Source: Paracoccus sp. M683 (GTDB lineage Bacteria; Pseudomonadota; Alphaproteobacteria; Rhodobacterales; Rhodobacteraceae). From it: 64,000 nucleotides of DNA. Under the pieces are notes generated by a model. The model saw only the letters and a program-made list of their open reading frames with translations, ran no database searches and had not been told where the DNA came from. This document shows positions 1 through 64,000 of this stretch, piece by piece. The stretch is from assembly GCF_007096355.1 (NCBI RefSeq), contig NZ_VKDF01000004.1:372357-436356 (forward strand), read 5' to 3'. The position numbers and the translations under genes are program-made. Within the stretch, counting starts at the first letter, position 1. Each line of letters opens with the position of its first letter.

Positions 1-111
1 AATCCCGACCGGGTGCTTGGTTTGGAACTTTGGGATGATGCCTGGGTTGATGTCAGGGGCAAGGTGACGCGCGAGGACGGCCCGATATCCGAGGCAGGAC
101 TGGCGGAATAG
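1..111 (+). CDS. 3' end of an unidentified protein
   Basis: Frame 1 is open from the window edge to TAG at 109-111 and gives 36 C-terminal residues beginning NPDRVLGLELW. The start lies outside the window. The acidic, tryptophan-containing tail matches no family I recognise. It runs in the same direction as the EcsC-like gene that follows after about 60 bp, so the two may be co-transcribed. Confidence 0.5.
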   Translation, partial: NPDRVLGLELWDDAWVDVRGKVTREDGPISEAGLAE

Positions 112-171
112 CCCAAAGCCCCCATATCTGCAAAGGGCCGACCCCGGCCCGACAACAGGAATGGATTGTGG

Positions 172-966
172 ATGACGGCTTTGCAGCAGCATGTTCTGCC
201 CCCCATCAACGACCCCTCGGTGCATGCCGAGATTGACCGGCTGGCCCGGCGCTATGTCGATGCGGGCGGGTTTGGGATGGATATCCTGAACACCATCGGC
301 ACCAGCGCCGAACATCTGATCGAACGCTTGCCGGCTGTTGTCCGGGGGCGGCTGGATCAGTTGACACGCAGCGGGCTGACCCGTGCTTTCAATGCCGCCG
401 GCAGCTCGCGCCGCGTGTTGCGCGACCGGGGCGAGTGGTTCAACCGCATGCTCAGCACCGCATCCGGCGCGGCGGGCGGCCTTGCCGGGCTGCCCGGCGC
501 CGTGGTCGAACTGCCTTTCACCATCACCACATTTCTGCGCGCCATGCTGGAAATCGCTGAAGAACACGGCTTTGACCCCGAATCCGACGAGGTGCGCACC
601 GAATGCCTGCGTATCTTCGCCGCCGGCGGCCCCATGGCCGAGGATGACGGCGCCGATCTGGGCCTGCTGGCCGCGCGGATGTCGATCACCGGACAGACGG
701 TGCAGGGGCTGATCGCCCGTGTCGCGCCCCGCTTTGCCGCGGTGCTGGGGCAAAAGCTGGCCGCGCAGGCCACACCGATCTTTGGTGCGGTGGCCGGTGC
801 CTCGATCAATTATACCTTTGCGCGCTATTATCAGGAACTGGCGCGGGTTCATTTCGGCATCCTGCGCCTGTCCCGCGAAACCGGAATCCCGGCCGAGGCG
901 CTGACCGAGGCCTTGCGCCTGTCGATCGAGCGGATCCAGGCCCCCCGCCGTCTGCGCCGGGCCTGA
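172..966 (+). CDS. EcsC family protein
   Basis: The 264-residue protein resembles the EcsC family. It has a long helical N-terminal half, a Gly/Ala-rich amphipathic stretch near residues 100-125 (GAAGGLAGLPGAVVELP) and a second one near 205-215. EcsC was named for a partner of the EcsAB ABC transporter in Bacillus. Proteobacterial members are usually stand-alone and of unknown function. I chose ATG 172, with AGGA at 157-160 upstream; TTG at 166 is an in-frame alternative. No ABC transporter genes adjoin it. Confidence 0.75.
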   Translation: MTALQQHVLPPINDPSVHAEIDRLARRYVDAGGFGMDILNTIGTSAEHLIERLPAVVRGRLDQLTRSGLTRAFNAAGSSRRVLRDRGEWFNRMLSTASGAAGGLAGLPGAVVELPFTITTFLRAMLEIAEEHGFDPESDEVRTECLRIFAAGGPMAEDDGADLGLLAARMSITGQTVQGLIARVAPRFAAVLGQKLAAQATPIFGAVAGASINYTFARYYQELARVHFGILRLSRETGIPAEALTEALRLSIERIQAPRRLRRA

Positions 967-986
967 AGGCGGTATTGCGCCGCCCG

Positions 987-1042
987 GTGCACATAATCGC
1001 TGAGGCCGCCTTTCGACGCCGGCGTGATCGGGCTATGTGCAC
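987..1042. promoter_or_regulatory. inverted repeat with 9-bp arms before the membrane-protein gene
   Basis: GTGCACATA at 987-995 is exactly complementary to TATGTGCAC at 1034-1042, 38 nt apart. The repeat lies between the EcsC-like gene and the start at 1071. It could be a regulator site or a weak hairpin. No T-run follows, so it is not a clear terminator. Confidence 0.3.
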
Positions 1043-1070
1043 GCCATAGTTGTCCGGAGCCCGTTTCATC

Positions 1071-1583
1071 ATGTCCGATCAGAACGCCACCCAATCCGAA
1101 CCCACCGGTCCGGCCAGCCTGGGCCGGCTGCTTGTCATCTATGCCGTCACGCTGATCCTTGGGGTGGCGGTTGGCTATGGCATGCTGTGGGCACTGGCGA
1201 CCTATACACAGATTACCTATCCGGGCGGGCTGATGGTGCTGATCGTGATGATGTATGCGCCGGTGCCAGCGGGGAATGACTATTTCAAGCAGACCGGCCA
1301 GGAACCTGGCTGGGGCTATGCGCTGAAATTCGGGCTGACCTCGACCTTGCTGTTGCTGATGGCGCTGCTGGCCGCATGGCAGGGGGGCTATCTGGACCGT
1401 GCGCTTTACCAGATCGACGGCTATGCCATGCAGAACGGCATGGTGGGCCGGGCGCTGATGCCGCTTTTGCTGGTCGTCGGTGGGTTCGGCCTGTTCTGCA
1501 ACACGCTGATGCTGTGGGCCGCTGGGCGCGGTCAGGTCAAGCGCAAGGCCCGCGAGCTTGCAAAGGCCGCCAAAAGCAGCTGA
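1071..1583 (+). CDS. ABZJ_00895 family small integral membrane protein
   Basis: The 170-residue protein has about four predicted membrane segments: roughly 17-42, 44-62, 78-102 and 120-147. The Tyr-rich loop YTQITYPGG and the spacing fit the ABZJ_00895 family, whose function is unknown. ATG 1071 begins MSDQNATQ. A TTG at 1050 is in frame but would add a non-conserved leader. The gene converges on the RecD-like helicase gene at 1624. Confidence 0.65.
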   Translation: MSDQNATQSEPTGPASLGRLLVIYAVTLILGVAVGYGMLWALATYTQITYPGGLMVLIVMMYAPVPAGNDYFKQTGQEPGWGYALKFGLTSTLLLLMALLAAWQGGYLDRALYQIDGYAMQNGMVGRALMPLLLVVGGFGLFCNTLMLWAAGRGQVKRKARELAKAAKSS

Positions 1584-1623
1584 GCCGCCACTGACCCGCC
1601 GCCGGCCCGCCACTGACCCATCG

Positions 1624-3171
1624 TCAACCGGCCTCGCCCTCGTCCCCGTCGGCTTGCAGCGTCAGTGGGGCGGCCGGGGCATCCAGATCGTCGGTGCCAA
1701 GCGCGGCCGAAGGGCGCGCCAGCCGCGGCCGGGTGATCCACAGCAGCCGTTCCTGCGCGCGGGTGATGGCGACATAGGCCAGCCGCTTCCACAGGGGAAT
1801 GCCCGCCTCGGTCCGGTTGGACCAGGCGGCGGCGCTGATATCGGGGCCAAAGACCTGCACATCGGGCCATTGACTGCCCTGGGCCTTGTGGATCGTGACC
1901 GCCGCGCCATGCAGGAAGGCCGCGCCCATATGTGCGGCGGATGCGATGAACGGCTCTTCGATATCGGGCATCTCGATCTTGATGATGCTGGCCGCTGACA
2001 GGCGCGGATCCTCTGCCCCGATCACGTGCAGACGCGAAAAGCCCGGCTTTTTGCCCGGCCCCAGATAAACGACCTGCGCGCCCTTGATCAGGCCCCGCGC
2101 CTCAAGGTCGATACGCTTCTTGCGGTGCTTCAGCGGCAGTTCCAGCCCGTCGCAGATCAGCGGCTCGCCCGGCAGCAGGGCGTCGCCCGGTGCGCCATAA
2201 GCCATGCGGAAAGCGTGGATCAGCCGTATGCGGGTGGCGTTGCGCCAGACCAGAACCGGGCTGCGCGCCATCAGGTCGCTTTCCACGCGCTCGGCCCAGA
2301 TCACGCGGGGATCGCTGGCCGCCGCCTGGCGGATCAGGCGTTCGAACCCGGCGAAATCCAGCGCCTCGTCGGCAAGCGCATGGGCCAGATCCAGGATCGG
2401 GCTGTCGCCTGCCTGCCGGTGAATGCGATTCAGGATCAGCTTTTGCGAGTTGGCCAGCCGGTCAAAGACCATCTCGCCCGACTGGCCGACCGGGGCCAGC
2501 TGCGCCGGATCGCCGAACAGGACCAGCGTGGGAAAGATCTCGCGCAGATCCTCGAACTGGCGTTCGTCCAGCATCGAGGATTCGTCGATCAGCCCGACAT
2601 CCAGCCCATCCTCGCGCCGTTTCCAGCCCTTGATGAAATCCGATCCCCGCAGCCCCGCCGCCGCCAGCGCGCCGGGAATGCTGGCATGCTGATCGTAAAA
2701 GGCCTTGGCCCGGTCCAGCGCGTCGTCGGTCAACCCCTCGACCTTGGGACGCTCGCCATTGCCGGCCAGCCAGTCGGCGATTTTTTCATATTCTGGGTCA
2801 TAGACCGGGGTATACAGAATGCGGTGGATCGTGGTCGCCGGGACGCCGCGCATGCGCAACACGAAAGCCGCCTTGTTGGTCGGGGCCAGAATGGCGACGG
2901 TGCGGCGGTCCTTGCGGCGCTTGCCCTCGTAATCGCCGCTGATCACCTCGACCCCGGCTTCGCGCAGGGCGCGGGTGATCTGGGCCAGCATCAGGGTCTT
3001 GCCTGACCCGGCCTTGCCGATCACCGCCATCACCCGACCCTTGCCGGGCTGGGGCGGCATGATTTCCTCGGCGGTCAGGTCGATGCCGGCGCTGGCAAAG
3101 GCTTCGGCCAGCGCGTCCCAGGCTTCGGCCTGATCGGGGGAAAGGGTGGGCACGGCGGCAAGGGCAGTCAT
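1624..3171 (-). CDS. RecD-like ATP-dependent DNA helicase (AAA/UvrD_C_2)
   Basis: The 515-residue protein has superfamily-1 helicase features: Walker A GKAGSGKT at residues 52-59, a Walker B-like LIDESSML, GDPAQLAPVG (motif III), and near the C-terminus TIHKAQGSQWPDV and YVAITRAQERL (motifs V and VI, UvrD_C_2). It resembles the exonuclease V alpha/RecD2 group but is short and lacks the long N-terminal extension, so it probably acts alone in DNA repair or processing. ATG at 3171 was chosen because upstream in-frame sequence reads as low-quality protein. It stands alone between convergent and divergent neighbours. Confidence 0.85.
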   Translation of the reverse strand: MTALAAVPTLSPDQAEAWDALAEAFASAGIDLTAEEIMPPQPGKGRVMAVIGKAGSGKTLMLAQITRALREAGVEVISGDYEGKRRKDRRTVAILAPTNKAAFVLRMRGVPATTIHRILYTPVYDPEYEKIADWLAGNGERPKVEGLTDDALDRAKAFYDQHASIPGALAAAGLRGSDFIKGWKRREDGLDVGLIDESSMLDERQFEDLREIFPTLVLFGDPAQLAPVGQSGEMVFDRLANSQKLILNRIHRQAGDSPILDLAHALADEALDFAGFERLIRQAAASDPRVIWAERVESDLMARSPVLVWRNATRIRLIHAFRMAYGAPGDALLPGEPLICDGLELPLKHRKKRIDLEARGLIKGAQVVYLGPGKKPGFSRLHVIGAEDPRLSAASIIKIEMPDIEEPFIASAAHMGAAFLHGAAVTIHKAQGSQWPDVQVFGPDISAAAWSNRTEAGIPLWKRLAYVAITRAQERLLWITRPRLARPSAALGTDDLDAPAAPLTLQADGDEGEAG

Positions 3172-3270
3172 GCCCCCTGATAGACCGCGCCGACGGGAAA
3201 GCGAAGGGTGCGGCATCATTTCCTCGCATGCGCCTGTGGATGGTCTATGATGCCGCCGGGAGGCGCCGCC

Positions 3271-3477
3271 ATGATCGAGCTGTTCTTCATTACCTGCCTG
3301 GCCACCGCGCCGGATGTCTGCCAGCCCCACAGCCTGCTGTTCGAGGAACGAAACGGGCTGTTCACCTGCCTGCTGGAAGGTCAGAACGAGCTGGCCCGAT
3401 GGGTCAATGCCCATCCGAATGACCGGGTGAAGGAATGGAAATGCCGCTATGCCGCAACCGACGGGCGCAAGATCTGA
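3271..3477 (+). CDS. small conserved-looking hypothetical protein
   Basis: The product has 68 residues starting MIELFFITCL. It has an N-terminal hydrophobic stretch and four cysteines (residues 9, 17, 38 and 61), which suggests a short exported or membrane-anchored protein. A Shine-Dalgarno-like GGGAGGCG lies at 3258-3265 before ATG 3271. Similar short proteins occur in Rhodobacteraceae, but I cannot name a family. The M48 protease gene follows at 3550. Confidence 0.55.
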   Translation: MIELFFITCLATAPDVCQPHSLLFEERNGLFTCLLEGQNELARWVNAHPNDRVKEWKCRYAATDGRKI

Positions 3478-3549
3478 GCCGCGCGGATCGTGTTGACTTC
3501 GCGCAGTCCGGCGCATAGCGGGCGCGCATTACCCGTGAGGATCTTTCAG

Positions 3550-4416
3550 ATGTGTGCCAATTCCCCTTCGTCCCGCGACTTCACCCGTTTTCGCCATCGG
3601 TGGGAAATGCCGATGATCTGGCTGTCGGTGGCGATCACGGTCCTGGCCTTTGCCATCGGGCTGACGCTGACGCTGATGGGCCATTCGGGGTTGGTCGAGG
3701 CGGGCATGACCGAGCAGGATGCCACCGATCTGCTGGATACGTCTTCCTTCGTGCTGCTGCTGCCGCTGGCGCCGCTTGCCTTCTTTATCTATCGCTTCTA
3801 CATGGCCGCGCAGGCCAAATCGAACGCGATTCTCGTCGGCCCGCAGCAATTTCCCCAGCTTTTCGCATTGTATCAGGATCTGGGTCAGCGGCTGGACATG
3901 CGCCGGATGCCCCGACTTTACCTGACCAATGGCAATGGCGTGGTGAACGCCTATGCGTTGGAATGCAATCGCCGCAACCGCTATGTCGTCATCCATGCCG
4001 AGATCGCGATGCTGCTGCCGACCGCGCCCGATGTGGTCGAGTTCGTGCTGGCGCATGAATTGGCGCATCACAGGCTGCGGCATGTCTCGCTGTGGCGCAT
4101 CGTCATTGGCATGGTGCCGAACCTGATGCTGCTGCCGGGCCTGGCCACAACCCGCGCGCAGGAATATTCCGCCGACCGGCTGGCGATGGCCGTCTGCCCG
4201 AACCACGCCCTCGCCGTTCGCCTGCTGGCCGTCGGCCCCTGGATGCATCAAGGCGTCGACGCCGATGCCTGGGCTGCGCAATGCGAGGCCGAGCATCGCG
4301 AATTCTGGGTCCGCGCCAGCAACGCCATGTCCAGTCACGCCGTCATGGTCAAGCGATACAAGGCCCTGCGCGACATCGAGTGCGAGGGCTTTGCGCGTCA
4401 TGGCGAGATGTTCTGA
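3550..4416 (+). CDS. M48-family zinc metalloprotease, membrane-bound
   Basis: The 288-residue protein has hydrophobic segments at about 22-43 and 66-86, followed by HELAH at 169-173, the HExxH zinc motif. EYSADRLA follows, with Glu205 as the likely third zinc ligand. This layout is that of M48 peptidases (HtpX/Ste24 type), which act in envelope quality control. ATG 3550 follows GTGAGGAT at about 3535. A longer frame from 3490 exists but lacks a good ribosome site. It appears monocistronic. The specific substrate is unknown. Confidence 0.85.
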   Translation: MCANSPSSRDFTRFRHRWEMPMIWLSVAITVLAFAIGLTLTLMGHSGLVEAGMTEQDATDLLDTSSFVLLLPLAPLAFFIYRFYMAAQAKSNAILVGPQQFPQLFALYQDLGQRLDMRRMPRLYLTNGNGVVNAYALECNRRNRYVVIHAEIAMLLPTAPDVVEFVLAHELAHHRLRHVSLWRIVIGMVPNLMLLPGLATTRAQEYSADRLAMAVCPNHALAVRLLAVGPWMHQGVDADAWAAQCEAEHREFWVRASNAMSSHAVMVKRYKALRDIECEGFARHGEMF

Positions 4417-4461
4417 CCCGGACAGCCGCAGAGCATGGGCTTGCACAATCTGGCGTTGATC

Positions 4462-4496
4462 GACGGGATGTCAGGCAAGGTCCGCAGCATCCCGTC
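4462..4496. terminator. possible hairpin after the M48 protease gene
   Basis: GACGGGATG at 4462-4470 pairs exactly with CATCCCGTC at 4488-4496 around a 17-nt loop. No T-run follows, so termination is uncertain. It sits in the 174-bp gap between the protease and permease genes. Confidence 0.3.
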
Positions 4497-4590
4497 ACTG
4501 CCTATCTGACGGGCAGTTTTGCGCTTTACGCAAAGTTAACTTGCTGTCACGCTGTCTGAAATTACGACGAGAAAATGGGGAGTTGGTGCG

Positions 4591-5859
4591 ATGACTGACC
4601 TGACTGGGGCCGCCGGCGCCGCCGGACGATCTGTGCCGAAATGGAGGCGGCAGGACACAACCTGGATGCTCAGCCTGTTCGGCACCGCCGTTGGCGCCGG
4701 CATCCTGTTTCTGCCGATCAATGCGGGCATCGGCGGCTTCTGGCCGCTGGTGGTCATGGCCATTCTGATCGGCCCGATGACCTATCTGTCACACCGGGCG
4801 CTGGCGCGGTTCGTCTGTTCGGCCGATGACCCGAACAAGGACATCACGGCCATCGTCGCGGATTATTTCGGCCCCGGTGCCGGGCGGGCGATCACCTTGC
4901 TGTATTTTCTGGCGATCTATCCGATCGTGCTGATCTATGGCGTGGGCATCACCAATACCGTCGGCAGCTTTATCCAGAACCAGCTGGGCATGACGCCGCC
5001 ACCGCGCTGGCTGCTTTCGGGCATTCTGGTCGCGGGGATGATGGCAGTCATGCTGGCGGGGGAAAAGACCATGCTGGCGGTGACGCAATGGCTGGTCTAT
5101 CCGCTGGTCGCGATCCTGATCTTCCTGTCGCTTTATCTGATCCCGCAATGGAACCTGGCCGCCATCCGGCAGGTGACGCCGCTTGGCCAGTCGCTGCATG
5201 TCATCTGGCTGACCATCCCGGTGCTGGTCTTTGCCTTCAACCATTCACCCGCCATCTCGCAATTCGCCTGCGCGATGAAGCGTGACCATGGCCGCGATGC
5301 CGCCGCGAAATCGGACCAGATCCTGAAGAATACCTCGATCATGCTGGTCGGCTTTGTGATGCTGTTCGTCTTTTCCTGCGTCCTGGCACTGAGCCCGCAG
5401 CAATTGGCCGAAGCCAAAGTGCAGAACCTGCCGGTGCTGTCCTATCTGGCCAATGTGAATGACAGCCCCTTCATCAGCTATTTCGGCCCGCTGGTTGCCT
5501 TCGTGGCGATCGTGTCCTCGTTCTTTGGCCATTATCTCGGCGCGACCGAGGGGTTGCGGGGGATCCTGCGCGGTTCGGTGGCCAGGGACGAAAGCGCCAT
5601 GCCGGACAGCCGGCTGAACGCGCTGATCGCCGGGTTCATGTTCGTGACGACCTGGGCCGTGGCGGTGCTGAACCCCAGCATCCTGGGCATGATCGAGACC
5701 CTGGGCGGCCCGGTCATTGCGGCGATCCTGTATCTGATGCCGATGTATGCCATCCACAAGATCCCGGCGCTGGCGCCCTATCGTGGCAAGCTGTCGAATA
5801 TTTTCGTGGTGATCATGGGCCTGATCGCGGTCAGCGGCATCCTTTACGGGCTGTTCTAG
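4591..5859 (+). CDS. amino-acid permease of the HAAAP/SdaC family (serine/threonine type)
   Basis: The 422-residue protein has about 11 membrane segments. The N-terminus [20 protein letters not shown] is the hallmark of hydroxy/aromatic amino acid permeases (SdaC, TdcC). [12 protein letters not shown] in the middle is typical of the SdaC-like serine transporters. It likely imports serine or threonine by proton symport across the inner membrane. GGGGAG at 4576-4581 precedes ATG 4591. A strong terminator follows at 5892. Exact substrate is inferred from family only. Confidence 0.85.
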
Positions 5860-5891
5860 GCGACCGCGCCCGTCGGGCCTTGGGCGACGAA

Positions 5892-5917
5892 AAAGGGCGG
5901 GGATTTCCCCGCCCTTT
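5892..5917. terminator. bidirectional intrinsic terminator
   Basis: A perfect 11-bp stem, AAAGGGCGGGG at 5892-5902 and CCCCGCCCTTT at 5907-5917, encloses the loop ATTT. Short T-runs occur on both strands. It lies between the convergent permease and ccr genes and can serve both. Confidence 0.85.
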
Positions 5918-5940
5918 GTGTCATTCCGTGCTGCCTGCGA

Positions 5941-7230
5941 TCAGCGGCGGCCGGCTTCCAGCGCGTCCTCGAAGGTGCGCAGCCCGGTGGTCGGGGCCTG
6001 CACCAGAACGGCCATGTTGCCGGGTTTGTGCTGGTTCTTGTACATTTTGGTATGCGCCGCCGGGATTTCCGCCCAGGGGAAAACCTCGGACATGCAGGGG
6101 TCAAGGCGGCGTTCCAGCATCAGCTTGTTGGCCGCTGACGCCTGTTTAAGATGGGCGAAGTGGCTGCCCTGGACGCGTTTCTGATGCATCCACAGATAGC
6201 GCACGTCAAAGGTGCAGTTGAAGCCGGTGGTGCCGGCGCAGATCACAACCATGCCGCCCTTCTTGCAAACCAGGGTCGAGACCGGGAAAGTCGCTTCGCC
6301 GGGATGCTCGAACACGATATCCACGTTATTGCCCTTGCCAGTGATGGCCCAGATGGCGGCGCCGAACTTGCGCGCCTCGTTGAACCATTCCTTGTATTCG
6401 GGCGTGTTCACCGTGGGCAGTTGCCCCCAGCAATTGAAATCCTTGCGGTTGATCACGCCCTTGGCGCCAAGGCCCATGACGAAATCGCGCTTGTCCTCTT
6501 CGCTGATGACGCCGATGGCATTGCCGCCGGCCGCGTTGATCAACTGGATCGCATAGGAACCCAAACCACCCGACGCGCCCCAGACCAGCACGTTCATGCC
6601 CGGCTTCAACTCATGCGGTTCATGGCCGAACAGCATGCGATAGGCGGTGGCCAGCGTCAGGGTATAGCAGGCCGATTCTTCCCAGGTCAGGTGACGTGGG
6701 CGCGGCATCAGCTGCTGCGACTGGACGCGGGTGAACTGGGCGAATGACCCATCCGGCGTCTCGTAGCCCCAGATGCGCTGCGTCGGTGAATACATCGGGT
6801 CGCCGCCGTTGCATTCCTCGTCGTCGCCATCGTCCTGGTTGCAATGGATCACGACCTCGTCGCCGACCTTCCAGCGCTTCACCTTTTCGCCCACGGCCCA
6901 GACAATGCCCGAGGCATCCGACCCGGCGATGTGATAGGGCTGCTTATGCACGTCGAACATGCTGATCGGCTTGCCCAGGCCCGCCCAGATGCCGTTATAG
7001 TTGACGCCCGCCGCCATCACCAGAACCAGCACCTCGTTGCTGTCCAGCGTGGGGACGTCGACGACCTCCAGCTGCATGGCCTGTTCCGGCTCGCCCTGCC
7101 GCTCGCGGCGGATGGCCCAGGCATGCATCTGCTTGGGCACATAGCCAAGCGGAGGCATTTCGCCGATGTCGTAAAGATCCTTCTCGGGCGCGTCATAGGC
7201 CGCAATCGGGGTCGGGGCATCAAGGGCCAT
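5941..7230 (-). CDS. ccr: crotonyl-CoA carboxylase/reductase
   Basis: The 429-residue protein has the normal family length. It is a medium-chain dehydrogenase/reductase that carboxylates and reduces crotonyl-CoA to ethylmalonyl-CoA with NADPH and CO2, the key step of the ethylmalonyl-CoA pathway. Visible features are the N-terminal MPPLGYVPKQMHAW, the nucleotide-binding GASGGLGS at 218-225, and KGGMVVICAGTTG. ATG 7230 follows AGGAGA in the upstream gap. The mutase acting two steps later, ecm, lies divergently at 8637. Confidence 0.97.
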   Translation of the reverse strand: MALDAPTPIAAYDAPEKDLYDIGEMPPLGYVPKQMHAWAIRRERQGEPEQAMQLEVVDVPTLDSNEVLVLVMAAGVNYNGIWAGLGKPISMFDVHKQPYHIAGSDASGIVWAVGEKVKRWKVGDEVVIHCNQDDGDDEECNGGDPMYSPTQRIWGYETPDGSFAQFTRVQSQQLMPRPRHLTWEESACYTLTLATAYRMLFGHEPHELKPGMNVLVWGASGGLGSYAIQLINAAGGNAIGVISEEDKRDFVMGLGAKGVINRKDFNCWGQLPTVNTPEYKEWFNEARKFGAAIWAITGKGNNVDIVFEHPGEATFPVSTLVCKKGGMVVICAGTTGFNCTFDVRYLWMHQKRVQGSHFAHLKQASAANKLMLERRLDPCMSEVFPWAEIPAAHTKMYKNQHKPGNMAVLVQAPTTGLRTFEDALEAGRR

Positions 7231-7275
7231 GTCAGTTCTCCTGTCTCGTGCTGCGATGCAGAATTGCAGCGGCTT

Positions 7276-7303
7276 TTGCGCTTTGCTAATGCAGCAAGCG
7301 CAA
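7276..7303. promoter_or_regulatory. palindromic TTGC-rich site upstream of ccr
   Basis: TTGCGCTT at 7276-7283 pairs with AAGCGCAA at 7296-7303. In another register TTGCT/AGCAA extends the pairing with one bulged base. It lies 46-73 bp upstream of the ccr start, and more TTGCA-type elements flank it (7263, 7306). ScfR/RamB-type regulators of short-chain acyl-CoA metabolism bind TTGC-rich sites, so this may be a ccr operator. That assignment is inference. Confidence 0.45.
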
Positions 7304-7336
7304 CATTGCAACAGTCAGAAGGTCTAATTTGTAACT

Positions 7337-8401
7337 TTATGTCGTGCGGGATTGCGTGCGAGCCGATTTTTCCTGCTGCGGCTGCAAAGGCTTTAGGCCA
7401 AGCAGCACAAGCCTGGTGAAATTGTTCCGCTCGGCCAGTTTGTGAATCAGGATCGGCAGGGCCAGACCGGCGGCGATTCCCGCGATCATCTGAAGCCACA
7501 GGATGTCCATGCCGATTCCCTCCAGCAAGCGGCGCATCAGCGAGGTTCCGAACACGTGGTAAAGATAGATGGTAAAGGACATGGCGCCGATCCCGTCCAG
7601 CCACCTGATCCGGGGCAGGGCCAGCATGGCCAGCACACAGCCGCCTGTGGCGCTGATCAGGCTTTGCAGGTCGCGGCGGTCGGATGAGAACATGCCTGTT
7701 TCTTGCAGCACACGCAGGTTCCACAGGCTGCCCACGATCAGCAGGATCAGCGCTGCCAGCGCCAGCGGCCAGCGATGGGCCAGGATCCGGCTGCGATGCC
7801 GCCAGATCAGGACCCCGATGATGAAATAGGGCATCAGCATCATCGCCCCATCAGCCGAGAAAAGATCATCGGGCACGCCAATACCGGACAGCGATAACAA
7901 GACCGCCCCGACCAGCGCGAAAGGCGCGATTTTGCCTCTGGTCAGGCTGTCCAAGGGCGCATAGACGACAAAAATCAGCAGAATGGACTGCAAAAACCAG
8001 AAATGGGCATAGCCGGTGATCAGGGGCCGCAGATAGTGGTTGCTGACCTCAAGACTGGTATGCCCCAGCTTCGATGACAGTTCGAACGCGGCCATTGCGA
8101 CAAGTCCCGGCAGTACCAGCCGGCGCAGCTTGCCACGAAAAAAACTGCCCAGCCCCGATGGTTCGGGCGGTTTCATGGCGAAAACCATACCTGCGATCAG
8201 CGCAAAAAGCGGCATGCGCAGGTCGACAAAGAAATCCGCAAACAATCGCAACGGCGCCGGATAGCCAATCCTCAGCCCGGCATCCGGCCCGGCACCGATT
8301 ACATGATAGGCGACCAGCAACAGGATCGCGATAGCACGGGCCGTTTCAATGGGAAGCTGATTGTTTCTGGCCGTAAAAAGGGTAGGGGCGAGAACGGCCA
8401 T
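7337..8401 (-). CDS. acyltransferase family 3 membrane protein (OafA/YrhL-like)
   Basis: The 354-residue protein has about ten membrane segments. The N-terminal IETARAIAILLLVAYHV carries the Arg22 and His33 pattern of the Acyltransferase_3 family, which moves acyl groups onto sugars or other cell-surface molecules. It reads in the same direction as ccr but is separated by about 100 bp holding the ccr control region. Nothing ties it to CoA metabolism, and its acceptor is unknown. It separates ccr from ecm. Confidence 0.8.
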   Translation of the reverse strand: MAVLAPTLFTARNNQLPIETARAIAILLLVAYHVIGAGPDAGLRIGYPAPLRLFADFFVDLRMPLFALIAGMVFAMKPPEPSGLGSFFRGKLRRLVLPGLVAMAAFELSSKLGHTSLEVSNHYLRPLITGYAHFWFLQSILLIFVVYAPLDSLTRGKIAPFALVGAVLLSLSGIGVPDDLFSADGAMMLMPYFIIGVLIWRHRSRILAHRWPLALAALILLIVGSLWNLRVLQETGMFSSDRRDLQSLISATGGCVLAMLALPRIRWLDGIGAMSFTIYLYHVFGTSLMRRLLEGIGMDILWLQMIAGIAAGLALPILIHKLAERNNFTRLVLLGLKPLQPQQEKSARTQSRTT

Positions 8402-8636
8402 AAACTCTCCGACCGCAACGGGACGACAAAAACGATAGCCGAAAACAGAGGTTTCGGCAATCGCCCGCTGTTGGGGTCAGGCTATATATATCGACAAGCC
8501 GGACCGAGACGCCCCCCCCCGCGCCGACGTCCATCCGATTGGCGGGCGGCGTATTGCCGCGCCGCAGCGAATTGACGGCGCATCAATCTTTCTGTATCGC
8601 TGCTTCGACTGAAAGATTATTGCGAGGCGCTGTTTC

Positions 8637-10595
8637 ATGACCCAGAAGGACAAACCCTGGCTGTTCCGCACCTATGCCGGCCATTCCACGGCGGCGAAAT
8701 CGAATGAGCTTTACCGGACGAACCTGTCCAAGGGTCAGACCGGCCTGTCCGTTGCCTTCGACCTGCCCACCCAGACCGGCTATGACAGCGATCACGTCCT
8801 GGCGCGCGGCGAGGTCGGCAAGGTCGGCGTGCCGGTTTGCCATCTGGGCGACATGCGGGCGTTGTTCGACCAGATCCCGCTGGAACAGATGAACACCTCG
8901 ATGACGATCAATGCCACCGCGCCCTGGCTTTTGGCGCTGTATATCGCCGTGGCCGAGGAACAAGGCGCCGATGTCAGCCAGTTGCAGGGCACCGTCCAGA
9001 ACGACCTGATCAAGGAATATCTGTCACGCGGCACATATATTTGCCCGCCCAAGCCAAGCCTTGCGATGATCACCGACGTGGCGGCCTATACGCGGCAGCA
9101 TCTGCCCAAATGGAACCCGATGAATGTCTGTTCCTATCACCTGCAAGAGGCCGGGGCGACGCCCGAACAGGAACTGGCCTATGCGCTGGCAACAGGCATC
9201 GCGGTGCTGGATGACCTGAAAACCAAGGTGCCTGCCGAAAGCTTCCCGGAAATGGTCGGGCGGATCAGCTTTTTCGTGAATGCCGGCATCCGTTTCGTGA
9301 CAGAGATGTGCAAGATGCGCGCCTTTACCGAGCTGTGGGACGAGATCACCGCAGAACGCTATGGCATCGAGGACGAGAAATATCGCCGCTTCCGCTATGG
9401 CGTGCAGGTCAACAGCCTTGGCCTGACGGAACAGCAGCCGGAAAACAACGTCTATCGTATCCTGCTGGAAATGCTGGCGGTGACGCTGTCGAAAAACGCC
9501 CGCGCCCGCGCGGTGCAATTGCCCGCCTGGAACGAGGCGCTTGGCCTGCCGCGCCCCTGGGATCAGCAATGGTCGCTGAGAATGCAACAGATCCTGGCCT
9601 ATGAAACCGACCTGCTGGAATATGCCGACCTGTTCGACGGCAACCCGGCAATTGCCGCGAAGGTCGAGGAGTTGAAGGCCGGGGCGCGGGCGGAACTGGC
9701 CACGCTGGATGATATGGGTGGGGCGATCGCGGCGATCGACTACATGAAATCGCGGCTGGTCGAATCGAATGCCGAACGGCTGAACCGGATCGAGGCGAAT
9801 GAAACCGTGGTGGTCGGCGTGAACCGCTGGCAGCAGGGCGAGCCGTCGCCGCTGACGGCGGGTGATGGCGGCATCATGGTCGTCGACCCGGCGGTCGAGT
9901 CCCAGCAGGTCGCCCGCCTGCAATCCTGGCGCGCAGATCGCGACGAGGCTGCGGTCAAGGAAGCACTGGCCGCATTGCGCGAGGCCGCGCAGAATGGGCG
10001 GAACGTCATGCCACCCAGCATTGCGGCGGCAAAGGCGGGCGTCACGACCGGCGAATGGGCTGGTGTCATGCGTCAGGTCCATGGCGAATATCGCGGACCG
10101 ACGGGCGTGTCGGCCTCACCCTCGAACCGGACCGAGGGGCTGGAGGATATCCGCGACGCCGTCGATGCGGTCAGCGCCCGTCTTGGCCGGCGTCTGAAAT
10201 TCGTGGTCGGCAAGCCGGGCCTCGACGGCCATTCCAACGGTGCCGAACAGATCGCCTTTCGCGCCCGCGATTGCGGGATGGATATCACCTATGAAGGCAT
10301 CCGCCTGACGCCGGAACAGATCGTCACCCGCGCACGCGACGAAAATGCCCATGTCGTCGGTCTGTCGATCCTGTCGGGCAGCCATCTGCCACTGATCGAA
10401 GAACTGATGACCCGGATGCGCGAATCGGGGCTGACGCATATCCCGGTGATCGTGGGCGGCATCATCCCTGATGAGGATGCAGCCCGGCTGCGGGCGATGG
10501 GTGTCGCGCGTGTCTATACGCCGAAGGACTTTCAACTGAACACCATCATGATGGATATTGTGGCCCTGGTCGAACCCGGCGCGGTCGCCGCCTGA
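8637..10595 (+). CDS. ecm: ethylmalonyl-CoA mutase, cobalamin-dependent
   Basis: The 652-residue protein has the methylmalonyl-CoA mutase catalytic barrel in the first 500 residues (FDLPTQTGYDSDH, YICPPKPSLAMI) and a C-terminal B12-binding domain with DGHSNG at 530-535, in which His532 is the axial cobalt ligand, then SILSGSH and VIVGGIIP. It converts (2R)-ethylmalonyl-CoA to methylsuccinyl-CoA. Older annotations call it MeaA. A single polypeptide holding both domains and the ccr neighbourhood favour Ecm over methylmalonyl-CoA mutase. GCGAGG at about 8622 precedes ATG 8637. Confidence 0.95.
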   Translation: MTQKDKPWLFRTYAGHSTAAKSNELYRTNLSKGQTGLSVAFDLPTQTGYDSDHVLARGEVGKVGVPVCHLGDMRALFDQIPLEQMNTSMTINATAPWLLALYIAVAEEQGADVSQLQGTVQNDLIKEYLSRGTYICPPKPSLAMITDVAAYTRQHLPKWNPMNVCSYHLQEAGATPEQELAYALATGIAVLDDLKTKVPAESFPEMVGRISFFVNAGIRFVTEMCKMRAFTELWDEITAERYGIEDEKYRRFRYGVQVNSLGLTEQQPENNVYRILLEMLAVTLSKNARARAVQLPAWNEALGLPRPWDQQWSLRMQQILAYETDLLEYADLFDGNPAIAAKVEELKAGARAELATLDDMGGAIAAIDYMKSRLVESNAERLNRIEANETVVVGVNRWQQGEPSPLTAGDGGIMVVDPAVESQQVARLQSWRADRDEAAVKEALAALREAAQNGRNVMPPSIAAAKAGVTTGEWAGVMRQVHGEYRGPTGVSASPSNRTEGLEDIRDAVDAVSARLGRRLKFVVGKPGLDGHSNGAEQIAFRARDCGMDITYEGIRLTPEQIVTRARDENAHVVGLSILSGSHLPLIEELMTRMRESGLTHIPVIVGGIIPDEDAARLRAMGVARVYTPKDFQLNTIMMDIVALVEPGAVAA

Positions 10596-10912
10596 ACACC
10601 TGTCCCGCCCGTCGCGTCGTCGCATGGGTATTGGGTCGAGAAAGAAACTGCGAAAATGCGCCCCGGCCAACCGGGCCGGCGGGCCCGAATGGGATGTTTC
10701 ACCCGATGACCGGGGCGGCTTCTCTCTCGGCGGTCATCGGCTCCCCAGCCTGTACCGCGATTCGCATCATGTTCGACAAGTGTTAAGATCCGACTAAGCT
10801 TCTTTCTCGTGCAAATACCCAATAGCGCCCAGGCCGGGCGCCCCGTTCGCCAATGGGACGTTCCTGCGGTCGCTCGCCTGTAGGCCAGGTCGGGGCAGGG
10901 GCGCTGCGGTGC
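10596..10912. other. intergenic region with two inverted repeats
   Basis: No convincing gene lies in these 317 bp between the convergent ecm and DMT transporter genes. CCGGCC at 10663-10668 pairs with GGCCGG at 10674-10679. A perfect 10-bp repeat, CCGATGACCG at 10703-10712 and CGGTCATCGG at 10731-10740, encloses an 18-nt loop. Neither has a T-run. They may help end transcription from ecm. Confidence 0.4.
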
Positions 10913-11821
10913 TTAGTCTCGCAGCAACAAAGCCAGCGCGGCGACCGTGGCGGCGATGCCGGGCAGGATGATCGCACCGGGCAGGCTTTGGCCCAGCAAC
11001 GCTTCGAGCGCGATCACCCAGGCCGGCGTCAGATAGGTATAGGCCATGACTTTGGCCGCTGGCAGTCGCAGGGTTGCATATTGCACCAGAACCAGGGTTG
11101 CGGCGCTGGCGAACACGGCCACATAGATCAGTGTTACCCAGACGATGGCGGGCAGGTTGGCCCAATCCGTTGCCCGGATCGCACCCCAGCCCCAGATCGT
11201 CAACAAGACCGCACCGGCGGTGAGCGTGCCCAGTGTAAAGACGGCGGCGTTTTCGCCCCGATCCAGCTTGCGCACCAGCGGCGTATAAAGCGCGTGGAAG
11301 GTGCAGCCCAGCAGATAGACCGCCTCGCCTCGCCCGAATTCCAGCCGCGCCATGGCGGCCAGATCACCACGAAAGATCACCCAAAGCGCGCCGATCCCGC
11401 CAAGGGTCAGCGCCATCGCCATGCGCAGCGTCATCCGCTGGCGCATCAGCAGCCAGCCGAAAAAGGCCGACATCACCGGGGTCAGGGTAAAGACCGCCGC
11501 GGCAGATACGGCGGGGGCGGTTTTCAGGCCCTCGAACATCAGCACGAAATAGGCCGAGAACACGGCGCCCAGCAGCACGTTGCGCCAGGGTGCGGACATT
11601 GGCTGGCCTGTGGGCGCCGGCCGCATCGCCAGGATCACGCCGCCGATCACCCCTGCCGCCAGCACAAAGCGTGCCGCCGTGATCGCGGCCGGGTCGATCA
11701 GGTTCGCCGACCGCACGCCCAGGCTGAACGACCCGGCAACAAGCGCGGAAAACAACAGCATCGCCGCATGTCCACGCAGCGATTCGCGCCTTGTCTGGCT
11801 GGTTTGCGCAGTTGCCGTCAT
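10913..11821 (-). CDS. DMT-superfamily (EamA) transporter
   Basis: The 302-residue protein has ten predicted membrane helices in two EamA repeats, typical of drug/metabolite exporters. The first repeat includes GSFSLGVRSANLIDPAAITAARF and the second ALYTPLVRKL. ATG 11821 overlaps the TGA of the next upstream transporter gene (ATGA at 11818-11821), so the two are translationally coupled. The substrate cannot be read from the sequence. It is the last gene of a three-gene unit starting at 13322. Confidence 0.85.
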   Translation of the reverse strand: MTATAQTSQTRRESLRGHAAMLLFSALVAGSFSLGVRSANLIDPAAITAARFVLAAGVIGGVILAMRPAPTGQPMSAPWRNVLLGAVFSAYFVLMFEGLKTAPAVSAAAVFTLTPVMSAFFGWLLMRQRMTLRMAMALTLGGIGALWVIFRGDLAAMARLEFGRGEAVYLLGCTFHALYTPLVRKLDRGENAAVFTLGTLTAGAVLLTIWGWGAIRATDWANLPAIVWVTLIYVAVFASAATLVLVQYATLRLPAAKVMAYTYLTPAWVIALEALLGQSLPGAIILPGIAATVAALALLLRD

Positions 11822-12747
11822 GCGGATCTGCGGCGCAGCAAGCGCCCGTCGATCAGCGCCAGACCACCACCGATCAGTGCCATGCCGCAGAATTGCGCGG
11901 CTGACAGGGTCTCGTTCAGTAACAATACGCCCAGCAGGATGGCCGAGATCGGCACCAGGAAGGTGACCAGCGACAGGTTGGTCGCGCCGGCATGGGCGAG
12001 GATGCGGAAATACAGCACATAGGCCAGGCCCGTGCAAAGCCCGCCCAGCATCAGCACCGCCAGCCAGACCCGTGCGGGGACGCCCGCAGATGGCAGCCCG
12101 TCCACCATGGCGGCCAAGGGCAGAAGGATCAGCGTCGATCCGCTGACCATTCCGGCGGCGGTCACCACCGGATCGACCCCCATGGCGCGAAAGCGCCGCC
12201 CAAAGGCGCCGGCGAAGGCATACGAAATCGCGGCGCACAGGATCGCCAGCTGCGGCAGCACGGCATTGCCCAGCCCCGACAGCGTATCCAGACCGATCAT
12301 CACCGTCACGCCGCCCAGCCCCAGCACCACACCTGCCAGTTTCTGGATCGTGGCTTTCTCGTCGGTCAGAAACAGCGCCGCGACGATCACCGTCCAAAGC
12401 GGGGTCGTGGCATTCAGGATCGAGGCCAGCCCCGAGGGGATCGCTGTCTGACCCCAGACGATCAGGCAGAATGGGATGACATTGTTCAGAAGGCCCATGA
12501 CCAGAAAAGCGGCCCAGATCGCAGGGGCATGCGGGACATGCCGTCCGGTTACGGCGACGATCGCCCAGAGGATCAGCGCTGCCGTACCGACACGCAGTGT
12601 CACGATGGTCAGGACAGGCAGCCCCGTGACCGCCACTGCGACCAGAAAGAACGACCCGCCCCAGATCGCCGACAGCAACAGCAGTTGTGTCCAGTCCGAG
12701 CCGTTCATGCTCATCCCGGCGGGCGCGGTCGTCTGTTTCAGGCTCAT
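11818..12747 (-). CDS. DMT-superfamily (EamA) transporter
   Basis: The 309-residue protein has ten membrane helices in two EamA domains (LLLLSAIWGGSFFLVAVA near the N-terminus). ATG 12747 overlaps the stop of the AhpD-like gene, and its own stop overlaps the start of the second DMT gene. The two transporters differ clearly in sequence and could form a heteromer or export different metabolites. Likely an inner-membrane exporter of unknown substrate. Confidence 0.85.
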   Translation of the reverse strand: MSLKQTTAPAGMSMNGSDWTQLLLLSAIWGGSFFLVAVAVTGLPVLTIVTLRVGTAALILWAIVAVTGRHVPHAPAIWAAFLVMGLLNNVIPFCLIVWGQTAIPSGLASILNATTPLWTVIVAALFLTDEKATIQKLAGVVLGLGGVTVMIGLDTLSGLGNAVLPQLAILCAAISYAFAGAFGRRFRAMGVDPVVTAAGMVSGSTLILLPLAAMVDGLPSAGVPARVWLAVLMLGGLCTGLAYVLYFRILAHAGATNLSLVTFLVPISAILLGVLLLNETLSAAQFCGMALIGGGLALIDGRLLRRRSA

Positions 12748-13322
12748 GCCCGGCCCAGCATGTAGAATTCCTGATTGGGAGGGATGTCGCCGGCATTCAC
12801 CAGCCGGTTCGACATGCCGAAAAAGGCGGCGATGGCGCCGATGTCCCAGATCTCATCAGCGCTAAAGCCTGCCTCGCGCAGCGCCTGGTGGTCGCCATCA
12901 CCGATCTGCTGGGCATTCAGCGTGACCTTTTCGGCATAGGTCAGCATGGCGCGTTGACGGGCGGTCAGATCGGCCTTGCGCCAATTGATCGCCACCTGAT
13001 CGGCAATCAGTGGGTTCTTGGCCCGGATGCGCAGGATGGCGCCGTGCGCCACCACGCAATACTGGCATTGATTGATGCCGCTGGTCGCCACGACGATCAT
13101 TTCGCGTTCGGCCTTGCTGAGGCCCTCGTCACTGTCCATCAGCGCATCGTGATAGGCGAAAAAGGCGCGGAACTCGGCCGGGCGATGGGCCAGCGCCAGA
13201 AACACATTGGGGACGAAGCCCGATTTCTCCGCGACCTTCTCGATCGCCTGGCGGATGTCGTCGGGCAGGCTGGCGAAATCGGGAATGGGAAAGCGGCTGA
13301 TGGGTTGGGCGGCGTTGGTCAT
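12744..13322 (-). CDS. peroxidase-related (AhpD/CMD-like) protein
   Basis: The 192-residue protein matches the carboxymuconolactone decarboxylase/AhpD fold. NQCQYCVVAHG gives the redox motif Cys86-x2-Cys89-x3-His93. It fits the uncharacterised peroxidase-related subfamily (start FPIPDFASLPDDIR), probably a thiol peroxidase. ATG 13322 follows AGGAGGACCC. It is the first gene of a coupled unit with two DMT transporters, which hints at export of a reactive metabolite; this is inference. Confidence 0.85.
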   Translation of the reverse strand: MTNAAQPISRFPIPDFASLPDDIRQAIEKVAEKSGFVPNVFLALAHRPAEFRAFFAYHDALMDSDEGLSKAEREMIVVATSGINQCQYCVVAHGAILRIRAKNPLIADQVAINWRKADLTARQRAMLTYAEKVTLNAQQIGDGDHQALREAGFSADEIWDIGAIAAFFGMSNRLVNAGDIPPNQEFYMLGRA

Positions 13323-13431
13323 GGCGGGTCCTCCTTCGGGGCAGATTGCGTCAACGGCGCGGGGGATGGAAGCGATGGCCGCCGCTGATCCATGCCGCAT
13401 TCCGTCGGGCGAGGGGCTTGAAAATCGGGCG

Positions 13432-13669
13432 TGGCATTTGCGGCCGGTCTTGGATTTCGCCCGCTGGCTGGATTTCTGTACCAGGCTGTCGCCGCTTTCT
13501 GTCGGCGGTTCGTGCCGCGTCGAAGGATCGCTGCGATCGCAGCGATGGCCACGAGGTCGGGAATCGGCCGTTGATCCTTGCCGATCCCGATGGCCGTCAG
13601 CTGCGATTCTTGCAGGACCTGGGTGCGCGGCTGCTGGCCAAAGGAAGGCGGCCGGGCGCCAGCGCCTGA
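13432..13669 (+). pseudogene. decayed VOC (glyoxalase/bleomycin-resistance) gene
   Basis: Two parts of one domain appear in different frames. 13438-13488 encodes LRPVLDFARWLDFCTRL, like the first beta strand and helix of a VOC domain. 13541-13669 in another frame encodes GHEVGNRPLILADPDGR followed by QLRFLQDLG, like the last strand, then a stop. The middle of the roughly 120-residue domain is missing. A deletion plus frameshift is the simplest reading. No intact start is seen. Confidence 0.6.
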
Positions 13670-14521
13670 TCAGTTTTCCTGACCTTCGCCCTTCAGTGCC
13701 GCCAGCACCGACTGGATCTTGGGCGTGCGGTGCAGATCGACATGGGTGACAAGCCACAGGGGCGATTTCCAGTCATCTCGGGTCATGATCTCGATCAGAC
13801 CCTCGGCTTCGTCGACGGCCATGAAGCCGACGCCCAACCCTTCGCGCACACCGGCGCGCAAGGTCAGGATGTCATTGCTTATCAGCGCGCATTGCGGTTC
13901 GGGCAGTTCCGCGGCCAGCCAGCGCATGAACGGGGCATTCCGCCCCTCGTCACTGGGCAGGACAAACAGGTGATCGGCCAGCGATGTGGCTGCACCATGA
14001 CGCTGCACATAGGCGGGCGATGCGTAAAGCCGGCTATCGACCATGCCAAAGGACTGGACGATATAGTCAGGCGATTCTGGCCGGGCGCCAGCACGGATGG
14101 CCACATGCGCCTCGCCCGTCTCTAGGCGGAACAGCCGGGTGTCGGTGACATAGCGCAACCGAAGGCCCGGATGCACCTCCATCAATTTGGTCAGGGCCGG
14201 CATCACCCGACGGACCAGGCCCGGAACCGAGGTGATCGTCAGCTCGCCCTCGATCCGTTCAGCCGCCCCCGAGATCTGCGCGGCAAGCTGGGCAAAGCGG
14301 GCATCGGCGGCCAGTCCGGCCTCTTCCAGCATCCGGCCGGCCTCGGTCAGTGTATAGCCGCGCGGATGACGCTGGAAAAGCTTGGCGCCCAGCTTGTCCT
14401 CTAGCGCGTCGATATGGCGAATGACCGTGGCATGGTGTACGCCAAGCGCCGAAGCCGCGCCGCTAACCGTGCCTGCACGCGCCACCGCCAAAGCGGTTCG
14501 GATCCCGTCCCAATCTTCCAT
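13670..14521 (-). CDS. LysR-family transcriptional regulator
   Basis: The 283-residue protein has an N-terminal winged helix (residues 1-60, with GAASALGVHHATVIRHIDALE as the recognition region) and a LysR substrate-binding domain. It is divergent from the azoreductase gene at 14634, a common regulator/target pairing, so it probably controls that gene and itself through the 112-bp gap. Inducer unknown. ATG 14521 lacks a strong ribosome site but gives the standard N-terminus. Confidence 0.9.
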   Translation of the reverse strand: MEDWDGIRTALAVARAGTVSGAASALGVHHATVIRHIDALEDKLGAKLFQRHPRGYTLTEAGRMLEEAGLAADARFAQLAAQISGAAERIEGELTITSVPGLVRRVMPALTKLMEVHPGLRLRYVTDTRLFRLETGEAHVAIRAGARPESPDYIVQSFGMVDSRLYASPAYVQRHGAATSLADHLFVLPSDEGRNAPFMRWLAAELPEPQCALISNDILTLRAGVREGLGVGFMAVDEAEGLIEIMTRDDWKSPLWLVTHVDLHRTPKIQSVLAALKGEGQEN

Positions 14522-14536
14522 TTTTATGTGCGTTCC

Positions 14537-14583
14537 TGAACAGAAGTTGCGCGATTATTGTCATTTTGTTCATCCGTGCAACT
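14537..14583. promoter_or_regulatory. interlocked inverted repeats between lysR and azoR
   Basis: TGAACA at 14537-14542 matches TGTTCA at 14567-14572, and AGTTGC at 14545-14550 matches GCAACT at 14578-14583. The two short repeats interleave in the divergent promoter gap, in keeping with a LysR-type operator. The arms are only 6 bp, so chance is possible. Confidence 0.35.
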
Positions 14584-14633
14584 GCCTATCTGATCCGCAA
14601 CGAATGCCAATCTATTCCGGGAATGAACCGACA

Positions 14634-15221
14634 ATGAACATCCTGCACCTTGACAGCGCGATCACCGGCGAAACCTCGGTCTCGCGCAAGCTGACCGGCG
14701 ATATCGTCGCCAAGCTGAAAGCCAACCACCCTTCGGCCAGCGTCACCTATCGCGATCTGGCGCTTGGCGTGCCGGCCATCGACGGCACCTGGGTCGAGGC
14801 CACCCGTGGCGCCGCCGGCGACGGCTCGGCCGCCCATACCGCCGCCGTCGCGACCTCGGACACCTATCTGAAGGAAGTCCAGGACGCGGATGTGCTGGTC
14901 ATCGGCATGCCGATCTATAACTTTTCCATCGGCGCGCCGCTGAAAAGCTGGATCGACCAGATCGCCCGCGCCGGGATCAGCTTCCGCTATACCGAAGCCG
15001 GCCCCGAGGGCCTGCTGAAAGGCAAGCGCGCCATCGTGGCCTACAGCGCCTCGGGCACGCCGATGGGGTCGGATCTGGACCATGCCTCGGATTACCTGCG
15101 GTTTATCCTTGGCTTCTTCGGCATCACCGATGTCGAATTCATCGCCGCCGACAATCTGGTCTTTGACCGCGATGCCTCGCTGGCGCGCGCCAATGCCGAA
15201 TTGGAAAAGCTGGCCGCCTGA
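14634..15221 (+). CDS. azoR: FMN-dependent NADH-azoreductase
   Basis: The 195-residue protein has the flavodoxin-like fold of AzoR. Signs are the N-terminal ILHLDSAI, the FMN-binding MPIYNFSIGAPLKSWIDQI and SASGTPMGSDLD. It reduces quinones and azo compounds with NADH in the cytoplasm. ATG 14634 gives the family N-terminus. The divergent LysR gene is the likely regulator, and an intrinsic terminator follows at 15255. Confidence 0.92.
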   Translation: MNILHLDSAITGETSVSRKLTGDIVAKLKANHPSASVTYRDLALGVPAIDGTWVEATRGAAGDGSAAHTAAVATSDTYLKEVQDADVLVIGMPIYNFSIGAPLKSWIDQIARAGISFRYTEAGPEGLLKGKRAIVAYSASGTPMGSDLDHASDYLRFILGFFGITDVEFIAADNLVFDRDASLARANAELEKLAA

Positions 15222-15254
15222 GCGGTCAGAGATCCGGGTCAGGATCATGCAGGG

Positions 15255-15284
15255 ACGGCCCTCGTTGACTCGGGGGCCGTTTTT
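15255..15284 (+). terminator. intrinsic terminator after azoR
   Basis: ACGGCCCTCG at 15255-15264 pairs with CGGGGGCCGT at 15271-15280 (one G-T pair) around a 6-nt loop, followed by TTTTTG. This is a standard Rho-independent terminator. Confidence 0.85.
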
Positions 15285-15305
15285 GCCTATCTGGACCCTT
15301 AATTC

Positions 15306-15345
15306 CCGGAAGGCCTATCCTTCCGGTCCCCGCAAGGTGTGGGGA
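15306..15345 (+). promoter_or_regulatory. tandem hairpins upstream of ffh
   Basis: CCGGAAGG at 15306-15313 pairs with CCTTCCGG at 15319-15326. TCCCC at 15327-15331 pairs with GGGGA at 15341-15345. They lie 65-104 bp before the ffh start and may fold in its leader. No T-run is present and no known RNA family is recognised. Confidence 0.35.
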
Positions 15346-15409
15346 TCGCCCTCCGTCAGCGCGTTGCGCCCACGGGGGCAAAACTGTTTTGGACCGCAGG
15401 AGGCCCGCG

Positions 15410-16906
15410 ATGTTCGAGAACCTGTCAGACCGCCTGGGTGGGGTCTTTGACCGCCTGACCAAGCAGGGCGCGCTGACCGAGGATGACGTCACCGCCGCCA
15501 TGCGCGAGGTTCGCACCGCCTTGCTGGAGGCCGACGTTTCGCTTCCGGTCGCGCGGTCCTTCGTCAAGGCGGTCACGGGCAAGGCCACCGGCGCCTCGGT
15601 CACGAAATCGGTGACGCCGGGCCAGCAGGTCGTGAAGATCGTCCATGACGAGCTGATCAAGGTGTTGCAGGGCGAGGGAGAGCCCGACGCCCTGCGTATC
15701 GACAACCCGCCCGCGCCGATCCTGATGGTCGGCCTTCAGGGCTCGGGCAAGACCACCACCACCGCCAAGCTGGCGAAGCGCCTGCATGACCGCGAGAAAA
15801 AGCGCGTGCTGATGGCGTCGCTGGACACGAACCGCCCGGCCGCGATGGAACAGTTGGCGATCCTTGGCCAGCAGATCGGCGTCGACACCCTGCCGATCAT
15901 CAAGGGCGAAACGGCGGTGCAGATCGCCAAGCGCGCCAAACAGCAGGCCACGCTTGGCGGCTATGATGTCTATCTGCTGGATACCGCCGGACGCCTGCAT
16001 ATCGACGAAGTGCTGATGGACGAGGTTCAGGCGGTTCGCGATGTCGCCAACCCGCGCGAAACCCTGCTGGTCGTCGATGGTCTGACTGGTCAGGATGCCG
16101 TCAACGTCGCCACCGAGTTCGACGGCAAGGTCGGAATCTCGGGCGTGGTTTTGACGCGGATGGACGGCGATGGTCGCGGCGGCGCGGCCCTGTCGATGCG
16201 CGCGGTGACCGGCAAGCCGATCCGCTTTGTCGGCCTTGGCGAAAAGATGGACGCGCTGGAAAGCTTTGACGCTCAGCGCGTGGCCGGCCGCATCCTTGGC
16301 ATGGGCGATATCGTGGCCCTGGTCGAGAAGGCGCAGGAAGTGCTGGAGGTCGAGCAGGCCGAACGCATGATGAAGCGCTTCCAGAAGGGTCTGTTCAACA
16401 TGAACGACCTGAAAAATCAGCTGGAACAGATGCAGAAGATGGGCGGCATGCAATCCATCATGGGCATGATGCCGGGCATGGCGAAAATGGCCAAACAGGC
16501 GGAAGAAGCCGGCATGGATGACAGCGCCATCCGCCGTCAGGTCGCGCTGATCAATTCGATGACCAAGAAGGAACGGGCCAATCCCGACCTGTTGCAGGCC
16601 AGCCGCAAGAAACGCATCGCCGCTGGCGCGGGGATGGAGGTCGCGGAACTGAACCGGCTTCTGAAGATGCAGCGCCAAATGGCTGATACGATGAAAAAAC
16701 TGGGCAAGATGGGCAAGGGCGGCATGCTGAAGCAGGCCATGCGCGCCATGCAGGGCAAGGGCGGCGGCCTGCCCGATATGGGCAATGTCGATCCCGCGAA
16801 AATGGCCGAGGCCACCAAGATGCTGCAAGACCCCAAGGGTCTGGGCGGGCAACTGGGCGGCGCGGGCCTGCCCTCGGGCCTAAGCGGGCTGTTCGGGAAG
16901 AAGTGA
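15410..16906 (+). CDS. ffh: signal recognition particle protein Ffh (SRP54)
   Basis: The 498-residue GTPase targets nascent membrane proteins to FtsY and SecYEG. It has the N domain, then G1 GLQGSGKT at 108-115, DTAGRL, TRMDGDGRGGAALS, and a Met-rich M domain from about residue 300 to the end that binds signal peptides and SRP RNA. GGAGG at 15399-15403 precedes ATG 15410. TTG at 15389 would add seven unlikely residues. It starts a long co-directional block ending at rpmE. Confidence 0.98.
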   Translation: MFENLSDRLGGVFDRLTKQGALTEDDVTAAMREVRTALLEADVSLPVARSFVKAVTGKATGASVTKSVTPGQQVVKIVHDELIKVLQGEGEPDALRIDNPPAPILMVGLQGSGKTTTTAKLAKRLHDREKKRVLMASLDTNRPAAMEQLAILGQQIGVDTLPIIKGETAVQIAKRAKQQATLGGYDVYLLDTAGRLHIDEVLMDEVQAVRDVANPRETLLVVDGLTGQDAVNVATEFDGKVGISGVVLTRMDGDGRGGAALSMRAVTGKPIRFVGLGEKMDALESFDAQRVAGRILGMGDIVALVEKAQEVLEVEQAERMMKRFQKGLFNMNDLKNQLEQMQKMGGMQSIMGMMPGMAKMAKQAEEAGMDDSAIRRQVALINSMTKKERANPDLLQASRKKRIAAGAGMEVAELNRLLKMQRQMADTMKKLGKMGKGGMLKQAMRAMQGKGGGLPDMGNVDPAKMAEATKMLQDPKGLGGQLGGAGLPSGLSGLFGKK

Positions 16907-17475
16907 TGCCCGCGTCCGACCACATCAAGATCGCGCGGATCGTGCGCGTCAATCACGCTGGTGAATTCAGCGCGATCCGCATCTATGCTGCGCAGATTCT
17001 GGTGTCGTCGATCTTCTGGAAACCTGTTGCCGCAGAGTTGCAAGATTTGCGGTCACATGAAGTCACCCATTGCGATCTGTTCAGATCCGCCATGCCGGAT
17101 CGGCAGTCGCGCCCCTGTCGGACGATGTCGCTGTGGGGTCGGGGCGGTTGGCTTTTGGACCTTCTTACCGCTTTGCTTGGCCCCAAGGCGATCTGGACCT
17201 GTACAGAAATTGTCGAGGACAGGGTGCATCATCACCTGTCGGCCCAATTGCGCTATCTGGCAAAGCGGGATGAACCGCTGCACGACCTGATCGCCTCGAT
17301 CCAGGCCGAGGAAGAGGGGCACCTGTCGCTCGCCCGTCAACATGTCGGCAAACACTCGACCTTCAGCAGGATGCTGGCGGCGCCGATCACCGCGGCGGTC
17401 GAGGCCGTCATCTGGCTTTCGACCTGGGACGGCAGCGCCAGAATGAACCGTGATCTTTCCGGGGCCGGCGCATGA
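16906..17475 (+). CDS. demethoxyubiquinone hydroxylase family protein (COQ7-like)
   Basis: The 189-residue protein carries the di-iron carboxylate pattern of COQ7: Glu20 in NHAGEFSAIRIY, Glu52-x2-His55, Glu104 in EIVEDRVHHH and Glu136-x2-His139. COQ7 hydroxylates demethoxy-ubiquinol in ubiquinone synthesis at the inner membrane. ATG 16906 shares its A with the ffh stop codon; GTG 16903 is an alternative. Its stop overlaps the next gene, so translation is coupled. Confidence 0.85.
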   Translation: MPASDHIKIARIVRVNHAGEFSAIRIYAAQILVSSIFWKPVAAELQDLRSHEVTHCDLFRSAMPDRQSRPCRTMSLWGRGGWLLDLLTALLGPKAIWTCTEIVEDRVHHHLSAQLRYLAKRDEPLHDLIASIQAEEEGHLSLARQHVGKHSTFSRMLAAPITAAVEAVIWLSTWDGSARMNRDLSGAGA

Positions 17476-17993
17476 CGGTTCTGTCTGTCGATATTCCGGT
17501 CCTGACGACCGAACGGCTGATCCTGCGCGAACCGCGTCAGGCGGATTTCCCGGCGCATGCCGAATTCGCGGCCTCGGATCGGGCGAAATTCGTCGGCGGC
17601 AGCCCCGACCGTTTCGAGGCATGGCGCGGCTTTACCTCGGGCATCGGCCACTGGATCCTCAAGGGCTTCGGCTTCTGGACGGTCGAGGACCGCGCCACCG
17701 GCGCCCCCGCCGGCCGTGTCGGCTTGCTGGATCACGAGGGTTGGCCCGAAATCGAACTGGGCTGGCACATCTATGCCGGCTTCGAGGGCAAAAGCTATGC
17801 CTACGAGGCCGCGATGGCCGCCCGCGACCACGCCTATCGCGTCATGGGCCTGCCGCCGATGATCTCGCATATCGACCCTGACAATGCCCGCTCGCGCCGG
17901 CTTGCGGAACGGATGGGCGCGGTGATCGAACGCGAATCCGTGCTGCTGGGCCAGCCCGTCCTGATCTACCGCCACCCCGCAGGTGCTGCATGA
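17472..17993 (+). CDS. GNAT family N-acetyltransferase (RimJ/RimL-like)
   Basis: The 173-residue protein has the acetyltransferase_3 layout: LTTERLILREPRQADF at the N-terminus, ELGWHIYAGFEGKSYAYEA in the acetyl-CoA-binding region and SRRLAERMGA near the end. It probably acetylates an amine on a protein terminus or small molecule. It overlaps coq7 by ATGA and the next GNAT gene by ATGA. Confidence 0.85.
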   Translation: MTVLSVDIPVLTTERLILREPRQADFPAHAEFAASDRAKFVGGSPDRFEAWRGFTSGIGHWILKGFGFWTVEDRATGAPAGRVGLLDHEGWPEIELGWHIYAGFEGKSYAYEAAMAARDHAYRVMGLPPMISHIDPDNARSRRLAERMGAVIERESVLLGQPVLIYRHPAGAA

Positions 17994-18490
17994 CCGCGCC
18001 CCTGCTGACGACCGACCGGCTGACCCTGCGCCCTCATGTCATGGCCGATTTCGACGCCTATGCCGAATTGATGCAATCGAACCGCGCGATCCATATGGGT
18101 GGCCCTTTCGATCTGGCGCAATCCTGGCAGTGGTTCGCCTCGGATGTCGCGCAATGGCCGCTGAAGGGCTGCGGCGCGCTGGCGGTGACCGAAACGGCAA
18201 CCGGCAGGCTGGTGGGGCAGGTCATTCTGAACGACCTGCCGCATTTCCCCGAACGCGAACTGGGCTGGATGGCTTTCGCGCCCGGCCACGGCTATCTGAC
18301 CGAGGCCGCCGCCCGGCTGCGCGACTATGCCTTTGTCGATCTGGGCTGGTCCTCGCTGGTCAGCTATATCGCCCCGGATAACGACCGCTCGATCGCCTTG
18401 GCGCGCCGTCTTGGCGCCCGGCCGGACAGCACCGCCGCGGGCCCCGATCCCGCGGATCTGGTCTTTCGCCATGCAAGGGTCGCGCCATGA
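17990..18490 (+). CDS. GNAT family N-acetyltransferase (RimJ/RimL-like)
   Basis: The 166-residue protein resembles its upstream neighbour (LTTDRLTLRPHVMADFDAYAE, ELGWMAFAPGHGYLTEAAARLR, SIALARRLGAR), so the pair likely arose by tandem duplication. Start ATG 17990 overlaps the previous stop. The cellular substrate is unknown. Confidence 0.85.
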   Translation: MTAPLLTTDRLTLRPHVMADFDAYAELMQSNRAIHMGGPFDLAQSWQWFASDVAQWPLKGCGALAVTETATGRLVGQVILNDLPHFPERELGWMAFAPGHGYLTEAAARLRDYAFVDLGWSSLVSYIAPDNDRSIALARRLGARPDSTAAGPDPADLVFRHARVAP

Positions 18491-18510
18491 CCGCGCCCTT
18501 CTTCTTCATG

Positions 18511-18546
18511 AAAATATCCTCGGGGGTGTGGGGGCAGACAGCCCCC
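18511..18546 (-). repeat. dispersed hairpin repeat, copy 1 (ends in GGATATTT)
   Basis: Read on the minus strand: a GGGGGC/GCCCCC stem (plus-strand arms 18541-18546 and 18530-18535), a second C-run, then GAGGATATTTT. The same order occurs on the plus strand at 28603-28645. Both copies sit between genes. From memory such elements are frequent in Rhodobacteraceae; I could not count them here. Confidence 0.55.
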
Positions 18547-18575
18547 GCTGCCCGACCAGCCATCGGAGCCCCCGC

Positions 18576-18872
18576 ATGAGTGACGCAACCGCCCGCGCCG
18601 CAGCCCTGTTGTCGGAACATCGTTCCAGCATCGACCGGCTGGATGCGATCCTGGTCTATACGCTGGCCGAGCGCTTCAAGCACACCCAATCCGTCGGCCG
18701 CCTCAAGGCCGACCACGATCTTCCGCCGTCCGATCCCGCCCGCGAGGCGGAACAGATCGCACGGCTGGAACGCCTCGCGCGCGAGGCCGACCTGGACCCT
18801 GAATTCGCGCGCAAACTTCTGAACTTCGTGATCGCGGAAGTCATCCGTCACCACGAACAATTCCAATCCTAG
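18576..18872 (+). CDS. chorismate mutase (AroQ class)
   Basis: The 98-residue all-helical protein fits the AroQ chorismate mutase domain: HRSSIDRLDAILVYTLAERF, SVGRLKADHDLPPSDPAREAEQ and FARKLLNFVIAEVIRHH. It converts chorismate to prephenate for phenylalanine and tyrosine. ATG 18576 (MSDATARA) was chosen because the longer frame runs back through the neighbour. It lies 39 bp before rpsP. Confidence 0.9.
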   Translation: MSDATARAAALLSEHRSSIDRLDAILVYTLAERFKHTQSVGRLKADHDLPPSDPAREAEQIARLERLAREADLDPEFARKLLNFVIAEVIRHHEQFQS

Positions 18873-18911
18873 GGGCATCCCCCCGACACCGCCATTCAAA
18901 GGAGAATACCA

Positions 18912-19295
18912 ATGGCAATGAAAATCCGTCTGGCCCGTGGTGGCAGCAAGAAGCGCCCCCATTACGCCATCGTCGCCTCGGATTCGCGCATGCCGCGCGA
19001 CGGCCGCTTTATCGAAAAGCTGGGCACCTATAACCCGCTGCTGCCGAAAGACAGCGAAGATCGCATCAAGATGGATATGGAGCGTGTGCAATACTGGCTG
19101 GGCCAGGGCGCGCAGGCCACCGACCGCGTTGCCCGTTTCCTGGAAGCTGCCGGCGTCAAGGAAAAGACCGAGCGCAAGAACATGAAGAAAGCCCAGCCCG
19201 GCAAGGCCGCGCAGGACCGCGCCGCCAAGCGTGCCGAGCGTGAGGCCGCTGCCAGCGCCCCGGCCGAGGAAGCCACCGCAGAAAGCGCGGAATAA
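18912..19295 (+). CDS. rpsP: 30S ribosomal protein S16
   Basis: The 127-residue protein begins [18 protein letters not shown], the S16 signature. It is longer than the roughly 80-residue enterobacterial protein because of a Lys/Ala/Glu-rich tail, common in alphaproteobacteria. AAAGGAGAA at 18898-18906 precedes ATG 18912. It heads the rpsP-rimM-trmD-rplS group. Confidence 0.98.
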
Positions 19296-19298
19296 TCC

Positions 19299-19799
19299 AT
19301 GGCTGCGGCGGACCGGGTCTGCGTCGGCGCGATTGCAGGCGCCTTTGGCGTCCACGGCGAGGTGCGGCTGAAAAGCTTCACCTCGGAACCGCGCGACATT
19401 TCCAGCTATGGTCCGCTGACCACCGAGGATGGCAAACGATCCTTTGCCATTCAGGTGACCCGGCCCGTCACCGGCGGGCTGGGTGCGCGTCTGTCGGGGG
19501 TCGAGACCCGCGAACAGGCCGAGGCGCTGAAGGGCACGACCCTCTGGGCCTCGCGAGAGGCATTGCCGAATCTGCCTGATGACGAGTTCTACCATGCCGA
19601 CCTGATCGGGTTGGAGGTGGTGGACACCGGCGGGCAGGTGCTGGGCCGGGTCCGGGCGATTTATGATCACGGCGCCGGCGATATTCTGGAAGTTGTGGGC
19701 CAGCAGGTGCTGCTTCTGCCCTTTACCCGTGCGGTGGTGCCGACGGTCGACCTGGTGGCCGGCCGTATCGTGGCCGACCCGCCCGGTTCGGACGAATGA
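19299..19799 (+). CDS. rimM: 16S rRNA processing protein RimM
   Basis: The 166-residue protein has the RimM N-terminal domain ([19 protein letters not shown]) and the PRC-barrel ([29 protein letters not shown]). It binds S19 and assists 30S maturation. It starts 3 bp after rpsP and its stop overlaps the next start. Confidence 0.97.
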
Positions 19800-20629
19800 C
19801 CCGCATTTTCGTTCATGCCGGTTTTCACAAGACCGGCACCAAGACAGTCCAGCACTTCCTGCATCAGAACGGCCCGGTGATCTGGCCGCGTTCCGCCATT
19901 GTGTTACCCAGTCGGCTGCGCCAGGTGACTCGCATCGGGTTCTGGTATCAGGACCTGCCCGAGCCGGGCCTGCTGGATCAATGGCAAGAGGCGATGGAAA
20001 CCTTTCTGCGCAGCCTCGACCTGGCGCCCGCAAAGCCCGGCAAGGCCGGCCGTGATCTGATCATCAGTGCGGAAAACCTGCTGGGGCGAATGCCGAACCA
20101 GGTCGGCCCGGATCCCTATCCCGTGGCCGTCGATCTGCTGGACCGGCTGATCCGCGCCCTGGGCGTGCTGCCGCAACCCGCTGAAACGACCGTGTATTTG
20201 TCGCAGCGACAACCGCAGGACTGGCTGCGCAGCGTCCACAGCCATCTTGCGCTGAAATCCCGGATCAGGTTGCGCGAGGATCTTGACCAGTTCACGGCGC
20301 GCCTGGGGCAGCTGTCGCTTGCCGATCAGGCCCGCCATATCGCGGCAGCCTTGCCTGTCCGGGTCATCACCCATGACATTGCGACGCTGGCCGAGGCGCC
20401 TTTCGGCATCGCCCAGCCCTTTGTCGACTTCCTGAACCTTCCGGCCGCCGCCCTTGCGCGATTGACGCCGGTGGGTCATGTCTACCGCTCGGCCGCGCCC
20501 GAACTTGTGGCCGCGCTGATCGCATTGAACAACAGCGCGCTGGATGGCGATGCCCTGGTCGCGGCGAAGCAGGCCCTGATCCGGGGCAACAGCCTGGCCG
20601 GCACCGATATGTGGGGAAATCCGCGATGA
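19796..20629 (+). CDS. sulfotransferase-like P-loop protein
   Basis: The 277-residue protein starts [26 protein letters not shown] resembles the 5'-phosphosulfate loop of sulfotransferases. A 3'-phosphate motif is less clear ([15 protein letters not shown] around residues 140-155 is a candidate). ATGA overlaps join it to rimM upstream and trmD downstream, so it is coupled into a ribosome/tRNA-modification operon. A role in sulfating a cell-surface sugar or small molecule is only inferred. Confidence 0.65.
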
Positions 20630-21477
20630 AATCTCATGGCCGGCTGTCCATCTCGGCCTCTGCCAAACCGCGCGAACTGATGGCCGAACCGCAGGTGCGG
20701 GGGGGCTGGACGGCGAATATCGTCACCCTGTTCCCCGAGGCGTTTCCCGGCACGCTTGGCCTGTCGCTGACCGGCAAGGCGCTGGCCGAGGGGCTTTGGA
20801 ACCTGCGCACCATTCCATTGCGCGACCACGGCATCGGCAAGCATCGCAACGTCGACGATACGCCGGCGGGCGGCGGCGCCGGCATGGTGATCCGCCCCGA
20901 TGTCATGGCCGCGGCGCTGGATCGGGCCGATCCTGGCCTGCCGGTGATCTATCTGTCACCACGCGGCCGCCCCTTTACCCAGGCCCGCGCCCGCGCCCTT
21001 GCCGAGGGGCCGGGGATGACTCTGATCTGCGGCCGGTTCGAGGGCGTGGATCAGCGCGTCCTGGACGCCCGCAACATCGAAGAGATCAGCATCGGCGACT
21101 ATGTCCTGACCGGAGGCGAGCTTGCAGCTCAGGTCTTGATCGACGCGACGGTTCGCCTTATACCGCGCGTGCTGGGGAATCAGGCGTCACTGGCCGAGGA
21201 ATCCTTTTCCGAAGGTCTGCTTGAACACCCGCAATATACTCGCCCCGCCGAGTGGGAAGGCCGCAGGATCCCCGATGTCGTCATGTCGGGCAATCATGCG
21301 GCCATATCTGCTTGGAGGCGCGAGCAGGCCGAAAGCCTGACCAAGGAACGCCGCCCCGACCTGTGGCGGGCATTTGCAGACCGGGACACCGGGGGGCAAG
21401 TGGACCCGACAAAGGACCGACAGCTCTCGGGCGCATCAGACCAATCGCGGAAACGCCGCGAGCATGAAAAGGATTAA
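20626..21477 (+). CDS. trmD: tRNA (guanine-N1)-methyltransferase TrmD
   Basis: The 283-residue SPOUT methyltransferase makes m1G37 in tRNA. Trefoil-knot motifs are visible: [26 protein letters not shown] and [22 protein letters not shown]. It is longer than the E. coli enzyme at both ends (about 30 residues before [11 protein letters not shown]). ATG 20626 overlaps the previous stop. The C-terminal charged tail ends 4 bp before the rplS start. Confidence 0.97.
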
Positions 21478-21481
21478 TGCG

Positions 21482-21871
21482 ATGAACCTGATCGCCCAAC
21501 TGGAAGCCGAGCAGATCGCCTCGCTCGGCAAGGACATCCCGGACTTCAAGGCCGGTGACACCATCCGCGTCGGTTACAAAGTGACCGAAGGCACCCGCAC
21601 CCGCGTGCAGAACTATGAAGGCGTCTGCATCGCCCGCAAGGGCGGCAATGGCATCGCCGCCAGCTTCACCGTGCGCAAGATTTCCTTTGGCGAGGGCGTG
21701 GAACGTGTGTTCCCGCTGTATTCGACCAATATCGACAAGATCGAGGTCGTGCGCCGCGGCAAGGTCCGCCGCGCCAAGCTGTACTATCTGCGCGATCGTC
21801 GCGGCAAGTCGGCCCGTATCGTCGAAAAGACCAACTACAAGCCCCTGTCGGGCGCTGCATCCAAAGCCTGA
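21482..21871 (+). CDS. rplS: 50S ribosomal protein L19
   Basis: The 129-residue protein begins [17 protein letters not shown] and has [20 protein letters not shown], the L19 core. ATG 21482 with AAAAGGA at 21467-21473 was chosen. ATG 21464 would overlap trmD and add six residues. It belongs to the operon with trmD. Confidence 0.97.
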
Positions 21872-21882
21872 GGAGACGTCCG

Positions 21883-22104
21883 ATGAGAAAAGACATTCAT
21901 CCCGATTACCACATGATCGAGGTCAAGATGACGGACGGCACGACCTACAACGTGCGTTCGACCTGGGGCAAGGAAGGCGACACCATGTCGCTGGATATCG
22001 ACCCGACCTCGCACCCGGCATGGACCGGCGGCTCGGCCAAGCTGATGGATACCGGCGGCCGCGTGTCGAAGTTCAAGAACAAATACGCTGGCCTCGGCTT
22101 CTGA
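21883..22104 (+). CDS. rpmE: 50S ribosomal protein L31, cysteine-free form
   Basis: The 73-residue protein begins [20 protein letters not shown] and matches L31. It has no cysteine, so the CxxC zinc site of zinc-binding L31 is absent, giving the C-minus form. GAGG at 21871-21874 precedes ATG 21883. It is the last gene of the block and is followed by a strong terminator. Confidence 0.95.
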
Positions 22105-22131
22105 TAAGCCCCGCCAGTCGGTGCAAGACGC

Positions 22132-22162
22132 GAACGCCGCCCTTTGGGGCGGCGTTCTTCGT
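22132..22162 (+). terminator. intrinsic terminator after rpmE
   Basis: GAACGCCGCCC at 22132-22142 pairs perfectly with GGGCGGCGTTC at 22147-22157 around TTTG, followed by TTCGTT. It ends the ribosomal block. Confidence 0.85.
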
Positions 22163-22188
22163 TGGGCATGGACGACATGGGGGCGGGG

Positions 22189-22458
22189 TCAAAGCGATGT
22201 CGTCAGCGATACCCACCAACCTTTCGGCGCGCTGCCGCCAAGGGGATGGCCGGTGATCAGCCGTTCACCCGCGTCGATGGTCACACGGCCGTCGCGATAG
22301 CGGCGCAGCACCGGGCCTTGCGCCGATTGCCGGCCGCTCAGCTCGATCGTGGCAAAGCCCATATCGCGGGCCGGTTCGGGGCGCTGCTGCATTGCGATCA
22401 ACTCGGGCAGCAGAGGCGTCACATGGGCGGTAAAGCCCTGGCTGATGATGGCGTTCAT
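22189..22458 (-). CDS. small hypothetical protein, second gene of Rrf2-linked pair
   Basis: The 89-residue soluble protein starts MNAIISQGFTAHVTPLLPEL and ends GSAPKGWWVSLTTSL. No family is recognised. ATG 22458 overlaps the TGA of the upstream 80-residue gene, which supports real translation. The pair lies just downstream of an Rrf2 regulator gene and a palindromic control region, so regulation by that protein is likely. Confidence 0.6.
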   Translation of the reverse strand: MNAIISQGFTAHVTPLLPELIAMQQRPEPARDMGFATIELSGRQSAQGPVLRRYRDGRVTIDAGERLITGHPLGGSAPKGWWVSLTTSL

Positions 22459-22697
22459 TGCAGTTCCCCATGCAGCGGCGTCGTGCGGGTGGTCCAGCGC
22501 GAGCGGTCGCGGTTGCGAAGCAGATCCCGTGTGGCGATGTCGGGATCGCGGGTCATGACTGTCACGGGGATTCCGGCGATGCAGTGATGGCGCCCAGTCA
22601 CCCGGTCGATCAGATCGACCGTGAAGACCGGGGGCAGCGGGCGCATCGCCTGAATGGCGGTTCCGGCAAAAGCGGTCAGGTGGTTCAGCATCGTCAT
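22455..22697 (-). CDS. small hypothetical protein, first gene of Rrf2-linked pair
   Basis: The 80-residue protein starts MTMLNHLTAFAGTAIQAMRP and contains VFTVDLIDRVTGRHH and a basic C-terminus with DLLRNRDRSRW. No family is recognised. GGAG at 22704-22707 (minus strand) precedes ATG 22697. It overlaps the following gene by ATGA. The palindromes at 22746-22795 lie 50-100 bp upstream. Confidence 0.6.
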   Translation of the reverse strand: MTMLNHLTAFAGTAIQAMRPLPPVFTVDLIDRVTGRHHCIAGIPVTVMTRDPDIATRDLLRNRDRSRWTTRTTPLHGELQ

Positions 22698-22745
22698 GGC
22701 GGATACTCCGTCGTTTCACTGTCAGGTCTTGCTGACAGATTTATT

Positions 22746-22795
22746 ACGACTTAGTCAGTCGTGTTTATCAAGATAAAAACGACTTGCTGAGTAGA
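22746..22795. promoter_or_regulatory. tandem palindromes, putative Rrf2 operator
   Basis: ACGACT at 22746-22751 and AGTCGT at 22757-22762 form a perfect palindrome with a 5-bp spacer. A second, half-degenerate copy has ACGACT at 22779-22784, a 5-bp spacer and AGT at 22790. The copies start 33 bp apart, about three helical turns. Between them TTTATC-AA-GATAAA (22764-22777) is another perfect palindrome. The region is AT-rich and upstream of the 80-residue gene. Confidence 0.55.
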
Positions 22796-22817
22796 TATTT
22801 TTTAAATATTTGAAATA

Positions 22818-23285
22818 TCATGAAATTACTGGATCTGATACCGGAAGATTCAGCAGCTCGTGTTCTGGCCGGCTGACCAGATCGGCCAGGGTCAGTGATT
22901 CGATCAGCAGCAGATAGGACCAGAAGATCTCGCCAAAGACGCGGCGCAGCTGGCAGGTCTTTTCGTCGGTGCAATCCTCGCAGCGGTGATAGGCGCTGCG
23001 AGACAGGCAGGGCAGGGGCGCCAGCGGCCCCTCGATCCGGCGCAGCAGCGGTTCCAGCGGCACCTCGGCCGGATCGCGGTTCAGGCGGTATCCGCCCTTG
23101 CGGCCCCGGATCGAGGTCAGGATGCCGGCATCGCGCACCTGCAACAGGATATGTTCCAGAAAACGCTTGGGCGCGCCTGATCGACGGGCGATTTCCTCGA
23201 TCTGCAAGGCGTGGTCGCTGTTTGCGCGCTCCTCAGCCAGAACGATCAAGGCTTTCAGCGCATATTTCATTTTCTGAGTAATCAT
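22818..23285 (-). CDS. Rrf2-family transcriptional regulator with four cysteines
   Basis: The 155-residue protein has the Rrf2 winged helix (MITQKMKYALKALIVLAEE, SGAPKRFLEHILLQVRDAG, RGRKGGYRLNR). The C-terminal half has Cys93, Cys102, Cys105 and Cys111. Rrf2 proteins such as IscR use three cysteines in this region to bind an Fe-S cluster. Four cysteines in the spacing C-x8-C-x2-C-x5-C suggest a cluster or thiol sensor. It precedes two small unknown genes on the same strand. Confidence 0.88.
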   Translation of the reverse strand: MITQKMKYALKALIVLAEERANSDHALQIEEIARRSGAPKRFLEHILLQVRDAGILTSIRGRKGGYRLNRDPAEVPLEPLLRRIEGPLAPLPCLSRSAYHRCEDCTDEKTCQLRRVFGEIFWSYLLLIESLTLADLVSRPEHELLNLPVSDPVIS

Positions 23286-23429
23286 GGATCATTCCTAGGC
23301 AGCGCCGGGCCATACGGCAAGCGTGCTGCGCAGCCGGGCCGCTTTTTCCGTCACTTGGGTTGCGCGGGGCGACTTTCCAATAGGCCGTTGTTTTCATATG
23401 GTCCGCCCGGTTCTGGTGCCGGAGGATTC

Positions 23430-24200
23430 GTGGCGCATATCATCGTTGTCGGGAACGAAAAGGGCGGTTCGGGAAAATCCACCACCTCGATGCATGTCGC
23501 CACCGCGCTGGCGCGGATGGGGCATCGCGTGGGCGCCATGGATCTGGACGTTCGCCAGCGCAGCTTTGGCCGCTATCTGGAAAACCGCGCCGCCTTCATG
23601 GCGCGCGAGGGGATCGAACTGCCGACACCCGAACTGGCGCATCTGGCCGAAGGCGCCGACCCCCTTAGCCCGCCCATGGCCGAGATGGAAACGCGTTGCG
23701 ATTTCATCCTGCTGGACTGCCCCGGTTCCCATACCAAGCTGAGCCAGATGGCGCATACACTGGCTGACACGCTGATCTCGCCGATGAATGACAGCTTCAT
23801 CGACTTCGACCTGCTGGCGCGGATGTCGCCTGATGGCGATGTGCTTGGTCCCTCGATCTATGCCGAGATGGTCTGGACCGCGCGGCAGATGCGCGGGCAG
23901 GCCGGGGCCGGGGCAATCGACTGGCTGGTGCTGCGCAACCGCCTTGGCACGCAGGCCATGCACAACAAGCGCAAGGTTGGTGACGCGTTGACCAACCTGT
24001 CCCGCCGCATCGGCTTTCGTGTGGCCCCCGGCTTTTCCGAGCGGGTGATCTTTCGCGAGCTGTTTCCGCGCGGGCTGACCCTGCTGGACCTGAAGGATGT
24101 CGGGACCGAGACGTTGAACATGTCCAACATCGCTGCCCGCCAGGAATTGCGCGACCTGATCGCGGAATTGCGGCTGCCGGGAGTTTCCGTCAGCTTCTGA
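23430..24200 (+). CDS. mipZ: division plane positioning ATPase MipZ
   Basis: The 256-residue ParA-like protein begins VAHIIVVGNEKGGSGKSTTS (deviant Walker A). DLDVRQRSFGRYLENR and FILLDCPGSHTKLSQMAHTLAD are characteristic of MipZ, which forms a gradient from the poles and inhibits FtsZ off-centre. Start GTG 23430 follows GGAGG at 23421-23425. It is single in its direction from the chromosomal context; the RND genes start 135 bp later. Confidence 0.93.
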   Translation: MAHIIVVGNEKGGSGKSTTSMHVATALARMGHRVGAMDLDVRQRSFGRYLENRAAFMAREGIELPTPELAHLAEGADPLSPPMAEMETRCDFILLDCPGSHTKLSQMAHTLADTLISPMNDSFIDFDLLARMSPDGDVLGPSIYAEMVWTARQMRGQAGAGAIDWLVLRNRLGTQAMHNKRKVGDALTNLSRRIGFRVAPGFSERVIFRELFPRGLTLLDLKDVGTETLNMSNIAARQELRDLIAELRLPGVSVSF

Positions 24201-24335
24201 CATGCGTGCCCGGCCAGCCGTTCGGCCATCTGCCGCCCATTGAACGGATAGCGAAAACGCCGCATTGTGGCACGGGGTCGGCATGACTATGTTACGGTCG
24301 GTTACATTGGATGTGATGATGGGTGGACGCCACGG

Positions 24336-25532
24336 ATGAAACGGCTTTTCGTCATTCTGGCGGCGCTGACGCTGGTTCCGCCTGGCCCTGCCGCCTTGGC
24401 CGAGGAAAGCGCCGCTGCGACAGTGCCCGCCGCGGCAACAACGATCCCATCGGTGACGGTTGCCGATGCTGCCATGGCCGAGGTGCAGTCACGGGTGCTG
24501 CTGTCGGGCACGCTGGTGGCGCGGCAAGAGGTGCTGATCTTCCCGCAGGTCTCGGGCTATGAGATCACCGAATTGCTGACCGAGACCGGCGAGCAGGTCG
24601 AGAAGGGTCAGGTGCTGGCACGGATGTCGCGGGACATCCTGGCCGCGCAACTGGCGCAGGCCGATGCCGAATATCAGCGCGCGATGGCGGGTGTCGGTCA
24701 GGCGCAAAGCCAGATCGCAAATGCCGAGGCCGCCCGTATCCAGGCCGTCACCGCGCTGAACCGGGTCCAGCAGCTGCGCAGCAGCGGCAGCGCCGCGCAG
24801 GCGACGCTGGATGACGCCATCGCGGCCGAGGCCAGCGCGCAGGCGCAGGCGGCGTCTGCCGCTGACGGGTTGGCCGTGGCGCAGGCGGCGGTGGCACAGG
24901 CCGAAGCGGCGCGGGCGCTGGCGCGGTTGAATCTGGATCGCACAGATATCAGGGCACCGGCGGACGGGCTGATCGTGGAACGTCAGGCAGAACTGGGGGC
25001 CATCGCCGGATCCGGGGGCGAGCCCTTGTTCCGGCTGATCGCGGGGGGCGAGATCGAACTTTCGGCCGAGGTGATCGAAACCGCGCTGCATCAGTTGAAG
25101 CTGGGCGATCCGGCGCTGATCCAGGTGGCGGGTGTCGGCGCGGTGCAGGGCAAGGTCCGGCTGTTGCCCGCCAGCGTCGATCCGGTGACGCGGTTGGGCA
25201 AGATGCGCATCTCGCTGGATCCGCATCCGGCGCTGCGGACGGGGCTGTTTGCCAATGGCTCGGTCATCACGGCGCAGCGGCAGGCGGTCACGGTGCCGGC
25301 TGGCGCGGTGCTGGCGGACGATCAGGGGGAATGGGTTCAGCTGGTCAGCGATGACGGGGTGGTGCAGCGGCAGCAGGTGCAGGCTGGGCTGCTGTGGCAG
25401 TCGCTGCGCGAGATCCGCACCGGGGTTCAGCCGGGGCAGCGCGTGATTGCCCGCTCGGGCGCGTTTTTCCGCGATGGTGACCGGGTCAGCCCGGTCGCCG
25501 GTGCAGACAGCGGTGGCGGCACCGCGCCATGA
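24336..25532 (+). CDS. RND efflux periplasmic adaptor (membrane fusion protein)
   Basis: The 398-residue protein has a signal peptide (about 1-22) ending ALA, then a split biotinyl-lipoyl domain (SGYEITELLTETGEQVEKGQ and DIRAPADGLIVERQAELG) flanking an Ala-rich coiled-coil hairpin (about 100-210), and a C-terminal beta-barrel. It bridges the RND pump to an outer-membrane channel. ATG 24336 is the first good start. Its stop overlaps the permease gene by ATGA. No channel gene is present nearby. Confidence 0.9.
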   Translation: MKRLFVILAALTLVPPGPAALAEESAAATVPAAATTIPSVTVADAAMAEVQSRVLLSGTLVARQEVLIFPQVSGYEITELLTETGEQVEKGQVLARMSRDILAAQLAQADAEYQRAMAGVGQAQSQIANAEAARIQAVTALNRVQQLRSSGSAAQATLDDAIAAEASAQAQAASAADGLAVAQAAVAQAEAARALARLNLDRTDIRAPADGLIVERQAELGAIAGSGGEPLFRLIAGGEIELSAEVIETALHQLKLGDPALIQVAGVGAVQGKVRLLPASVDPVTRLGKMRISLDPHPALRTGLFANGSVITAQRQAVTVPAGAVLADDQGEWVQLVSDDGVVQRQQVQAGLLWQSLREIRTGVQPGQRVIARSGAFFRDGDRVSPVAGADSGGGTAP

Positions 25533-28500
25533 ACCTGTCGACCTGGTCCATTCGCCATCCGGTTCCGCCCGTTGCCATCTTCCTGGTGCTGCTGATCGTG
25601 GGGCTGGTCAGCTTTCAGCGCCTGCCGGTCACGGCCATGCCGAATATCGACCTGCCGCTGGTCAGCGTCACCGTCACCCAGCCCGGCGCTGCACCGTCCG
25701 AGATTACCACCCAGATCGTCCAGCCGATCGAGGATTCCATCGCCTCGGTGGTGGGCGTGCGCCACATCAACTCGACCGCGACGGACAGCGCCGCCAATAT
25801 CGTGGTCGAGTTCGAACTGGAGGTCGATACAGACCGCGCGGTGAACGATGTCAAGGATGCGGTGTCGAATGTCCGCGGCGACCTGCCCGAAAGCATTCTG
25901 GAACCCATCGTCCAGCGGATTGATGTCGAAAGCTTTCCGATCCTGACCTATGCGGTCAGCGATCCGACGATGAGCATCGAGCAGCTGTCCAGCTTCGTCG
26001 ATGACGTGATTGATCGCGACCTGTCGACCGTGGACGGTGTCGGCAAGACCGAAAGGATCGGTGGCGCCGATCGGGAAATCAAGGTCGAGCTTCAACCCGA
26101 TCGACTGCTGGCCCATGGGCTGACGGCGGCCGATATCTCGGACCAGCTCAGGGCCAAGAATATCGACATGGGCGGCGGGCGTGGCGATCTGGCGGGAACC
26201 GAATATTCCATTCGCGCGCTTGGTGCCGCCGATACCGTCGAACAGCTTGCCGCCACCCCCATCGCCATTGCCCAGGGCGCGACGATCCGGCTGGATCAGC
26301 TGGGCGAGGTGCTGGACGGCGCCAGCGAGGAACGCAGCTTTGCGCTGCTGGATGGCCAGCCGGTCGTGGCTTTTGGGGTGTTCCGCGCCAGCGGCAAATC
26401 CGATCTGGAGGCGGGCGATGGCACCAAGGAAAAGCTGGCCGAGATCGCGGCGCGTTATCCCGATACGCGGATCAGCCTGATCGACGATTCCACCACCTAT
26501 ACCTCGTCCAGCTATCACAGCGCGATGGAGACGCTGTATGAGGGTGCGGCCCTGGCCGTGATCGTGGTGTTCCTGTTTCTCAGGAACTGGCGGGCCACGC
26601 TGATCGCCGCCGTGGCGCTGCCCCTGTCGATCATCCCGACGTTCTTCGTGATGGACTGGCTGGGCTTTACCCTGAACGGGATCAGCCTGTTGGGGATCAC
26701 GCTGGTCACCGGCATTCTGGTGGATGACGCCATCGTCGAGATCGAGAATATCGTGCGCCATATCAACATGGGCATGCCCGCCTATGAGGCCAGCGAGGAA
26801 GCCGCGACCGAGATCGGGCTGACCGTCATCGCCATCAGCTTTTCCATCGTGGCCGTCTTTGCGCCGGTCAGTTTCATGGGCGGGATTCCGGGGCAGTATT
26901 TCAAGCAGTTCGGGCTGACGGTCGCGGTCTCGGTGCTGTTTTCGCTGTTGGTGGCGCGGATCATCACGCCGATGTTTGCGGCCTATTTCATGCGTGGCGT
27001 GGCCCATCCCGAACCGCAGCGGGACGGTATGCTGATGGCAGGGCTGATGCGGGTGCTGCGCTGGACCATGCGCCATCGCGGGCTGACACTGCTGGCGGGG
27101 CTGGGGATATTCGCGGGGTCGATCTATTCCTCGACCCTGTTGCCGACCGAGTTCATTCCGGCATCCGATGTCGGCCGCAGCCAGATCGAGGTCGAGCTGC
27201 CCCCCGGCGCCACCGTGTCTGAAACCGAGGATGCCGCCCGCACCCTGACCGCCATGGTTCGCAAGGTGCCCGAGGTTCAATCGGTTTTCGTCAATGGCGG
27301 CGGTGACAAGGTCACCAAGGCGCGGCTGATGATCAATTACGGCAAGAAAGAAACGCGCGAGCGGTCGCAATTCGATCTTGAGGCGGAATTGAAGCAGCGC
27401 CTGTCCGACGTGCCCGACATGCGGATCAATTTCCAGAACGAGGCCGGGGCGAATGATTTCACCATAAGCGTGCTGGGCCAGACCGAAGAGGGCGCGGCAC
27501 TGGCCGCCGAACGGCTGGTCGACGGGATGCGACGACTGCCGACGCTGGAAGGCGTGACCTCGTCGGCCAGTCTGCAACGGCCGGAAATCCAGATCCATCC
27601 CAAGCCGGATCTGGCCGCGCAACTGGGCGTGACGGCCAGTGCGCTGGCCACGACGCTGCGGGTGGCGACGCTTGGCGATACGGAATCAAACCTGGCCAAG
27701 TTCAATACCGGGCAGGAACAGGTGCCCATCGTCGTGCGGCTGAACCAGGCGGCGCGGCAGGATCTGGCCAGCGTGCAGAATCTGCGCGTGCCCTCATCCG
27801 CCGGGCAGATCCCGCTGGTGGCGGTGGCCGATGTGACGCTGTCGACCGGCGCGACCGAGATCGGGCGCTATGACCGGCAATACCGCACCACGGTCAGCGC
27901 CAACCTGGCCGATGGCGCGCTGCTGGGGCCGGTAAATGCGCAGGTCGAGGCGCTGAAGGATCAGGTTGACATGCCCCCCGGCACCGAGATTCAGGCTGCT
28001 GGCGATGCCGAGATCATGGCCGAGGTGTTTTCGGCCTTTGGTCTGGCGATGGGATCGGGGATCCTGCTGGTCTATATCGTGCTGGTGCTGTTGTTTCATA
28101 ACTTCGTCACGCCGGTCTCGATCCTGCTGTCGCTGCCTTTGGCCATCGGCGGGGCAATTCTGGCGCTGTATATCACCGGCAATTCGATCAGCATGGCGGT
28201 GGTGATCGGGTTCCTGATGCTGATGGGGATCGTGACCAAGAACGCGATCATGCTGGTCGAGTTCGCGCTGACCTCGATGGCCGATGGCACGCCCAAGCGC
28301 GAGGCGATTCTGGATGCCGTGCACAAGCGCGCGCGCCCCATCGTCATGACTACCATCGCCATGAGCGCGGGCATGGTGCCATCCGCGCTTGCGGTGGGCG
28401 AGGGGGGCGAGTTCCGCGCGCCAATGGCCATTGCCGTCATCGGCGGGCTGCTGCTGTCGACGGTACTGTCGCTGCTGTTCGTGCCCTCGCTGTTTTCAAT

Positions 28501-28585
28501 GATCCATGGGGCGCAGCATCGGGTCTTTGGCTGGATGGCGCGGAAGATCGGGTTGAACCGGGCGCGCGAAGTGCCGGCCGAGTGA
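25529..28585 (+). CDS. RND efflux permease (AcrB/HAE1 family)
   Basis: The 1018-residue protein has the 12-helix RND layout: MNLSTWSIRHPVPPVAIFLV at the N-terminus, two large periplasmic loops, and GITLVTGILVDDAIVEIENI in the TM4 region with the acidic proton-relay Asp pair. GFLMLMGIVTKNAIMLVEFA is the matching TM10 segment. It exports drugs, detergents or other hydrophobic compounds with proton antiport. Substrate unknown. A hairpin repeat follows. Confidence 0.92.
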   Translation: MNLSTWSIRHPVPPVAIFLVLLIVGLVSFQRLPVTAMPNIDLPLVSVTVTQPGAAPSEITTQIVQPIEDSIASVVGVRHINSTATDSAANIVVEFELEVDTDRAVNDVKDAVSNVRGDLPESILEPIVQRIDVESFPILTYAVSDPTMSIEQLSSFVDDVIDRDLSTVDGVGKTERIGGADREIKVELQPDRLLAHGLTAADISDQLRAKNIDMGGGRGDLAGTEYSIRALGAADTVEQLAATPIAIAQGATIRLDQLGEVLDGASEERSFALLDGQPVVAFGVFRASGKSDLEAGDGTKEKLAEIAARYPDTRISLIDDSTTYTSSSYHSAMETLYEGAALAVIVVFLFLRNWRATLIAAVALPLSIIPTFFVMDWLGFTLNGISLLGITLVTGILVDDAIVEIENIVRHINMGMPAYEASEEAATEIGLTVIAISFSIVAVFAPVSFMGGIPGQYFKQFGLTVAVSVLFSLLVARIITPMFAAYFMRGVAHPEPQRDGMLMAGLMRVLRWTMRHRGLTLLAGLGIFAGSIYSSTLLPTEFIPASDVGRSQIEVELPPGATVSETEDAARTLTAMVRKVPEVQSVFVNGGGDKVTKARLMINYGKKETRERSQFDLEAELKQRLSDVPDMRINFQNEAGANDFTISVLGQTEEGAALAAERLVDGMRRLPTLEGVTSSASLQRPEIQIHPKPDLAAQLGVTASALATTLRVATLGDTESNLAKFNTGQEQVPIVVRLNQAARQDLASVQNLRVPSSAGQIPLVAVADVTLSTGATEIGRYDRQYRTTVSANLADGALLGPVNAQVEALKDQVDMPPGTEIQAAGDAEIMAEVFSAFGLAMGSGILLVYIVLVLLFHNFVTPVSILLSLPLAIGGAILALYITGNSISMAVVIGFLMLMGIVTKNAIMLVEFALTSMADGTPKREAILDAVHKRARPIVMTTIAMSAGMVPSALAVGEGGEFRAPMAIAVIGGLLLSTVLSLLFVPSLFSMIHGAQHRVFGWMARKIGLNRAREVPAE

Positions 28586-28970
28586 TCTGCGTCCCGCGAT
28601 GGCCGGGGGACTTCGCGTCCCCCGGACCCCCTGCGGGATATTTCAGGACCAAAGCAGAAAAAAATTCATGTCTTGAAACCGTGTTGGTCCGCTTTTCGGA
28701 CATTTCGTGTGTTCCCCCGGCGCTTTGCCGTAATTGTTGTAGCCGCCCGTTCGCCACGCTGGCGTTATAGACCTTGTGCGACGGGCGGTATCGCTGGCGC
28801 TGCACGTCTCGCCTGGCGATGTGATGACTTCAGGTTCTGCACCTGTTTCGATCGTGTCTGGCCTTATCCGGATCACCATCGGCATTGGGGGGGTGGCAGG
28901 GTGGTCGGCGCAGCCTCGGATATTGTGCATCGTTGCCAATGCCTTTCATCGGTGCAAATATTCGGGGATA
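28586..28970. other. intergenic region after RND genes
   Basis: No convincing gene is seen in these 385 bp between the convergent RND permease and the TPR regulator. The left end carries hairpin repeat copy 2. GTCCG-CTTTT-CGGAC (28687-28701) is a small extra stem. The rest, including a run of seven G at about 28888, shows only unsupported open frames. Confidence 0.45.
28603..28645 (+). repeat. dispersed hairpin repeat, copy 2 / likely RND terminator
   Basis: CCGGGGGAC at 28603-28611 pairs with GTCCCCCGG at 28617-28625 around TTCGC. A second C-run and GGGATATTTCA (28635-28645) follow. The arrangement matches the inverted copy at 18511-18546. It begins 18 bp after the RND permease stop and a run of A follows, so it could end transcription from that side. 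Confidence 0.6.
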
Positions 28971-30578
28971 TTAAAGGTTTTCCGAGCGGCTGATCGGAAG
29001 GCCGGCCAAGGCTGCACCTTGCCGAAGATCCCCCAGGACATCGCCGAAGCCGGCCAGTCCGACTGTTCCGAACATGTCGTCGACCACGAAACCCGGACGA
29101 GCTTCCTGAAGCTGCCGCGCCAATTCTCGGGCGGCCGAGACATTGCCAAGAAGCGCCTCGGCCGCGGCCAAATGGGCAAGGACTTCGGGCGATTGCGGTG
29201 CGGTCCGCAGGGTCGTCGCGGACAGCTGGTATTCCTTCGCCGAGAAAGCAGCGAGCCCGAGGCTGATCCTGTATTTTGCCGGGCGGATCGGCGTCAGTTC
29301 ATGCGCTCGCTGCGCCCAAAGCAGGGGTTCTTCCCCGCGCACGCCGGCATAATGGCTGGTCCACGCGGCGACCATCAGGACATCGGCATTGCCCGGTGCC
29401 AGCACCACAGATCGGTGCAGCATTCTCGCGGCATTTTCAAGGTCGCCCTGCGCGCCCCGCTCTCGCGCCACACGCCAGAGGACCTCCGGATCATCCGGAT
29501 CAAGGGCATAGGCGCGCTCGGCGGCAGCCCGAGCCTCGCGCCAGAGCCTTTCACGTTCGTCCTGACTGTCCGGTTCCAGCGCGAGGAAGCTGAGATTGAG
29601 CGACAGAAACGACCATGCCTTTGCATAGTCCGGATCAAGCTCGATGGCACGCCTGAAATGGGTCACCGCAAGATTGAACCCCTCGCGGTTCCAGTGATGT
29701 TTCGCCGCAAGCCCCAGCAGGAAGTGGTCATAGGCGTCGAGCGAGGCTGGAGGCCTTGCCTGCGAGCTGGCGAGTTCGGCTTGGGCGATCACGCCGGTCA
29801 GCGCACCGCCGAGGGGCCCTGCGATGCGGTCGAGAACATCCGCTTCGAGATCCAGAAAGCCCGCTTCGTCGCGATTCCAGCGATCTGACCATATCAGCTT
29901 TCCCGTCTCGCGATCCATCATGCGCGCCGACACACGGAGCAGGCCGTTCTCGACGGCCAGTGTCCCATCCACGAGGAACCGCGCATTGAGCTTCTCGGCG
30001 GCAGATTGCAGCGGCGAACCTGCCAGCGCCTCGGCGGCTTCAGGCGCAATGACATCAAGCCAGTCGTTGCGCGCCAGCTCGGTGGCGATTTCAGCGGACA
30101 GACCCAGACCGCGGCGTTGCCATAGGTCGTCGCCTGCGACGGCCTCGAATGGCAGGACCGCGATCACCGGATGCCGGGCGTCACCGGACGACACCGGCCT
30201 TTGCGTCCAGAGCGTGACACCTGTGAGCATGGCCGCGAGCGCGAACCCGGCCATAACAGGCCATCGCCCGACCTTCCTGTTCGCAGCACCAGCCGCATCC
30301 ATGAGATAGCCTTGGCGTGGCACCGATCTGATGATCTGGGAACCATGTGCGCCAAGCGCCCGCCTTGCTTCGGAGACCGCCTGATAGAGCGAATCCTCGC
30401 TGACCGTCACATCGGGCCAGACAGCGTCCATCAGCGCATCCTTGGAAACCACCCGACCGCCTGCGGCCGCAAGCACCTGCATCAGCGCGCGTGCCTGGCG
30501 CTTCAACGGGACGGGCTGTCCGTCGACCGTGAAAAGATCACCACTCTGGGGATCAAACTTATGATCACCAAGCTGCAT
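28971..30578 (-). CDS. membrane-anchored winged-helix/TPR transcriptional regulator (CadC-like)
   Basis: The 535-residue protein has an OmpR/PhoB-type winged helix in residues 1-95 (GRVVSKDALMDAVWPDVTVSEDSLYQAV, IIRSVPRQGYLM), one membrane helix at about 104-124 (WPVMAGFALAAMLTGVTLW), a middle domain (VIAVLPFEAVAGDDLWQRRG) like adenylate-cyclase-linked TPR regulators, and TPR repeats to the end (AIELDPDYAKAW, AYALDPDDPEVLW, SVVLAPGNADVL). It likely senses an envelope signal and controls the divergent hydrolase gene. Direct repeats in the shared gap fit an OmpR-type binding site. Confidence 0.85.
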   Translation of the reverse strand: MQLGDHKFDPQSGDLFTVDGQPVPLKRQARALMQVLAAAGGRVVSKDALMDAVWPDVTVSEDSLYQAVSEARRALGAHGSQIIRSVPRQGYLMDAAGAANRKVGRWPVMAGFALAAMLTGVTLWTQRPVSSGDARHPVIAVLPFEAVAGDDLWQRRGLGLSAEIATELARNDWLDVIAPEAAEALAGSPLQSAAEKLNARFLVDGTLAVENGLLRVSARMMDRETGKLIWSDRWNRDEAGFLDLEADVLDRIAGPLGGALTGVIAQAELASSQARPPASLDAYDHFLLGLAAKHHWNREGFNLAVTHFRRAIELDPDYAKAWSFLSLNLSFLALEPDSQDERERLWREARAAAERAYALDPDDPEVLWRVARERGAQGDLENAARMLHRSVVLAPGNADVLMVAAWTSHYAGVRGEEPLLWAQRAHELTPIRPAKYRISLGLAAFSAKEYQLSATTLRTAPQSPEVLAHLAAAEALLGNVSAARELARQLQEARPGFVVDDMFGTVGLAGFGDVLGDLRQGAALAGLPISRSENL

Positions 30579-30618
30579 GACAAACTCCCGATCCGTCCAT
30601 GTTAACGCCCCAGCGTCG

Positions 30619-30666
30619 ATTCAGAAAGAATTCAGATGCTGGTCAGGACATTCAGGAGGGATTCGG
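30619..30666. promoter_or_regulatory. four ATTCAG/ATTCGG direct repeats, putative regulator site
   Basis: ATTCAG occurs at 30619, 30630 and 30650, and ATTCGG at 30661. The steps are 11, 20 and 11 bp, so two pairs repeat with helical phasing. OmpR-type winged helices bind tandem direct repeats of about this spacing, and the divergent gene encodes one. The site overlaps the region just upstream of the hydrolase start at 30708. Confidence 0.55.
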
Positions 30667-30707
30667 GCCTGATTTTCCGCATCGCAGAACGGAAAGAGGA
30701 GTTGAAG

Positions 30708-31628
30708 ATGAGACCTAGTGACTTTACCCCGCCCGACATCCGCGCCTGCCTTGCCGCCGTCGCGTTGTTTCTGCCTTCTGCCTTGCCCGCTCGCGGTGAA
30801 GAAATCGCCGTAGGGGATGCAACCCTGACCTATCAGGAGGCCGGCAGCGGTGCTGTGGTGTTGTTCCTGCATGGGGCGGCGTCCGACCATCGCGTCTGGG
30901 GCGGCATCCGCGACCGCGTCGCCGAACACTATCGCTTCGTTGCCTATGATCAGCGCTATTTCGGCCCCGCCGATTGGCCCGATGACGCCGGAAACTTCAA
31001 TGTGGCAACCCATGCCGACGATCTTGCGGCTGTGATCGATGCGCTGGATGCCGGCCCCGTGCATCTGGTGACCTGGTCCTACGGCGGATTGGTCGGGCTT
31101 CAGGCGGCCATGCGCTATCCCGAGAAGTTTCGCTCGATCACACATTTCGAACCCACGGTTGGATCCCTGCATGCCGGGCTTTCTGGTGAACGTGCCGCGA
31201 TCGCCCAGAAATTCGCCTCGTTCGGCCCAATGGCCGAGGCACTGAAGGCAGGCGAGGAAGAGGACGCCGTTCGACGGCTGATCGAAGCGGTCTTTCGGCT
31301 TGAGCCCGGCGAAGCCGAAACCCATTCCGATCTCGCACAGCAGATGTGGGATGACAATGCCCGTACCCTTCCTCCCTTTCTCGAAGCTGTCGCTTCAGCC
31401 GAGCCAATCGACTGTGACGGGCTGGCAAAAATCGAGGTTCCGACATTGGTGATGCAGGGCAGCGATGCCTACGTGCTGGACGCGATGATGGCCGACGAGG
31501 TAGTGCGCTGCCAGCCGAATGCAACTGGCTCGGTCCTTGAGGGCACGAACCACGGCGGACCCGTTCAGGATCGCGAAGGCTTCGTTGACGCCGTCCTGGC
31601 TTTCACCGCGTCGGTGGACGAGGAATAG
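30708..31628 (+). CDS. alpha/beta hydrolase, probably exported
   Basis: The 306-residue protein has an N-terminal signal-like region (CLAAVALFLPSALPARG, about 13-30). LFLHGAASDHRVW supplies the oxyanion HG, TWSYGG the nucleophile Ser124 (Trp replaces the usual Gly in GxSxG), GSDAYVLD the likely Asp and TNHGG the His. AGAGGA at 30695-30700 precedes ATG 30708. It is divergent from the winged-helix/TPR regulator, its likely controller. Substrate unknown. Confidence 0.85.
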   Translation: MRPSDFTPPDIRACLAAVALFLPSALPARGEEIAVGDATLTYQEAGSGAVVLFLHGAASDHRVWGGIRDRVAEHYRFVAYDQRYFGPADWPDDAGNFNVATHADDLAAVIDALDAGPVHLVTWSYGGLVGLQAAMRYPEKFRSITHFEPTVGSLHAGLSGERAAIAQKFASFGPMAEALKAGEEEDAVRRLIEAVFRLEPGEAETHSDLAQQMWDDNARTLPPFLEAVASAEPIDCDGLAKIEVPTLVMQGSDAYVLDAMMADEVVRCQPNATGSVLEGTNHGGPVQDREGFVDAVLAFTASVDEE

Positions 31629-31856
31629 AAAGCGATTGGCTCGGGATGCTTGAAAGGTGGCAATCCGGTTGGGTGTGCCCCAGTCCATGGCCTCCTGCAC
31701 AGCTGTTTTAGGTGGCGAGGTTGTTCGGGTCCATCCTGCTTCGCACCAGACCCAGCTTCATACACTTGCCGCGCATGCCTTGCTGGCGACCAGAGTTTCG
31801 TCAACAGCAGAAGGCCGACGCGCTGCCAGTAGTCCAGCATGAGAAAGGACCATCCG

Positions 31857-32141
31857 ATGACACAGCTGAAACGATTCATGATCGAGCGTGACATTCCGGC
31901 GATCGGCCAGATGTCGGCTGCCGAGCTTTGCGGGGCCGCCCGCGCGTCAAATCAGGCGCTGGAGCAGATTGGCACCGGCATCCAGTGGGTCCACAGCTAT
32001 GTGGCCCGCGACAAGACCTTCTGCATCTATCTGGCCGACAGCGAGGCAACGATCCGAAAGCACGCGCAACTGTCGGGCATCCCGGTCGCCGCAGTTACGG
32101 AGGTCCCGCAGGTGATCGACCCGCTCACGGCCAAGGGTTGA
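31857..32141 (+). CDS. DUF4242-family small protein
   Basis: The 94-residue protein contains RFMIERDIPAIGQMSAAELCG, IQWVHSYVARDKTFCIYLAD and VIDPLTAKG, matching the DUF4242 pattern. Some relatives (SCO4226) bind nickel; that is family knowledge, not visible here. GAGAAAGGA at 31841-31849 precedes ATG 31857; ATG 31839 is a possible longer start. It follows the hydrolase by about 230 bp and may share its regulation. Confidence 0.8.
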   Translation: MTQLKRFMIERDIPAIGQMSAAELCGAARASNQALEQIGTGIQWVHSYVARDKTFCIYLADSEATIRKHAQLSGIPVAAVTEVPQVIDPLTAKG

Positions 32142-32393
32142 TCCTTTCTGGTAATGACCGAGGGAGTGATCGGCTTGGTGGGGGACGAACGGAAGATCGC
32201 GGTCGCGACAGACAAGAGATCCTCAATCCGGCTTGCCGTCAGTTGCGGCAGGCGATTGAGGAATGATCGAAACCGGTGCTGATCGTTGTTGTGGTGGTTG
32301 ACTTGGGCATCTGCTCTGCATGAGGTTCGCAGAGCTTAATATTGGCGTTTGCCCGTAAGGCGAAATCGACCAACACGATTTCAAGACATGACC
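32142..32393. other. intergenic region with no recognised gene
   Basis: The stretch separates the DUF4242 gene from the convergent pdh terminator. A 42-codon open frame from ATG 32156 is present but has no family resemblance and no good ribosome site. I see no other feature. Confidence 0.35.
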
Positions 32394-32420
32394 AAAAAAA
32401 GGGGCCGCGAGGCCCCTTTT
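32394..32420 (-). terminator. intrinsic terminator of the pdh operon
   Basis: AAAAGGGGCC at 32397-32406 pairs perfectly with GGCCCCTTTT at 32411-32420 around GCGA. On the minus strand the stem is followed by a run of T (A-run 32394-32400). It lies 23 bp beyond the pdhC stop. Confidence 0.9.
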
Positions 32421-32442
32421 CTGGTTTTGGGTTCGGTTGGCC

Positions 32443-33744
32443 TCAGGCCAGCATGCCCATCGGGTTTTCCAGATGCTTGACGATGGATTCCAGCAGTTGC
32501 GCGCCAAGGGCACCGTCGATGACGCGGTGATCGACCGACAGGGTCATCGACATGACATTGCGGATCACCACCTCGCCATTCTCGACAACCGGGGTCTGGA
32601 TGCCCGCGCCCACGGCCAGGATGGCGCCATGTGGCGGGTTGATCACGGCGTCGAAATTCTCGATGCCGAACATCCCCAGGTTCGAGATCGCGAAGCTGCC
32701 GCCCTGATATTCATGGGGGGCAAGCTTCTTGTTCTTGGCGCGGTTGGCCAGGTCCTTCATCTCGGCCGACAGGGCAGACAGCGTTTTCTGCTGTGCGTCC
32801 TTCAGGACCGGGGTGAACAGCCCGCCTTCGACCGCGACGGCAACCGCCACGTCCGAGGGCTTCAGCTTCAGGATGCGGTCGCCCGCCCAGACTGCATTGG
32901 CGTCGGGGTTTTCCTGAAGCGCCAGCGCGCAGGCCTTGATGATGAAGTCATTGACCGACAGCTTGACCTTGCGGTCCTCAAGCTGCTTGTTCAGCGTGGC
33001 GCGGAACTTCATCAGCTCGTCCAGCTTGGCCGAGCGCCGCAGATAGAAATGCGGGATGGTCGATTTGGCCTCGCCGAGACGTGCGGCAATGGTGCGGCGC
33101 ATGCCGTCCAGCTTGACCTCTTCGGTCGGGCGGTCGGCATACATCTTCAGGATGGTTTCCGCCGAAGGACCGGCGGGCGCGGCAGCAGCCGGGGCCGCAG
33201 CAGCAGCCGCAGGCGCGGCGGCGGCAGGTGCCGCAGCGCCGGGCTTGGCGCCATCGACATCGGCCTTGACGATGCGGCCGTGCGGACCAGAGCCCTTGAC
33301 CGAGGCCAGGTCGACACCCTTTTCCGCCGCGATGCGACGGGCCAGGGGCGAGGCAAAGACCCGGCCGCCATCTGCCGCCCTTGGGGCAGCCGGAGCGGGG
33401 GCAGATGCCGCAGCAGCCGCAGGGGCAGCGGCGGCAGCAGGGGCCGCAGCAGCAGCAGGCGCGGCGGCGGCAGGGGCGCTGCCGATATCGGCGGCGCTTT
33501 CGCCTTCTTCCAGCAGCACGGCGATGGGGGTGTTGACCTTTACGCCCGCGCTGCCTTCGGCCACCAGGATCTTGCCCACGGTGCCTTCGTCAACGGCCTC
33601 GAATTCCATCGTGGCCTTGTCGGTCTCGATCTCGGCCAGAATGTCGCCGGATTTGACGGTATCGCCCTCTTTCACCAGCCATTTGGCCAGGGTGCCTTCC
33701 TCCATCGTCGGAGAAAGCGCGGGCATCAGGATTTCTGTCGGCAT
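32443..33744 (-). CDS. pdhC: pyruvate dehydrogenase E2, dihydrolipoamide acetyltransferase
   Basis: The 433-residue protein has one lipoyl domain (residues 1-79, Lys43 in ETDKATMEF), Ala/Pro linkers, an E3-binding domain (about 135-175, [21 protein letters not shown] and [11 protein letters not shown]) and the catalytic domain with DHRVIDG at 405-411. It passes acetyl groups to CoA in the pyruvate dehydrogenase complex. It is the last gene of the pdhA-pdhB-pdhC order and a terminator follows. Its lipoyl domain is nearly a copy of that on PdhB. Confidence 0.97.
33492..33744 (-). repeat. lipoyl-domain direct repeat, pdhC copy
   Basis: This 253-bp stretch aligns without gaps to 34881-35133 in pdhB. 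Long blocks are identical, for example the stretch coding [13 protein letters not shown]. Both encode an N-terminal lipoyl domain with Lys43. It is an intra-operon duplication and a potential site for gene conversion or slippage. Confidence 0.8.
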
Positions 33745-33756
33745 CTCGCGTTCTCC

Positions 33757-35133
33757 TTACTTGTAGGTGACTTTCTTGACCGCATCCATGACTTCGGCTG
33801 CGGTCGTCAGGGCCAGTTTCTCAAGGTTGGCGGCATAGGGCATGGGCACATCCTTGCCGGTGCAGTTGATGACCGGGGCGTCCAGATAGTCGAACGCCTC
33901 TTGCATCAGGACCGAGCTGATATAGCTGCCGATGCTGGCGACGGGCCAGCCTTCCTCGACCGTCACGCAGCGGTTGGTCTTTTTCACCGATTCGATGACG
34001 GTCGCGGTGTCCATCGGGCGCAGGGTGCGCAGGTCGATCACCTCGGCGTCGATGCCCTCGGCGGCCAGTTTCTCGGCGGCTTCAAGGGCGTGGGTCATGC
34101 CGATGCCGAAGCTGACGATGGTCACGTCCTTGCCGGCGCGCGCGATGCGGGCCTTGCCGAAGGGGATGGTAAAGTCCTCAAGGTCCGGCACCTCGAAGCT
34201 GCGGCCATAGAGGATTTCGTTCTCCAGGAAGATCACCGGGTTCGGGTCGCGGATGGCGGTCTTCATCAGGCCCTTCACGTCAGCGGCGCAGTAAGGCATC
34301 ACCACTTTCAGACCGGGCACCTGCGCATACCAGGCGGCATAATCCTGACTGTGCTGGGCGCCCACGCGGGCGGCGGCGCCGTTGGGGCCGCGGAACACGA
34401 TCGGGCAACCCATCTGCCCGCCTGACATATACAGCGTCTTGGCGGCCGAGTTGATGATGTGGTCCATGCCCTGCATGGCGAAGTTGAAGGTCATGAATTC
34501 GACGATCGGGCGCAGACCGCCAAGCGCGGCGCCAGTGCCGATCCCGGCAAAGCCGATTTCGGAAATCGGCGTGTCGACGACGCGCTTGGTGCCATACTTG
34601 TCCAACAGGCCCTGACTGATCTTGTAAGCGCCCTGATATTCGCCCACTTCCTCGCCCATCAGGAAGACGGTTTCGTCGCGGGCCATTTCCTCGTCCATGG
34701 CCTCGCGCAGCGCTTCGCGCACGGTCATGGTCTTCATCTTGGTGCCTTCGGGCCAGTCGGGCGAGACATCGCGCGGCATGGCGGGCGAGGGCGCGGCCTG
34801 GGCGGCCACGGTCGCCGGCGTGCTTTCGGATTCAGTGCTGACGGGGGCGGCGGCAGCGGCGGCAGGGGCCGCGACGCTGTCGGCGCTTTCGCCTTCCTCG
34901 ACCATGACGGCGATGGGGGTGTTGACCTTTACGCCCTCGGTGCCCTCGGCGATCAGGATCTTGCCAAGGATGCCTTCATCCACGGCCTCGAATTCCATCG
35001 TCGCCTTGTCGGTCTCGATCTCGGCGATAATGTCGCCGGATTTCACCGTATCGCCTTCCTTTTTCAGCCATTTGGCCAGGGTGCCTTCCTCCATCGTCGG
35101 AGACAGGGCGGGCATCAGAATTTCGGTTGCCAT
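33757..35133 (-). CDS. pdhB: pyruvate dehydrogenase E1 component, beta subunit with N-terminal lipoyl domain
   Basis: The 458-residue protein carries a lipoyl domain (1-79, Lys43 in ETDKATMEF) and an Ala-rich linker before the transketolase-like beta subunit ([35 protein letters not shown]). With PdhA it decarboxylates pyruvate using thiamine diphosphate. The extra lipoyl domain on E1-beta is known in alphaproteobacteria such as Sinorhizobium and Zymomonas. It lies 12 bp from pdhA and 12 bp from pdhC. Confidence 0.97.
34881..35133 (-). repeat. lipoyl-domain direct repeat, pdhB copy
   Basis: The stretch is the gap-free 253-bp counterpart of 33492-33744 (pdhC), encoding the N-terminal lipoyl domain of E1-beta. 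Confidence 0.8.
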
Positions 35134-35145
35134 AATCGTGTCTCC

Positions 35146-36192
35146 TCAGGCGTCGGCGTAAATGTCGGTCCACAGCTCGGACAGCGCCGGTTCCGGGCTT
35201 TCCGCAGCAAACTTGGCCGAGTCGTTGACGATGTCCTTGATTTCCTTGTCGATCGCTTTCAGATCGTCCTCGGAGGCATGCTTGCCATCCAGCAGCATGG
35301 TGCGCACGTTCTCGATCGGGTCGCGTTCGTCGCGCATCTTCTGCACTTCCTCGCGCGTCCGGTATTTCGCCGGGTCCGACATCGAGTGGCCGCGATAGCG
35401 ATAGGTCATGACCTCAAGGATGTACGGCCCCTTGCCCGCGCGGCAATGCGCCACGGCCTTTTCGCCGGCGGCCTTGACGGCCAGCACATCCATGCCGTCC
35501 ACCTGTTCGCCGGGGATGCCGAAAGCCTCGCCACGACCGAAGAAGGTGGTCGATTTGGTCGAGCGTTTGACCGACATGCCCATCGCATACTGGTTGTTCT
35601 CGATCACGAAAACGACCGGCAAGTCCCACAGCTCGGCCATGTTATAGGTCTCGTAGACCTGGCCCTGGTTCGCCGCGCCATCGCCGAAATAGGTAAAGGT
35701 CACGCGGCCATTGCCCAGATATTTGTCGGCAAATGCCAGGCCCGCGCCAAGCGGCACCTGCGCCGCCACGATGCCGTGGCCGCCGTAGAAATGCTTTTCG
35801 CGGCTGAACATATGCATCGAGCCGCCCTTGCCGCGCGAATATCCGCCCTCGCGGCCGGTCAGCTCGGCCATGACGCCGCGGGCTTCCATGCCGCAGGCCA
35901 GCATGTGACCGTGATCGCGATAGCTGGTGATGCGCTTGTCACCTTCCTCGGCGGCGGCTTCCAGGCCCACAACCACGGCTTCCTGGCCGATATAGAGGTG
36001 ACAGAAGCCGCCGATCTGGCCCATGCCGTAAAGCTGGCCAGCCTTCTCTTCGAAGCGGCGGATCAGCAGCATGTCGCGATAGTATTTCAGCAACTCGTCC
36101 TTGGAGGTGTTCGACCTGGCTTGGGAAGCGGTTGCGCCAGCCGATCCTGACGTTGCTGATTTGGGCTTGGCTGCTGTGGTTTTCCTGACCAT
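35146..36192 (-). CDS. pdhA: pyruvate dehydrogenase E1 component, alpha subunit
   Basis: The 348-residue protein begins with a Lys/Ala/Ser-rich leader and then LKYYRDMLLIRRFEEKAGQLY, the E1-alpha start. The thiamine-diphosphate motif is GDGAANQGQVYETYNMAELW; the phosphoserine-loop region is YRGHSMSDPAKYR. ATG 36192 follows GGGGG at about 36205. It is the first pdh gene; the FtsB-like gene lies upstream on the same strand. Confidence 0.97.
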   Translation of the reverse strand: MVRKTTAAKPKSATSGSAGATASQARSNTSKDELLKYYRDMLLIRRFEEKAGQLYGMGQIGGFCHLYIGQEAVVVGLEAAAEEGDKRITSYRDHGHMLACGMEARGVMAELTGREGGYSRGKGGSMHMFSREKHFYGGHGIVAAQVPLGAGLAFADKYLGNGRVTFTYFGDGAANQGQVYETYNMAELWDLPVVFVIENNQYAMGMSVKRSTKSTTFFGRGEAFGIPGEQVDGMDVLAVKAAGEKAVAHCRAGKGPYILEVMTYRYRGHSMSDPAKYRTREEVQKMRDERDPIENVRTMLLDGKHASEDDLKAIDKEIKDIVNDSAKFAAESPEPALSELWTDIYADA

Positions 36193-36359
36193 GCGATCGT
36201 CCCCCTTTGGCGGTGCTAGGAATAGTTCAGCGTTAAACTATCCGTAAACGATCGAAAAGGGGGGTGCAATGCGCCAAAAACATCCCGGCAGCGCGACGGA
36301 ACAAAATCGCGCACAGGTGGAAAAAATTGCAGGGGAACTCGCCCAAAGGGGCGGGCGGT

Positions 36360-36653
36360 TCAGCGCAGAATAACCTCGTCCGCGCGGATCGTGCCCAGAA
36401 CGGCGCGGGCCCGTTCGTCCAGCAGATCAAGGTCGAGATAGTCATCCGACAGTCGGTGCGTCAGATTCTGCATCCGCGCGGCTTCCTGCATCAGCGCCTC
36501 GCGCTCGGCCTCCAGTTCCAGGGTCTCGGCCTCCAGTTGCACGCGGCGCAGAATGCCCGAGGGGCCCTGCACGGCGGCAAAGGCGAAATACAGGCCAAGC
36601 CCGGCGGCAACCACGAAAAGAATGGCTGAACTGATCGGCAAACGCTGTGACAT
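36360..36653 (-). CDS. FtsB/DivIC-like septum formation initiator
   Basis: The 97-residue protein has one N-terminal membrane helix (about 7-27) and a coiled coil (about 35-65, with ETLELEAEREALMQE), then LSDDYLDLDLLDERARAVLG, the bitopic layout of FtsB. It is placed between a membrane hydrolase gene and pdhA, as in related genomes. ATG 36653 starts MSQRLPISSAILF. It probably acts in divisome assembly with FtsL and FtsQ. Confidence 0.85.
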   Translation of the reverse strand: MSQRLPISSAILFVVAAGLGLYFAFAAVQGPSGILRRVQLEAETLELEAEREALMQEAARMQNLTHRLSDDYLDLDLLDERARAVLGTIRADEVILR

Positions 36654-36681
36654 GGTGATTGCTGCTCTTGTTTTGCGGGCA

Positions 36682-38898
36682 TCATGCCACAAGCGGACCG
36701 GCAGGGGAATCCCTGTCGTTGATGTCGCGATCCGCCGGCTGCGGGGCCAGTGTCCGGCGCAGGGCCGACCAGACATTCCGGTCGGTCCAATAGCCGGTAT
36801 GGCCGTTCGGCGCGACGCGCAGGTTTTCGACCAGGCCATTGCCGGCGCTGACATAAGTGCCCACGAAATCGTCGCAGCGATAGACATTGATCCAGCGCGC
36901 CAGTCGTCCGGCCAGCGGGTCCAGACCGAAGCCGCGGGCGAAATACTGGCCATAGATATGGGTCAGGGGCGATCCCATGGTCAGCAGAAACCGCGGCCGT
37001 TCGGGCATCTGGTTCGATGCCAGCGATTGTGCCGCCACGACGGTGCCCTGCGAATGCGCGACCACGATCAGGCGGTCATAATCCATCTGCCGCGCCAGAT
37101 GATCATGCACCAGCCGGAACCGGCCAAGAATGCGTTCGCGCTGTGCATAACGGCTGGCGCTGCCCGGCCCCGGCTTGGCAGCCAGCGTGCGGGTCGAATA
37201 GACCGAGATGTCACGCGCCACGCCAAGCGCGGCAGCGATAAAATCGGCCGCGCGATAGATGGCAATGCCCAGCACCGCCGTGACCGTCACGGCAAAGACG
37301 TTCCAGTGACTGATCCAGTCGTGAAAGGCGCTCAGCTTGCCGATCAGCGTGTCGGTATTCCATTCGTAATAGGTGATGCCGAACAGGTCCATTGCGGTCT
37401 TGGCCGCCTGAAACGCGCCGCCAAAGGCCACCCACAGGATCAGCAAAAACAGCAGCAGGTTCATGACCGGGTTCAGAATCAGCCGCCCGCACCACACATC
37501 CAGCCCGGACAGCTCGGTATTCGGATCCTGGGCCAGCTGGTCGCGCCGCAACTGCCGGATCAGCACCGGCACCGCGCCCACGATCACAAGCGCCGCCACG
37601 GCGATCAGGATATAGGCCATGGTGCTTGTCGGCAGTTGGGAATAGTCGCGATAGATCTGGCTCAACAGGCTTTGCCCGCCCTCGGGGCCGTCCATTTTCT
37701 GCACGATGCCGGAAAACAGGGACCAAAGCGCGGCCGAGATCAGCATCCAGAACAGCAGCATCGCATTGCAGACCGACAGAAAGATCCGGTCGCGGCGGCC
37801 GAAGAACTCGGTGATCCGGCGCAGGCCGCCGCGCAGCCCGGTCAGGGATCGCCAGGCAAGCGCCAGGACCAGGGCCGCGCCGGCGATCATGATCGCAAAG
37901 CCGATCCAGATGCCACCCGGCGCAAGCTGCGCCGCAAGGATGACCAGCGCCGGCAGGCCGAACAGCAGCAATGTCCGGCGCAGGCCCAGATCGGTCAGCG
38001 TCGACAGGGTGAACAGCGACAGCAACAGCGCCACCGCACCCAGCCAGACCAGCCCCATGGCCAACCCTGCCGCCCAGGCAAAGGCGGCAAGATCCTGATG
38101 GTCGCGCGACCAGCAGGCGGTCATCTCGACGGAAGGGCAGGATGCCAGGCGCATGGCGTTCAGCCAGCCCGCATCCGGCACCATCCATGCCGCCAGCGCC
38201 GCGATGATCAGCAACCCGGCCAACCCGGCCAGCCCCGCCATGAAGGCGCGCAACATATAGGAACTGGATGGCCGGCGGATCCGTGCCCGCCAGAACAGAC
38301 CGGCCAGCAGGGCAGTCGCGGCGACGCAGGCTATCAGCAGGCTGCCGGGCAGTTGGCCGGCGCCGCTGCCGATGCGGATCACGAAATTATCCACCAATAA
38401 GGCCAGCGAGGCCAAAAGCAGCAGCGCATTCATCGGCGCAATCAGCGCATAGAATATCCAGACAAAACCATAAACGCCGCGTCGTGACCAGATATCGACC
38501 GCGCTGGCACTGTCATCGGCATTGTCCATCGCCAGATAACCCAGCCCAAGCACCGTGCGCAGCAGGTCAAAGGCGGTGCCAAACGCGCCGCGCGGTGCAG
38601 GCGACAGGTCCGACCAATAAACCTCGGCGGCCATAATCTCTTGATCTTTCGACAGCTTGTTCCGGTCCGAAGCGGCCAGAACCGTGCGCCTGATCGTGCA
38701 GGGAAACAGGTTCAGCTGCTCGCTATCCTCGACCTGCTCGGCGATCATCTCGGTCCGGCCTTCTATCGGGCCGGGCAGGCCGAGTTCCTGCACCGCGCCG
38801 CCGGTCAGCGCGTCAATGGTTTCGCCCGGTGCCTGCTCGCCAATCCCGTGGACGATCAATATAAGGGTCTTTTCCAAAACCACGATCCATACTGACAT
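36682..38898 (-). CDS. polytopic membrane protein with a split alpha/beta-hydrolase fold
   Basis: The 738-residue protein has LILIVHGIGEQ at 12-22, like the first strand and oxyanion loop of a lipase. About ten membrane helices follow (residues roughly 130-570). IVVAHSQGTVVAAQ near the C-terminus gives GxSxG-like Ser616 and NGHTGYW His700. A hydrolase domain split by a large membrane insertion would act at the inner membrane on a lipid or lipoprotein. No named family is recognised. Start ATG 38898; the FtsB-like gene follows 28 bp after the stop. Confidence 0.65.
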   Translation of the reverse strand: MSVWIVVLEKTLILIVHGIGEQAPGETIDALTGGAVQELGLPGPIEGRTEMIAEQVEDSEQLNLFPCTIRRTVLAASDRNKLSKDQEIMAAEVYWSDLSPAPRGAFGTAFDLLRTVLGLGYLAMDNADDSASAVDIWSRRGVYGFVWIFYALIAPMNALLLLASLALLVDNFVIRIGSGAGQLPGSLLIACVAATALLAGLFWRARIRRPSSSYMLRAFMAGLAGLAGLLIIAALAAWMVPDAGWLNAMRLASCPSVEMTACWSRDHQDLAAFAWAAGLAMGLVWLGAVALLLSLFTLSTLTDLGLRRTLLLFGLPALVILAAQLAPGGIWIGFAIMIAGAALVLALAWRSLTGLRGGLRRITEFFGRRDRIFLSVCNAMLLFWMLISAALWSLFSGIVQKMDGPEGGQSLLSQIYRDYSQLPTSTMAYILIAVAALVIVGAVPVLIRQLRRDQLAQDPNTELSGLDVWCGRLILNPVMNLLLFLLILWVAFGGAFQAAKTAMDLFGITYYEWNTDTLIGKLSAFHDWISHWNVFAVTVTAVLGIAIYRAADFIAAALGVARDISVYSTRTLAAKPGPGSASRYAQRERILGRFRLVHDHLARQMDYDRLIVVAHSQGTVVAAQSLASNQMPERPRFLLTMGSPLTHIYGQYFARGFGLDPLAGRLARWINVYRCDDFVGTYVSAGNGLVENLRVAPNGHTGYWTDRNVWSALRRTLAPQPADRDINDRDSPAGPLVA

Positions 38899-38947
38899 AA
38901 TATTCCATCAGTTTATATAAATCCGGACTTGAAATAAATATGGTATG

Positions 38948-40231
38948 TTATTGACCTGCATTTGCCGTGGTGTTCAACAGATCATCCAGAACCAGCGCCA
39001 TCACGCGCGCGCTGTCCAGCATGTCCTGCACGCCCACCCATTCATCGGGCTGATGCGCCAGATCCAGCACGCCCGGCCCATAGGCGATACAGTTCTTCAG
39101 CTTGCCGATGCGGTCGATATGCTTCTGGTCATAGGTGCCTGGCGACACGACATAGCCTGCCTCGCGGCCCAGCACACGTTCAATCGCGGCGGCCGTTGAA
39201 CGAACCACCGGCGCATCCTTGTCGGTCATCGAGGGGATCACCTGAAACAGGTCGCGGATTTCATATTTGAACGAGGGCCGTCGCGCCTTTACCCGCTCCA
39301 TCAGGGCGGTGACCTCGGATTTGACCTCGGCCAGATCCTCTTCGATCAGGAAACGGCGGTCGATCACGATGCGGCAGCGGTCGGGAACGCAGGGGGTGGG
39401 CAGGCCGGTGAAATCCTCGGGCTGTTCCACCGCGCCGCCATGGATCGAGTTGATGTTCAGCGTGGATGACCGTGCGCCTTCGGGGATCACCGGCATTTCC
39501 GTGTGCTTGCCCGCCAGCAGGGGCCACAGCGTCGCCTCCATCTCGTCCATCACGGCACCCATATGGCGCACGGCGCAATCGCCAAGAAAGGGCATCGAGC
39601 CATGGGCGATGCGGCCCTGCGTTTCAATTTCGGCCCACCAGACGCCGCGATGGCCCAGGCAGATGCGATCCTTGTGCAGCGGTTCGGGGATGATGACATG
39701 GCCCACATGCGCAAAGGCGCCCTGCTGGGCCAGATAGGCCACGCCGCCATAGCCGCCCGATTCCTCGTCCGCCGTGGCACTGATCTCGATCTGGCCGGCA
39801 TGGTCGGGGTTCAGCGCGACGAAGGCCTCGGCCGCGATGATTGACGCCGCCAGGCCGCCTTTCATGTCGCAGGCGCCCCGGCCATAGATGCGGTCGCCCT
39901 GCAATTCGCCGCCGAACGGGTCGCGGGTCCAGCCGTGCCCGACCTCGACCACGTCATGATGGCTGTTGAAATGCACGCATTCCCCGGGCCGGGCGCCCTT
40001 GTGGCGGGCGACGATGTTCCAGCGCGGAAAATCCTCGCTGTCGCCGGGTGCGCCATGGGCGCGGATCAGCTCGCAAGCCCAGCCCTGCGGGGCCATGCGG
40101 GCCTCGATATAGTCGCAAATCTCGCGATAACGCCGCCCCGGCGGGTTCAGCGTGGCGATGCGGATCAGATCCTGCGTCAGCGCGATCAGCGCGGCGCTGC
40201 GGCTTTCGATGGCAGATTTCAAGGCGTCCAT
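38948..40231 (-). CDS. M20-family deacylase (ArgE/DapE type)
   Basis: The 427-residue protein is a di-zinc M20 amidohydrolase: FNSHHDVVEVGHGW (metal-binding His/Asp), YGRGACDMKGGLAAS, TADEESGGYGG (catalytic and metal-binding Glu) and a C-terminal SPGTYDQKHI, LDLAHQPDEW. It likely hydrolyses an N-acylated amino acid such as acetylornithine or succinyl-diaminopimelate. The exact substrate is uncertain. ATG 40231 (MDALKSAIES) was preferred over TTG 40267. Confidence 0.88.
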   Translation of the reverse strand: MDALKSAIESRSAALIALTQDLIRIATLNPPGRRYREICDYIEARMAPQGWACELIRAHGAPGDSEDFPRWNIVARHKGARPGECVHFNSHHDVVEVGHGWTRDPFGGELQGDRIYGRGACDMKGGLAASIIAAEAFVALNPDHAGQIEISATADEESGGYGGVAYLAQQGAFAHVGHVIIPEPLHKDRICLGHRGVWWAEIETQGRIAHGSMPFLGDCAVRHMGAVMDEMEATLWPLLAGKHTEMPVIPEGARSSTLNINSIHGGAVEQPEDFTGLPTPCVPDRCRIVIDRRFLIEEDLAEVKSEVTALMERVKARRPSFKYEIRDLFQVIPSMTDKDAPVVRSTAAAIERVLGREAGYVVSPGTYDQKHIDRIGKLKNCIAYGPGVLDLAHQPDEWVGVQDMLDSARVMALVLDDLLNTTANAGQ

Positions 40232-40362
40232 GACGGGCAGGTTAGGCAGGGCACAGGGCGCTGACAACGGCGAAATTCGGCGCTATCGCGGCGGCTTGCC
40301 CTTGCGCGCGCGGGCATAAGACCTAACATCCTGCACAAGAACCAGTTCAGGGAGTGATGGCG

Positions 40363-41436
40363 ATGGCATCGTTGGAACAGCAGATCAAGGACAGCCAGCA
40401 GCAGGTTGCGGCGACGCAGGACAAGATCGCACAGATGACGGCGGCGCTGGACCGTGCGACGGCGCGGGCCGATGTGGCGGATCTGCCCATCGACGTGGCC
40501 AATGCGACCTTGCAGGATGTGCATACCCATACCGAGGCGATGAACGCCAATATCGCCGAGCTGATCATGGGGCTGGACGATGTCACCGCCGGCTTCTCGA
40601 AGGATTTCGAGGATCTGCGCAGCAAGACCGGATGGGAGAAATTCGTCGGCATCTTTGCCAGTGGCAAATCCGAGGCGATGCGTCAGGAACGTCTGCGCGG
40701 CGCCAGTATCGACGACAAGTTGCAGGATCTGATCGCCAAATCCGACACCATTACCCGGTTGTTGCAGGATCAGCTTGACCTGCTGAACGACCAGAAGGGC
40801 AAGGTCGAGACCAACCTGACCGGCACGCTGGAAGAACGCGAGGCGACGGTTGCGACGCTGGAAGCCCTGCGCGACCGGATCAAGGCGATGGACCCGCAGC
40901 TGATCGAGCTGGAAAACAAGATCTCGACCACCACCGACGCCACCGAACGCACGCGGCTGGAAACCGATCTGGCCAATGCGAACAAGGACCACAACGCGCT
41001 GGTCCAGGACGAACAGGTCGCGCTGGCCAAGTCGCAGACGCTGGAACGCTATATCGAGGCTGGCAAGACCTGGGTAGACAGCCTTCAGAATCAGGCCGCG
41101 ACCCAGATGGTGCTGATCAACAAATTGCAGACGGATACACGCCAGCGGGTCGTGCTGTATGACGCGCTGACCAAGTCGCTGAAAACCGCCCAGCAGCAGG
41201 ACATCGCCCACCGCATCAACGAAATCGGCGTGCGGACGGATCAAGAGGCGCAGGCCGCCATGGCCGCCATCGGCACCGCCACCAACGACCGCATGGCCGA
41301 CATGCTGGAAGCCCATGGCGATCACATGGTATTCGCCCGCAAGGTGCTGGAGGAAAAGGCCAAGGCCGACGAACGTTTCGCCCGCCGCTTTGCCGAGATC
41401 GTCAAGAAGCATGACAGCAACTTGTATGGCGGGTGA
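40363..41436 (+). CDS. cluster gene A: coiled-coil protein, TelA-like in outline
   Basis: The 357-residue protein is soluble and almost wholly helical, with heptad-like segments at about 1-40, 120-230 and 270-350. The Trp/Phe patch GWEKFVGIFASGKSEAMRQE (about 90-110) is conserved-looking. The order of helices and a late TWVDSLQNQAATQMVL segment recall TelA-type toxic-anion-resistance proteins, but the match is weak. ATG 40363 lies 8 bp after GGAG; GTG 40354 and ATG 40357 are alternatives. First gene of a ten-gene cluster. Confidence 0.7.
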   Translation: MASLEQQIKDSQQQVAATQDKIAQMTAALDRATARADVADLPIDVANATLQDVHTHTEAMNANIAELIMGLDDVTAGFSKDFEDLRSKTGWEKFVGIFASGKSEAMRQERLRGASIDDKLQDLIAKSDTITRLLQDQLDLLNDQKGKVETNLTGTLEEREATVATLEALRDRIKAMDPQLIELENKISTTTDATERTRLETDLANANKDHNALVQDEQVALAKSQTLERYIEAGKTWVDSLQNQAATQMVLINKLQTDTRQRVVLYDALTKSLKTAQQQDIAHRINEIGVRTDQEAQAAMAAIGTATNDRMADMLEAHGDHMVFARKVLEEKAKADERFARRFAEIVKKHDSNLYGG

Positions 41437-41827
41437 GGACGCCTATCGCGGACGGATCGGGCTGGTCTTTCTGGCTTGTGCGATCCTGACCGCGATCGGC
41501 GTTGTTGGCTTTGAATTGCAGCGTGGCACGGGTTTGATCGAGGCGATACTCGCGGGGATCAGCGGTGCCGTTGTGGGGGCTGCGTTGCCGATTGTCGCAT
41601 TGTTCGCGCTGGCCGCCATCGCATTCGGAGTGGCGGCGATCGGACTTTTAATCTGGGTTGCATTGGTTGGCGTCACTTCGATCCTGGCGGAAAGATGGAA
41701 GCGGTCGGTTCGGCACGCCTTCTGGCGGTCGGTAGAGCTTGCTGCAATGCCGGTGATTTGGATTGTCGGCACAAGCCTCGCATGGCTTTGGGGCGACGAC
41801 GGAAAGGCGGAACAGCGCGATGGCTGA
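41426..41827 (+). CDS. cluster gene B: small membrane protein
   Basis: The 133-residue protein has about four hydrophobic segments: 11-28, 38-62, 64-88 and 105-125. It overlaps the end of gene A by 11 bp and the start of gene C by 8 bp, so it is translated with them. No family is recognised. It ends in a charged tail GDDGKAEQRDG. Confidence 0.65.
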   Translation: MAGEDAYRGRIGLVFLACAILTAIGVVGFELQRGTGLIEAILAGISGAVVGAALPIVALFALAAIAFGVAAIGLLIWVALVGVTSILAERWKRSVRHAFWRSVELAAMPVIWIVGTSLAWLWGDDGKAEQRDG

Positions 41828-42953
41828 AACCGGCACCCTTGATGCTGACCACCGGCAGCTTGACGACGACCGGATCGCGCGGGCTTTCATCGACCAGACC
41901 CGGCTGATCGCCGCAACGCTGCGGGCAACGTTGGTCGAAACCGTCCGCGACGGCCTGTTTGCGCAGACCGAGACAGAGGTGATTGGCGGCTATATCGACG
42001 CGCTGAAAACCAGCATGGACGCGCTGGCGATGAAATACCTGATCGCGGGCCGGATCGAGGGGCCGCTGCGGCGTCACATGACCATCGACATCCATGAAAG
42101 CGGATTTCCGGTCTGGCAGGAAATCGCCCAGACCGCCGCCGATGCCGCACAGGCGCAGGCCGAACTGGCCCGCACTCCCGATGCGAGCGCGATCAAGGAT
42201 GACATGATCCGCCAGATCGTCGGCCAACTGAGCATCCCGACGCGGCTGCAATACGCCCTGTCGCAACGCTATTACTACGAGGCGCTTGCAAGGGGCGGGC
42301 TGTTCTGGCCGCAGATGCATCCGCAGGGCTATTGGGTTTCGGGCCATGACAGCCGCCGCCGGCGCTGGCTGGTGCATTGGGCGGTCTATGACAGCCAGTT
42401 GAACGTGCCGATCCTGTATCTGATGGATGTCGACGATACCGGCCGCCGACCGCTGACCGACGATCCGAAACGCTGGCCCGAGGTGCGGGCGCATCTTCTG
42501 GCGCAATCGGTGGCCGGGCTGCAACTGGTGACGATCGCGCAGGGGTTTGACCGCGATTTCGACTCGCTGCACCCCTATCGGCTGCGGCGGCTGACGCTTG
42601 GTCCGGCCTATTCCGCCGGTTTCACCACGCAGGAAGGCCCGATCCGCGAGGTGCTGGAAAACGCCAATGCCCCGGCGGGCGAGGATTGGGCCATGGCCAT
42701 GACCATCGAGGATCTTCAGGCCGAACGCGCGATCATGGAAACCAGCGGCCTGTTCGGCGTGACTGAACGGCAGGTTTTCCGGCTGGACCCGCTGAACCAG
42801 CACGGGGCGGGGCAGGGGGCGACCTCGGCCACACGGCTGCTGGTCTTGCCTCAGCGGCCCTATCAGGCGCTGGTGACGCTGGACCCGCCCGGTTTCCGAA
42901 ATATCCGCAAATATGTGCCCGGTCCCGATGGCCGGGTGACGGGTTATCGTTAG
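41820..42953 (+). CDS. cluster gene C: large protein of unknown function
   Basis: The 377-residue protein lacks a signal peptide or clear membrane segment. The first 140 residues are helical (IARAFIDQTRLIAATLRATLVETV, AQAQAELARTPD). The rest has a mixed fold with conserved-looking GLFWPQMHPQGYWVSG, WAVYDSQLNVPILYLMDVDD and ERAIMETSGLFGVTERQVFRLDP. No nucleotide-binding or catalytic motif is seen. GGAAAGGCGG at 41801-41810 precedes ATG 41820. It may belong to a recently catalogued DUF family that I cannot verify. Confidence 0.7.
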   Translation: MAETGTLDADHRQLDDDRIARAFIDQTRLIAATLRATLVETVRDGLFAQTETEVIGGYIDALKTSMDALAMKYLIAGRIEGPLRRHMTIDIHESGFPVWQEIAQTAADAAQAQAELARTPDASAIKDDMIRQIVGQLSIPTRLQYALSQRYYYEALARGGLFWPQMHPQGYWVSGHDSRRRRWLVHWAVYDSQLNVPILYLMDVDDTGRRPLTDDPKRWPEVRAHLLAQSVAGLQLVTIAQGFDRDFDSLHPYRLRRLTLGPAYSAGFTTQEGPIREVLENANAPAGEDWAMAMTIEDLQAERAIMETSGLFGVTERQVFRLDPLNQHGAGQGATSATRLLVLPQRPYQALVTLDPPGFRNIRKYVPGPDGRVTGYR

Positions 42954-42957
42954 GGCC

Positions 42958-43515
42958 GTGGCGGCGGGGGCGCATATCCTGTGGCGCCGGCTGGACCGGC
43001 CCGGTCATGATGCCTGCCGGTTGTGGTCCGAAGGCGCATTGTGGCGGATCGAGGGCATGGCGGTCTGGGCCGACGCGAGTGGCCCGGCCCAGATCGCATA
43101 TGAGGTTTCGGCCAGCGAGGATTGGGTAACCCGCAGCGCACGGCTGATGGGGCGCGCTGGAAAGCGGGCGGTCAGCCTGTCGATCCATCGCGACGATCTG
43201 GGAAACTGGCGGGTGAACGGCGAATCCGTGCCCGAGGTGACGGGCCTGCGCGATATCGACCTGGGCTTTACCCCAGCCACGAATACGCTGCCGATCCGCC
43301 GCATGCGCGCCGCGCGTCAGGACGGCGCTGATCTGGCTGGCGCATGGCTGGACCCGGATGACTGGCAGCTGAAGCCGCTGCCGCAGCATTACGAAAGGCG
43401 CGGGGACAATGGCTGGCATTACCGCTCGCCCAGCCATGATTTCACCGCGGATTTGACAATTGATGGCGACGGGCTGGTTACAGACTATCCGCCGCTTTGG
43501 ATTAAAGAGGTTTGA
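42958..43515 (+). CDS. cluster gene D: putative glycolipid-binding domain protein
   Basis: The 185-residue protein fits the putative glycolipid-binding family (Pfam Glycolipid_bind). Signs are an opening ILWRRLDRPGHDACRLW, ARLMGRAGKRAVSLSIHRDD, GNWRVNGESVPEVTGLRDID, LGFTPATNTLPIRRM and closing FTADLTIDGDGLVTDYPPLW. The fold resembles lipid-carrier beta barrels. The starting codon is GTG 42958, 4 bp after the gene C stop; its stop abuts the AAA+ start. Lipid binding is a family prediction, not shown. Confidence 0.75.
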   Translation: MAAGAHILWRRLDRPGHDACRLWSEGALWRIEGMAVWADASGPAQIAYEVSASEDWVTRSARLMGRAGKRAVSLSIHRDDLGNWRVNGESVPEVTGLRDIDLGFTPATNTLPIRRMRAARQDGADLAGAWLDPDDWQLKPLPQHYERRGDNGWHYRSPSHDFTADLTIDGDGLVTDYPPLWIKEV

Positions 43516-45456
43516 ATGGACGCGCGTAACGAAATGGAACTGCCCGAGGCCGAGATCAGGGCGCATTACGCTCAGGCGCTGAGCCTGCTGAACGGGTTCG
43601 ACCATGCCCCGCGCCTTGGAAAGCCAACCGCTGCCAGCGCCGCCGCCGCAACCACAGCGCCCGAACGCTCGCCCGGCATTCCCCGGACCTCGCGCTTTCG
43701 CTCTACCACGCCGGGGCTGGCGGGGCGCACGACCGCGCGGCCCTCGGGCGTGCAGCTGATCGACCGGATTGAAGGCATCGGCGGCGACGATCTTCCCTCG
43801 CCCGCCGCCGCGACTGCGGCGCGCGCCTTGCGCCGGGCGCTGGCCATCGCGCTGGCCGTTGCGGATGAGGTCGCCGCACGCTCTGGCGCGGCAGAAATGA
43901 AGCGCGCCAATCTGGAAGGCCGCCTGCCAGCGGAAAAGCGGACCGAGTTTGGTGAATTGCTGGCGGTGGAAGCACTGGCCGCGCTGTCCGTCTTTGCCAA
44001 TGCCACGGCCTTTCTGCTGGCCGAACATGCCGGCCCCGAAACGGTCGAAGGCATCACCGCCGACGAGATTCTGACCGACAGCCCGCTGACCGCCCTGCAA
44101 GGCGCGCTGTGGGAAATGGATCAGAACCTGACCCGCGCCAGTGATGACAAAACCCTGATTGCCGCCGCCATCGCCTTTGCCGAGGCGCTGTCAGCCGCCG
44201 TCGCTGCCCGCGCGGAAACCGCCCCCCGCACCGGCGCCTTCACCGGCGCAAGCTGGCGCGTGGCGGCTGATGATTTCCCCATCGCCGGCTTTGCCCCCGC
44301 GACAAAGGCGCGCGGCAAGCCGCTGATCATGGCCTTCAAGAAACCGGAAGAGGTGATCGGCAACGCCATTGCCAAGCATCAGGCGATGCGGCTGGCGCGG
44401 ATGCTGGCGGCCTATGATTTCGACCGGCGGATGAACCCTTTCGTGGAACTGGGTGGCTTTGTCTTTACCTTTCTGGGCGACGGCAAACCCGGCACCGGCA
44501 AGACCACGCTGATCCAGATGATGGCGGGGATGCTGAACGATTACTGCACCATTGGCGGCTATCCCTTCCGCTATGCCAACCTGTCCGTGGACAATATCGA
44601 CAGCTATCAGGGCAAGTCGGGCCAGAACGCGCGGGCCTTTATCGACAGCATCATCGACCCCTCGGTCATCGGTTTCGGCACCATCGACGATATCGACCAG
44701 ATCGCCGGCAAACGCGGCGACCGACAGTCATCCGCCGGTCAGCAGGAAATCACCGCCGTGCTGATGGAAGCCTTTGCCGGTGCCAGCACCGTGGTGCGCG
44801 GCAATTGCACATTCGGGATGTTTTCCAACTATGCCGAGAATATCGACGACGCCCTGCGCCAGCGCGCCGCCGCCCGTTTCCTGATCGACGGGCCAAAGAC
44901 GCGGGCCGATTACATCGACATTCTCTCGCTGCTTCTGGGCAAGCGCCACGACATCCCCGTCGGCCAGCACGATCTGATGAAGGCGCAGGCCATGGAAAAG
45001 GCCGTCGCAGAAAGCTATGAGGGCCATTCCCGCCCGCACGAGGCTGGCTTGGAAAAGGTCTTTGGTGAGGTCACGGCGCAATATGGCGATCTGACCGATC
45101 TGGCCGAACTGGGCAGCTATCTTTACGCCATTTCGCAGGCCGAGCCACGTTTCACCGGCCGCGCGGTCAAGAACATCACCGACGCGGTCAAGGCCCGCGC
45201 GATGGATTTCGACATGCCCGACGAGTGGTTCGAAACGCCCGAGCCGTTCCTGCACCAGCCCTATGCGCGCAAGCTTGAGATGATCTCGGCCCTGCGCCAG
45301 CCGATCACGACGCGGATGGTGGTGCAGGAAATCAACCGCTATGCCGACAGCGAGTGGCGCTATAGCGACAGCGCCGATGAACGCGCCATCGACGATGCAG
45401 TGCGCGGGATGGAGCGGATGGCCGAGGCGCAGAAGCGGTATCGGGGGGATGCCTAG
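43516..45456 (+). CDS. cluster gene E: AAA+ ATPase
   Basis: The 646-residue protein has an Ala/Arg-rich helical N-terminal half (1-270) of unknown type. An AAA+ core follows: Walker A GKPGTGKT at 323-330, Walker B-like GTIDDID at 388-394, and DDALRQRAAARF at 444-455 with candidate arginine fingers. GNAIAKHQAMRLARML (about 280-295) precedes the core. It probably forms a ring and supplies energy for the cluster. It begins directly after gene D and ends 3 bp before gene F. Confidence 0.85.
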   Translation: MDARNEMELPEAEIRAHYAQALSLLNGFDHAPRLGKPTAASAAAATTAPERSPGIPRTSRFRSTTPGLAGRTTARPSGVQLIDRIEGIGGDDLPSPAAATAARALRRALAIALAVADEVAARSGAAEMKRANLEGRLPAEKRTEFGELLAVEALAALSVFANATAFLLAEHAGPETVEGITADEILTDSPLTALQGALWEMDQNLTRASDDKTLIAAAIAFAEALSAAVAARAETAPRTGAFTGASWRVAADDFPIAGFAPATKARGKPLIMAFKKPEEVIGNAIAKHQAMRLARMLAAYDFDRRMNPFVELGGFVFTFLGDGKPGTGKTTLIQMMAGMLNDYCTIGGYPFRYANLSVDNIDSYQGKSGQNARAFIDSIIDPSVIGFGTIDDIDQIAGKRGDRQSSAGQQEITAVLMEAFAGASTVVRGNCTFGMFSNYAENIDDALRQRAAARFLIDGPKTRADYIDILSLLLGKRHDIPVGQHDLMKAQAMEKAVAESYEGHSRPHEAGLEKVFGEVTAQYGDLTDLAELGSYLYAISQAEPRFTGRAVKNITDAVKARAMDFDMPDEWFETPEPFLHQPYARKLEMISALRQPITTRMVVQEINRYADSEWRYSDSADERAIDDAVRGMERMAEAQKRYRGDA

Positions 45457-45459
45457 GCG

Positions 45460-45774
45460 ATGGCATTCTACTTTCCTCCGCCTTGGTATGTATTGCTGCT
45501 GTATACGTCGATCATCGCTGTTCTGCCGGCGCTTCTGTCGCTGTTGGTGATCTGGCTTGTCGAACGGCATGCTGCGCGATTGGGGATGGTTCAAATGCTG
45601 GTCATACAGGCATTAGGGCAAGCCATTGGTTTCGCGTCATTCATGGCCTTTCTGGGGCGGGATATGCGGGATATCATCAAGGTCGCGCCGATGATGCCGC
45701 TGTTCACAATCCCCGTTTGGGTCGGGGCTGTATGGCTTTATTCGCGATACGGGCGGCGGTTGGTTCGGGCATGA
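45460..45774 (+). CDS. cluster gene F: small membrane protein
   Basis: The 104-residue protein has three hydrophobic segments: about 6-32, 43-62 and 75-93. It starts with MAFYFPPPWYVLLLY. The stop overlaps an ATG at 45771 that opens the frame of the next membrane protein. No family is recognised. Confidence 0.65.
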   Translation: MAFYFPPPWYVLLLYTSIIAVLPALLSLLVIWLVERHAARLGMVQMLVIQALGQAIGFASFMAFLGRDMRDIIKVAPMMPLFTIPVWVGAVWLYSRYGRRLVRA

Positions 45775-45845
45775 GAATTGCGGATGCCATCAGCATGAAA
45801 CCAACCAATCAGCAGCGGTCGATGCCATCCGCATCCCCAAGGTGA
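45771..45845 (+). other. probable 5' part of frameshifted cluster gene G
   Basis: ATG 45771 overlaps the gene F stop (ATGA) and reads MRIADAISMKPTNQQ to a TGA at 45843-45845. Removing one base from the CCCC run at 45835-45838 would join it in frame to the membrane protein that continues to 46362. This suggests a frameshift mutation, a sequence error or programmed shifting. Confidence 0.5.
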
Positions 45846-45870
45846 CGCCATCACAAGTTCCCCGATCATA

Positions 45871-46362
45871 TTGGCACTGGCCGGCCGGTTTCTTGGAACC
45901 CTGTTGCCAAGTGGCGTGGTCCAGAATGCAGTGAATGAATGGATCAAGGGTGACAGCCTGTTCAAATCGCTGATCACGCTGCTGGTCGGTGCTACGGTCC
46001 TTGCCGCCGCTTGCCTGGTGTTCCTGTCGCCGACCACGCCCCTGCGCCAGACCGCTGCATATGTCCGCTTGCCTGATGGGTTGATCGCCTTGGCGATATT
46101 CTGGCCGCCTGTCGCCCTGGGCGCGACTTGGGCGCTGTTGCGCGGCAAGTCCGGCCATCTCGTTCTTGCGATCGTTGTGGGCTCGCTGCTTACGTTGGGT
46201 GCAGTGTTGTTCGGATGCTCGGCATTTTTTGGCGTCTTGTCTTTGGTTGACGCTTGCAGCGCCTCGAACCAGGGCATTTTGCGGGCGTTCTTCGCCATGT
46301 TGACGGCGCCGCTGTTTCTGGGTGCAATCTCGGGACGATTTCAAAGGAGCATGCTGCCATGA
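45871..46362 (+). CDS. cluster gene G: membrane protein, apparent 5' frameshift
   Basis: The open frame from TTG 45871 gives 163 residues with about four membrane segments (34-52, 68-88, 94-118, 138-154). TTG 45871 has no ribosome site near it. The sequence just before (GDAITSSPIIL) reads well as protein, so the natural start is likely ATG 45771 through a one-base shift. That would give about 196 residues. Its stop overlaps the gene H start by ATGA. Confidence 0.6.
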   Translation: MALAGRFLGTLLPSGVVQNAVNEWIKGDSLFKSLITLLVGATVLAAACLVFLSPTTPLRQTAAYVRLPDGLIALAIFWPPVALGATWALLRGKSGHLVLAIVVGSLLTLGAVLFGCSAFFGVLSLVDACSASNQGILRAFFAMLTAPLFLGAISGRFQRSMLP

Positions 46363-47735
46363 AACGCCTCATCGAAAAGGGCCTGATGTTTGGCAACCTG
46401 ATCCGGGTGAACTCGACCGCTTGGGTCGGGCTTTATAACCGTGCGCTGAAAAAGATCACCGGCCGCGAAACCGCGCTGACGGAATTTCACATCGACATCA
46501 GCGGCTATTCCCCCGAAATCGGGGATGAGCTGGGCGATATGGGTTATCTGCGTCCCGATGGCGGCAACCGTCAGTTCATCCTGCTGACGACCGAGCAAAA
46601 GACCGCGCCGCTGCTGAACGCGGATCTGTCCGTGCTGCGCGACGTGCTGCGTGCCTTTATCGAGGATAACGAAAGCCAGCTGTTCAGCCTGACTGCCCGC
46701 GATGCGGTGCTGGGCGAGATCGACGATCAGGTCTGGCAGGTCTCGGGTCCGGCGGATCTGCTGAACATCCGTCACCTGAAGGTCAGCGCCGATACCACCG
46801 GCAATCACGTGGCCGAGGCCGACCGGCTGACCGCCATGATCCAGCAGTTCCGCGCCCAGCCCGATGCCTGGTGGGATGATGTGCTGATCGCGCGGATGAT
46901 CGAGCAGGCGCAGAAATCCGGCGATGTGCTGCGCAACCCCGTGCATCTGCAAAAGACCGATTTCGAGGTTCCCGATTTCTGGACAGCCGATTTCGGCGGT
47001 GTCTATGTCATGCGCTCGGCCAAGCAGCCGGCGATGATCTTTGCCGATCCCGCGCAGCGCATCGACATCCATGGCACCACCACCATGTCGCTGGATCAGC
47101 GCAATGCCATTGCCGCCTGGCTGGCCCGCAATGCGCTGGCCGAACCGATCATCAGCGCGCGCGGCGCCGACGCCGCGCCGATCCTGCGCCAGAAGATCGA
47201 CTTTGTGCTGGTCGACGCCGCCACCCAACTAAAAATCGACACCGGCAACAGCAGCCGGGCCGAGCTGCGCCGCGCCGCCGCCCGCATGGGCAGCCAGTTG
47301 CCGGCCGAGGTCCGGGGCCTGGCCAATCTGCTGCGCTATGCCGAACAGGGTGGCGACTGGCCGGTCATCGACAGCAGCGATCCGGCCTATTTCTATGCCA
47401 TCCGCGCCACGCCGGGGCCGGCGCGCGATCTGGTAAATCGGATGCTGTCCGAACTGGGCCCCGATGATGTGCGTCAGCTGTTCATCACCCATAAGCCGCT
47501 GTTCTATCGGCTGTATCAGACCTGGGACGACCAAAAGCGCGAATATGTGGCCGAGTTTCTGGCCCGCGAATACCAGATCGACAAACAAGGCACCCGCGAC
47601 GCCTTGTTCGGGCCGGAACCGGGCATGGCCGAACCCGAACGCCAGCAGCCTGTCGCTGGCCCATGGGGTGCCGCGCGTGCTAGCCTGACCGAGGCGGCCG
47701 CCGTGCCGAATGTCAAAGGCCCATGGGGAGGCTGA
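46359..47735 (+). CDS. cluster gene H: large protein of unknown function (possibly DUF6638)
   Basis: The 458-residue protein has no signal peptide. It begins MKRLIEKGLMFGNLIRVNS and includes HIDISGYSPEIGDELGDMGYL, FWTADFGGVYVMRS and a C-terminal repeat of GPWG (AGPWGAARAS, KGPWGG). GPWG-type tails may bind a partner. I think this is the family listed as DUF6638, but that name is recalled, not checked. AAAGGAG at 46343-46349 precedes ATG 46359. Confidence 0.7.
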   Translation: MKRLIEKGLMFGNLIRVNSTAWVGLYNRALKKITGRETALTEFHIDISGYSPEIGDELGDMGYLRPDGGNRQFILLTTEQKTAPLLNADLSVLRDVLRAFIEDNESQLFSLTARDAVLGEIDDQVWQVSGPADLLNIRHLKVSADTTGNHVAEADRLTAMIQQFRAQPDAWWDDVLIARMIEQAQKSGDVLRNPVHLQKTDFEVPDFWTADFGGVYVMRSAKQPAMIFADPAQRIDIHGTTTMSLDQRNAIAAWLARNALAEPIISARGADAAPILRQKIDFVLVDAATQLKIDTGNSSRAELRRAAARMGSQLPAEVRGLANLLRYAEQGGDWPVIDSSDPAYFYAIRATPGPARDLVNRMLSELGPDDVRQLFITHKPLFYRLYQTWDDQKREYVAEFLAREYQIDKQGTRDALFGPEPGMAEPERQQPVAGPWGAARASLTEAAAVPNVKGPWGG

Positions 47736-47738
47736 CGG

Positions 47739-48020
47739 GTGATCGCACTGTTTCGATTGATGCTTTTGGTGCTGTTGCTGGAAGCGCTGTTCTATTTCCT
47801 GTTCTGGATCTATATCCGCTCGCTTCGGCGTGAAACGCTGGAAGGTGAATGGGACCAACGCCATCCCGACAAGGCAGGGAACAACCCGCAGCGCGCCGAG
47901 TTTGTTCGAAAGTCGATGGTCGGATTCGAAAAAAGCCTGCGGGCGCGGTTGCTGTGGCTGGTCTTTATCCTGCCCACGGCCGCGATCATGGGGATCGTCT
48001 ATTGGGTCAACTGGCAGTAA
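47739..48020 (+). CDS. cluster gene I: small membrane protein
   Basis: The 93-residue protein has membrane segments at about 2-26 and 70-90 with a charged loop between (RRETLEGEWDQRHPDKAG). GTG 47739 follows GGGGAGG at 47725-47731. It starts 3 bp after gene H. No family is recognised. Confidence 0.65.
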   Translation: MIALFRLMLLVLLLEALFYFLFWIYIRSLRRETLEGEWDQRHPDKAGNNPQRAEFVRKSMVGFEKSLRARLLWLVFILPTAAIMGIVYWVNWQ

Positions 48021-48030
48021 GGGGCCGCAA

Positions 48031-48723
48031 ATGTATTATGTAAAGGTCGTCTTTGGGGTGCTGCTGGGCGTGATCGTCTTTGCCTTTCTGGACTATACGC
48101 TGCCTTCGAAGAATACGGTCAGGATCACCAATACCTATAACCGGCTGACCTATATCAGCCCCACCAACAGCATCTTCTATGCCAGCGACGATACCGGCAC
48201 GGTCGAGAACCAGCAGGGTCAGCGCGACATACGTTTCATCGACACGGTGCGCCCCAACGGCAAGGTCTTTGTCTATCGTAACGAGGATACCGGCTGGATC
48301 TGGCCGCCTTATTTCAAATATGACAGCTCGAACCTGCATTCCGAGGCGACGAACCTGCAATCGACGGCACAAAGCCCGCAATGGGTCAGCGTCACGGCCT
48401 ATGGCTGGCGGGTGCCGTGGCTGTCGATCTATCCCAATGCGATTTCCATCGACACGGTGGCCGGTCCGACCGAAAGCCCGCGCAACTGGCCTGCGATCAT
48501 CATCTGCACCGTGCTGCTGGTTTTCCTGCTGCTGATCTGGCGCATGTGGGCGCAGTTCCGCCAGCGCACCATCGACCCGGCCGTCGCCCGCGTGGATCAG
48601 GCCTGGGACGACGTCGAGACCCGCGCCGACGCCGCCCGCGACCGCGTCGTATCCGAGGCCAGCGAAGCCAAGGGTCGGTTCAGCGGTTGGTTGGGGACGT
48701 GGCGGGGCAAGCCTCGCCCCTGA
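48031..48723 (+). CDS. cluster gene J: DUF1523-family membrane protein
   Basis: The 230-residue protein has an N-terminal membrane helix (about 2-22, VKVVFGVLLGVIVFAFLDY). A probable periplasmic domain follows (TVRITNTYNRLTYISPTNS, IDTVRPNGKVFVYRNEDTGW). A second helix spans about 152-172, and the charged C-terminus contains VDQAWDDVETRADAARDRV. This matches the DUF1523 family of Rhodobacterales, function unknown. It starts 10 bp after gene I and is the last gene of the cluster. Confidence 0.8.
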   Translation: MYYVKVVFGVLLGVIVFAFLDYTLPSKNTVRITNTYNRLTYISPTNSIFYASDDTGTVENQQGQRDIRFIDTVRPNGKVFVYRNEDTGWIWPPYFKYDSSNLHSEATNLQSTAQSPQWVSVTAYGWRVPWLSIYPNAISIDTVAGPTESPRNWPAIIICTVLLVFLLLIWRMWAQFRQRTIDPAVARVDQAWDDVETRADAARDRVVSEASEAKGRFSGWLGTWRGKPRP

Positions 48724-48863
48724 TTGTCTGCCGCCGGGGTCTTGTGCTGCCAAAACAGCGCAGCCAGCCCCGGCAACAGGCGTCGAAACGGGGGCGCGCC
48801 AATCCGGTAGAACTGCTCTTCAGTCAGTTTTTTCCGCAGATGCGGCTGGATCATCGGAAACAT
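48597..48863 (-). CDS. doubtful divergent short gene or gene remnant
   Basis: A frame from ATG 48863 starts MFPMIQPHLRKKLTEEQFYR and reads sensibly for about 45 residues, to LFWQHKT. The remainder runs antisense through the end of the DUF1523 gene and has no protein-like character. GAAAGG at 48870-48875 on the minus strand could serve as ribosome site. It may be the 5' remnant of a gene once controlled by the LysR protein next door. No family is recognised. Confidence 0.3.
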   Translation of the reverse strand: MFPMIQPHLRKKLTEEQFYRIGAPPFRRLLPGLAALFWQHKTPAADNQGRGLPRHVPNQPLNRPLASLASDTTRSRAASARVSTSSQA

Positions 48864-48891
48864 GATAGCTGCCTTTCATTTTCATGGTTGA

Positions 48892-48946
48892 AAAGATAAC
48901 CTGCGGATTCGGGTCGATACATGACCTGAATCCGCAAGGTATCTTT
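48892..48946. promoter_or_regulatory. large near-perfect inverted repeat upstream of lysR
   Basis: The 24-bp arms 48892-48915 and 48923-48946 match at 21 of 24 positions around a 7-bp spacer. The core TGCGGATTC is repeated exactly as GAATCCGCA. Weaker complementarity continues outward into both flanks, reaching the start of lysR at 48952. The site sits between lysR and the doubtful divergent gene, as expected for an operator. Confidence 0.65.
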
Positions 48947-48951
48947 CAAAA

Positions 48952-49821
48952 ATGAAAAACATCAGCTGGGATGACCTTCAGATTTTCTACCATGTCGCCG
49001 CGACGGGAGGCCTGTCCGGCGCGGCCCGTGCGCTGGATCTCAGCGCGCCAACCATCGGGCGCCGAATGTTGGCGCTGGAGCAGATGACAGGTCAGGCGCT
49101 GTTTCACCGATCCCAGACGGGCTATGCCCTGACCCGTGCCGGCGAGACGCTGCTGGTCAAGGTTCGCGCCATGCACGCGGCGGCGCGTCCGGTCCATGAT
49201 CTGCTGGGGGCCGAGGCCGAAACGCCGCTGGTCCGGCTGTCGGCGGGCACCGCCACGGCCATGTTTCTGGTTGACCGGTTCGCTGCCCTGACCCGGCCCG
49301 GCGACGATTTTCGCCTGAACGTGATCACCACCGAGGCGGTTCTGGACATCGCTCATCGCGAGATCGACCTCGGCATCCGCAACCGCCCGGCCGAGACCGG
49401 CAATCTGGCCTCGCGCCCGCTTGGCACCCTGCGCTTTGCCCCCTATCGCAGTTGGGCGGCACCGCGCCCCGAACTGCTGGAATGGGTGGCGATGGACCCG
49501 GCCCATGCGCGCCATCCGGCGGCGAAATGGCTGCATGCGCAGGATTTGCCGATCCGCGCGATGGCCAACACGGTGGCCACCTTGCACCAGCTGGTCCGCG
49601 CCGGGGCGGGGATCGGGGTGATGCCCTGCATGATCGCCGATGCCGATCCGGCACTGGCGCGCGCCGGCCCGCTGATCGAGGATCTGACCGAGACGCAGCA
49701 TCTGGTCATGCATGACGACGACCGCCACCGCCCGCATATCCGCCGCCTGATTGACCGCATCGTTCAGGTTTACAAGGACAATGCCGAATTGCTGGGGGGC
49801 GCGCGTCCGCTGCGCGGGTGA
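48952..49821 (+). CDS. LysR-family transcriptional regulator
   Basis: The 289-residue protein has the LysR winged helix (ISWDDLQIFYHVAATGGLSGAARALDLSAPTIGRRMLALEQ) and a substrate-binding domain. It differs from the first LysR in the window. ATG 48952 lies 5 bp beyond a 55-bp inverted repeat that is probably its own operator. It runs in the same direction as deoC, 69 bp away. Its target and inducer are unknown. Confidence 0.9.
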   Translation: MKNISWDDLQIFYHVAATGGLSGAARALDLSAPTIGRRMLALEQMTGQALFHRSQTGYALTRAGETLLVKVRAMHAAARPVHDLLGAEAETPLVRLSAGTATAMFLVDRFAALTRPGDDFRLNVITTEAVLDIAHREIDLGIRNRPAETGNLASRPLGTLRFAPYRSWAAPRPELLEWVAMDPAHARHPAAKWLHAQDLPIRAMANTVATLHQLVRAGAGIGVMPCMIADADPALARAGPLIEDLTETQHLVMHDDDRHRPHIRRLIDRIVQVYKDNAELLGGARPLRG

Positions 49822-49890
49822 CGCCGCACGCCGCTTGCCGCCCGGCGCGGGCGCGGCTAGGCTCGTGCGATCCGCAAGGCCGAGGGGACC

Positions 49891-50841
49891 ATGACCGCCA
49901 GCAACCGAAATCCCGGCACCGATCTGCGCCTCGACTGGTTCGAGGGCATTCGCATCAACACGCCCGCCGTCGAACGCCGCGCGGCGACGCTGCCTGCGCG
50001 GCGTAGCCTGAAGAAGGACTGGCAGGCCGCATGGCTGCTGAACGCCGTGCGCTGCATCGACCTGACGACACTGGCGGGCGACGATACCGAAAACCGCGTG
50101 GCGCGGCTGTGCGCCAAGGCGATGCAGCCCATCGCCCCGGAACTCTTGGATAAAGTGGGCGTCGAGAGCCTGACCACCGGCGCCGTCTGCGTCTATCCGA
50201 CCATGGTTGCCGCTGCGAAACGCGCGCTTGGCAATTCCGGTGTGCCCGTGGCCAGCGTCGCCACCGGCTTCCCCGCTGGCCTGATGCCCTTGGACCTGCG
50301 CCTTGCCGAGATTCGCTATGCCGTCGATCAGGGCGCCGATGAAATCGACATCGTCATTACCCGCGCCCATGTGCTGCAAGGCAATTGGGCCGCGCTTTAT
50401 GACGAGATCAGCGCCATGCGCGAGGCCTGCGGGGCCTCGAAAATGAAATCCATCCTTGCCACCGGCGATCTGAAATCGCTGGAAAACGTGGCCAAAGCCA
50501 GCCATGTCGCCATGCAGGCAGGCAGCGACTGGATCAAGACCTCGACCGGGAAGGAAGGGGTGAACGCCACCCTGCCGGTGTCGCTGGTGATGTGCCGCAC
50601 CATCCGCGACTACCGCGAACAAACCGGCCATAAGGTCGGCTTCAAGCCCGCCGGGGGCCTGCGCACGGCCAAGGATGCGATCAGCTGGCAGGTGCTGATG
50701 AAAGAGGAACTTGGCACCGACTGGCTGAAGCCCGACCTGTTCCGCATCGGCGCATCGTCCCTTTTGGGCGATATCGAGCGCCAGATCAGCCATCACGTCA
50801 CCGGCCGCTATGCCGCCGGTTACCGCCAAGCCATCGCCTGA
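49891..50841 (+). CDS. deoC: deoxyribose-phosphate aldolase
   Basis: The 316-residue class I aldolase splits deoxyribose 5-phosphate into glyceraldehyde 3-phosphate and acetaldehyde. IKTSTGK (216 is the Schiff-base Lys) and VGFKPAGGLRT (second catalytic Lys) are present, as is CVYPTMV near residue 100. It is longer than the E. coli enzyme, as in the long DeoC subgroup. A two-domain aldehyde dehydrogenase gene begins 8 bp later, so product acetaldehyde could be oxidised directly. Confidence 0.95.
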   Translation: MTASNRNPGTDLRLDWFEGIRINTPAVERRAATLPARRSLKKDWQAAWLLNAVRCIDLTTLAGDDTENRVARLCAKAMQPIAPELLDKVGVESLTTGAVCVYPTMVAAAKRALGNSGVPVASVATGFPAGLMPLDLRLAEIRYAVDQGADEIDIVITRAHVLQGNWAALYDEISAMREACGASKMKSILATGDLKSLENVAKASHVAMQAGSDWIKTSTGKEGVNATLPVSLVMCRTIRDYREQTGHKVGFKPAGGLRTAKDAISWQVLMKEELGTDWLKPDLFRIGASSLLGDIERQISHHVTGRYAAGYRQAIA

Positions 50842-50848
50842 GGGAATT

Positions 50849-53182
50849 ATGACCAGCGTGAGCGAACTCATGAACAGCATGGAATACGGCCCCTCGGTCG
50901 AAGACAGCGCCGCCGTGCGCGACTGGCGGCGGGCGAACGGTCCGTTCGGCCATTTCATCGGCGGCAAGTTCACCAAGCCGGGCCAGACCTTTACCACCAG
51001 CGACCCCTCGACCGGGCAGGCGCTGGCCGAGGTGACGCAGGGCACGGCTGACGATGTCGAGGCCGCCGTCAAGGCCGCGCGCCGCGCGCAAAAGGGCTGG
51101 GCGGCGCTGTCGGGGTCGGAACGGGCGCGCTACCTCTATGCCATCGCGCGGCATGTGCAGAAGCGCGAGCGTTTCCTGTCGGTGCTGGAGACGCTGGATA
51201 ACGGCAAGCCGATCCGCGAAAGCCGCGATATCGACGTGCCTCTGGTGGCGCGGCATTTCTATCATCACGCGGGTTGGGCGGAACTGCGCGACAGCCAGTT
51301 TCGCGGCCATGCGCCGCTTGGCGTTTGCGGCCAGATCATCCCGTGGAACTTTCCGCTGCTGATGCTGGCCTGGAAGATCGCGCCCGCCTTGGCCGCCGGG
51401 AATACAGTCGTTCTGAAACCTGCCGAATACACGCCCCTGACCGCGCTGGCCTTTGCCGAAATCTGTCAGGAAATCGGCCTGCCTGCGGGCGTGGTCAATA
51501 TCGTCACCGGCGACGGTGCGACGGGGGCGGCCATCGTGGCCTCGGATGTGGACAAGATCGCCTTCACCGGCTCGACGGAAGTGGGCCGCGCCATTGCCGC
51601 CCAACTGGCGGGCACGGGCCGCAAGCTGACGCTGGAACTGGGCGGCAAATCGCCCTTCATCGTCATGGAGGACGCCGACCTTGACGCCGCTGTCGAGGGC
51701 GTCGTGGATTCCATCTGGTTCAATCAGGGTCAGGTCTGTTGCGCCGGTTCGCGTATCCTCGTGGCCGAGGCCGTGGCGCCGCGCTTTGAATCGCTGTTGA
51801 ACGCGCGCATGTCGAACCTTCGCCTTGGCCCGCCCTTGGACAAATCCACCGATGTCGGCGCCATCGTCGATCCGGTGCAGAAGGACCGCATTCAGGCCAT
51901 CTGCCGCGCCGCCACCGATGCGGGCGCCGAACTGGTCGGCGGCCAGCCGGGCGAGGGCTGTTTCATCGCGCCGGGCTATCTGAAGAATATCACCCCGACC
52001 AATCCGGGGATGGAGCAGGAAATCTTCGGCCCTATCGCCACCCTGTCCACCTTCCGCACGGCGGATGAGGCGGTCGAGCTGGCCAATAACACCCGCTACG
52101 GTCTGGCGGGTTCGGTCTGGTCGGAAAGCGCCACCGTCGCCACCGATCTGGCCGCGCGGATCAAGGCGGGCGTGGTCTGGATCAACTGCGCCAATTTCTT
52201 CGACGCGGCGGCGCCCTTTGGCGGCTATCGCGAAAGCGGCTTCGGGCGCGAGGGCGGCTTTACCGGCATGCTGGACTATCTGGCCGAACCGCCCGTGCGC
52301 GCCCGCAAGGAACCCGAGGCCAGCGCCCCCCTCACCGCCCCCGGCGGTGAGGGCAAGGGCGGCGGCATCGACCGCACGGCCAAGCTCTATATCGGCGGCG
52401 CGCAGAAGCGCCCCGATGGCGGCGCGAATTATGCCGTGCCGGGCGGCATGGCGCCGCTTGGCAGCCGCAAGGATATCCGCAACGCCGTCGAGGCCGCAGC
52501 CAAGGCCGGAAAATGGGCCGGCATGGGCGGGCACGCCCGTGCGCAGGTCCTCTATTACATCGCCGAAAACCTTGCCGCCCGCGCTGACGAGTTCGCCAAA
52601 CGCACCAGCAAGGCCGAGGTTCAGGCCACCATCGACCGCGCCTTTCACTATGCCGCTTGGGCCGACAAGTTCGATGGCCGCAATGTGCAGGCCAAACCCG
52701 GTCATCTGGTGAACGTCCTGCCCGAGCCTTACGGCGTCATCGGCATCGCCTGCCCGAACGGGCAATCGCTGGCCGGGTTCATGTCGCTGGTCATGCCCGC
52801 CATCGCGATGGGCAATGCCGTCGTGGCGATCCCGGCGCAGGACGATCCGCTGCCGGTTCTGGACCTTTATCAGGTGTTCGATACCTCGGACCTGCCGGGC
52901 GGTGTGGTCAATATCGTGACCGGGGTGAAGGACGAATTGGCCCGCGTGCTGGCCGCCCATGATGAGGTCGCGGCGCTGTGGTATGTCGGCGACAGCGCCG
53001 GTCTGGCGGGCGTGGAAAAGGCTGCTGGCGGCAATCTGAAGCCCGTCTGGTCGCCCGAGAACCGCGACTGGACCGGCCCGCAGGCGCAGGGCGAAAGCTT
53101 CCTGCGCCACGCCACCCAGACCAAGACCATCTGGCTGCCCTATGGCGCGCTGCCCGCCGGGACCGGCAGCGCGGCTTACTAG
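50849..53182 (+). CDS. two-domain aldehyde dehydrogenase, ALDH16 type
   Basis: The 777-residue protein joins two ALDH modules. The first (about 30-490) is complete: IIPWNFPLLMLAWKIAPALAAG, FTGSTEVGR, LELGGKSPFIV (Glu) and QGQVCCAG with Cys297-Cys298. The second (about 510-777) keeps the Rossmann-like region (PYGVIGIACPNGQSLAGFMSL) but lacks the catalytic Cys segment. That two-module plan is the ALDH16 family. Placed 8 bp after deoC, it may oxidise acetaldehyde; this is inference. ATG 50849 gives MTSVSELMNS. Confidence 0.88.
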   Translation: MTSVSELMNSMEYGPSVEDSAAVRDWRRANGPFGHFIGGKFTKPGQTFTTSDPSTGQALAEVTQGTADDVEAAVKAARRAQKGWAALSGSERARYLYAIARHVQKRERFLSVLETLDNGKPIRESRDIDVPLVARHFYHHAGWAELRDSQFRGHAPLGVCGQIIPWNFPLLMLAWKIAPALAAGNTVVLKPAEYTPLTALAFAEICQEIGLPAGVVNIVTGDGATGAAIVASDVDKIAFTGSTEVGRAIAAQLAGTGRKLTLELGGKSPFIVMEDADLDAAVEGVVDSIWFNQGQVCCAGSRILVAEAVAPRFESLLNARMSNLRLGPPLDKSTDVGAIVDPVQKDRIQAICRAATDAGAELVGGQPGEGCFIAPGYLKNITPTNPGMEQEIFGPIATLSTFRTADEAVELANNTRYGLAGSVWSESATVATDLAARIKAGVVWINCANFFDAAAPFGGYRESGFGREGGFTGMLDYLAEPPVRARKEPEASAPLTAPGGEGKGGGIDRTAKLYIGGAQKRPDGGANYAVPGGMAPLGSRKDIRNAVEAAAKAGKWAGMGGHARAQVLYYIAENLAARADEFAKRTSKAEVQATIDRAFHYAAWADKFDGRNVQAKPGHLVNVLPEPYGVIGIACPNGQSLAGFMSLVMPAIAMGNAVVAIPAQDDPLPVLDLYQVFDTSDLPGGVVNIVTGVKDELARVLAAHDEVAALWYVGDSAGLAGVEKAAGGNLKPVWSPENRDWTGPQAQGESFLRHATQTKTIWLPYGALPAGTGSAAY

Positions 53183-53186
53183 GGGG

Positions 53187-53948
53187 TCACGCCCATTCAG
53201 CGCGTCGGGCGACAGCCGCCCGGCGCATCAGTGCCGTGTCGATATCGACGGCCACGAAAACCGCACCCGCATCGGCGGCGGCGCGGGCCAGATTCTGGTC
53301 GGGCGACAGAAAGCCCGCAGGCATCCCGGCAGCTGTCAGCCGCTGAATGGTCTCGACGATCTTGGCTTTGACCTCGGGGTGGGCGGCATTGCCCAGATGC
53401 CCCATTGAAGCCGCAAGATCAGCAGGCCCGATGAACACCCCGTCAATGCCTTCGATGGTGACGATCTCGTCCAGATGCTCCAGCGCCTCAAGGGTTTCCA
53501 ACTGGATCAGCAGGCAGATTTCTTCATGCGCGCGATTGGCGTAGTCGGGGATCGCCCCGTAAAGCGAGGCCCGCGACAGCCCCGACACGCCCCGCATTCC
53601 AAGCGGCGGGTAACGCACGGCGGCCACCGCCGCCCGCGCCTCGTCCGCCGATTGGACATAGGGGATCAGCAGGGTCTGCGCGCCGCCATCCAGCAGCCGC
53701 TTGATATCCACCGCGTCATTCCAGCCGGGCCGCACGATGGCGGTGATCGGATAGGGCGCCGCCGCCCGCAAAAGCGGCATCAGGTCGGTGGAATCCATCG
53801 GCGTATGTTCGGCATCCAGCAGAATCCAGTCATAGCCGCAATTTGACAGAAGCTCGACATTGCTGGGATCGGGGATCGAGCACCAGACGCCGATCTGGCG
53901 CTGATTGGCCTTGATCGCGGCTTTGAAGGCGTTTTTCGGCAGATCCAT
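53187..53948 (-). CDS. HpcH/HpaI-family aldolase
   Basis: The 253-residue protein has the class II pyruvate aldolase pattern: GVWCSIPDPSNVELLSNCGYDWILLDAEHTP, TLLIPYVQSADEARAAV, YPPLGMRGVSG, CLLIQLETLEALEHLDEI (metal-binding Glu) and GVFIGPADLAASMG. It splits a hydroxy-keto acid to pyruvate and an aldehyde, with Mg or Mn. The stop is 4 bp from the convergent ALDH16 stop. It may be the last gene of the minus-strand cluster, 77 bp after the Gfo/Idh gene. Confidence 0.88.
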   Translation of the reverse strand: MDLPKNAFKAAIKANQRQIGVWCSIPDPSNVELLSNCGYDWILLDAEHTPMDSTDLMPLLRAAAPYPITAIVRPGWNDAVDIKRLLDGGAQTLLIPYVQSADEARAAVAAVRYPPLGMRGVSGLSRASLYGAIPDYANRAHEEICLLIQLETLEALEHLDEIVTIEGIDGVFIGPADLAASMGHLGNAAHPEVKAKIVETIQRLTAAGMPAGFLSPDQNLARAAADAGAVFVAVDIDTALMRRAAVARRAEWA

Positions 53949-54025
53949 TGGCGCATGTCCTTACGGCTGAGTCGTGGGATATTTGGTATACAATTCTTGC
54001 CGCGCCGGACCGGTATTGCAACCCG

Positions 54026-55075
54026 TCATCCGCCCTGTCCGGGCACCACAATCTGGCCACTGGCGGCGGCCTGCTTGACCGCCTCGATCACCTCCAGCGC
54101 GGCCAGACCGTCGCGTGCGGTGACAAGCGGTGGTTCCTCGCGCCGGATCACCCGGCCGAATTGCGCCGCCTGCAAGACCAGTGGATCGGCGAAATCGAAG
54201 GGAATGCGGGTGGCGCTGATCGGTTGCCACCAGCCGCGCTGGCCGGGATTGGTCCACAGGGTCAGGCTGGGCAGGGCAAGCGAGCCATCGGTGCCCGCGA
54301 TCCAGTAGCAATCCTGCGAGGTGGCCGGGTAGGCGGGGTTTTCCCGCGCCGTCAACTCCCAGCTAAGCGGCGTCAGCGCGGTGTCGCTGACATTCACCGT
54401 GCCAAGCGCGCCGCTCTCGAATTGCAGGGTTATGGTTGCCGTGTCCTCGACCTCAAACCCGCGAATGGCGCTGGATTCCATCGCCTGCAACCGGGTGATC
54501 GGACCACAAAGATGCAGCATCAGGTCGATGTCATGGATCAGGTTCAGATAGACCGGGCCGGCACCCTGGGCACGCCGCCAGCCGGCTTCGAAATAATCGT
54601 CCGGTTTCAGGAACATGGCGCTGCCCTGGACCGAGGCGATGCGGCCAAGCGTTCCGCCTGCGATCAGCTGCTTGGCTTTCACGATCAGCGGGTTGTGGCG
54701 GCGGTGATGGCCGGTGGCGACAGGGATGCCGGCCTGTTCGCCCGCATCTACGATGGCGCGGGCGCTTGCTAGATCCGAGGCCAGCGGCTTTTCCACCAGA
54801 ACCGGCAGACCGGCGGCAATGCAGGCCAGCGCGCCCGATGCGTGCAGCTGGTTGGGCGTGGCCAGAATAACGCCGTCCGCGGAGCCGGCGGCCAGCATCG
54901 TTTCAATTCGGTCGAACAGGGGCACGCCGAATTCAGACGCGGCGGTTTCGGCCGCAGGCGTCGGATCGGTGAAGCTGGCCAGCGTCACGCCGGGCGCGAT
55001 CGTAATGGCCCTGGCATGGGCGCGGCCGATCAGACCGGCGCCGACGACTGCGATGCGACTGGCCGGCGGGACCAC
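54026..55075 (-). CDS. Gfo/Idh/MocA-family oxidoreductase
   Basis: The 349-residue protein has an N-terminal NAD(P)-binding fold (IAVVGAGLIGRAHARA), the EKPLA motif and a C-terminal half with NLIHDIDLMLHLCG, including the conserved His. The family oxidises hydroxyl groups of sugars, inositols and related polyols. Here the start is GTG 55075, 4 bp after the aroQ stop. Its substrate may belong to the same pathway as the neighbouring dehydratase and aldolase. Confidence 0.85.
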   Translation of the reverse strand: MVPPASRIAVVGAGLIGRAHARAITIAPGVTLASFTDPTPAAETAASEFGVPLFDRIETMLAAGSADGVILATPNQLHASGALACIAAGLPVLVEKPLASDLASARAIVDAGEQAGIPVATGHHRRHNPLIVKAKQLIAGGTLGRIASVQGSAMFLKPDDYFEAGWRRAQGAGPVYLNLIHDIDLMLHLCGPITRLQAMESSAIRGFEVEDTATITLQFESGALGTVNVSDTALTPLSWELTARENPAYPATSQDCYWIAGTDGSLALPSLTLWTNPGQRGWWQPISATRIPFDFADPLVLQAAQFGRVIRREEPPLVTARDGLAALEVIEAVKQAAASGQIVVPGQGG

Positions 55076-55079
55076 CGGC

Positions 55080-55514
55080 CTAGCCTTTCGTCAGCTGGAC
55101 GATACGACGTGTCGCAGCGGCATAGCCCTCGATCCCCAGCCCGGCGATCACCCCATCGGCGCGCAGCGAGACATAGGAATGGTGGCGGAATGCCTCGCGC
55201 TTGTGAACCTGGCTGATATGGACCTCGATCACCGGGCCTTCGAACGTGTGCAGCGCGTCAAGCACCGCGACCGAGGTATGGGTCAGCGCCGCAGGGTTGA
55301 TGACGATGCCCACGGCCTGTTCACGGGCCTCGTGGATCCAGTCGACGATCTGGCCCTCGTAATTCGATTGCAGCAGGCGGATGGCATAGCCCGCGCCGGC
55401 GGTGTCGCGGCACAGGCGTTCCACATCCTCCAGCGTCTCGCGGCCATAGATCTCGGGCTGGCGCTTGCCCAGCAAGTTCAGGTTAGGCCCGTTCAGCACA
55501 TAGATCGTCTTCAT
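55080..55514 (-). CDS. aroQ: type II 3-dehydroquinate dehydratase
   Basis: The 144-residue protein is a dodecameric type II dehydroquinase: [19 protein letters not shown] (catalytic Tyr in EIYG, Arg in the lid), [45 protein letters not shown]. It interconverts 3-dehydroquinate and 3-dehydroshikimate in aromatic synthesis or quinate use. Its place in a catabolic cluster, not with other aro genes, suggests a degradative role. Confidence 0.95.
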
Positions 55515-55571
55515 CCGCTTTCCCCAGATCAGCCGCGACTGATGCCGTTCTAGCGCCGATGCGACGGGTGG

Positions 55572-57080
55572 TCAGCCCCCGAACAGCGCCGCATGTTCCT
55601 GACGCAAGGCGGCCTTCTGCACCTTGCCCATGGTGTTGCGCGGCAATTCGTCGACCACGATCACCTGCTTGGGCTGCTTGAACCTGGCCAGCCGGTCGGC
55701 AAGCCCCTCAATGATCGCGGCTGCGTTCAGTTCGGCCCCCGGCTGGCGCGCCACCACTGCCACCACACCCTCGCCGAAATCGGGATGCGGCAGGCCGATT
55801 ACCGCGCTTTCAAGCACGCCGGGCAGGGCGTCTATGACCTCTTCCACCTCTTTGGGATAGACGTTGAACCCGCCCGAGATGATCAGATCCTTGCCGCGCC
55901 CGACGATGGTGACATAGCCGTCCGGGTCCGCCGTTGCCAGATCGCCGGTAATGAACCAGCCATCCGGGCGCAGTTCCTCGGCGGTCTTTTCGGGCATCCG
56001 CCAATAGCCCTGAAAGACATTGGCGCCGCGCACCTCGATGGTGCCGATCCCGCCCGGCGTGACCTCGGCGCCGCCATCCATGATCCGCAGCTCGACGCCC
56101 GGCAGGGGAAAACCCACGGTGCCCGCCCGCCGCTCGCCCTCGTACGGGTTCGAGGTGTTCATATTGGTTTCGGTCATGCCATAGCGTTCAAGAATGCGCT
56201 GGCCTGTGCGGGCCTCGAACGCGCGGTGGGTTTCGGCCAGCAGGGGCGCACTGCCCGATGTGAACAGACGCATATGACCCGCAAGATCGCGGTCAAAACC
56301 GGGCTGATCCAGAAGCCGGGTATAAAAGGTTGGCACGCCCATCATGGATGTCGCCTGCGGCATCAGCGACATGACCTGTCTGGCGTCGAATTTCGACAGC
56401 CAGATCATCGCGCCGCCGGCCATCATCATGATGTTGCTGGCCACGAACAGCCCATGCGTGTGAAAGATCGGCAGCGCATGAAGCAACACGTCATCAGCCG
56501 TGAAGCGCCAGTAATCCACCAGCACCTGTGCGTTTGACAAAAGGTTCCGGTGGCTCAGCATCGCGCCCTTCGACCGGCCCGTCGTGCCCGACGTGTAAAG
56601 GATCGCGGCCAGATCATCGGGCCCGCGTTCCACCGGCGTCTGGCTGTCTGGCATATCGGCCGCCGCATCCATCAGGCTGCCACGGCCATTTCCGGCGAGC
56701 GTCATCAGCGGTGCGGTTGACATACCCATGAAGGCATCGCGCTGGCCTTCGCGCCCAGGGTCGCAGACGACAAGCGCAGGTTCGGCGTCACCGACGAAAT
56801 AAGCGATCTCGGCCGGGGTATAGGCGGTGTTCAGTGGCAGGAACACGGCCCCCGCGCGCAGACAGGCCAGATACAGCGCCAACGCCTCGGGCGATTTTTC
56901 CACCTGCGCGGCCACCCGGTCGCCGGGCGCGACGCCCTTGGCCACCAGCAGATTGGCCAGCCGCGCCGACAGTCGGTCGATATCGGCATAGCTTAGCGCA
57001 TTGCCGTCAGGCAGGATCAGAAAGGCGCGTTCGGACCCCTGATGCGGCCCCATCAAAGCGTCGTAAAGCGTGTTGGTCAT
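55572..57080 (-). CDS. malonyl-CoA synthetase (MatB-like acyl-CoA ligase)
   Basis: The 502-residue AMP-forming ligase has YTSGTTGRSKG at 162-172 (P-loop), GMTETNMNT (adenine region), DGWFITGDLAT and GKDLIISGGFNVYP, with the catalytic Lys near the end in PRNTMGKVQKAAL. The N-terminus LYDALM and length fit malonyl-CoA synthetase. It would activate malonate or methylmalonate. The TRAP permease gene lies 31 bp upstream on the same strand and probably imports its substrate. Confidence 0.85.
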   Translation of the reverse strand: MTNTLYDALMGPHQGSERAFLILPDGNALSYADIDRLSARLANLLVAKGVAPGDRVAAQVEKSPEALALYLACLRAGAVFLPLNTAYTPAEIAYFVGDAEPALVVCDPGREGQRDAFMGMSTAPLMTLAGNGRGSLMDAAADMPDSQTPVERGPDDLAAILYTSGTTGRSKGAMLSHRNLLSNAQVLVDYWRFTADDVLLHALPIFHTHGLFVASNIMMMAGGAMIWLSKFDARQVMSLMPQATSMMGVPTFYTRLLDQPGFDRDLAGHMRLFTSGSAPLLAETHRAFEARTGQRILERYGMTETNMNTSNPYEGERRAGTVGFPLPGVELRIMDGGAEVTPGGIGTIEVRGANVFQGYWRMPEKTAEELRPDGWFITGDLATADPDGYVTIVGRGKDLIISGGFNVYPKEVEEVIDALPGVLESAVIGLPHPDFGEGVVAVVARQPGAELNAAAIIEGLADRLARFKQPKQVIVVDELPRNTMGKVQKAALRQEHAALFGG

Positions 57081-57111
57081 GACAGCCCCCCGGTTCTTTT
57101 ATTCTGTCTTG

Positions 57112-58428
57112 TCACCTGACCGGCCCCATCACAAGGTCCGGCAGCCCGGTCGCGATCTGCGGAAAGATCGACAGGATCACGATCCCCAGCACCATCATGC
57201 CCACGAAGGGCAACGAGCCCATCAGGATGTCTCGCAGCGAGATACGCGGCGCGATCGAGTTGATGACGTAAAGGTTCAGCCCGACCGGCGGCGTGATAAG
57301 GCCGATTTCCATGTTGATGGTCAGGATGACGGCGAACCAATAGGGATCGAAGCCATGCGCATCCAGGATCGGCATCAGGATCGGCGCGGTCATCAGGATG
57401 ATCGCCACCGGGGGCAGGAAGAAGCCGGCGAACAGCAGAAACAGGTTGATGATCCCCATCAGCACCCAGCGGTTCACCTCCAGCCCGGCGATCCAGCCCG
57501 CAAGCGATTGGGTGATGAACAGCGATGACAGCGCGAAGGCGAACAGTTCCGCCGCGCCGATGATCAGCATGATCATCACCGCCTCGCGGATGGTATCGCG
57601 AAAGATCGCGGCCATCGGGCGCGGGCTCCACATCTTGTAGATCACCGCGACCAGCAGGATGCAGATCAGCGCGCCCGCGCCTGCGGCCTCGGAGGGCGTG
57701 GCGACGCCGCCGTAAAGCACGAACAGGATCGCCGCGACAATCATCAGGAAGGGCAACACGCGGGGCAGGTTTTCCAACCGCTCGGCCAGGGAATAGCGGC
57801 GGGTCAGATCGCCAAGGCCAATGCCGCGCCGCCAGCAGTCGAACAGCGCCCAGGCCATGAACAGCAGGGTCAGCATCAGCCCCGGCATCAACCCGGCAAG
57901 GAACAGACGTCCGATGCTGGTTTCGGTCGAGATGCCATAGACGATCATGGTGACCGAAGGCGGGATCAGAATGCCAAGCGTGCCACCCGCCGCGATGGAC
58001 CCGGCAGCAAGACTGTCGGGATAGCCGCGCTTGGTCATTTCGGGAATGCCCATCTTGCCGATGGCGGCGCAGGTGGCGGGGCTGGATCCCGACAGCGCGG
58101 CAAACAGCGCACAGGCGCCGATATTCGACATGACCATCCCGCCCGGCACGCGATACAGCCAGCGGTCAAGTGCCTCGTACAGGTCTTTCCCGGCCGGGCT
58201 GGAGGCGATGGCCGCCCCCATCAGGATGAACATCGGGATCGAGACAAGGCCGAAATTGGCAAGGCCGACCCAGAAGGTCTCGGCCACGCCATCCAGCACG
58301 AAGAAGCCCTCGGACAGGACCAGCGCGACGATGGCCACGGTGCCAAGGGCAAAGGCGATCGGCGTGCCGGCGGCCAGCAGGACCAGCAGGGCGATCAGAA
58401 CGGCGAAACCGGCAAGGGCGGGCGACAT
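57112..58428 (-). CDS. TRAP transporter large permease (DctM)
   Basis: The 438-residue protein has 11-12 membrane helices typical of DctM: MFILMGAAIASSPAGKDLYEALDRWL, MSNIGACALFAALSGSSPATCAAIG and GTLGILIPPSVTMIVYG. It carries out Na-dependent uptake of an organic acid with DctQ and DctP. ATG 58428 lies 1 bp after the dctQ stop. An upstream in-frame start at 58458 would overlap dctQ. Confidence 0.93.
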   Translation of the reverse strand: MSPALAGFAVLIALLVLLAAGTPIAFALGTVAIVALVLSEGFFVLDGVAETFWVGLANFGLVSIPMFILMGAAIASSPAGKDLYEALDRWLYRVPGGMVMSNIGACALFAALSGSSPATCAAIGKMGIPEMTKRGYPDSLAAGSIAAGGTLGILIPPSVTMIVYGISTETSIGRLFLAGLMPGLMLTLLFMAWALFDCWRRGIGLGDLTRRYSLAERLENLPRVLPFLMIVAAILFVLYGGVATPSEAAGAGALICILLVAVIYKMWSPRPMAAIFRDTIREAVMIMLIIGAAELFAFALSSLFITQSLAGWIAGLEVNRWVLMGIINLFLLFAGFFLPPVAIILMTAPILMPILDAHGFDPYWFAVILTINMEIGLITPPVGLNLYVINSIAPRISLRDILMGSLPFVGMMVLGIVILSIFPQIATGLPDLVMGPVR

Positions 58429-58429
58429 C

Positions 58430-58939
58430 TCAGACCTCTTCCATCGGTGGCGGGGCAAGGTCGGGTCGCAGCGCCAGCACGATATCGGCCAGCAATTGCA
58501 ACAGCATCAGCCCCATCGCCACCGGCAGCGGCCAGAACGGAATCCACAATGGCAGGGCCCAGACCGTGTCGGTCGTCCAGCCGCCATGGATCGCCTCGAC
58601 CAGAAAACGCACGCCCGACCAGGTCATCGCGCCAACGAAGATGATCGAGGCGATGGCGGCGATCAGTTCCATCACCCGGCGCCAGCCGGGGCTGGCCGCC
58701 TGCACCAGCACATCGACGCCGACATGCCCGCGCAGGGCCAGCACATAGGGCGACCCCAGCAGCATCGCCGCCGTGGTGGAATAGATCACGAATTCAGTCT
58801 GCCAGATGGTCGATCCGTTCATGACATATCGGATCACCACCATTTGCGTGACGACCACCACAGCCGCCACCAACAGCGCCATCGCCGCCCAGCCACACAG
58901 CCGCGCGGCCCAGCCCAGAATTGCCAGATAGGCCCTCAT
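58430..58939 (-). CDS. TRAP transporter small permease (DctQ)
   Basis: The 169-residue protein has four membrane segments and the DctQ pattern (VVVVTQMVVIRYVMNGSTIWQTEFV, LRGHVGVDVLV, MELIAAIASIIF). It pairs with DctM. It sits between dctM and dctP. Confidence 0.92.
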   Translation of the reverse strand: MRAYLAILGWAARLCGWAAMALLVAAVVVVTQMVVIRYVMNGSTIWQTEFVIYSTTAAMLLGSPYVLALRGHVGVDVLVQAASPGWRRVMELIAAIASIIFVGAMTWSGVRFLVEAIHGGWTTDTVWALPLWIPFWPLPVAMGLMLLQLLADIVLALRPDLAPPPMEEV

Positions 58940-58996
58940 CCCCGTCCCTCGCCTGGAAAAGGTCAGGCGGGGTCGTTTGCGCCCCGCCCGCCCGGA

Positions 58997-59983
58997 TCAT
59001 TCGACGGCCAGCGCCTGGTCGATCAACTCCTTGCCGCCCTCGACCTCTTCGGCGAACTTTTTATACGAGGTCTCTTGCGCGATTTGCAGCCAGGCGTCGT
59101 AGTTTTCGCCGGTCATGCTGACGACCTGCACGCCCGCATCCTCGAACTGCTTGATCATCGCATCATCCAGGCCGGCGGCCTGCTGGGCGAACCAGTCCTC
59201 GGCCTTTTGACCCGCATCCATCAGCGCCTGCTGCTGTTCGGGCGACAGCCGGTCATAGACCTTTTTCGAAATCAGGATCGGCTCATACATGAACCACAGC
59301 GCATTTTCGCCCGGCGCGGTCAGGCAGGTGGCCTGTTCGAACAGGCGATAGCTGACCATCGACCCCGATGAGGTATTGGCTGCATCCAGCACACCGGTCT
59401 GCATGCCGGTATAGATTTCGGACGAAGGCATCGACGAAATCGATGCTCCGGCGCCGACCAGCATCTGCTCAAAGGCGGGTCCGGCCGCGCGGGTGACCTG
59501 ACCGGCGATGCTTTCGGGCGCCTCGATGCAGTTTTTCTTGCTGACAAAGCCGCCGGCAAGCCAGGCATCGGACAGCACCAGCACGCCCTGATCTTCGATC
59601 AGCTTGTGGATGGATTCCATGAACGGGCTGTCATTCAGCCGCGCGGCGCGTTCGTGATTGCGCACCAGCCCCGGCATCAGGGTGACGCTGAACTGCGGCA
59701 CCCGGCCGGATGCGTAATCCAGCGGGAAGGAACTGATGTCCAATTGGCCACGGGTCAGCGCGCTCCATTGATCGCGGGCCTTGTACAGCGATTCGCCGGG
59801 ATAGACGCGGATATCCAGCCCCACATCCGCCGCTGCGATTTCTGTGGCGATCATCTGCACCATCTCGTCGCGGGCATCGCCCTTGCCGCCAGGGAACTGG
59901 TGGCTGGCCTTCAGGGTCTGCGCATGCACGGCAACCGGCAGGGCCAGCATCAGCGCCGATGCGGCCAAAGTCGTCTTTTTCAT
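58997..59983 (-). CDS. TRAP transporter substrate-binding protein (DctP)
   Basis: The 328-residue protein has a signal peptide (about 1-21, ending HAQ) and the DctP fold: ASHQFPGGKGDARDEMVQMIATEI, VYPGESLYKARDQW, DISSFPLDYASGR and MPSSEIYTGMQTGVLDAANTS. It binds an organic acid in the periplasm and passes it to DctQM. ATG 59983 follows GGGAGGAAA. Linkage to the malonyl-CoA synthetase gene suggests malonate as ligand; this is inference. Confidence 0.93.
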   Translation of the reverse strand: MKKTTLAASALMLALPVAVHAQTLKASHQFPGGKGDARDEMVQMIATEIAAADVGLDIRVYPGESLYKARDQWSALTRGQLDISSFPLDYASGRVPQFSVTLMPGLVRNHERAARLNDSPFMESIHKLIEDQGVLVLSDAWLAGGFVSKKNCIEAPESIAGQVTRAAGPAFEQMLVGAGASISSMPSSEIYTGMQTGVLDAANTSSGSMVSYRLFEQATCLTAPGENALWFMYEPILISKKVYDRLSPEQQQALMDAGQKAEDWFAQQAAGLDDAMIKQFEDAGVQVVSMTGENYDAWLQIAQETSYKKFAEEVEGGKELIDQALAVE

Positions 59984-60100
59984 GGTTTTCCTCCCTTTGG
60001 GGGTGGGCCGCGCGCTCCTCAACGCCTGGGTCGGACCATCCCTGCGGGATCACTTTGACGAAGATGCGGGCCTGGCGCAACAACGCCGGGCATTCGCGGC

Positions 60101-61051
60101 CTAGTAATCCAGTTGCCCCGATCCGTCGGTCATCGCCCCAGGATAGCCCGAGACAACACGCCAGACGAGATCCTGCATCCAGGCGGCCTGTTCGGGGCTG
60201 GTGCCGCCACGCGCGGGCACCCCTGCGGGCAGGCCATGTGGGTCCCGGTTATAGATCACCGCGAAATGGGCCAGGGCGATCAGGTATTTGCCCAGCTCGT
60301 TGGGGTGGATCACATCCTCGAACAGCTGCTGCATCTCGGTCAGGCCCGGCGCCTCGCCGGCGGCGATCGCGTCATAGGCGGCGGCCATGATCAGCGGGCC
60401 GGGGATCACCTTCATCGCGGGCGAGCCCTCGGGCCGGTTCTTGTTGACGTGGTTTGCGATCTGTTCCCACAGCACCATCTCGCGGTCCATCCGCTGACGG
60501 AAGGGGATCTTGCCATCCGAGTCCTTATAGGGGTTTTCGTGATCGGGGCCGGAATCGATGTCGACCCAGGTGGCATACAGGATGGTCGCCGCCCCCTGGC
60601 CGTCCTTGCCGTATGTCCAGGCCTGTTCGAACCAGCGCAGGCCCATTTCTTCGGACCTGTGAAAGGGCAGGGTGTTGGACAGCGACACGCGCTCGGTGAT
60701 GACCATCAGGTCGAACTGGGCCATGGCGGCGGGGTCGCGCAGGTTCGGCTCGGCCGGGTGCTCCCACCGCCATTCCATCGGGCTGCCGGGAATGGTGGAT
60801 TTGACCAGCGTGGTGCCACGCCCGCCAGCGGCGTTGATCATGTCGCGCAGCGGTTCCATGACGCCATCGGTCAGGCTGTGGCCCGATTCGACAATGCGCA
60901 GCCTGGGCAGCGGTTCCTGCCCCCAGGCCCGGCCTGCCGCAGCGGCCAGGATTGCCATTGCCGCCGCTGAGCCGAGGGCGAACTGTCGCCGGGTCACACC
61001 CTGCGCCGCCCGCTGCGCCGCCACCGTTTCGCGCTGGAATGTCACGATCAT
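60101..61051 (-). CDS. SGNH-like hydrolase, Tat-exported
   Basis: The 316-residue protein starts with a twin-arginine signal (TRRQFALGSAAAMAILAAAA, Arg21-Arg22) ending near WGQ. ESGHSLTDG supplies the likely catalytic Ser59, and DVIHPNELG near residue 245 the Asp/His pair, both as in SGNH hydrolases. It may remove an acyl or acetyl group from a surface polymer. The GGGGG at about 61057 precedes ATG 61051. It is separate from the TRAP operon by about 120 bp. Confidence 0.7.
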   Translation of the reverse strand: MIVTFQRETVAAQRAAQGVTRRQFALGSAAAMAILAAAAGRAWGQEPLPRLRIVESGHSLTDGVMEPLRDMINAAGGRGTTLVKSTIPGSPMEWRWEHPAEPNLRDPAAMAQFDLMVITERVSLSNTLPFHRSEEMGLRWFEQAWTYGKDGQGAATILYATWVDIDSGPDHENPYKDSDGKIPFRQRMDREMVLWEQIANHVNKNRPEGSPAMKVIPGPLIMAAAYDAIAAGEAPGLTEMQQLFEDVIHPNELGKYLIALAHFAVIYNRDPHGLPAGVPARGGTSPEQAAWMQDLVWRVVSGYPGAMTDGSGQLDY

Positions 61052-61139
61052 ATCACCCCCAAAGCCAGAACCCTTACGATGACCGAATTTAGTCGGCTTC
61101 ACCCATTCCGGCAAGCAAAGCCAACCGACGCAGGCAGGG

Positions 61140-63260
61140 TCAGCGCAGGTCCGGCCCCGCCATCAACAGCTTGTCGGGGGTAAAGGGCATGTCGCGCAGG
61201 CGGATGCCGGTGGCGTTGAAGATCGCATTGCCGACGGCCGCCGGCACGCCGACGATGCCGATTTCGCCAATGCCCTTGGCGCCGGTGGGGCCGAACCATT
61301 CGTCGAACTCGTCGATCCAGATCGCATCCAACCGGCCGATATCTGCATGGGCGGCGATGTGATAGCCGGCGAAATCGGCGTTCACCACATGGCCAAAGCG
61401 CGGGTCGGTCACGCTTTCCTCGTGCAGAGCGGCGGAAATCCCCATGGTCATGCCGCCAATCATCTGTGAGCGCGCGGTGACCGGGTTGATGATCTGGCCC
61501 GCCGCATAGGCGCCCAGCATGCGCGGCACCCGCACCTCGCCGGTGACGGTATTCACCCGCGCCTCGGCGAAATGCGCACCATAGGCATGCATCGACTGGT
61601 TCTTATAGCCCTTGGGCGGCCCGCTGCTGGCCACGACATGCGCGCCCTCGGCCGGTGTCTCGCCATATTTGCCACGGAACTTCCGCGCCGCCCGGATGAT
61701 CGCGCCGCCCCAGCTATAGGTGCCCGCACTGCCGCCCGCGACCATGGCCAGCGCAAGGCCGGTGCGGCCGATTTCCAGCTGCACCCGGTCCATTGGCACG
61801 GACAGCGCATCGGCGGCGATCTGGGTCAGCGCGGTCCATGCGCCGGTGCCGATATCGCTGGCACCCAGTTGCACGACATAGCGTCCGCCCCGGAACCGGA
61901 TGCGGCAGCGCGTCGGCAGCATATGGACATGCGGAAATGCGGCCGCCGCCACGCCCATCCCGATCAGCCATTCGCCCTGCCGCCGCTGGCCCGGCATGGC
62001 GGCACGGTCGGCCCAGCCAAAGGCCGCCGCGCCCTCGGTCAGACAGGCGGTCAGGTTGCGCGTGCTGAAGGGCTTGCCTGTATCGGGGTTGGTTGCAGGT
62101 TCGTTGCGCAGGCGCAACTGGACCGGGTCGACGCCGCAGTCATGGGCCAGTTCGTCCATCGCCGTTTCCAGCGCGAACATGCCCGAAAACTCGCCCGGCC
62201 CGCGCATGAAGGTGGCCGGTGCGGTATCCAGCACCTGCCGGTGATAGATGGTCCGGCAGGCCGGCGCGGCATAGATCATCCGCGGCCCCCCGCCCGAGGC
62301 GTCGATATAGGATTTCAGCCGCGAATCCGGGGCGGTGATGTGATGCTCGATCCCCAGCAACCGGCCCTGATCATCGGCGGCCAGGCGGATGCGGTTATGG
62401 CTGGCGGGGCGGTGGCCGGTTGTGGCGAACATCTGTTGCCGGGTCATGGCGTATTTCACCGCCCGACCGCGCAGCTTCTTCGCCGCAAGAATCGTCAGCA
62501 CTACATGGGGCAGCGGCAGACCCTTGCCGCCGAAACCGCCGCCGGTATAGGGGGCGATGATCTCGATCTGGTTCGGCAACAGCCCCAGAAGCGGGGGCAG
62601 AAACAGTTGCGCGGTCAGAACGCCCTGATTTGCGTCCCAAAGGGTCAGCCGCGTCTTTCTTGGATCAAGGCCACCGCCCTTTCGCCAGCGCGCGATCAGG
62701 GCGTGCGGTTCCAGCGGGTTATGATGCTGTACCGGGTGGGTATAGACCCCGTCGATCCGGTGTGTGGCAGCTGCCCACGCCGCATCCATGTCACCGCGCG
62801 ATCGCTGCCCCGGCTCGCCGCCGACCTTTTTGGGCACAGGCAGGTCGGGCAGGTCCGGGGTGAAGGCGGCCTCGAAGGGCAGGGGGCGGCAGGTGACGCG
62901 CACCAGCCCCGCCGCGTGCCGCGCGGTTGCGGCATCCGCCGCCACCACTGCGCCGATGAACTGGCCGAAATGCGCGATCTGTGGCGATTGCAGCACCTTC
63001 AGCGAGGCATCGGTGCCCAGCCACAGTCGGGGCGCGTTCAGATGGGTCAGCACCAGTTCGACGCCGGGCAGGGACTCGGCAGCACTGGTGTCGATCCGGG
63101 TGATCTCGCCCTTGGCCAGCGTGGCGGTGATGGGCCACAGCCACAGCGGGTCATCGACCGGATGTTCATAGGCATAAGGCGCGGTGCCGCTGGCCTTCAG
63201 CGGCCCGTCGATCCGACGGCGCGGGGCGCCGATATTGCGGGGATCATTAGGGCGGTTCAT
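61140..63260 (-). CDS. molybdopterin-binding subunit of aldehyde oxidoreductase (PaoC/YagR-like)
   Basis: The 706-residue protein belongs to the xanthine oxidase family. RRRIDGPLKASGTAPYAYEH is the N-terminus, YTGGGFGGKGLPLPH a molybdopterin motif, and AKGIGEIG (Glu666 is the base) the active-site end. Length and the partner gene match E. coli PaoC (YagR), which oxidises aromatic aldehydes. ATG 63260 overlaps the stop of the flavoprotein gene (ATGA). The small Fe-S subunit would lie beyond the window. Confidence 0.88.
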   Translation of the reverse strand: MNRPNDPRNIGAPRRRIDGPLKASGTAPYAYEHPVDDPLWLWPITATLAKGEITRIDTSAAESLPGVELVLTHLNAPRLWLGTDASLKVLQSPQIAHFGQFIGAVVAADAATARHAAGLVRVTCRPLPFEAAFTPDLPDLPVPKKVGGEPGQRSRGDMDAAWAAATHRIDGVYTHPVQHHNPLEPHALIARWRKGGGLDPRKTRLTLWDANQGVLTAQLFLPPLLGLLPNQIEIIAPYTGGGFGGKGLPLPHVVLTILAAKKLRGRAVKYAMTRQQMFATTGHRPASHNRIRLAADDQGRLLGIEHHITAPDSRLKSYIDASGGGPRMIYAAPACRTIYHRQVLDTAPATFMRGPGEFSGMFALETAMDELAHDCGVDPVQLRLRNEPATNPDTGKPFSTRNLTACLTEGAAAFGWADRAAMPGQRRQGEWLIGMGVAAAAFPHVHMLPTRCRIRFRGGRYVVQLGASDIGTGAWTALTQIAADALSVPMDRVQLEIGRTGLALAMVAGGSAGTYSWGGAIIRAARKFRGKYGETPAEGAHVVASSGPPKGYKNQSMHAYGAHFAEARVNTVTGEVRVPRMLGAYAAGQIINPVTARSQMIGGMTMGISAALHEESVTDPRFGHVVNADFAGYHIAAHADIGRLDAIWIDEFDEWFGPTGAKGIGEIGIVGVPAAVGNAIFNATGIRLRDMPFTPDKLLMAGPDLR

Positions 63261-64000
63261 GGCGCTGGGCTTTCGTCAATGCCGGCCAGACCGGCCAGCA
63301 CGGCGACGATGGCATTGCGCAGCATGGGCAGTTTGAAGCCATTGTCATGGCCGGTCTGCGCCTGCGCCAGTTCGACCTCGGCCGCGTCGCGCAAGGCCTG
63401 AACCGTCGCCCGTGCCCCGCGCAGCGACTGTTCGGCCAGCCGTGCCCGGTGGGGGCGATGCGCGACCCCGCCAAGCGCCAGCCGGATGTCCTGGATCCTG
63501 CCATCCCGAATCTCCAGCGCGGCAGCGACCGAGACCAGCGCAAAGGCGAACGAGGCCCGGTCCCGGATCTTGCGATAGCTGGATCGGGCCGTGGCGGGCA
63601 GGGGCGGCAGTTCGATCGCAGTGATCAGCTCGTCACCGGCCAGATTGGTATCCAGCTGCGGGGTATCGCCGGCCGGGCGATGGAAATCGGCAAAGGGGAT
63701 GCGCCGTTCGCCCTGCCGCCCAAGCGCGATGACCATCGCATCCAGTGCCGCCAGCGGCACACACAGATCCGAGGGATGCACGGCCATGCACTGCCCGCCG
63801 GTCTCGAAAATCGCGTTATGGCGGCCAAAGCCCTCCCGCGCAGGGCAGCCGCTGCCGGGATCGCGCTTGTTGCACGGCGTGGCGAGGTTCTGGAAATAGA
63901 CGCAGCGGCTGCGCTGCATCAGGTTTCCGCCGGTCGAGGCCATATTGCGCAGCTGACCCGATGCCCCCGACAGCAGCGCCTGTGCGACAAGGGGAAAACG
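63257..64000 (-). CDS. FAD-binding subunit of aldehyde oxidoreductase (PaoB/YagS-like), 5' end missing
   Basis: The reading frame is open to the window edge, giving 247 C-terminal residues. QLRNMASTGGNLMQRSRCVYF and CNKRDPGSGC match the additional Fe-S segment of PaoB, absent from ordinary xanthine dehydrogenase flavoproteins. CMAVHPSDLCVPLAAL follows, and then the CO-dehydrogenase C-terminal domain. It passes electrons from molybdenum via Fe-S to FAD. ATG at 63943 is internal, not the true start. Confidence 0.88.
   Translation of the reverse strand, partial: RFPLVAQALLSGASGQLRNMASTGGNLMQRSRCVYFQNLATPCNKRDPGSGCPAREGFGRHNAIFETGGQCMAVHPSDLCVPLAALDAMVIALGRQGERRIPFADFHRPAGDTPQLDTNLAGDELITAIELPPLPATARSSYRKIRDRASFAFALVSVAAALEIRDGRIQDIRLALGGVAHRPHRARLAEQSLRGARATVQALRDAAEVELAQAQTGHDNGFKLPMLRNAIVAVLAGLAGIDESPAP

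Follow-up and report, generated by a model that had tools for sequence, protein, structure and literature searches.

Do ten tightly packed genes around an AAA ATPase in Paracoccus sp. M683 encode a single machine, and what would such a machine do? In the window, the 64,000-nucleotide stretch of DNA that we analysed, ten open reading frames (A–J) lie on the + strand between positions 40363 and 48723 (Table 1). Adjacent genes overlap by 4–11 bp or are separated by 0–10 bp, F–G excepted, and this co-directional packing agreed in position with the initial annotation, as did the families named for D, E, H, and J, which matched PF06475, PF00004, PF20343, and PF07509, respectively, in Pfam. Gene G, which had been described as frameshifted, has a frame that is open throughout 45799–46362 and in which only an ATG is missing; initiation at a GTG or TTG would be enough (candidates are the TTG at 45871 and a GTG further on), and a frameshift need not be invoked, although none of 183 other loci held a match to G by which to decide. 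As we discuss below, the ten-gene run is real but does not consist of ten equal partners. It belongs to an uncharacterised gene set built around an ATP-driven motor, which keeps the same order in well over 100 bacterial genomes while the small genes in between, mostly for membrane proteins and occasionally for DNA-cutting defence enzymes, vary by species.

Table 1. Genes of the cluster and its left neighbour (positions in the window)
Feature	Position	Strand	Description
Left neighbour, divergent	38948..40267	-	Marks fixed site; in 28/31 genus loci
Gene A, core	40363..41436	+	357 aa, predicted coiled-coil, no TM segment
Gene B, fills slot A–C	41426..41827	+	Small membrane protein, 3 hydropathy peaks
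Gene C, core	41820..42953	+	377 aa, soluble
Gene D, accessory, slot C–E	42958..43515	+	PF06475 putative glycolipid-binding protein
Gene E, core	43516..45456	+	Classic AAA ATPase, PF00004, N-terminal region ~280 aa
Gene F, fills slot E–H	45460..45774	+	Small membrane protein
Gene G, fills slot E–H	within 45799..46362	+	Polytopic membrane protein
Gene H, core	46359..47735	+	DUF6638 (PF20343), 458 aa, soluble
Gene I, membrane partner	47739..48020	+	93 aa, two hydropathy peaks, Rhodobacterales type
Gene J, membrane partner	48031..48723	+	DUF1523 (PF07509), hydropathy peaks near residues 1 and 150

A constant core and exchangeable slot genes

The proposal that all ten genes act as a single system was examined by looking for scattering of the genes in relatives. 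First, A, C, E, and H were all present in 165 of 175 distinct loci with E (own locus counted), and the A-C-E-H order on a single strand was unbroken in 165/165 of these four-gene loci, across Alphaproteobacteria and a few Gammaproteobacteria. Five of the ten loci without the full core were interrupted by contig ends or gaps, J was present in 156 of the 165 complete loci, and A was the best conserved core gene (median identity of 85% over 28 genus loci). Second, E occurred in 5 of 289 sampled Alphaproteobacteria, and DUF6638 scored over its cut-off in the same five, own genome included. Within the family of Paracoccus sp. M683, 63 of 149 sampled genomes carried E, and a scan of a species-level genome collection gave 521 candidate E relatives, the best 80 of which were examined. 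Third, the order was broken in two draft genomes (G874 and G118), where H-I-J lie on a different contig from A-C-E, and in two sister species (G862 and G892), where A and H are absent genome-wide, C is absent at the locus, and E, I, and J stay at the old site. Locus L106 has E alone. Because the order of A, C, E, and H is kept in relatives, the single-system idea holds for these four genes and probably for I and J. It does not hold for B, F, and G, which were matched in none of 183 other loci, or for D, which is limited to the genus; these four genes are this strain's cargo in the window.

The core occupies a fixed site within the genus, marked on its left by a divergent gene that we take to encode an M20 peptidase. 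Among ten genus genomes without E, none was shown to carry an empty site; one had a gene closely matching the LysR-type gene downstream of the cluster, with the other flanking genes not adjoining, and this LysR-type gene is a poor marker for an empty site because just 5 of the 31 genus loci have it. No promoter motif common to all loci was found upstream of A, and CCTAACAT occurred in 11 of 163.

The slots between core genes (A–C, C–E, and E–H) are either empty in relatives or hold unrelated co-directional genes, mostly for small membrane proteins and sometimes for Mrr, DUF559, AbiJ-NTD4, or Phd/YefM proteins. The estimated E–H gap exceeds 200 bp in 120/165 loci, is 60 bp or less in 31/165, and is a 4-bp overlap in 12/165. 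Of the slot ORFs in a set of 130 loci, 118 lay on the + strand, grouping into 60 clusters, and 16 on the – strand. Membrane segments, called by a crude hydropathy rule that also flagged alanine-rich stretches of E, were present in 81/118 E–H ORFs and 44/56 A–C ORFs versus 55/317 flanking ORFs; C–E slot ORFs were not membrane-rich (3/10). As judged from sequence identities, slot content turns over fast at a fixed genomic site: in locus L231, E is 89–90%, A is 93%, and five flanking genes are 60–92% identical to the window, and B, F, and G are all absent.

The membrane module downstream of H also differs between groups. In Rhodobacterales, H is followed by I and then J, a DUF1523 member well above the cut-off (E-value 6.4e-65, 218.2 bits vs 23); the family has no stated function, and papers naming it appear unrelated by their titles. 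In Rhizobiaceae, H is followed by a DUF2333 membrane protein, as seen in all four further loci of this type that were tested (L266–L269) and in the annotated S. meliloti locus, where SMc02733 may be gene E, provided that the tags follow gene order starting at choX (SMc02737). Two Vibrio plasmid loci were also examined: both contain A-C-E-H alone, J had no match there, and the annotation of the surroundings showed no DUF2333.

The AAA ATPase and its core partners

Gene E encodes a classic AAA ATPase (PF00004; E-value 9.6e-14, 52.4 bits vs gathering score of 21.2). Walker A together with a second region of homology bearing arginine fingers marks classic AAA remodellers, and the window protein has a Walker A motif (GDGKPGTGKT), a Walker B motif (IDDID), a pore loop (SYQGKSGQ), whose conserved tyrosine, the aromatic residue, was placed by its position after Walker A, and a second region of homology (ALRQRA). 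Among relatives, the Walker A motif was retained in 163/164 sequences, YQGKS in 163/164, and ALRQRA in 161/164. In most AAA proteins a catalytic glutamate stands where E keeps aspartate; this glutamate is missing in E, as Walker B ended in Asp-Asp in 164/164 sequences, and the ATPase rate is therefore uncertain. The three shared features liken E to Vps4, katanin/fidgetin, FtsH-type, Rpt, and TRIP13/Pch2 remodellers, and sequence matches in the PDB included an i-AAA protease, fidgetin-like 1, katanin, Vps4, and proteasomal ATPases (E-values 5.8e-5 to 0.099 in one search and 8.7e-5 to 0.0095 in another), with a further match to the PADLOC TRIP13 model at 1.4e-5. By contrast with these remodellers, the likeness is confined to the AAA module and Walker B ends in Asp-Asp. 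The N-terminal region of ~280 residues had no match in Pfam or PDB sequence searches. Pfam detected no MIT, HORMA, protease, or CD-NTase partner among the ten products, unlike CBASS with Cap6/TRIP13, which has HORMA and CD-NTase partners.

H belongs to DUF6638 by a wide margin (E-value 1.9e-177, 591 bits vs cut-off of 27). This signature family has no stated function, and no paper naming it was found in a literature search, widespread as E is. AlphaFold2 models of C and H had pLDDT values of 90.6 and 85.9, and at E ≤ 0.001 Foldseek matched neither model to a PDB structure. Its top-ranked row for C was a lipid-bound toluene-tolerance protein (E 0.2, TM 0.09). Residues ~176–307 of C weakly resembled T-fold enzymes (uricase, QueF, GTP cyclohydrolase I) by VIA, with a QueF-like protein best (Z 5.7, rmsd 4.1, 93 aligned) and uricase next (Z 5.2) against a noise level of 7–8. 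For H, VIA gave Z ≤ 3.2 and there was no viral fold match at E ≤ 0.001. PDB sequence profile searches with A, C, and H returned chance-level rows or none. C and H thus have confident models but no clear structural match, which is not proof of new folds, and they accompany an AAA motor with an unusual Walker B.

A proposed remodelling machine and its alternatives

We tentatively favour, at somewhat less than even chances, a machine that is attached to the inner membrane and uses ATP to remodel proteins, in which the observed architecture of constant core and exchangeable cargo would serve stress responses or conflict with mobile DNA. A hexamer of E would thread and remodel a protein partner by means of its pore-loop tyrosine. 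A would be its likeliest substrate or adaptor, C and H may be soluble regulators or coupling factors, and I and J, or DUF2333, would anchor this assembly at the inner membrane. Proteins encoded in the slots would be interchangeable partners or effectors, expressed together with the core, and the constant module would act in stress or in conflict with mobile DNA. Points on the side of such a machine are the core order, the E motifs, the co-occurrence of E and DUF6638, the joint loss of A, C, and H, the swapped membrane module, the slots with their many membrane segments and fast turnover, and the defence-type cargo; points against it are E without A, C, and H in G862 and G892, the solitary E of L106, the splits in G874 and G118, the Vibrio loci without J or DUF2333, the Asp-Asp Walker B of E, the C–E slots that are not membrane-rich, the crude hydropathy rule, sampled flanks that are no defence islands, and a defence enrichment of the slots that falls short of proof.

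A rather unlikely alternative casts the core as an ordinary machine of the cell envelope or of stress and the slots as tolerated landing places, with neutral cargo that is co-directional only to keep H, I, and J expressed. The fixed site of the core in the genus, the genomes without E–H cargo in which E and H overlap, the operon split at the E–H slot in two draft genomes, an IS in one S. meliloti slot, and sampled flanking genes that are not defence-rich all fit this explanation, but membrane segments at four times the neighbours' rate would be unexpected of random captures.

A bolder and unlikely version of the remodelling machine is a modular conflict system of a new type, in which the membrane-docked A-C-E-H core would activate or restrain a strain-specific effector plugged into the operon, such as a small membrane protein or an Mrr-type nuclease. 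If so, related bacteria would keep the motor and swap the weapon; a hypervariable slot predicts that swapping cargo swaps phenotype, and slot position alone would be a route to new effectors. Operons and hotspots with exchangeable defence or effector cargo exist, and here too constant genes surround a hypervariable slot with co-directional content, at times including genes for Mrr, AbiJ-NTD4, or antitoxins. Unlike in such hotspots, the cargo lies inside the operon and encodes mainly small membrane proteins, and no defence islands appeared in the sampled flanks: among 60 representatives (60 of 178 clusters of genes within ~3 kb), one or two matched PADLOC at E ≤ 1e-3, to two CARF3 models. Seven or eight of 60 cargo representatives matched at this threshold (P 0.03 to 0.16), which does not establish that the slots are enriched in defence genes; six of the cargo matches were located (L105, L045, L097, L071, L102, and L180), the PDC-S16 protein(s) were not, and several are partial. 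The defence role suggested earlier may still apply: the core matches no catalogued system in PADLOC, but some slot genes are of defence type. A known anti-phage system was rejected since the core proteins gave just generic AAA or coiled-coil matches, the TRIP13 match being the best, and a phage or prophage origin was rejected since E had no match in 50,697 phage records and no relative in a scan of viral contigs.

The envelope-lipid machine first proposed, which would move or remodel lipids by way of a glycolipid bound by D, is improbable. It leaned on D, a PF06475 member (E-value 8.7e-47) that matched in 18 of 183 other loci, all within the genus, and is absent from 13 of 31 genus loci; because D is accessory, the chief argument for a glycolipid role is gone. 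C and H had no significant structural match, the lipid-bound top row for C included. Points in favour are the membrane partners I/J or DUF2333, the first PF06475 structure, which was reported to recall lipoprotein localization factors (PMC2954207), and, should SMc02733 be gene E, a search for DNA to which the S. meliloti regulator ChvI binds, which lists a fragment from within SMc02733 (PMC3687685).

A tellurite or toxic-anion resistance module of TelA type is very improbable: A, once called TelA-like, is also predicted to be helical and is of similar length, hhalign pairs its RSKTGWEKFVG with RDRSWWEKLMG in the TelA of this genome, and a longer alignment is collinear over 151 columns, but the hhalign probabilities from these shallow profiles were 0.9% and 0.3%, PF05816 was not among the Pfam families listed for A at E ≤ 1, and the genome's sole PF05816 match, a genuine TelA, lies on another contig (G000:C1:70638-71630).

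Order and distribution of the conserved core

Ten plus-strand genes, A to J, occupied positions 40363 to 48723 of the window and were coupled to their neighbours by small overlaps or gaps, in agreement with the co-directional cluster described in the initial annotation. The frameshift proposed there for gene G need not be invoked, as this frame is open from 45799, although it has no ATG. Four products had Pfam families: PF06475 for D, AAA for E, DUF6638 for H, and DUF1523 for J. The other six matched none above its cut-off, and searches against NCBIfam and PADLOC gave nothing beyond generic AAA, coiled-coil, or chance-level matches.

Scattering of the genes in relatives had been named as evidence against a single system. 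We looked for it, and the core genes A-C-E-H were not scattered, the exceptions listed below aside. Rhodobacteraceae loci had a single order, A-C-E-H-I-J, on a single strand. A species-level genome collection contained at least 521 candidate relatives of E; among the best 80, 49 loci had this order, 24 lacked a detectable I, and 7 were other or incomplete. Among 175 distinct loci with E, 165 had A, C, E, and H, with identical order and strand in 165/165; J was present in 156 of these and a detectable I in 124. Five of the ten remaining loci were cut by contig ends or N. A MAG contig (L106) carried E and, within 10 kb of it, neither A nor C nor H; this may be mis-assembly or true loss. In two loci (L086 and L238), the 5.9 and 8.6 kb past E, respectively, contained no H; in these draft genomes (G118, L086/L284; G874, L238/L283), H followed by I and J lay on a contig other than that of A-C-E. 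In both, the break in the operon coincides with the E-H slot and may be due to rearrangement or assembly error.

The last two exceptions, L258 and L259, belong to sister species (G892 and G862) whose E proteins are 98% identical to each other. D-E-I-J remained at the usual site, and A, C, and H were gone from the locus. No A or DUF6638 was found in either whole genome, and C was absent at the locus; A, C, and H were therefore lost together. All E motifs were intact in both species, and E survived this loss at least briefly.

E was found in 63/149 genomes of the family, 35/121 of the genus (leaving out two weak matches), 26/398 Pseudomonadota (14 from the family, 11 other Alphaproteobacteria, and 1 outside the class), and 5/289 Alphaproteobacteria, the same 5 having DUF6638 above cut-off; each count includes the window's own genome. 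The best 80 relatives were mostly from Rhodobacterales, with some from Stappiaceae and Aestuariispira and two records titled Halomonas. Ten plasmid records with E relatives added Sinorhizobium, Rhizobium, Shinella, and Vibrio; none was found in phage records and viral contigs. In two Vibrio loci (L096 and L098), A-C-E-H was followed directly by an mfd gene; this core sits on plasmid records of 0.88-0.93 Mb. In S. meliloti, the E-H slot held an endonuclease-domain gene and an IS, and DUF2333 followed H; four more loci of this type also carried DUF2333. New here are a core spanning classes, an exchanged membrane module (I/J versus DUF2333), and hypervariable slots between core genes. In the two Halomonas-titled loci and the genome outside the class (L129, L132, and L270), the core was present and E lacked an exact ALRQRA, which suggests divergence as well as transfer.

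Turnover and content of the slots

First, gaps of more than 200 bp with an ORF of at least 60 aa occurred at 56 (A-C), 11 (C-E), and 97 (E-H) of 130 distinct loci. Slot ORFs lay on the plus strand in 56/65, 10/11, and 118/134 cases, respectively, and these fell into 45, 9, and 60 clusters. With genus loci added (n=165), the estimated E-H gap exceeded 200 bp in 120 and was at most 60 bp in 31; in 12, E and H overlapped by 4 bp, as if the slot were empty. Second, at least one hydrophobic segment was present in 44/56 (A-C), 3/10 (C-E), and 81/118 (E-H) slot ORFs versus 55/317 flanking ORFs (Fisher P 5e-19 for A-C and 2e-23 for E-H, not strict probabilities, as the loci are related). Flanking genes were also diverse (317 in 178 clusters) because the operon occupies different places in different genera, and comparison at a fixed site within the genus is therefore stronger evidence of turnover. 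Third, that site was constant, with the left neighbour in 28/31 loci and the downstream gene dn2 in 17/31. In the closest relative of the window's locus (L231), identity was 89-90% for E, 93% for A, 89% for the left neighbour, 60% further left, and 77-92% for downstream genes, and other small ORFs replaced B, F, and G. Finally, tblastn (E<=1e-3) against stretches around the cluster, rather than entire genomes, at 183 other loci found no match to B, F, or G and matched D in 18/183, every one in Paracoccus. The proposal of ten genes as one system held for the unity of the cluster but lumped a conserved machine with strain-specific cargo.

Most cargo matched no family of any kind. Among 60 E-H representatives, Pfam assigned one member each to Mrr_N/Mrr_cat, DUF559, AbiJ_NTD4, MTES_1575, NA-iREase1, DUF2188, DUF2971, DUF3825, BrkB, RRG7, and HATPase; 54 A-C and C-E representatives gave Phd/YefM, DUF4279, and D itself, and PHROGs matches to cargo included HNH endonucleases. 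PADLOC matched 21 models (E<=1e-3) to 7 or 8 of the 60 E-H representatives, the range reflecting two PDC-S16 models from one or two representatives outside the 30 members scanned singly. Flanking representatives matched two CARF3 models (1 or 2 of 60). As P lies between 0.03 and 0.16, defence-type enrichment of E-H cargo is suggested, not shown.

PADLOC matches of E-H cargo by locus
Locus	Match
L105	Mrr
L045	DrmA piece
L097	DUF559
L071	type IV restriction piece
L102	CARF-HEPN piece
L180	PDC-S31

A recurrent E-H cargo family (the L150 cluster; 13 ORFs of at most 315 aa) combines an N-terminal membrane part with a charged coiled-coil region and is reminiscent of abortive-infection membrane proteins, with no supporting Pfam match.

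Core proteins and a possible mechanism

Walker A, Asp-Asp Walker B, pore-loop YQGKS, and SRH motifs were each present in 161-164 of 164 E proteins, and PDB searches matched classic AAA proteins, covering the AAA module alone. By analogy with established AAA proteins, an aromatic pore loop with an intact Walker A and SRH suggests that E may act as a hexamer that threads or remodels a protein. A was the most conserved protein (median identity 85% across 28 genus loci, versus 74 for C, 80 for E, 71 for H, 62 for I, and 72 for J; D, 60 across 15 genus loci). As the best conserved partner and a predicted coiled coil, A would be the likeliest substrate or adaptor of E; comparison of A with TelA gave no significant link. 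C and H might regulate E, and I/J, or DUF2333, could tie it to the membrane. The cargo, mostly membrane proteins, is coupled to the core by position, which suggests that the two work together. The sequence is compatible with a role in conflict with mobile DNA, with one in envelope stress, and with cargo that is neutral.

C and H are also new as confidently modelled proteins (pLDDT 90.6 and 85.9) with no clear structural match. Foldseek gave no match for the C model at E<=0.001; T-fold enzymes topped its VIA list at Z 4-5.7, under what the tool gives as its noise level, and this likeness may serve as a lead only. The H model matched no PDB or viral structure at E<=0.001, with a best VIA Z of 3.2.

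One hint comes from the literature: a ChvI DNA-binding screen lists a fragment inside SMc02733 (PMC3687685). That SMc02733 might be gene E is a guess from the numbering of the tags. Ahead of A, a CTTG...CCTAACAT-like pattern, possibly a promoter, recurred in several genus loci, namely at 40270-40353 of the window and in L231, L233, L251, and L253; CCTAACAT occurred in 11/163 regions upstream of A.
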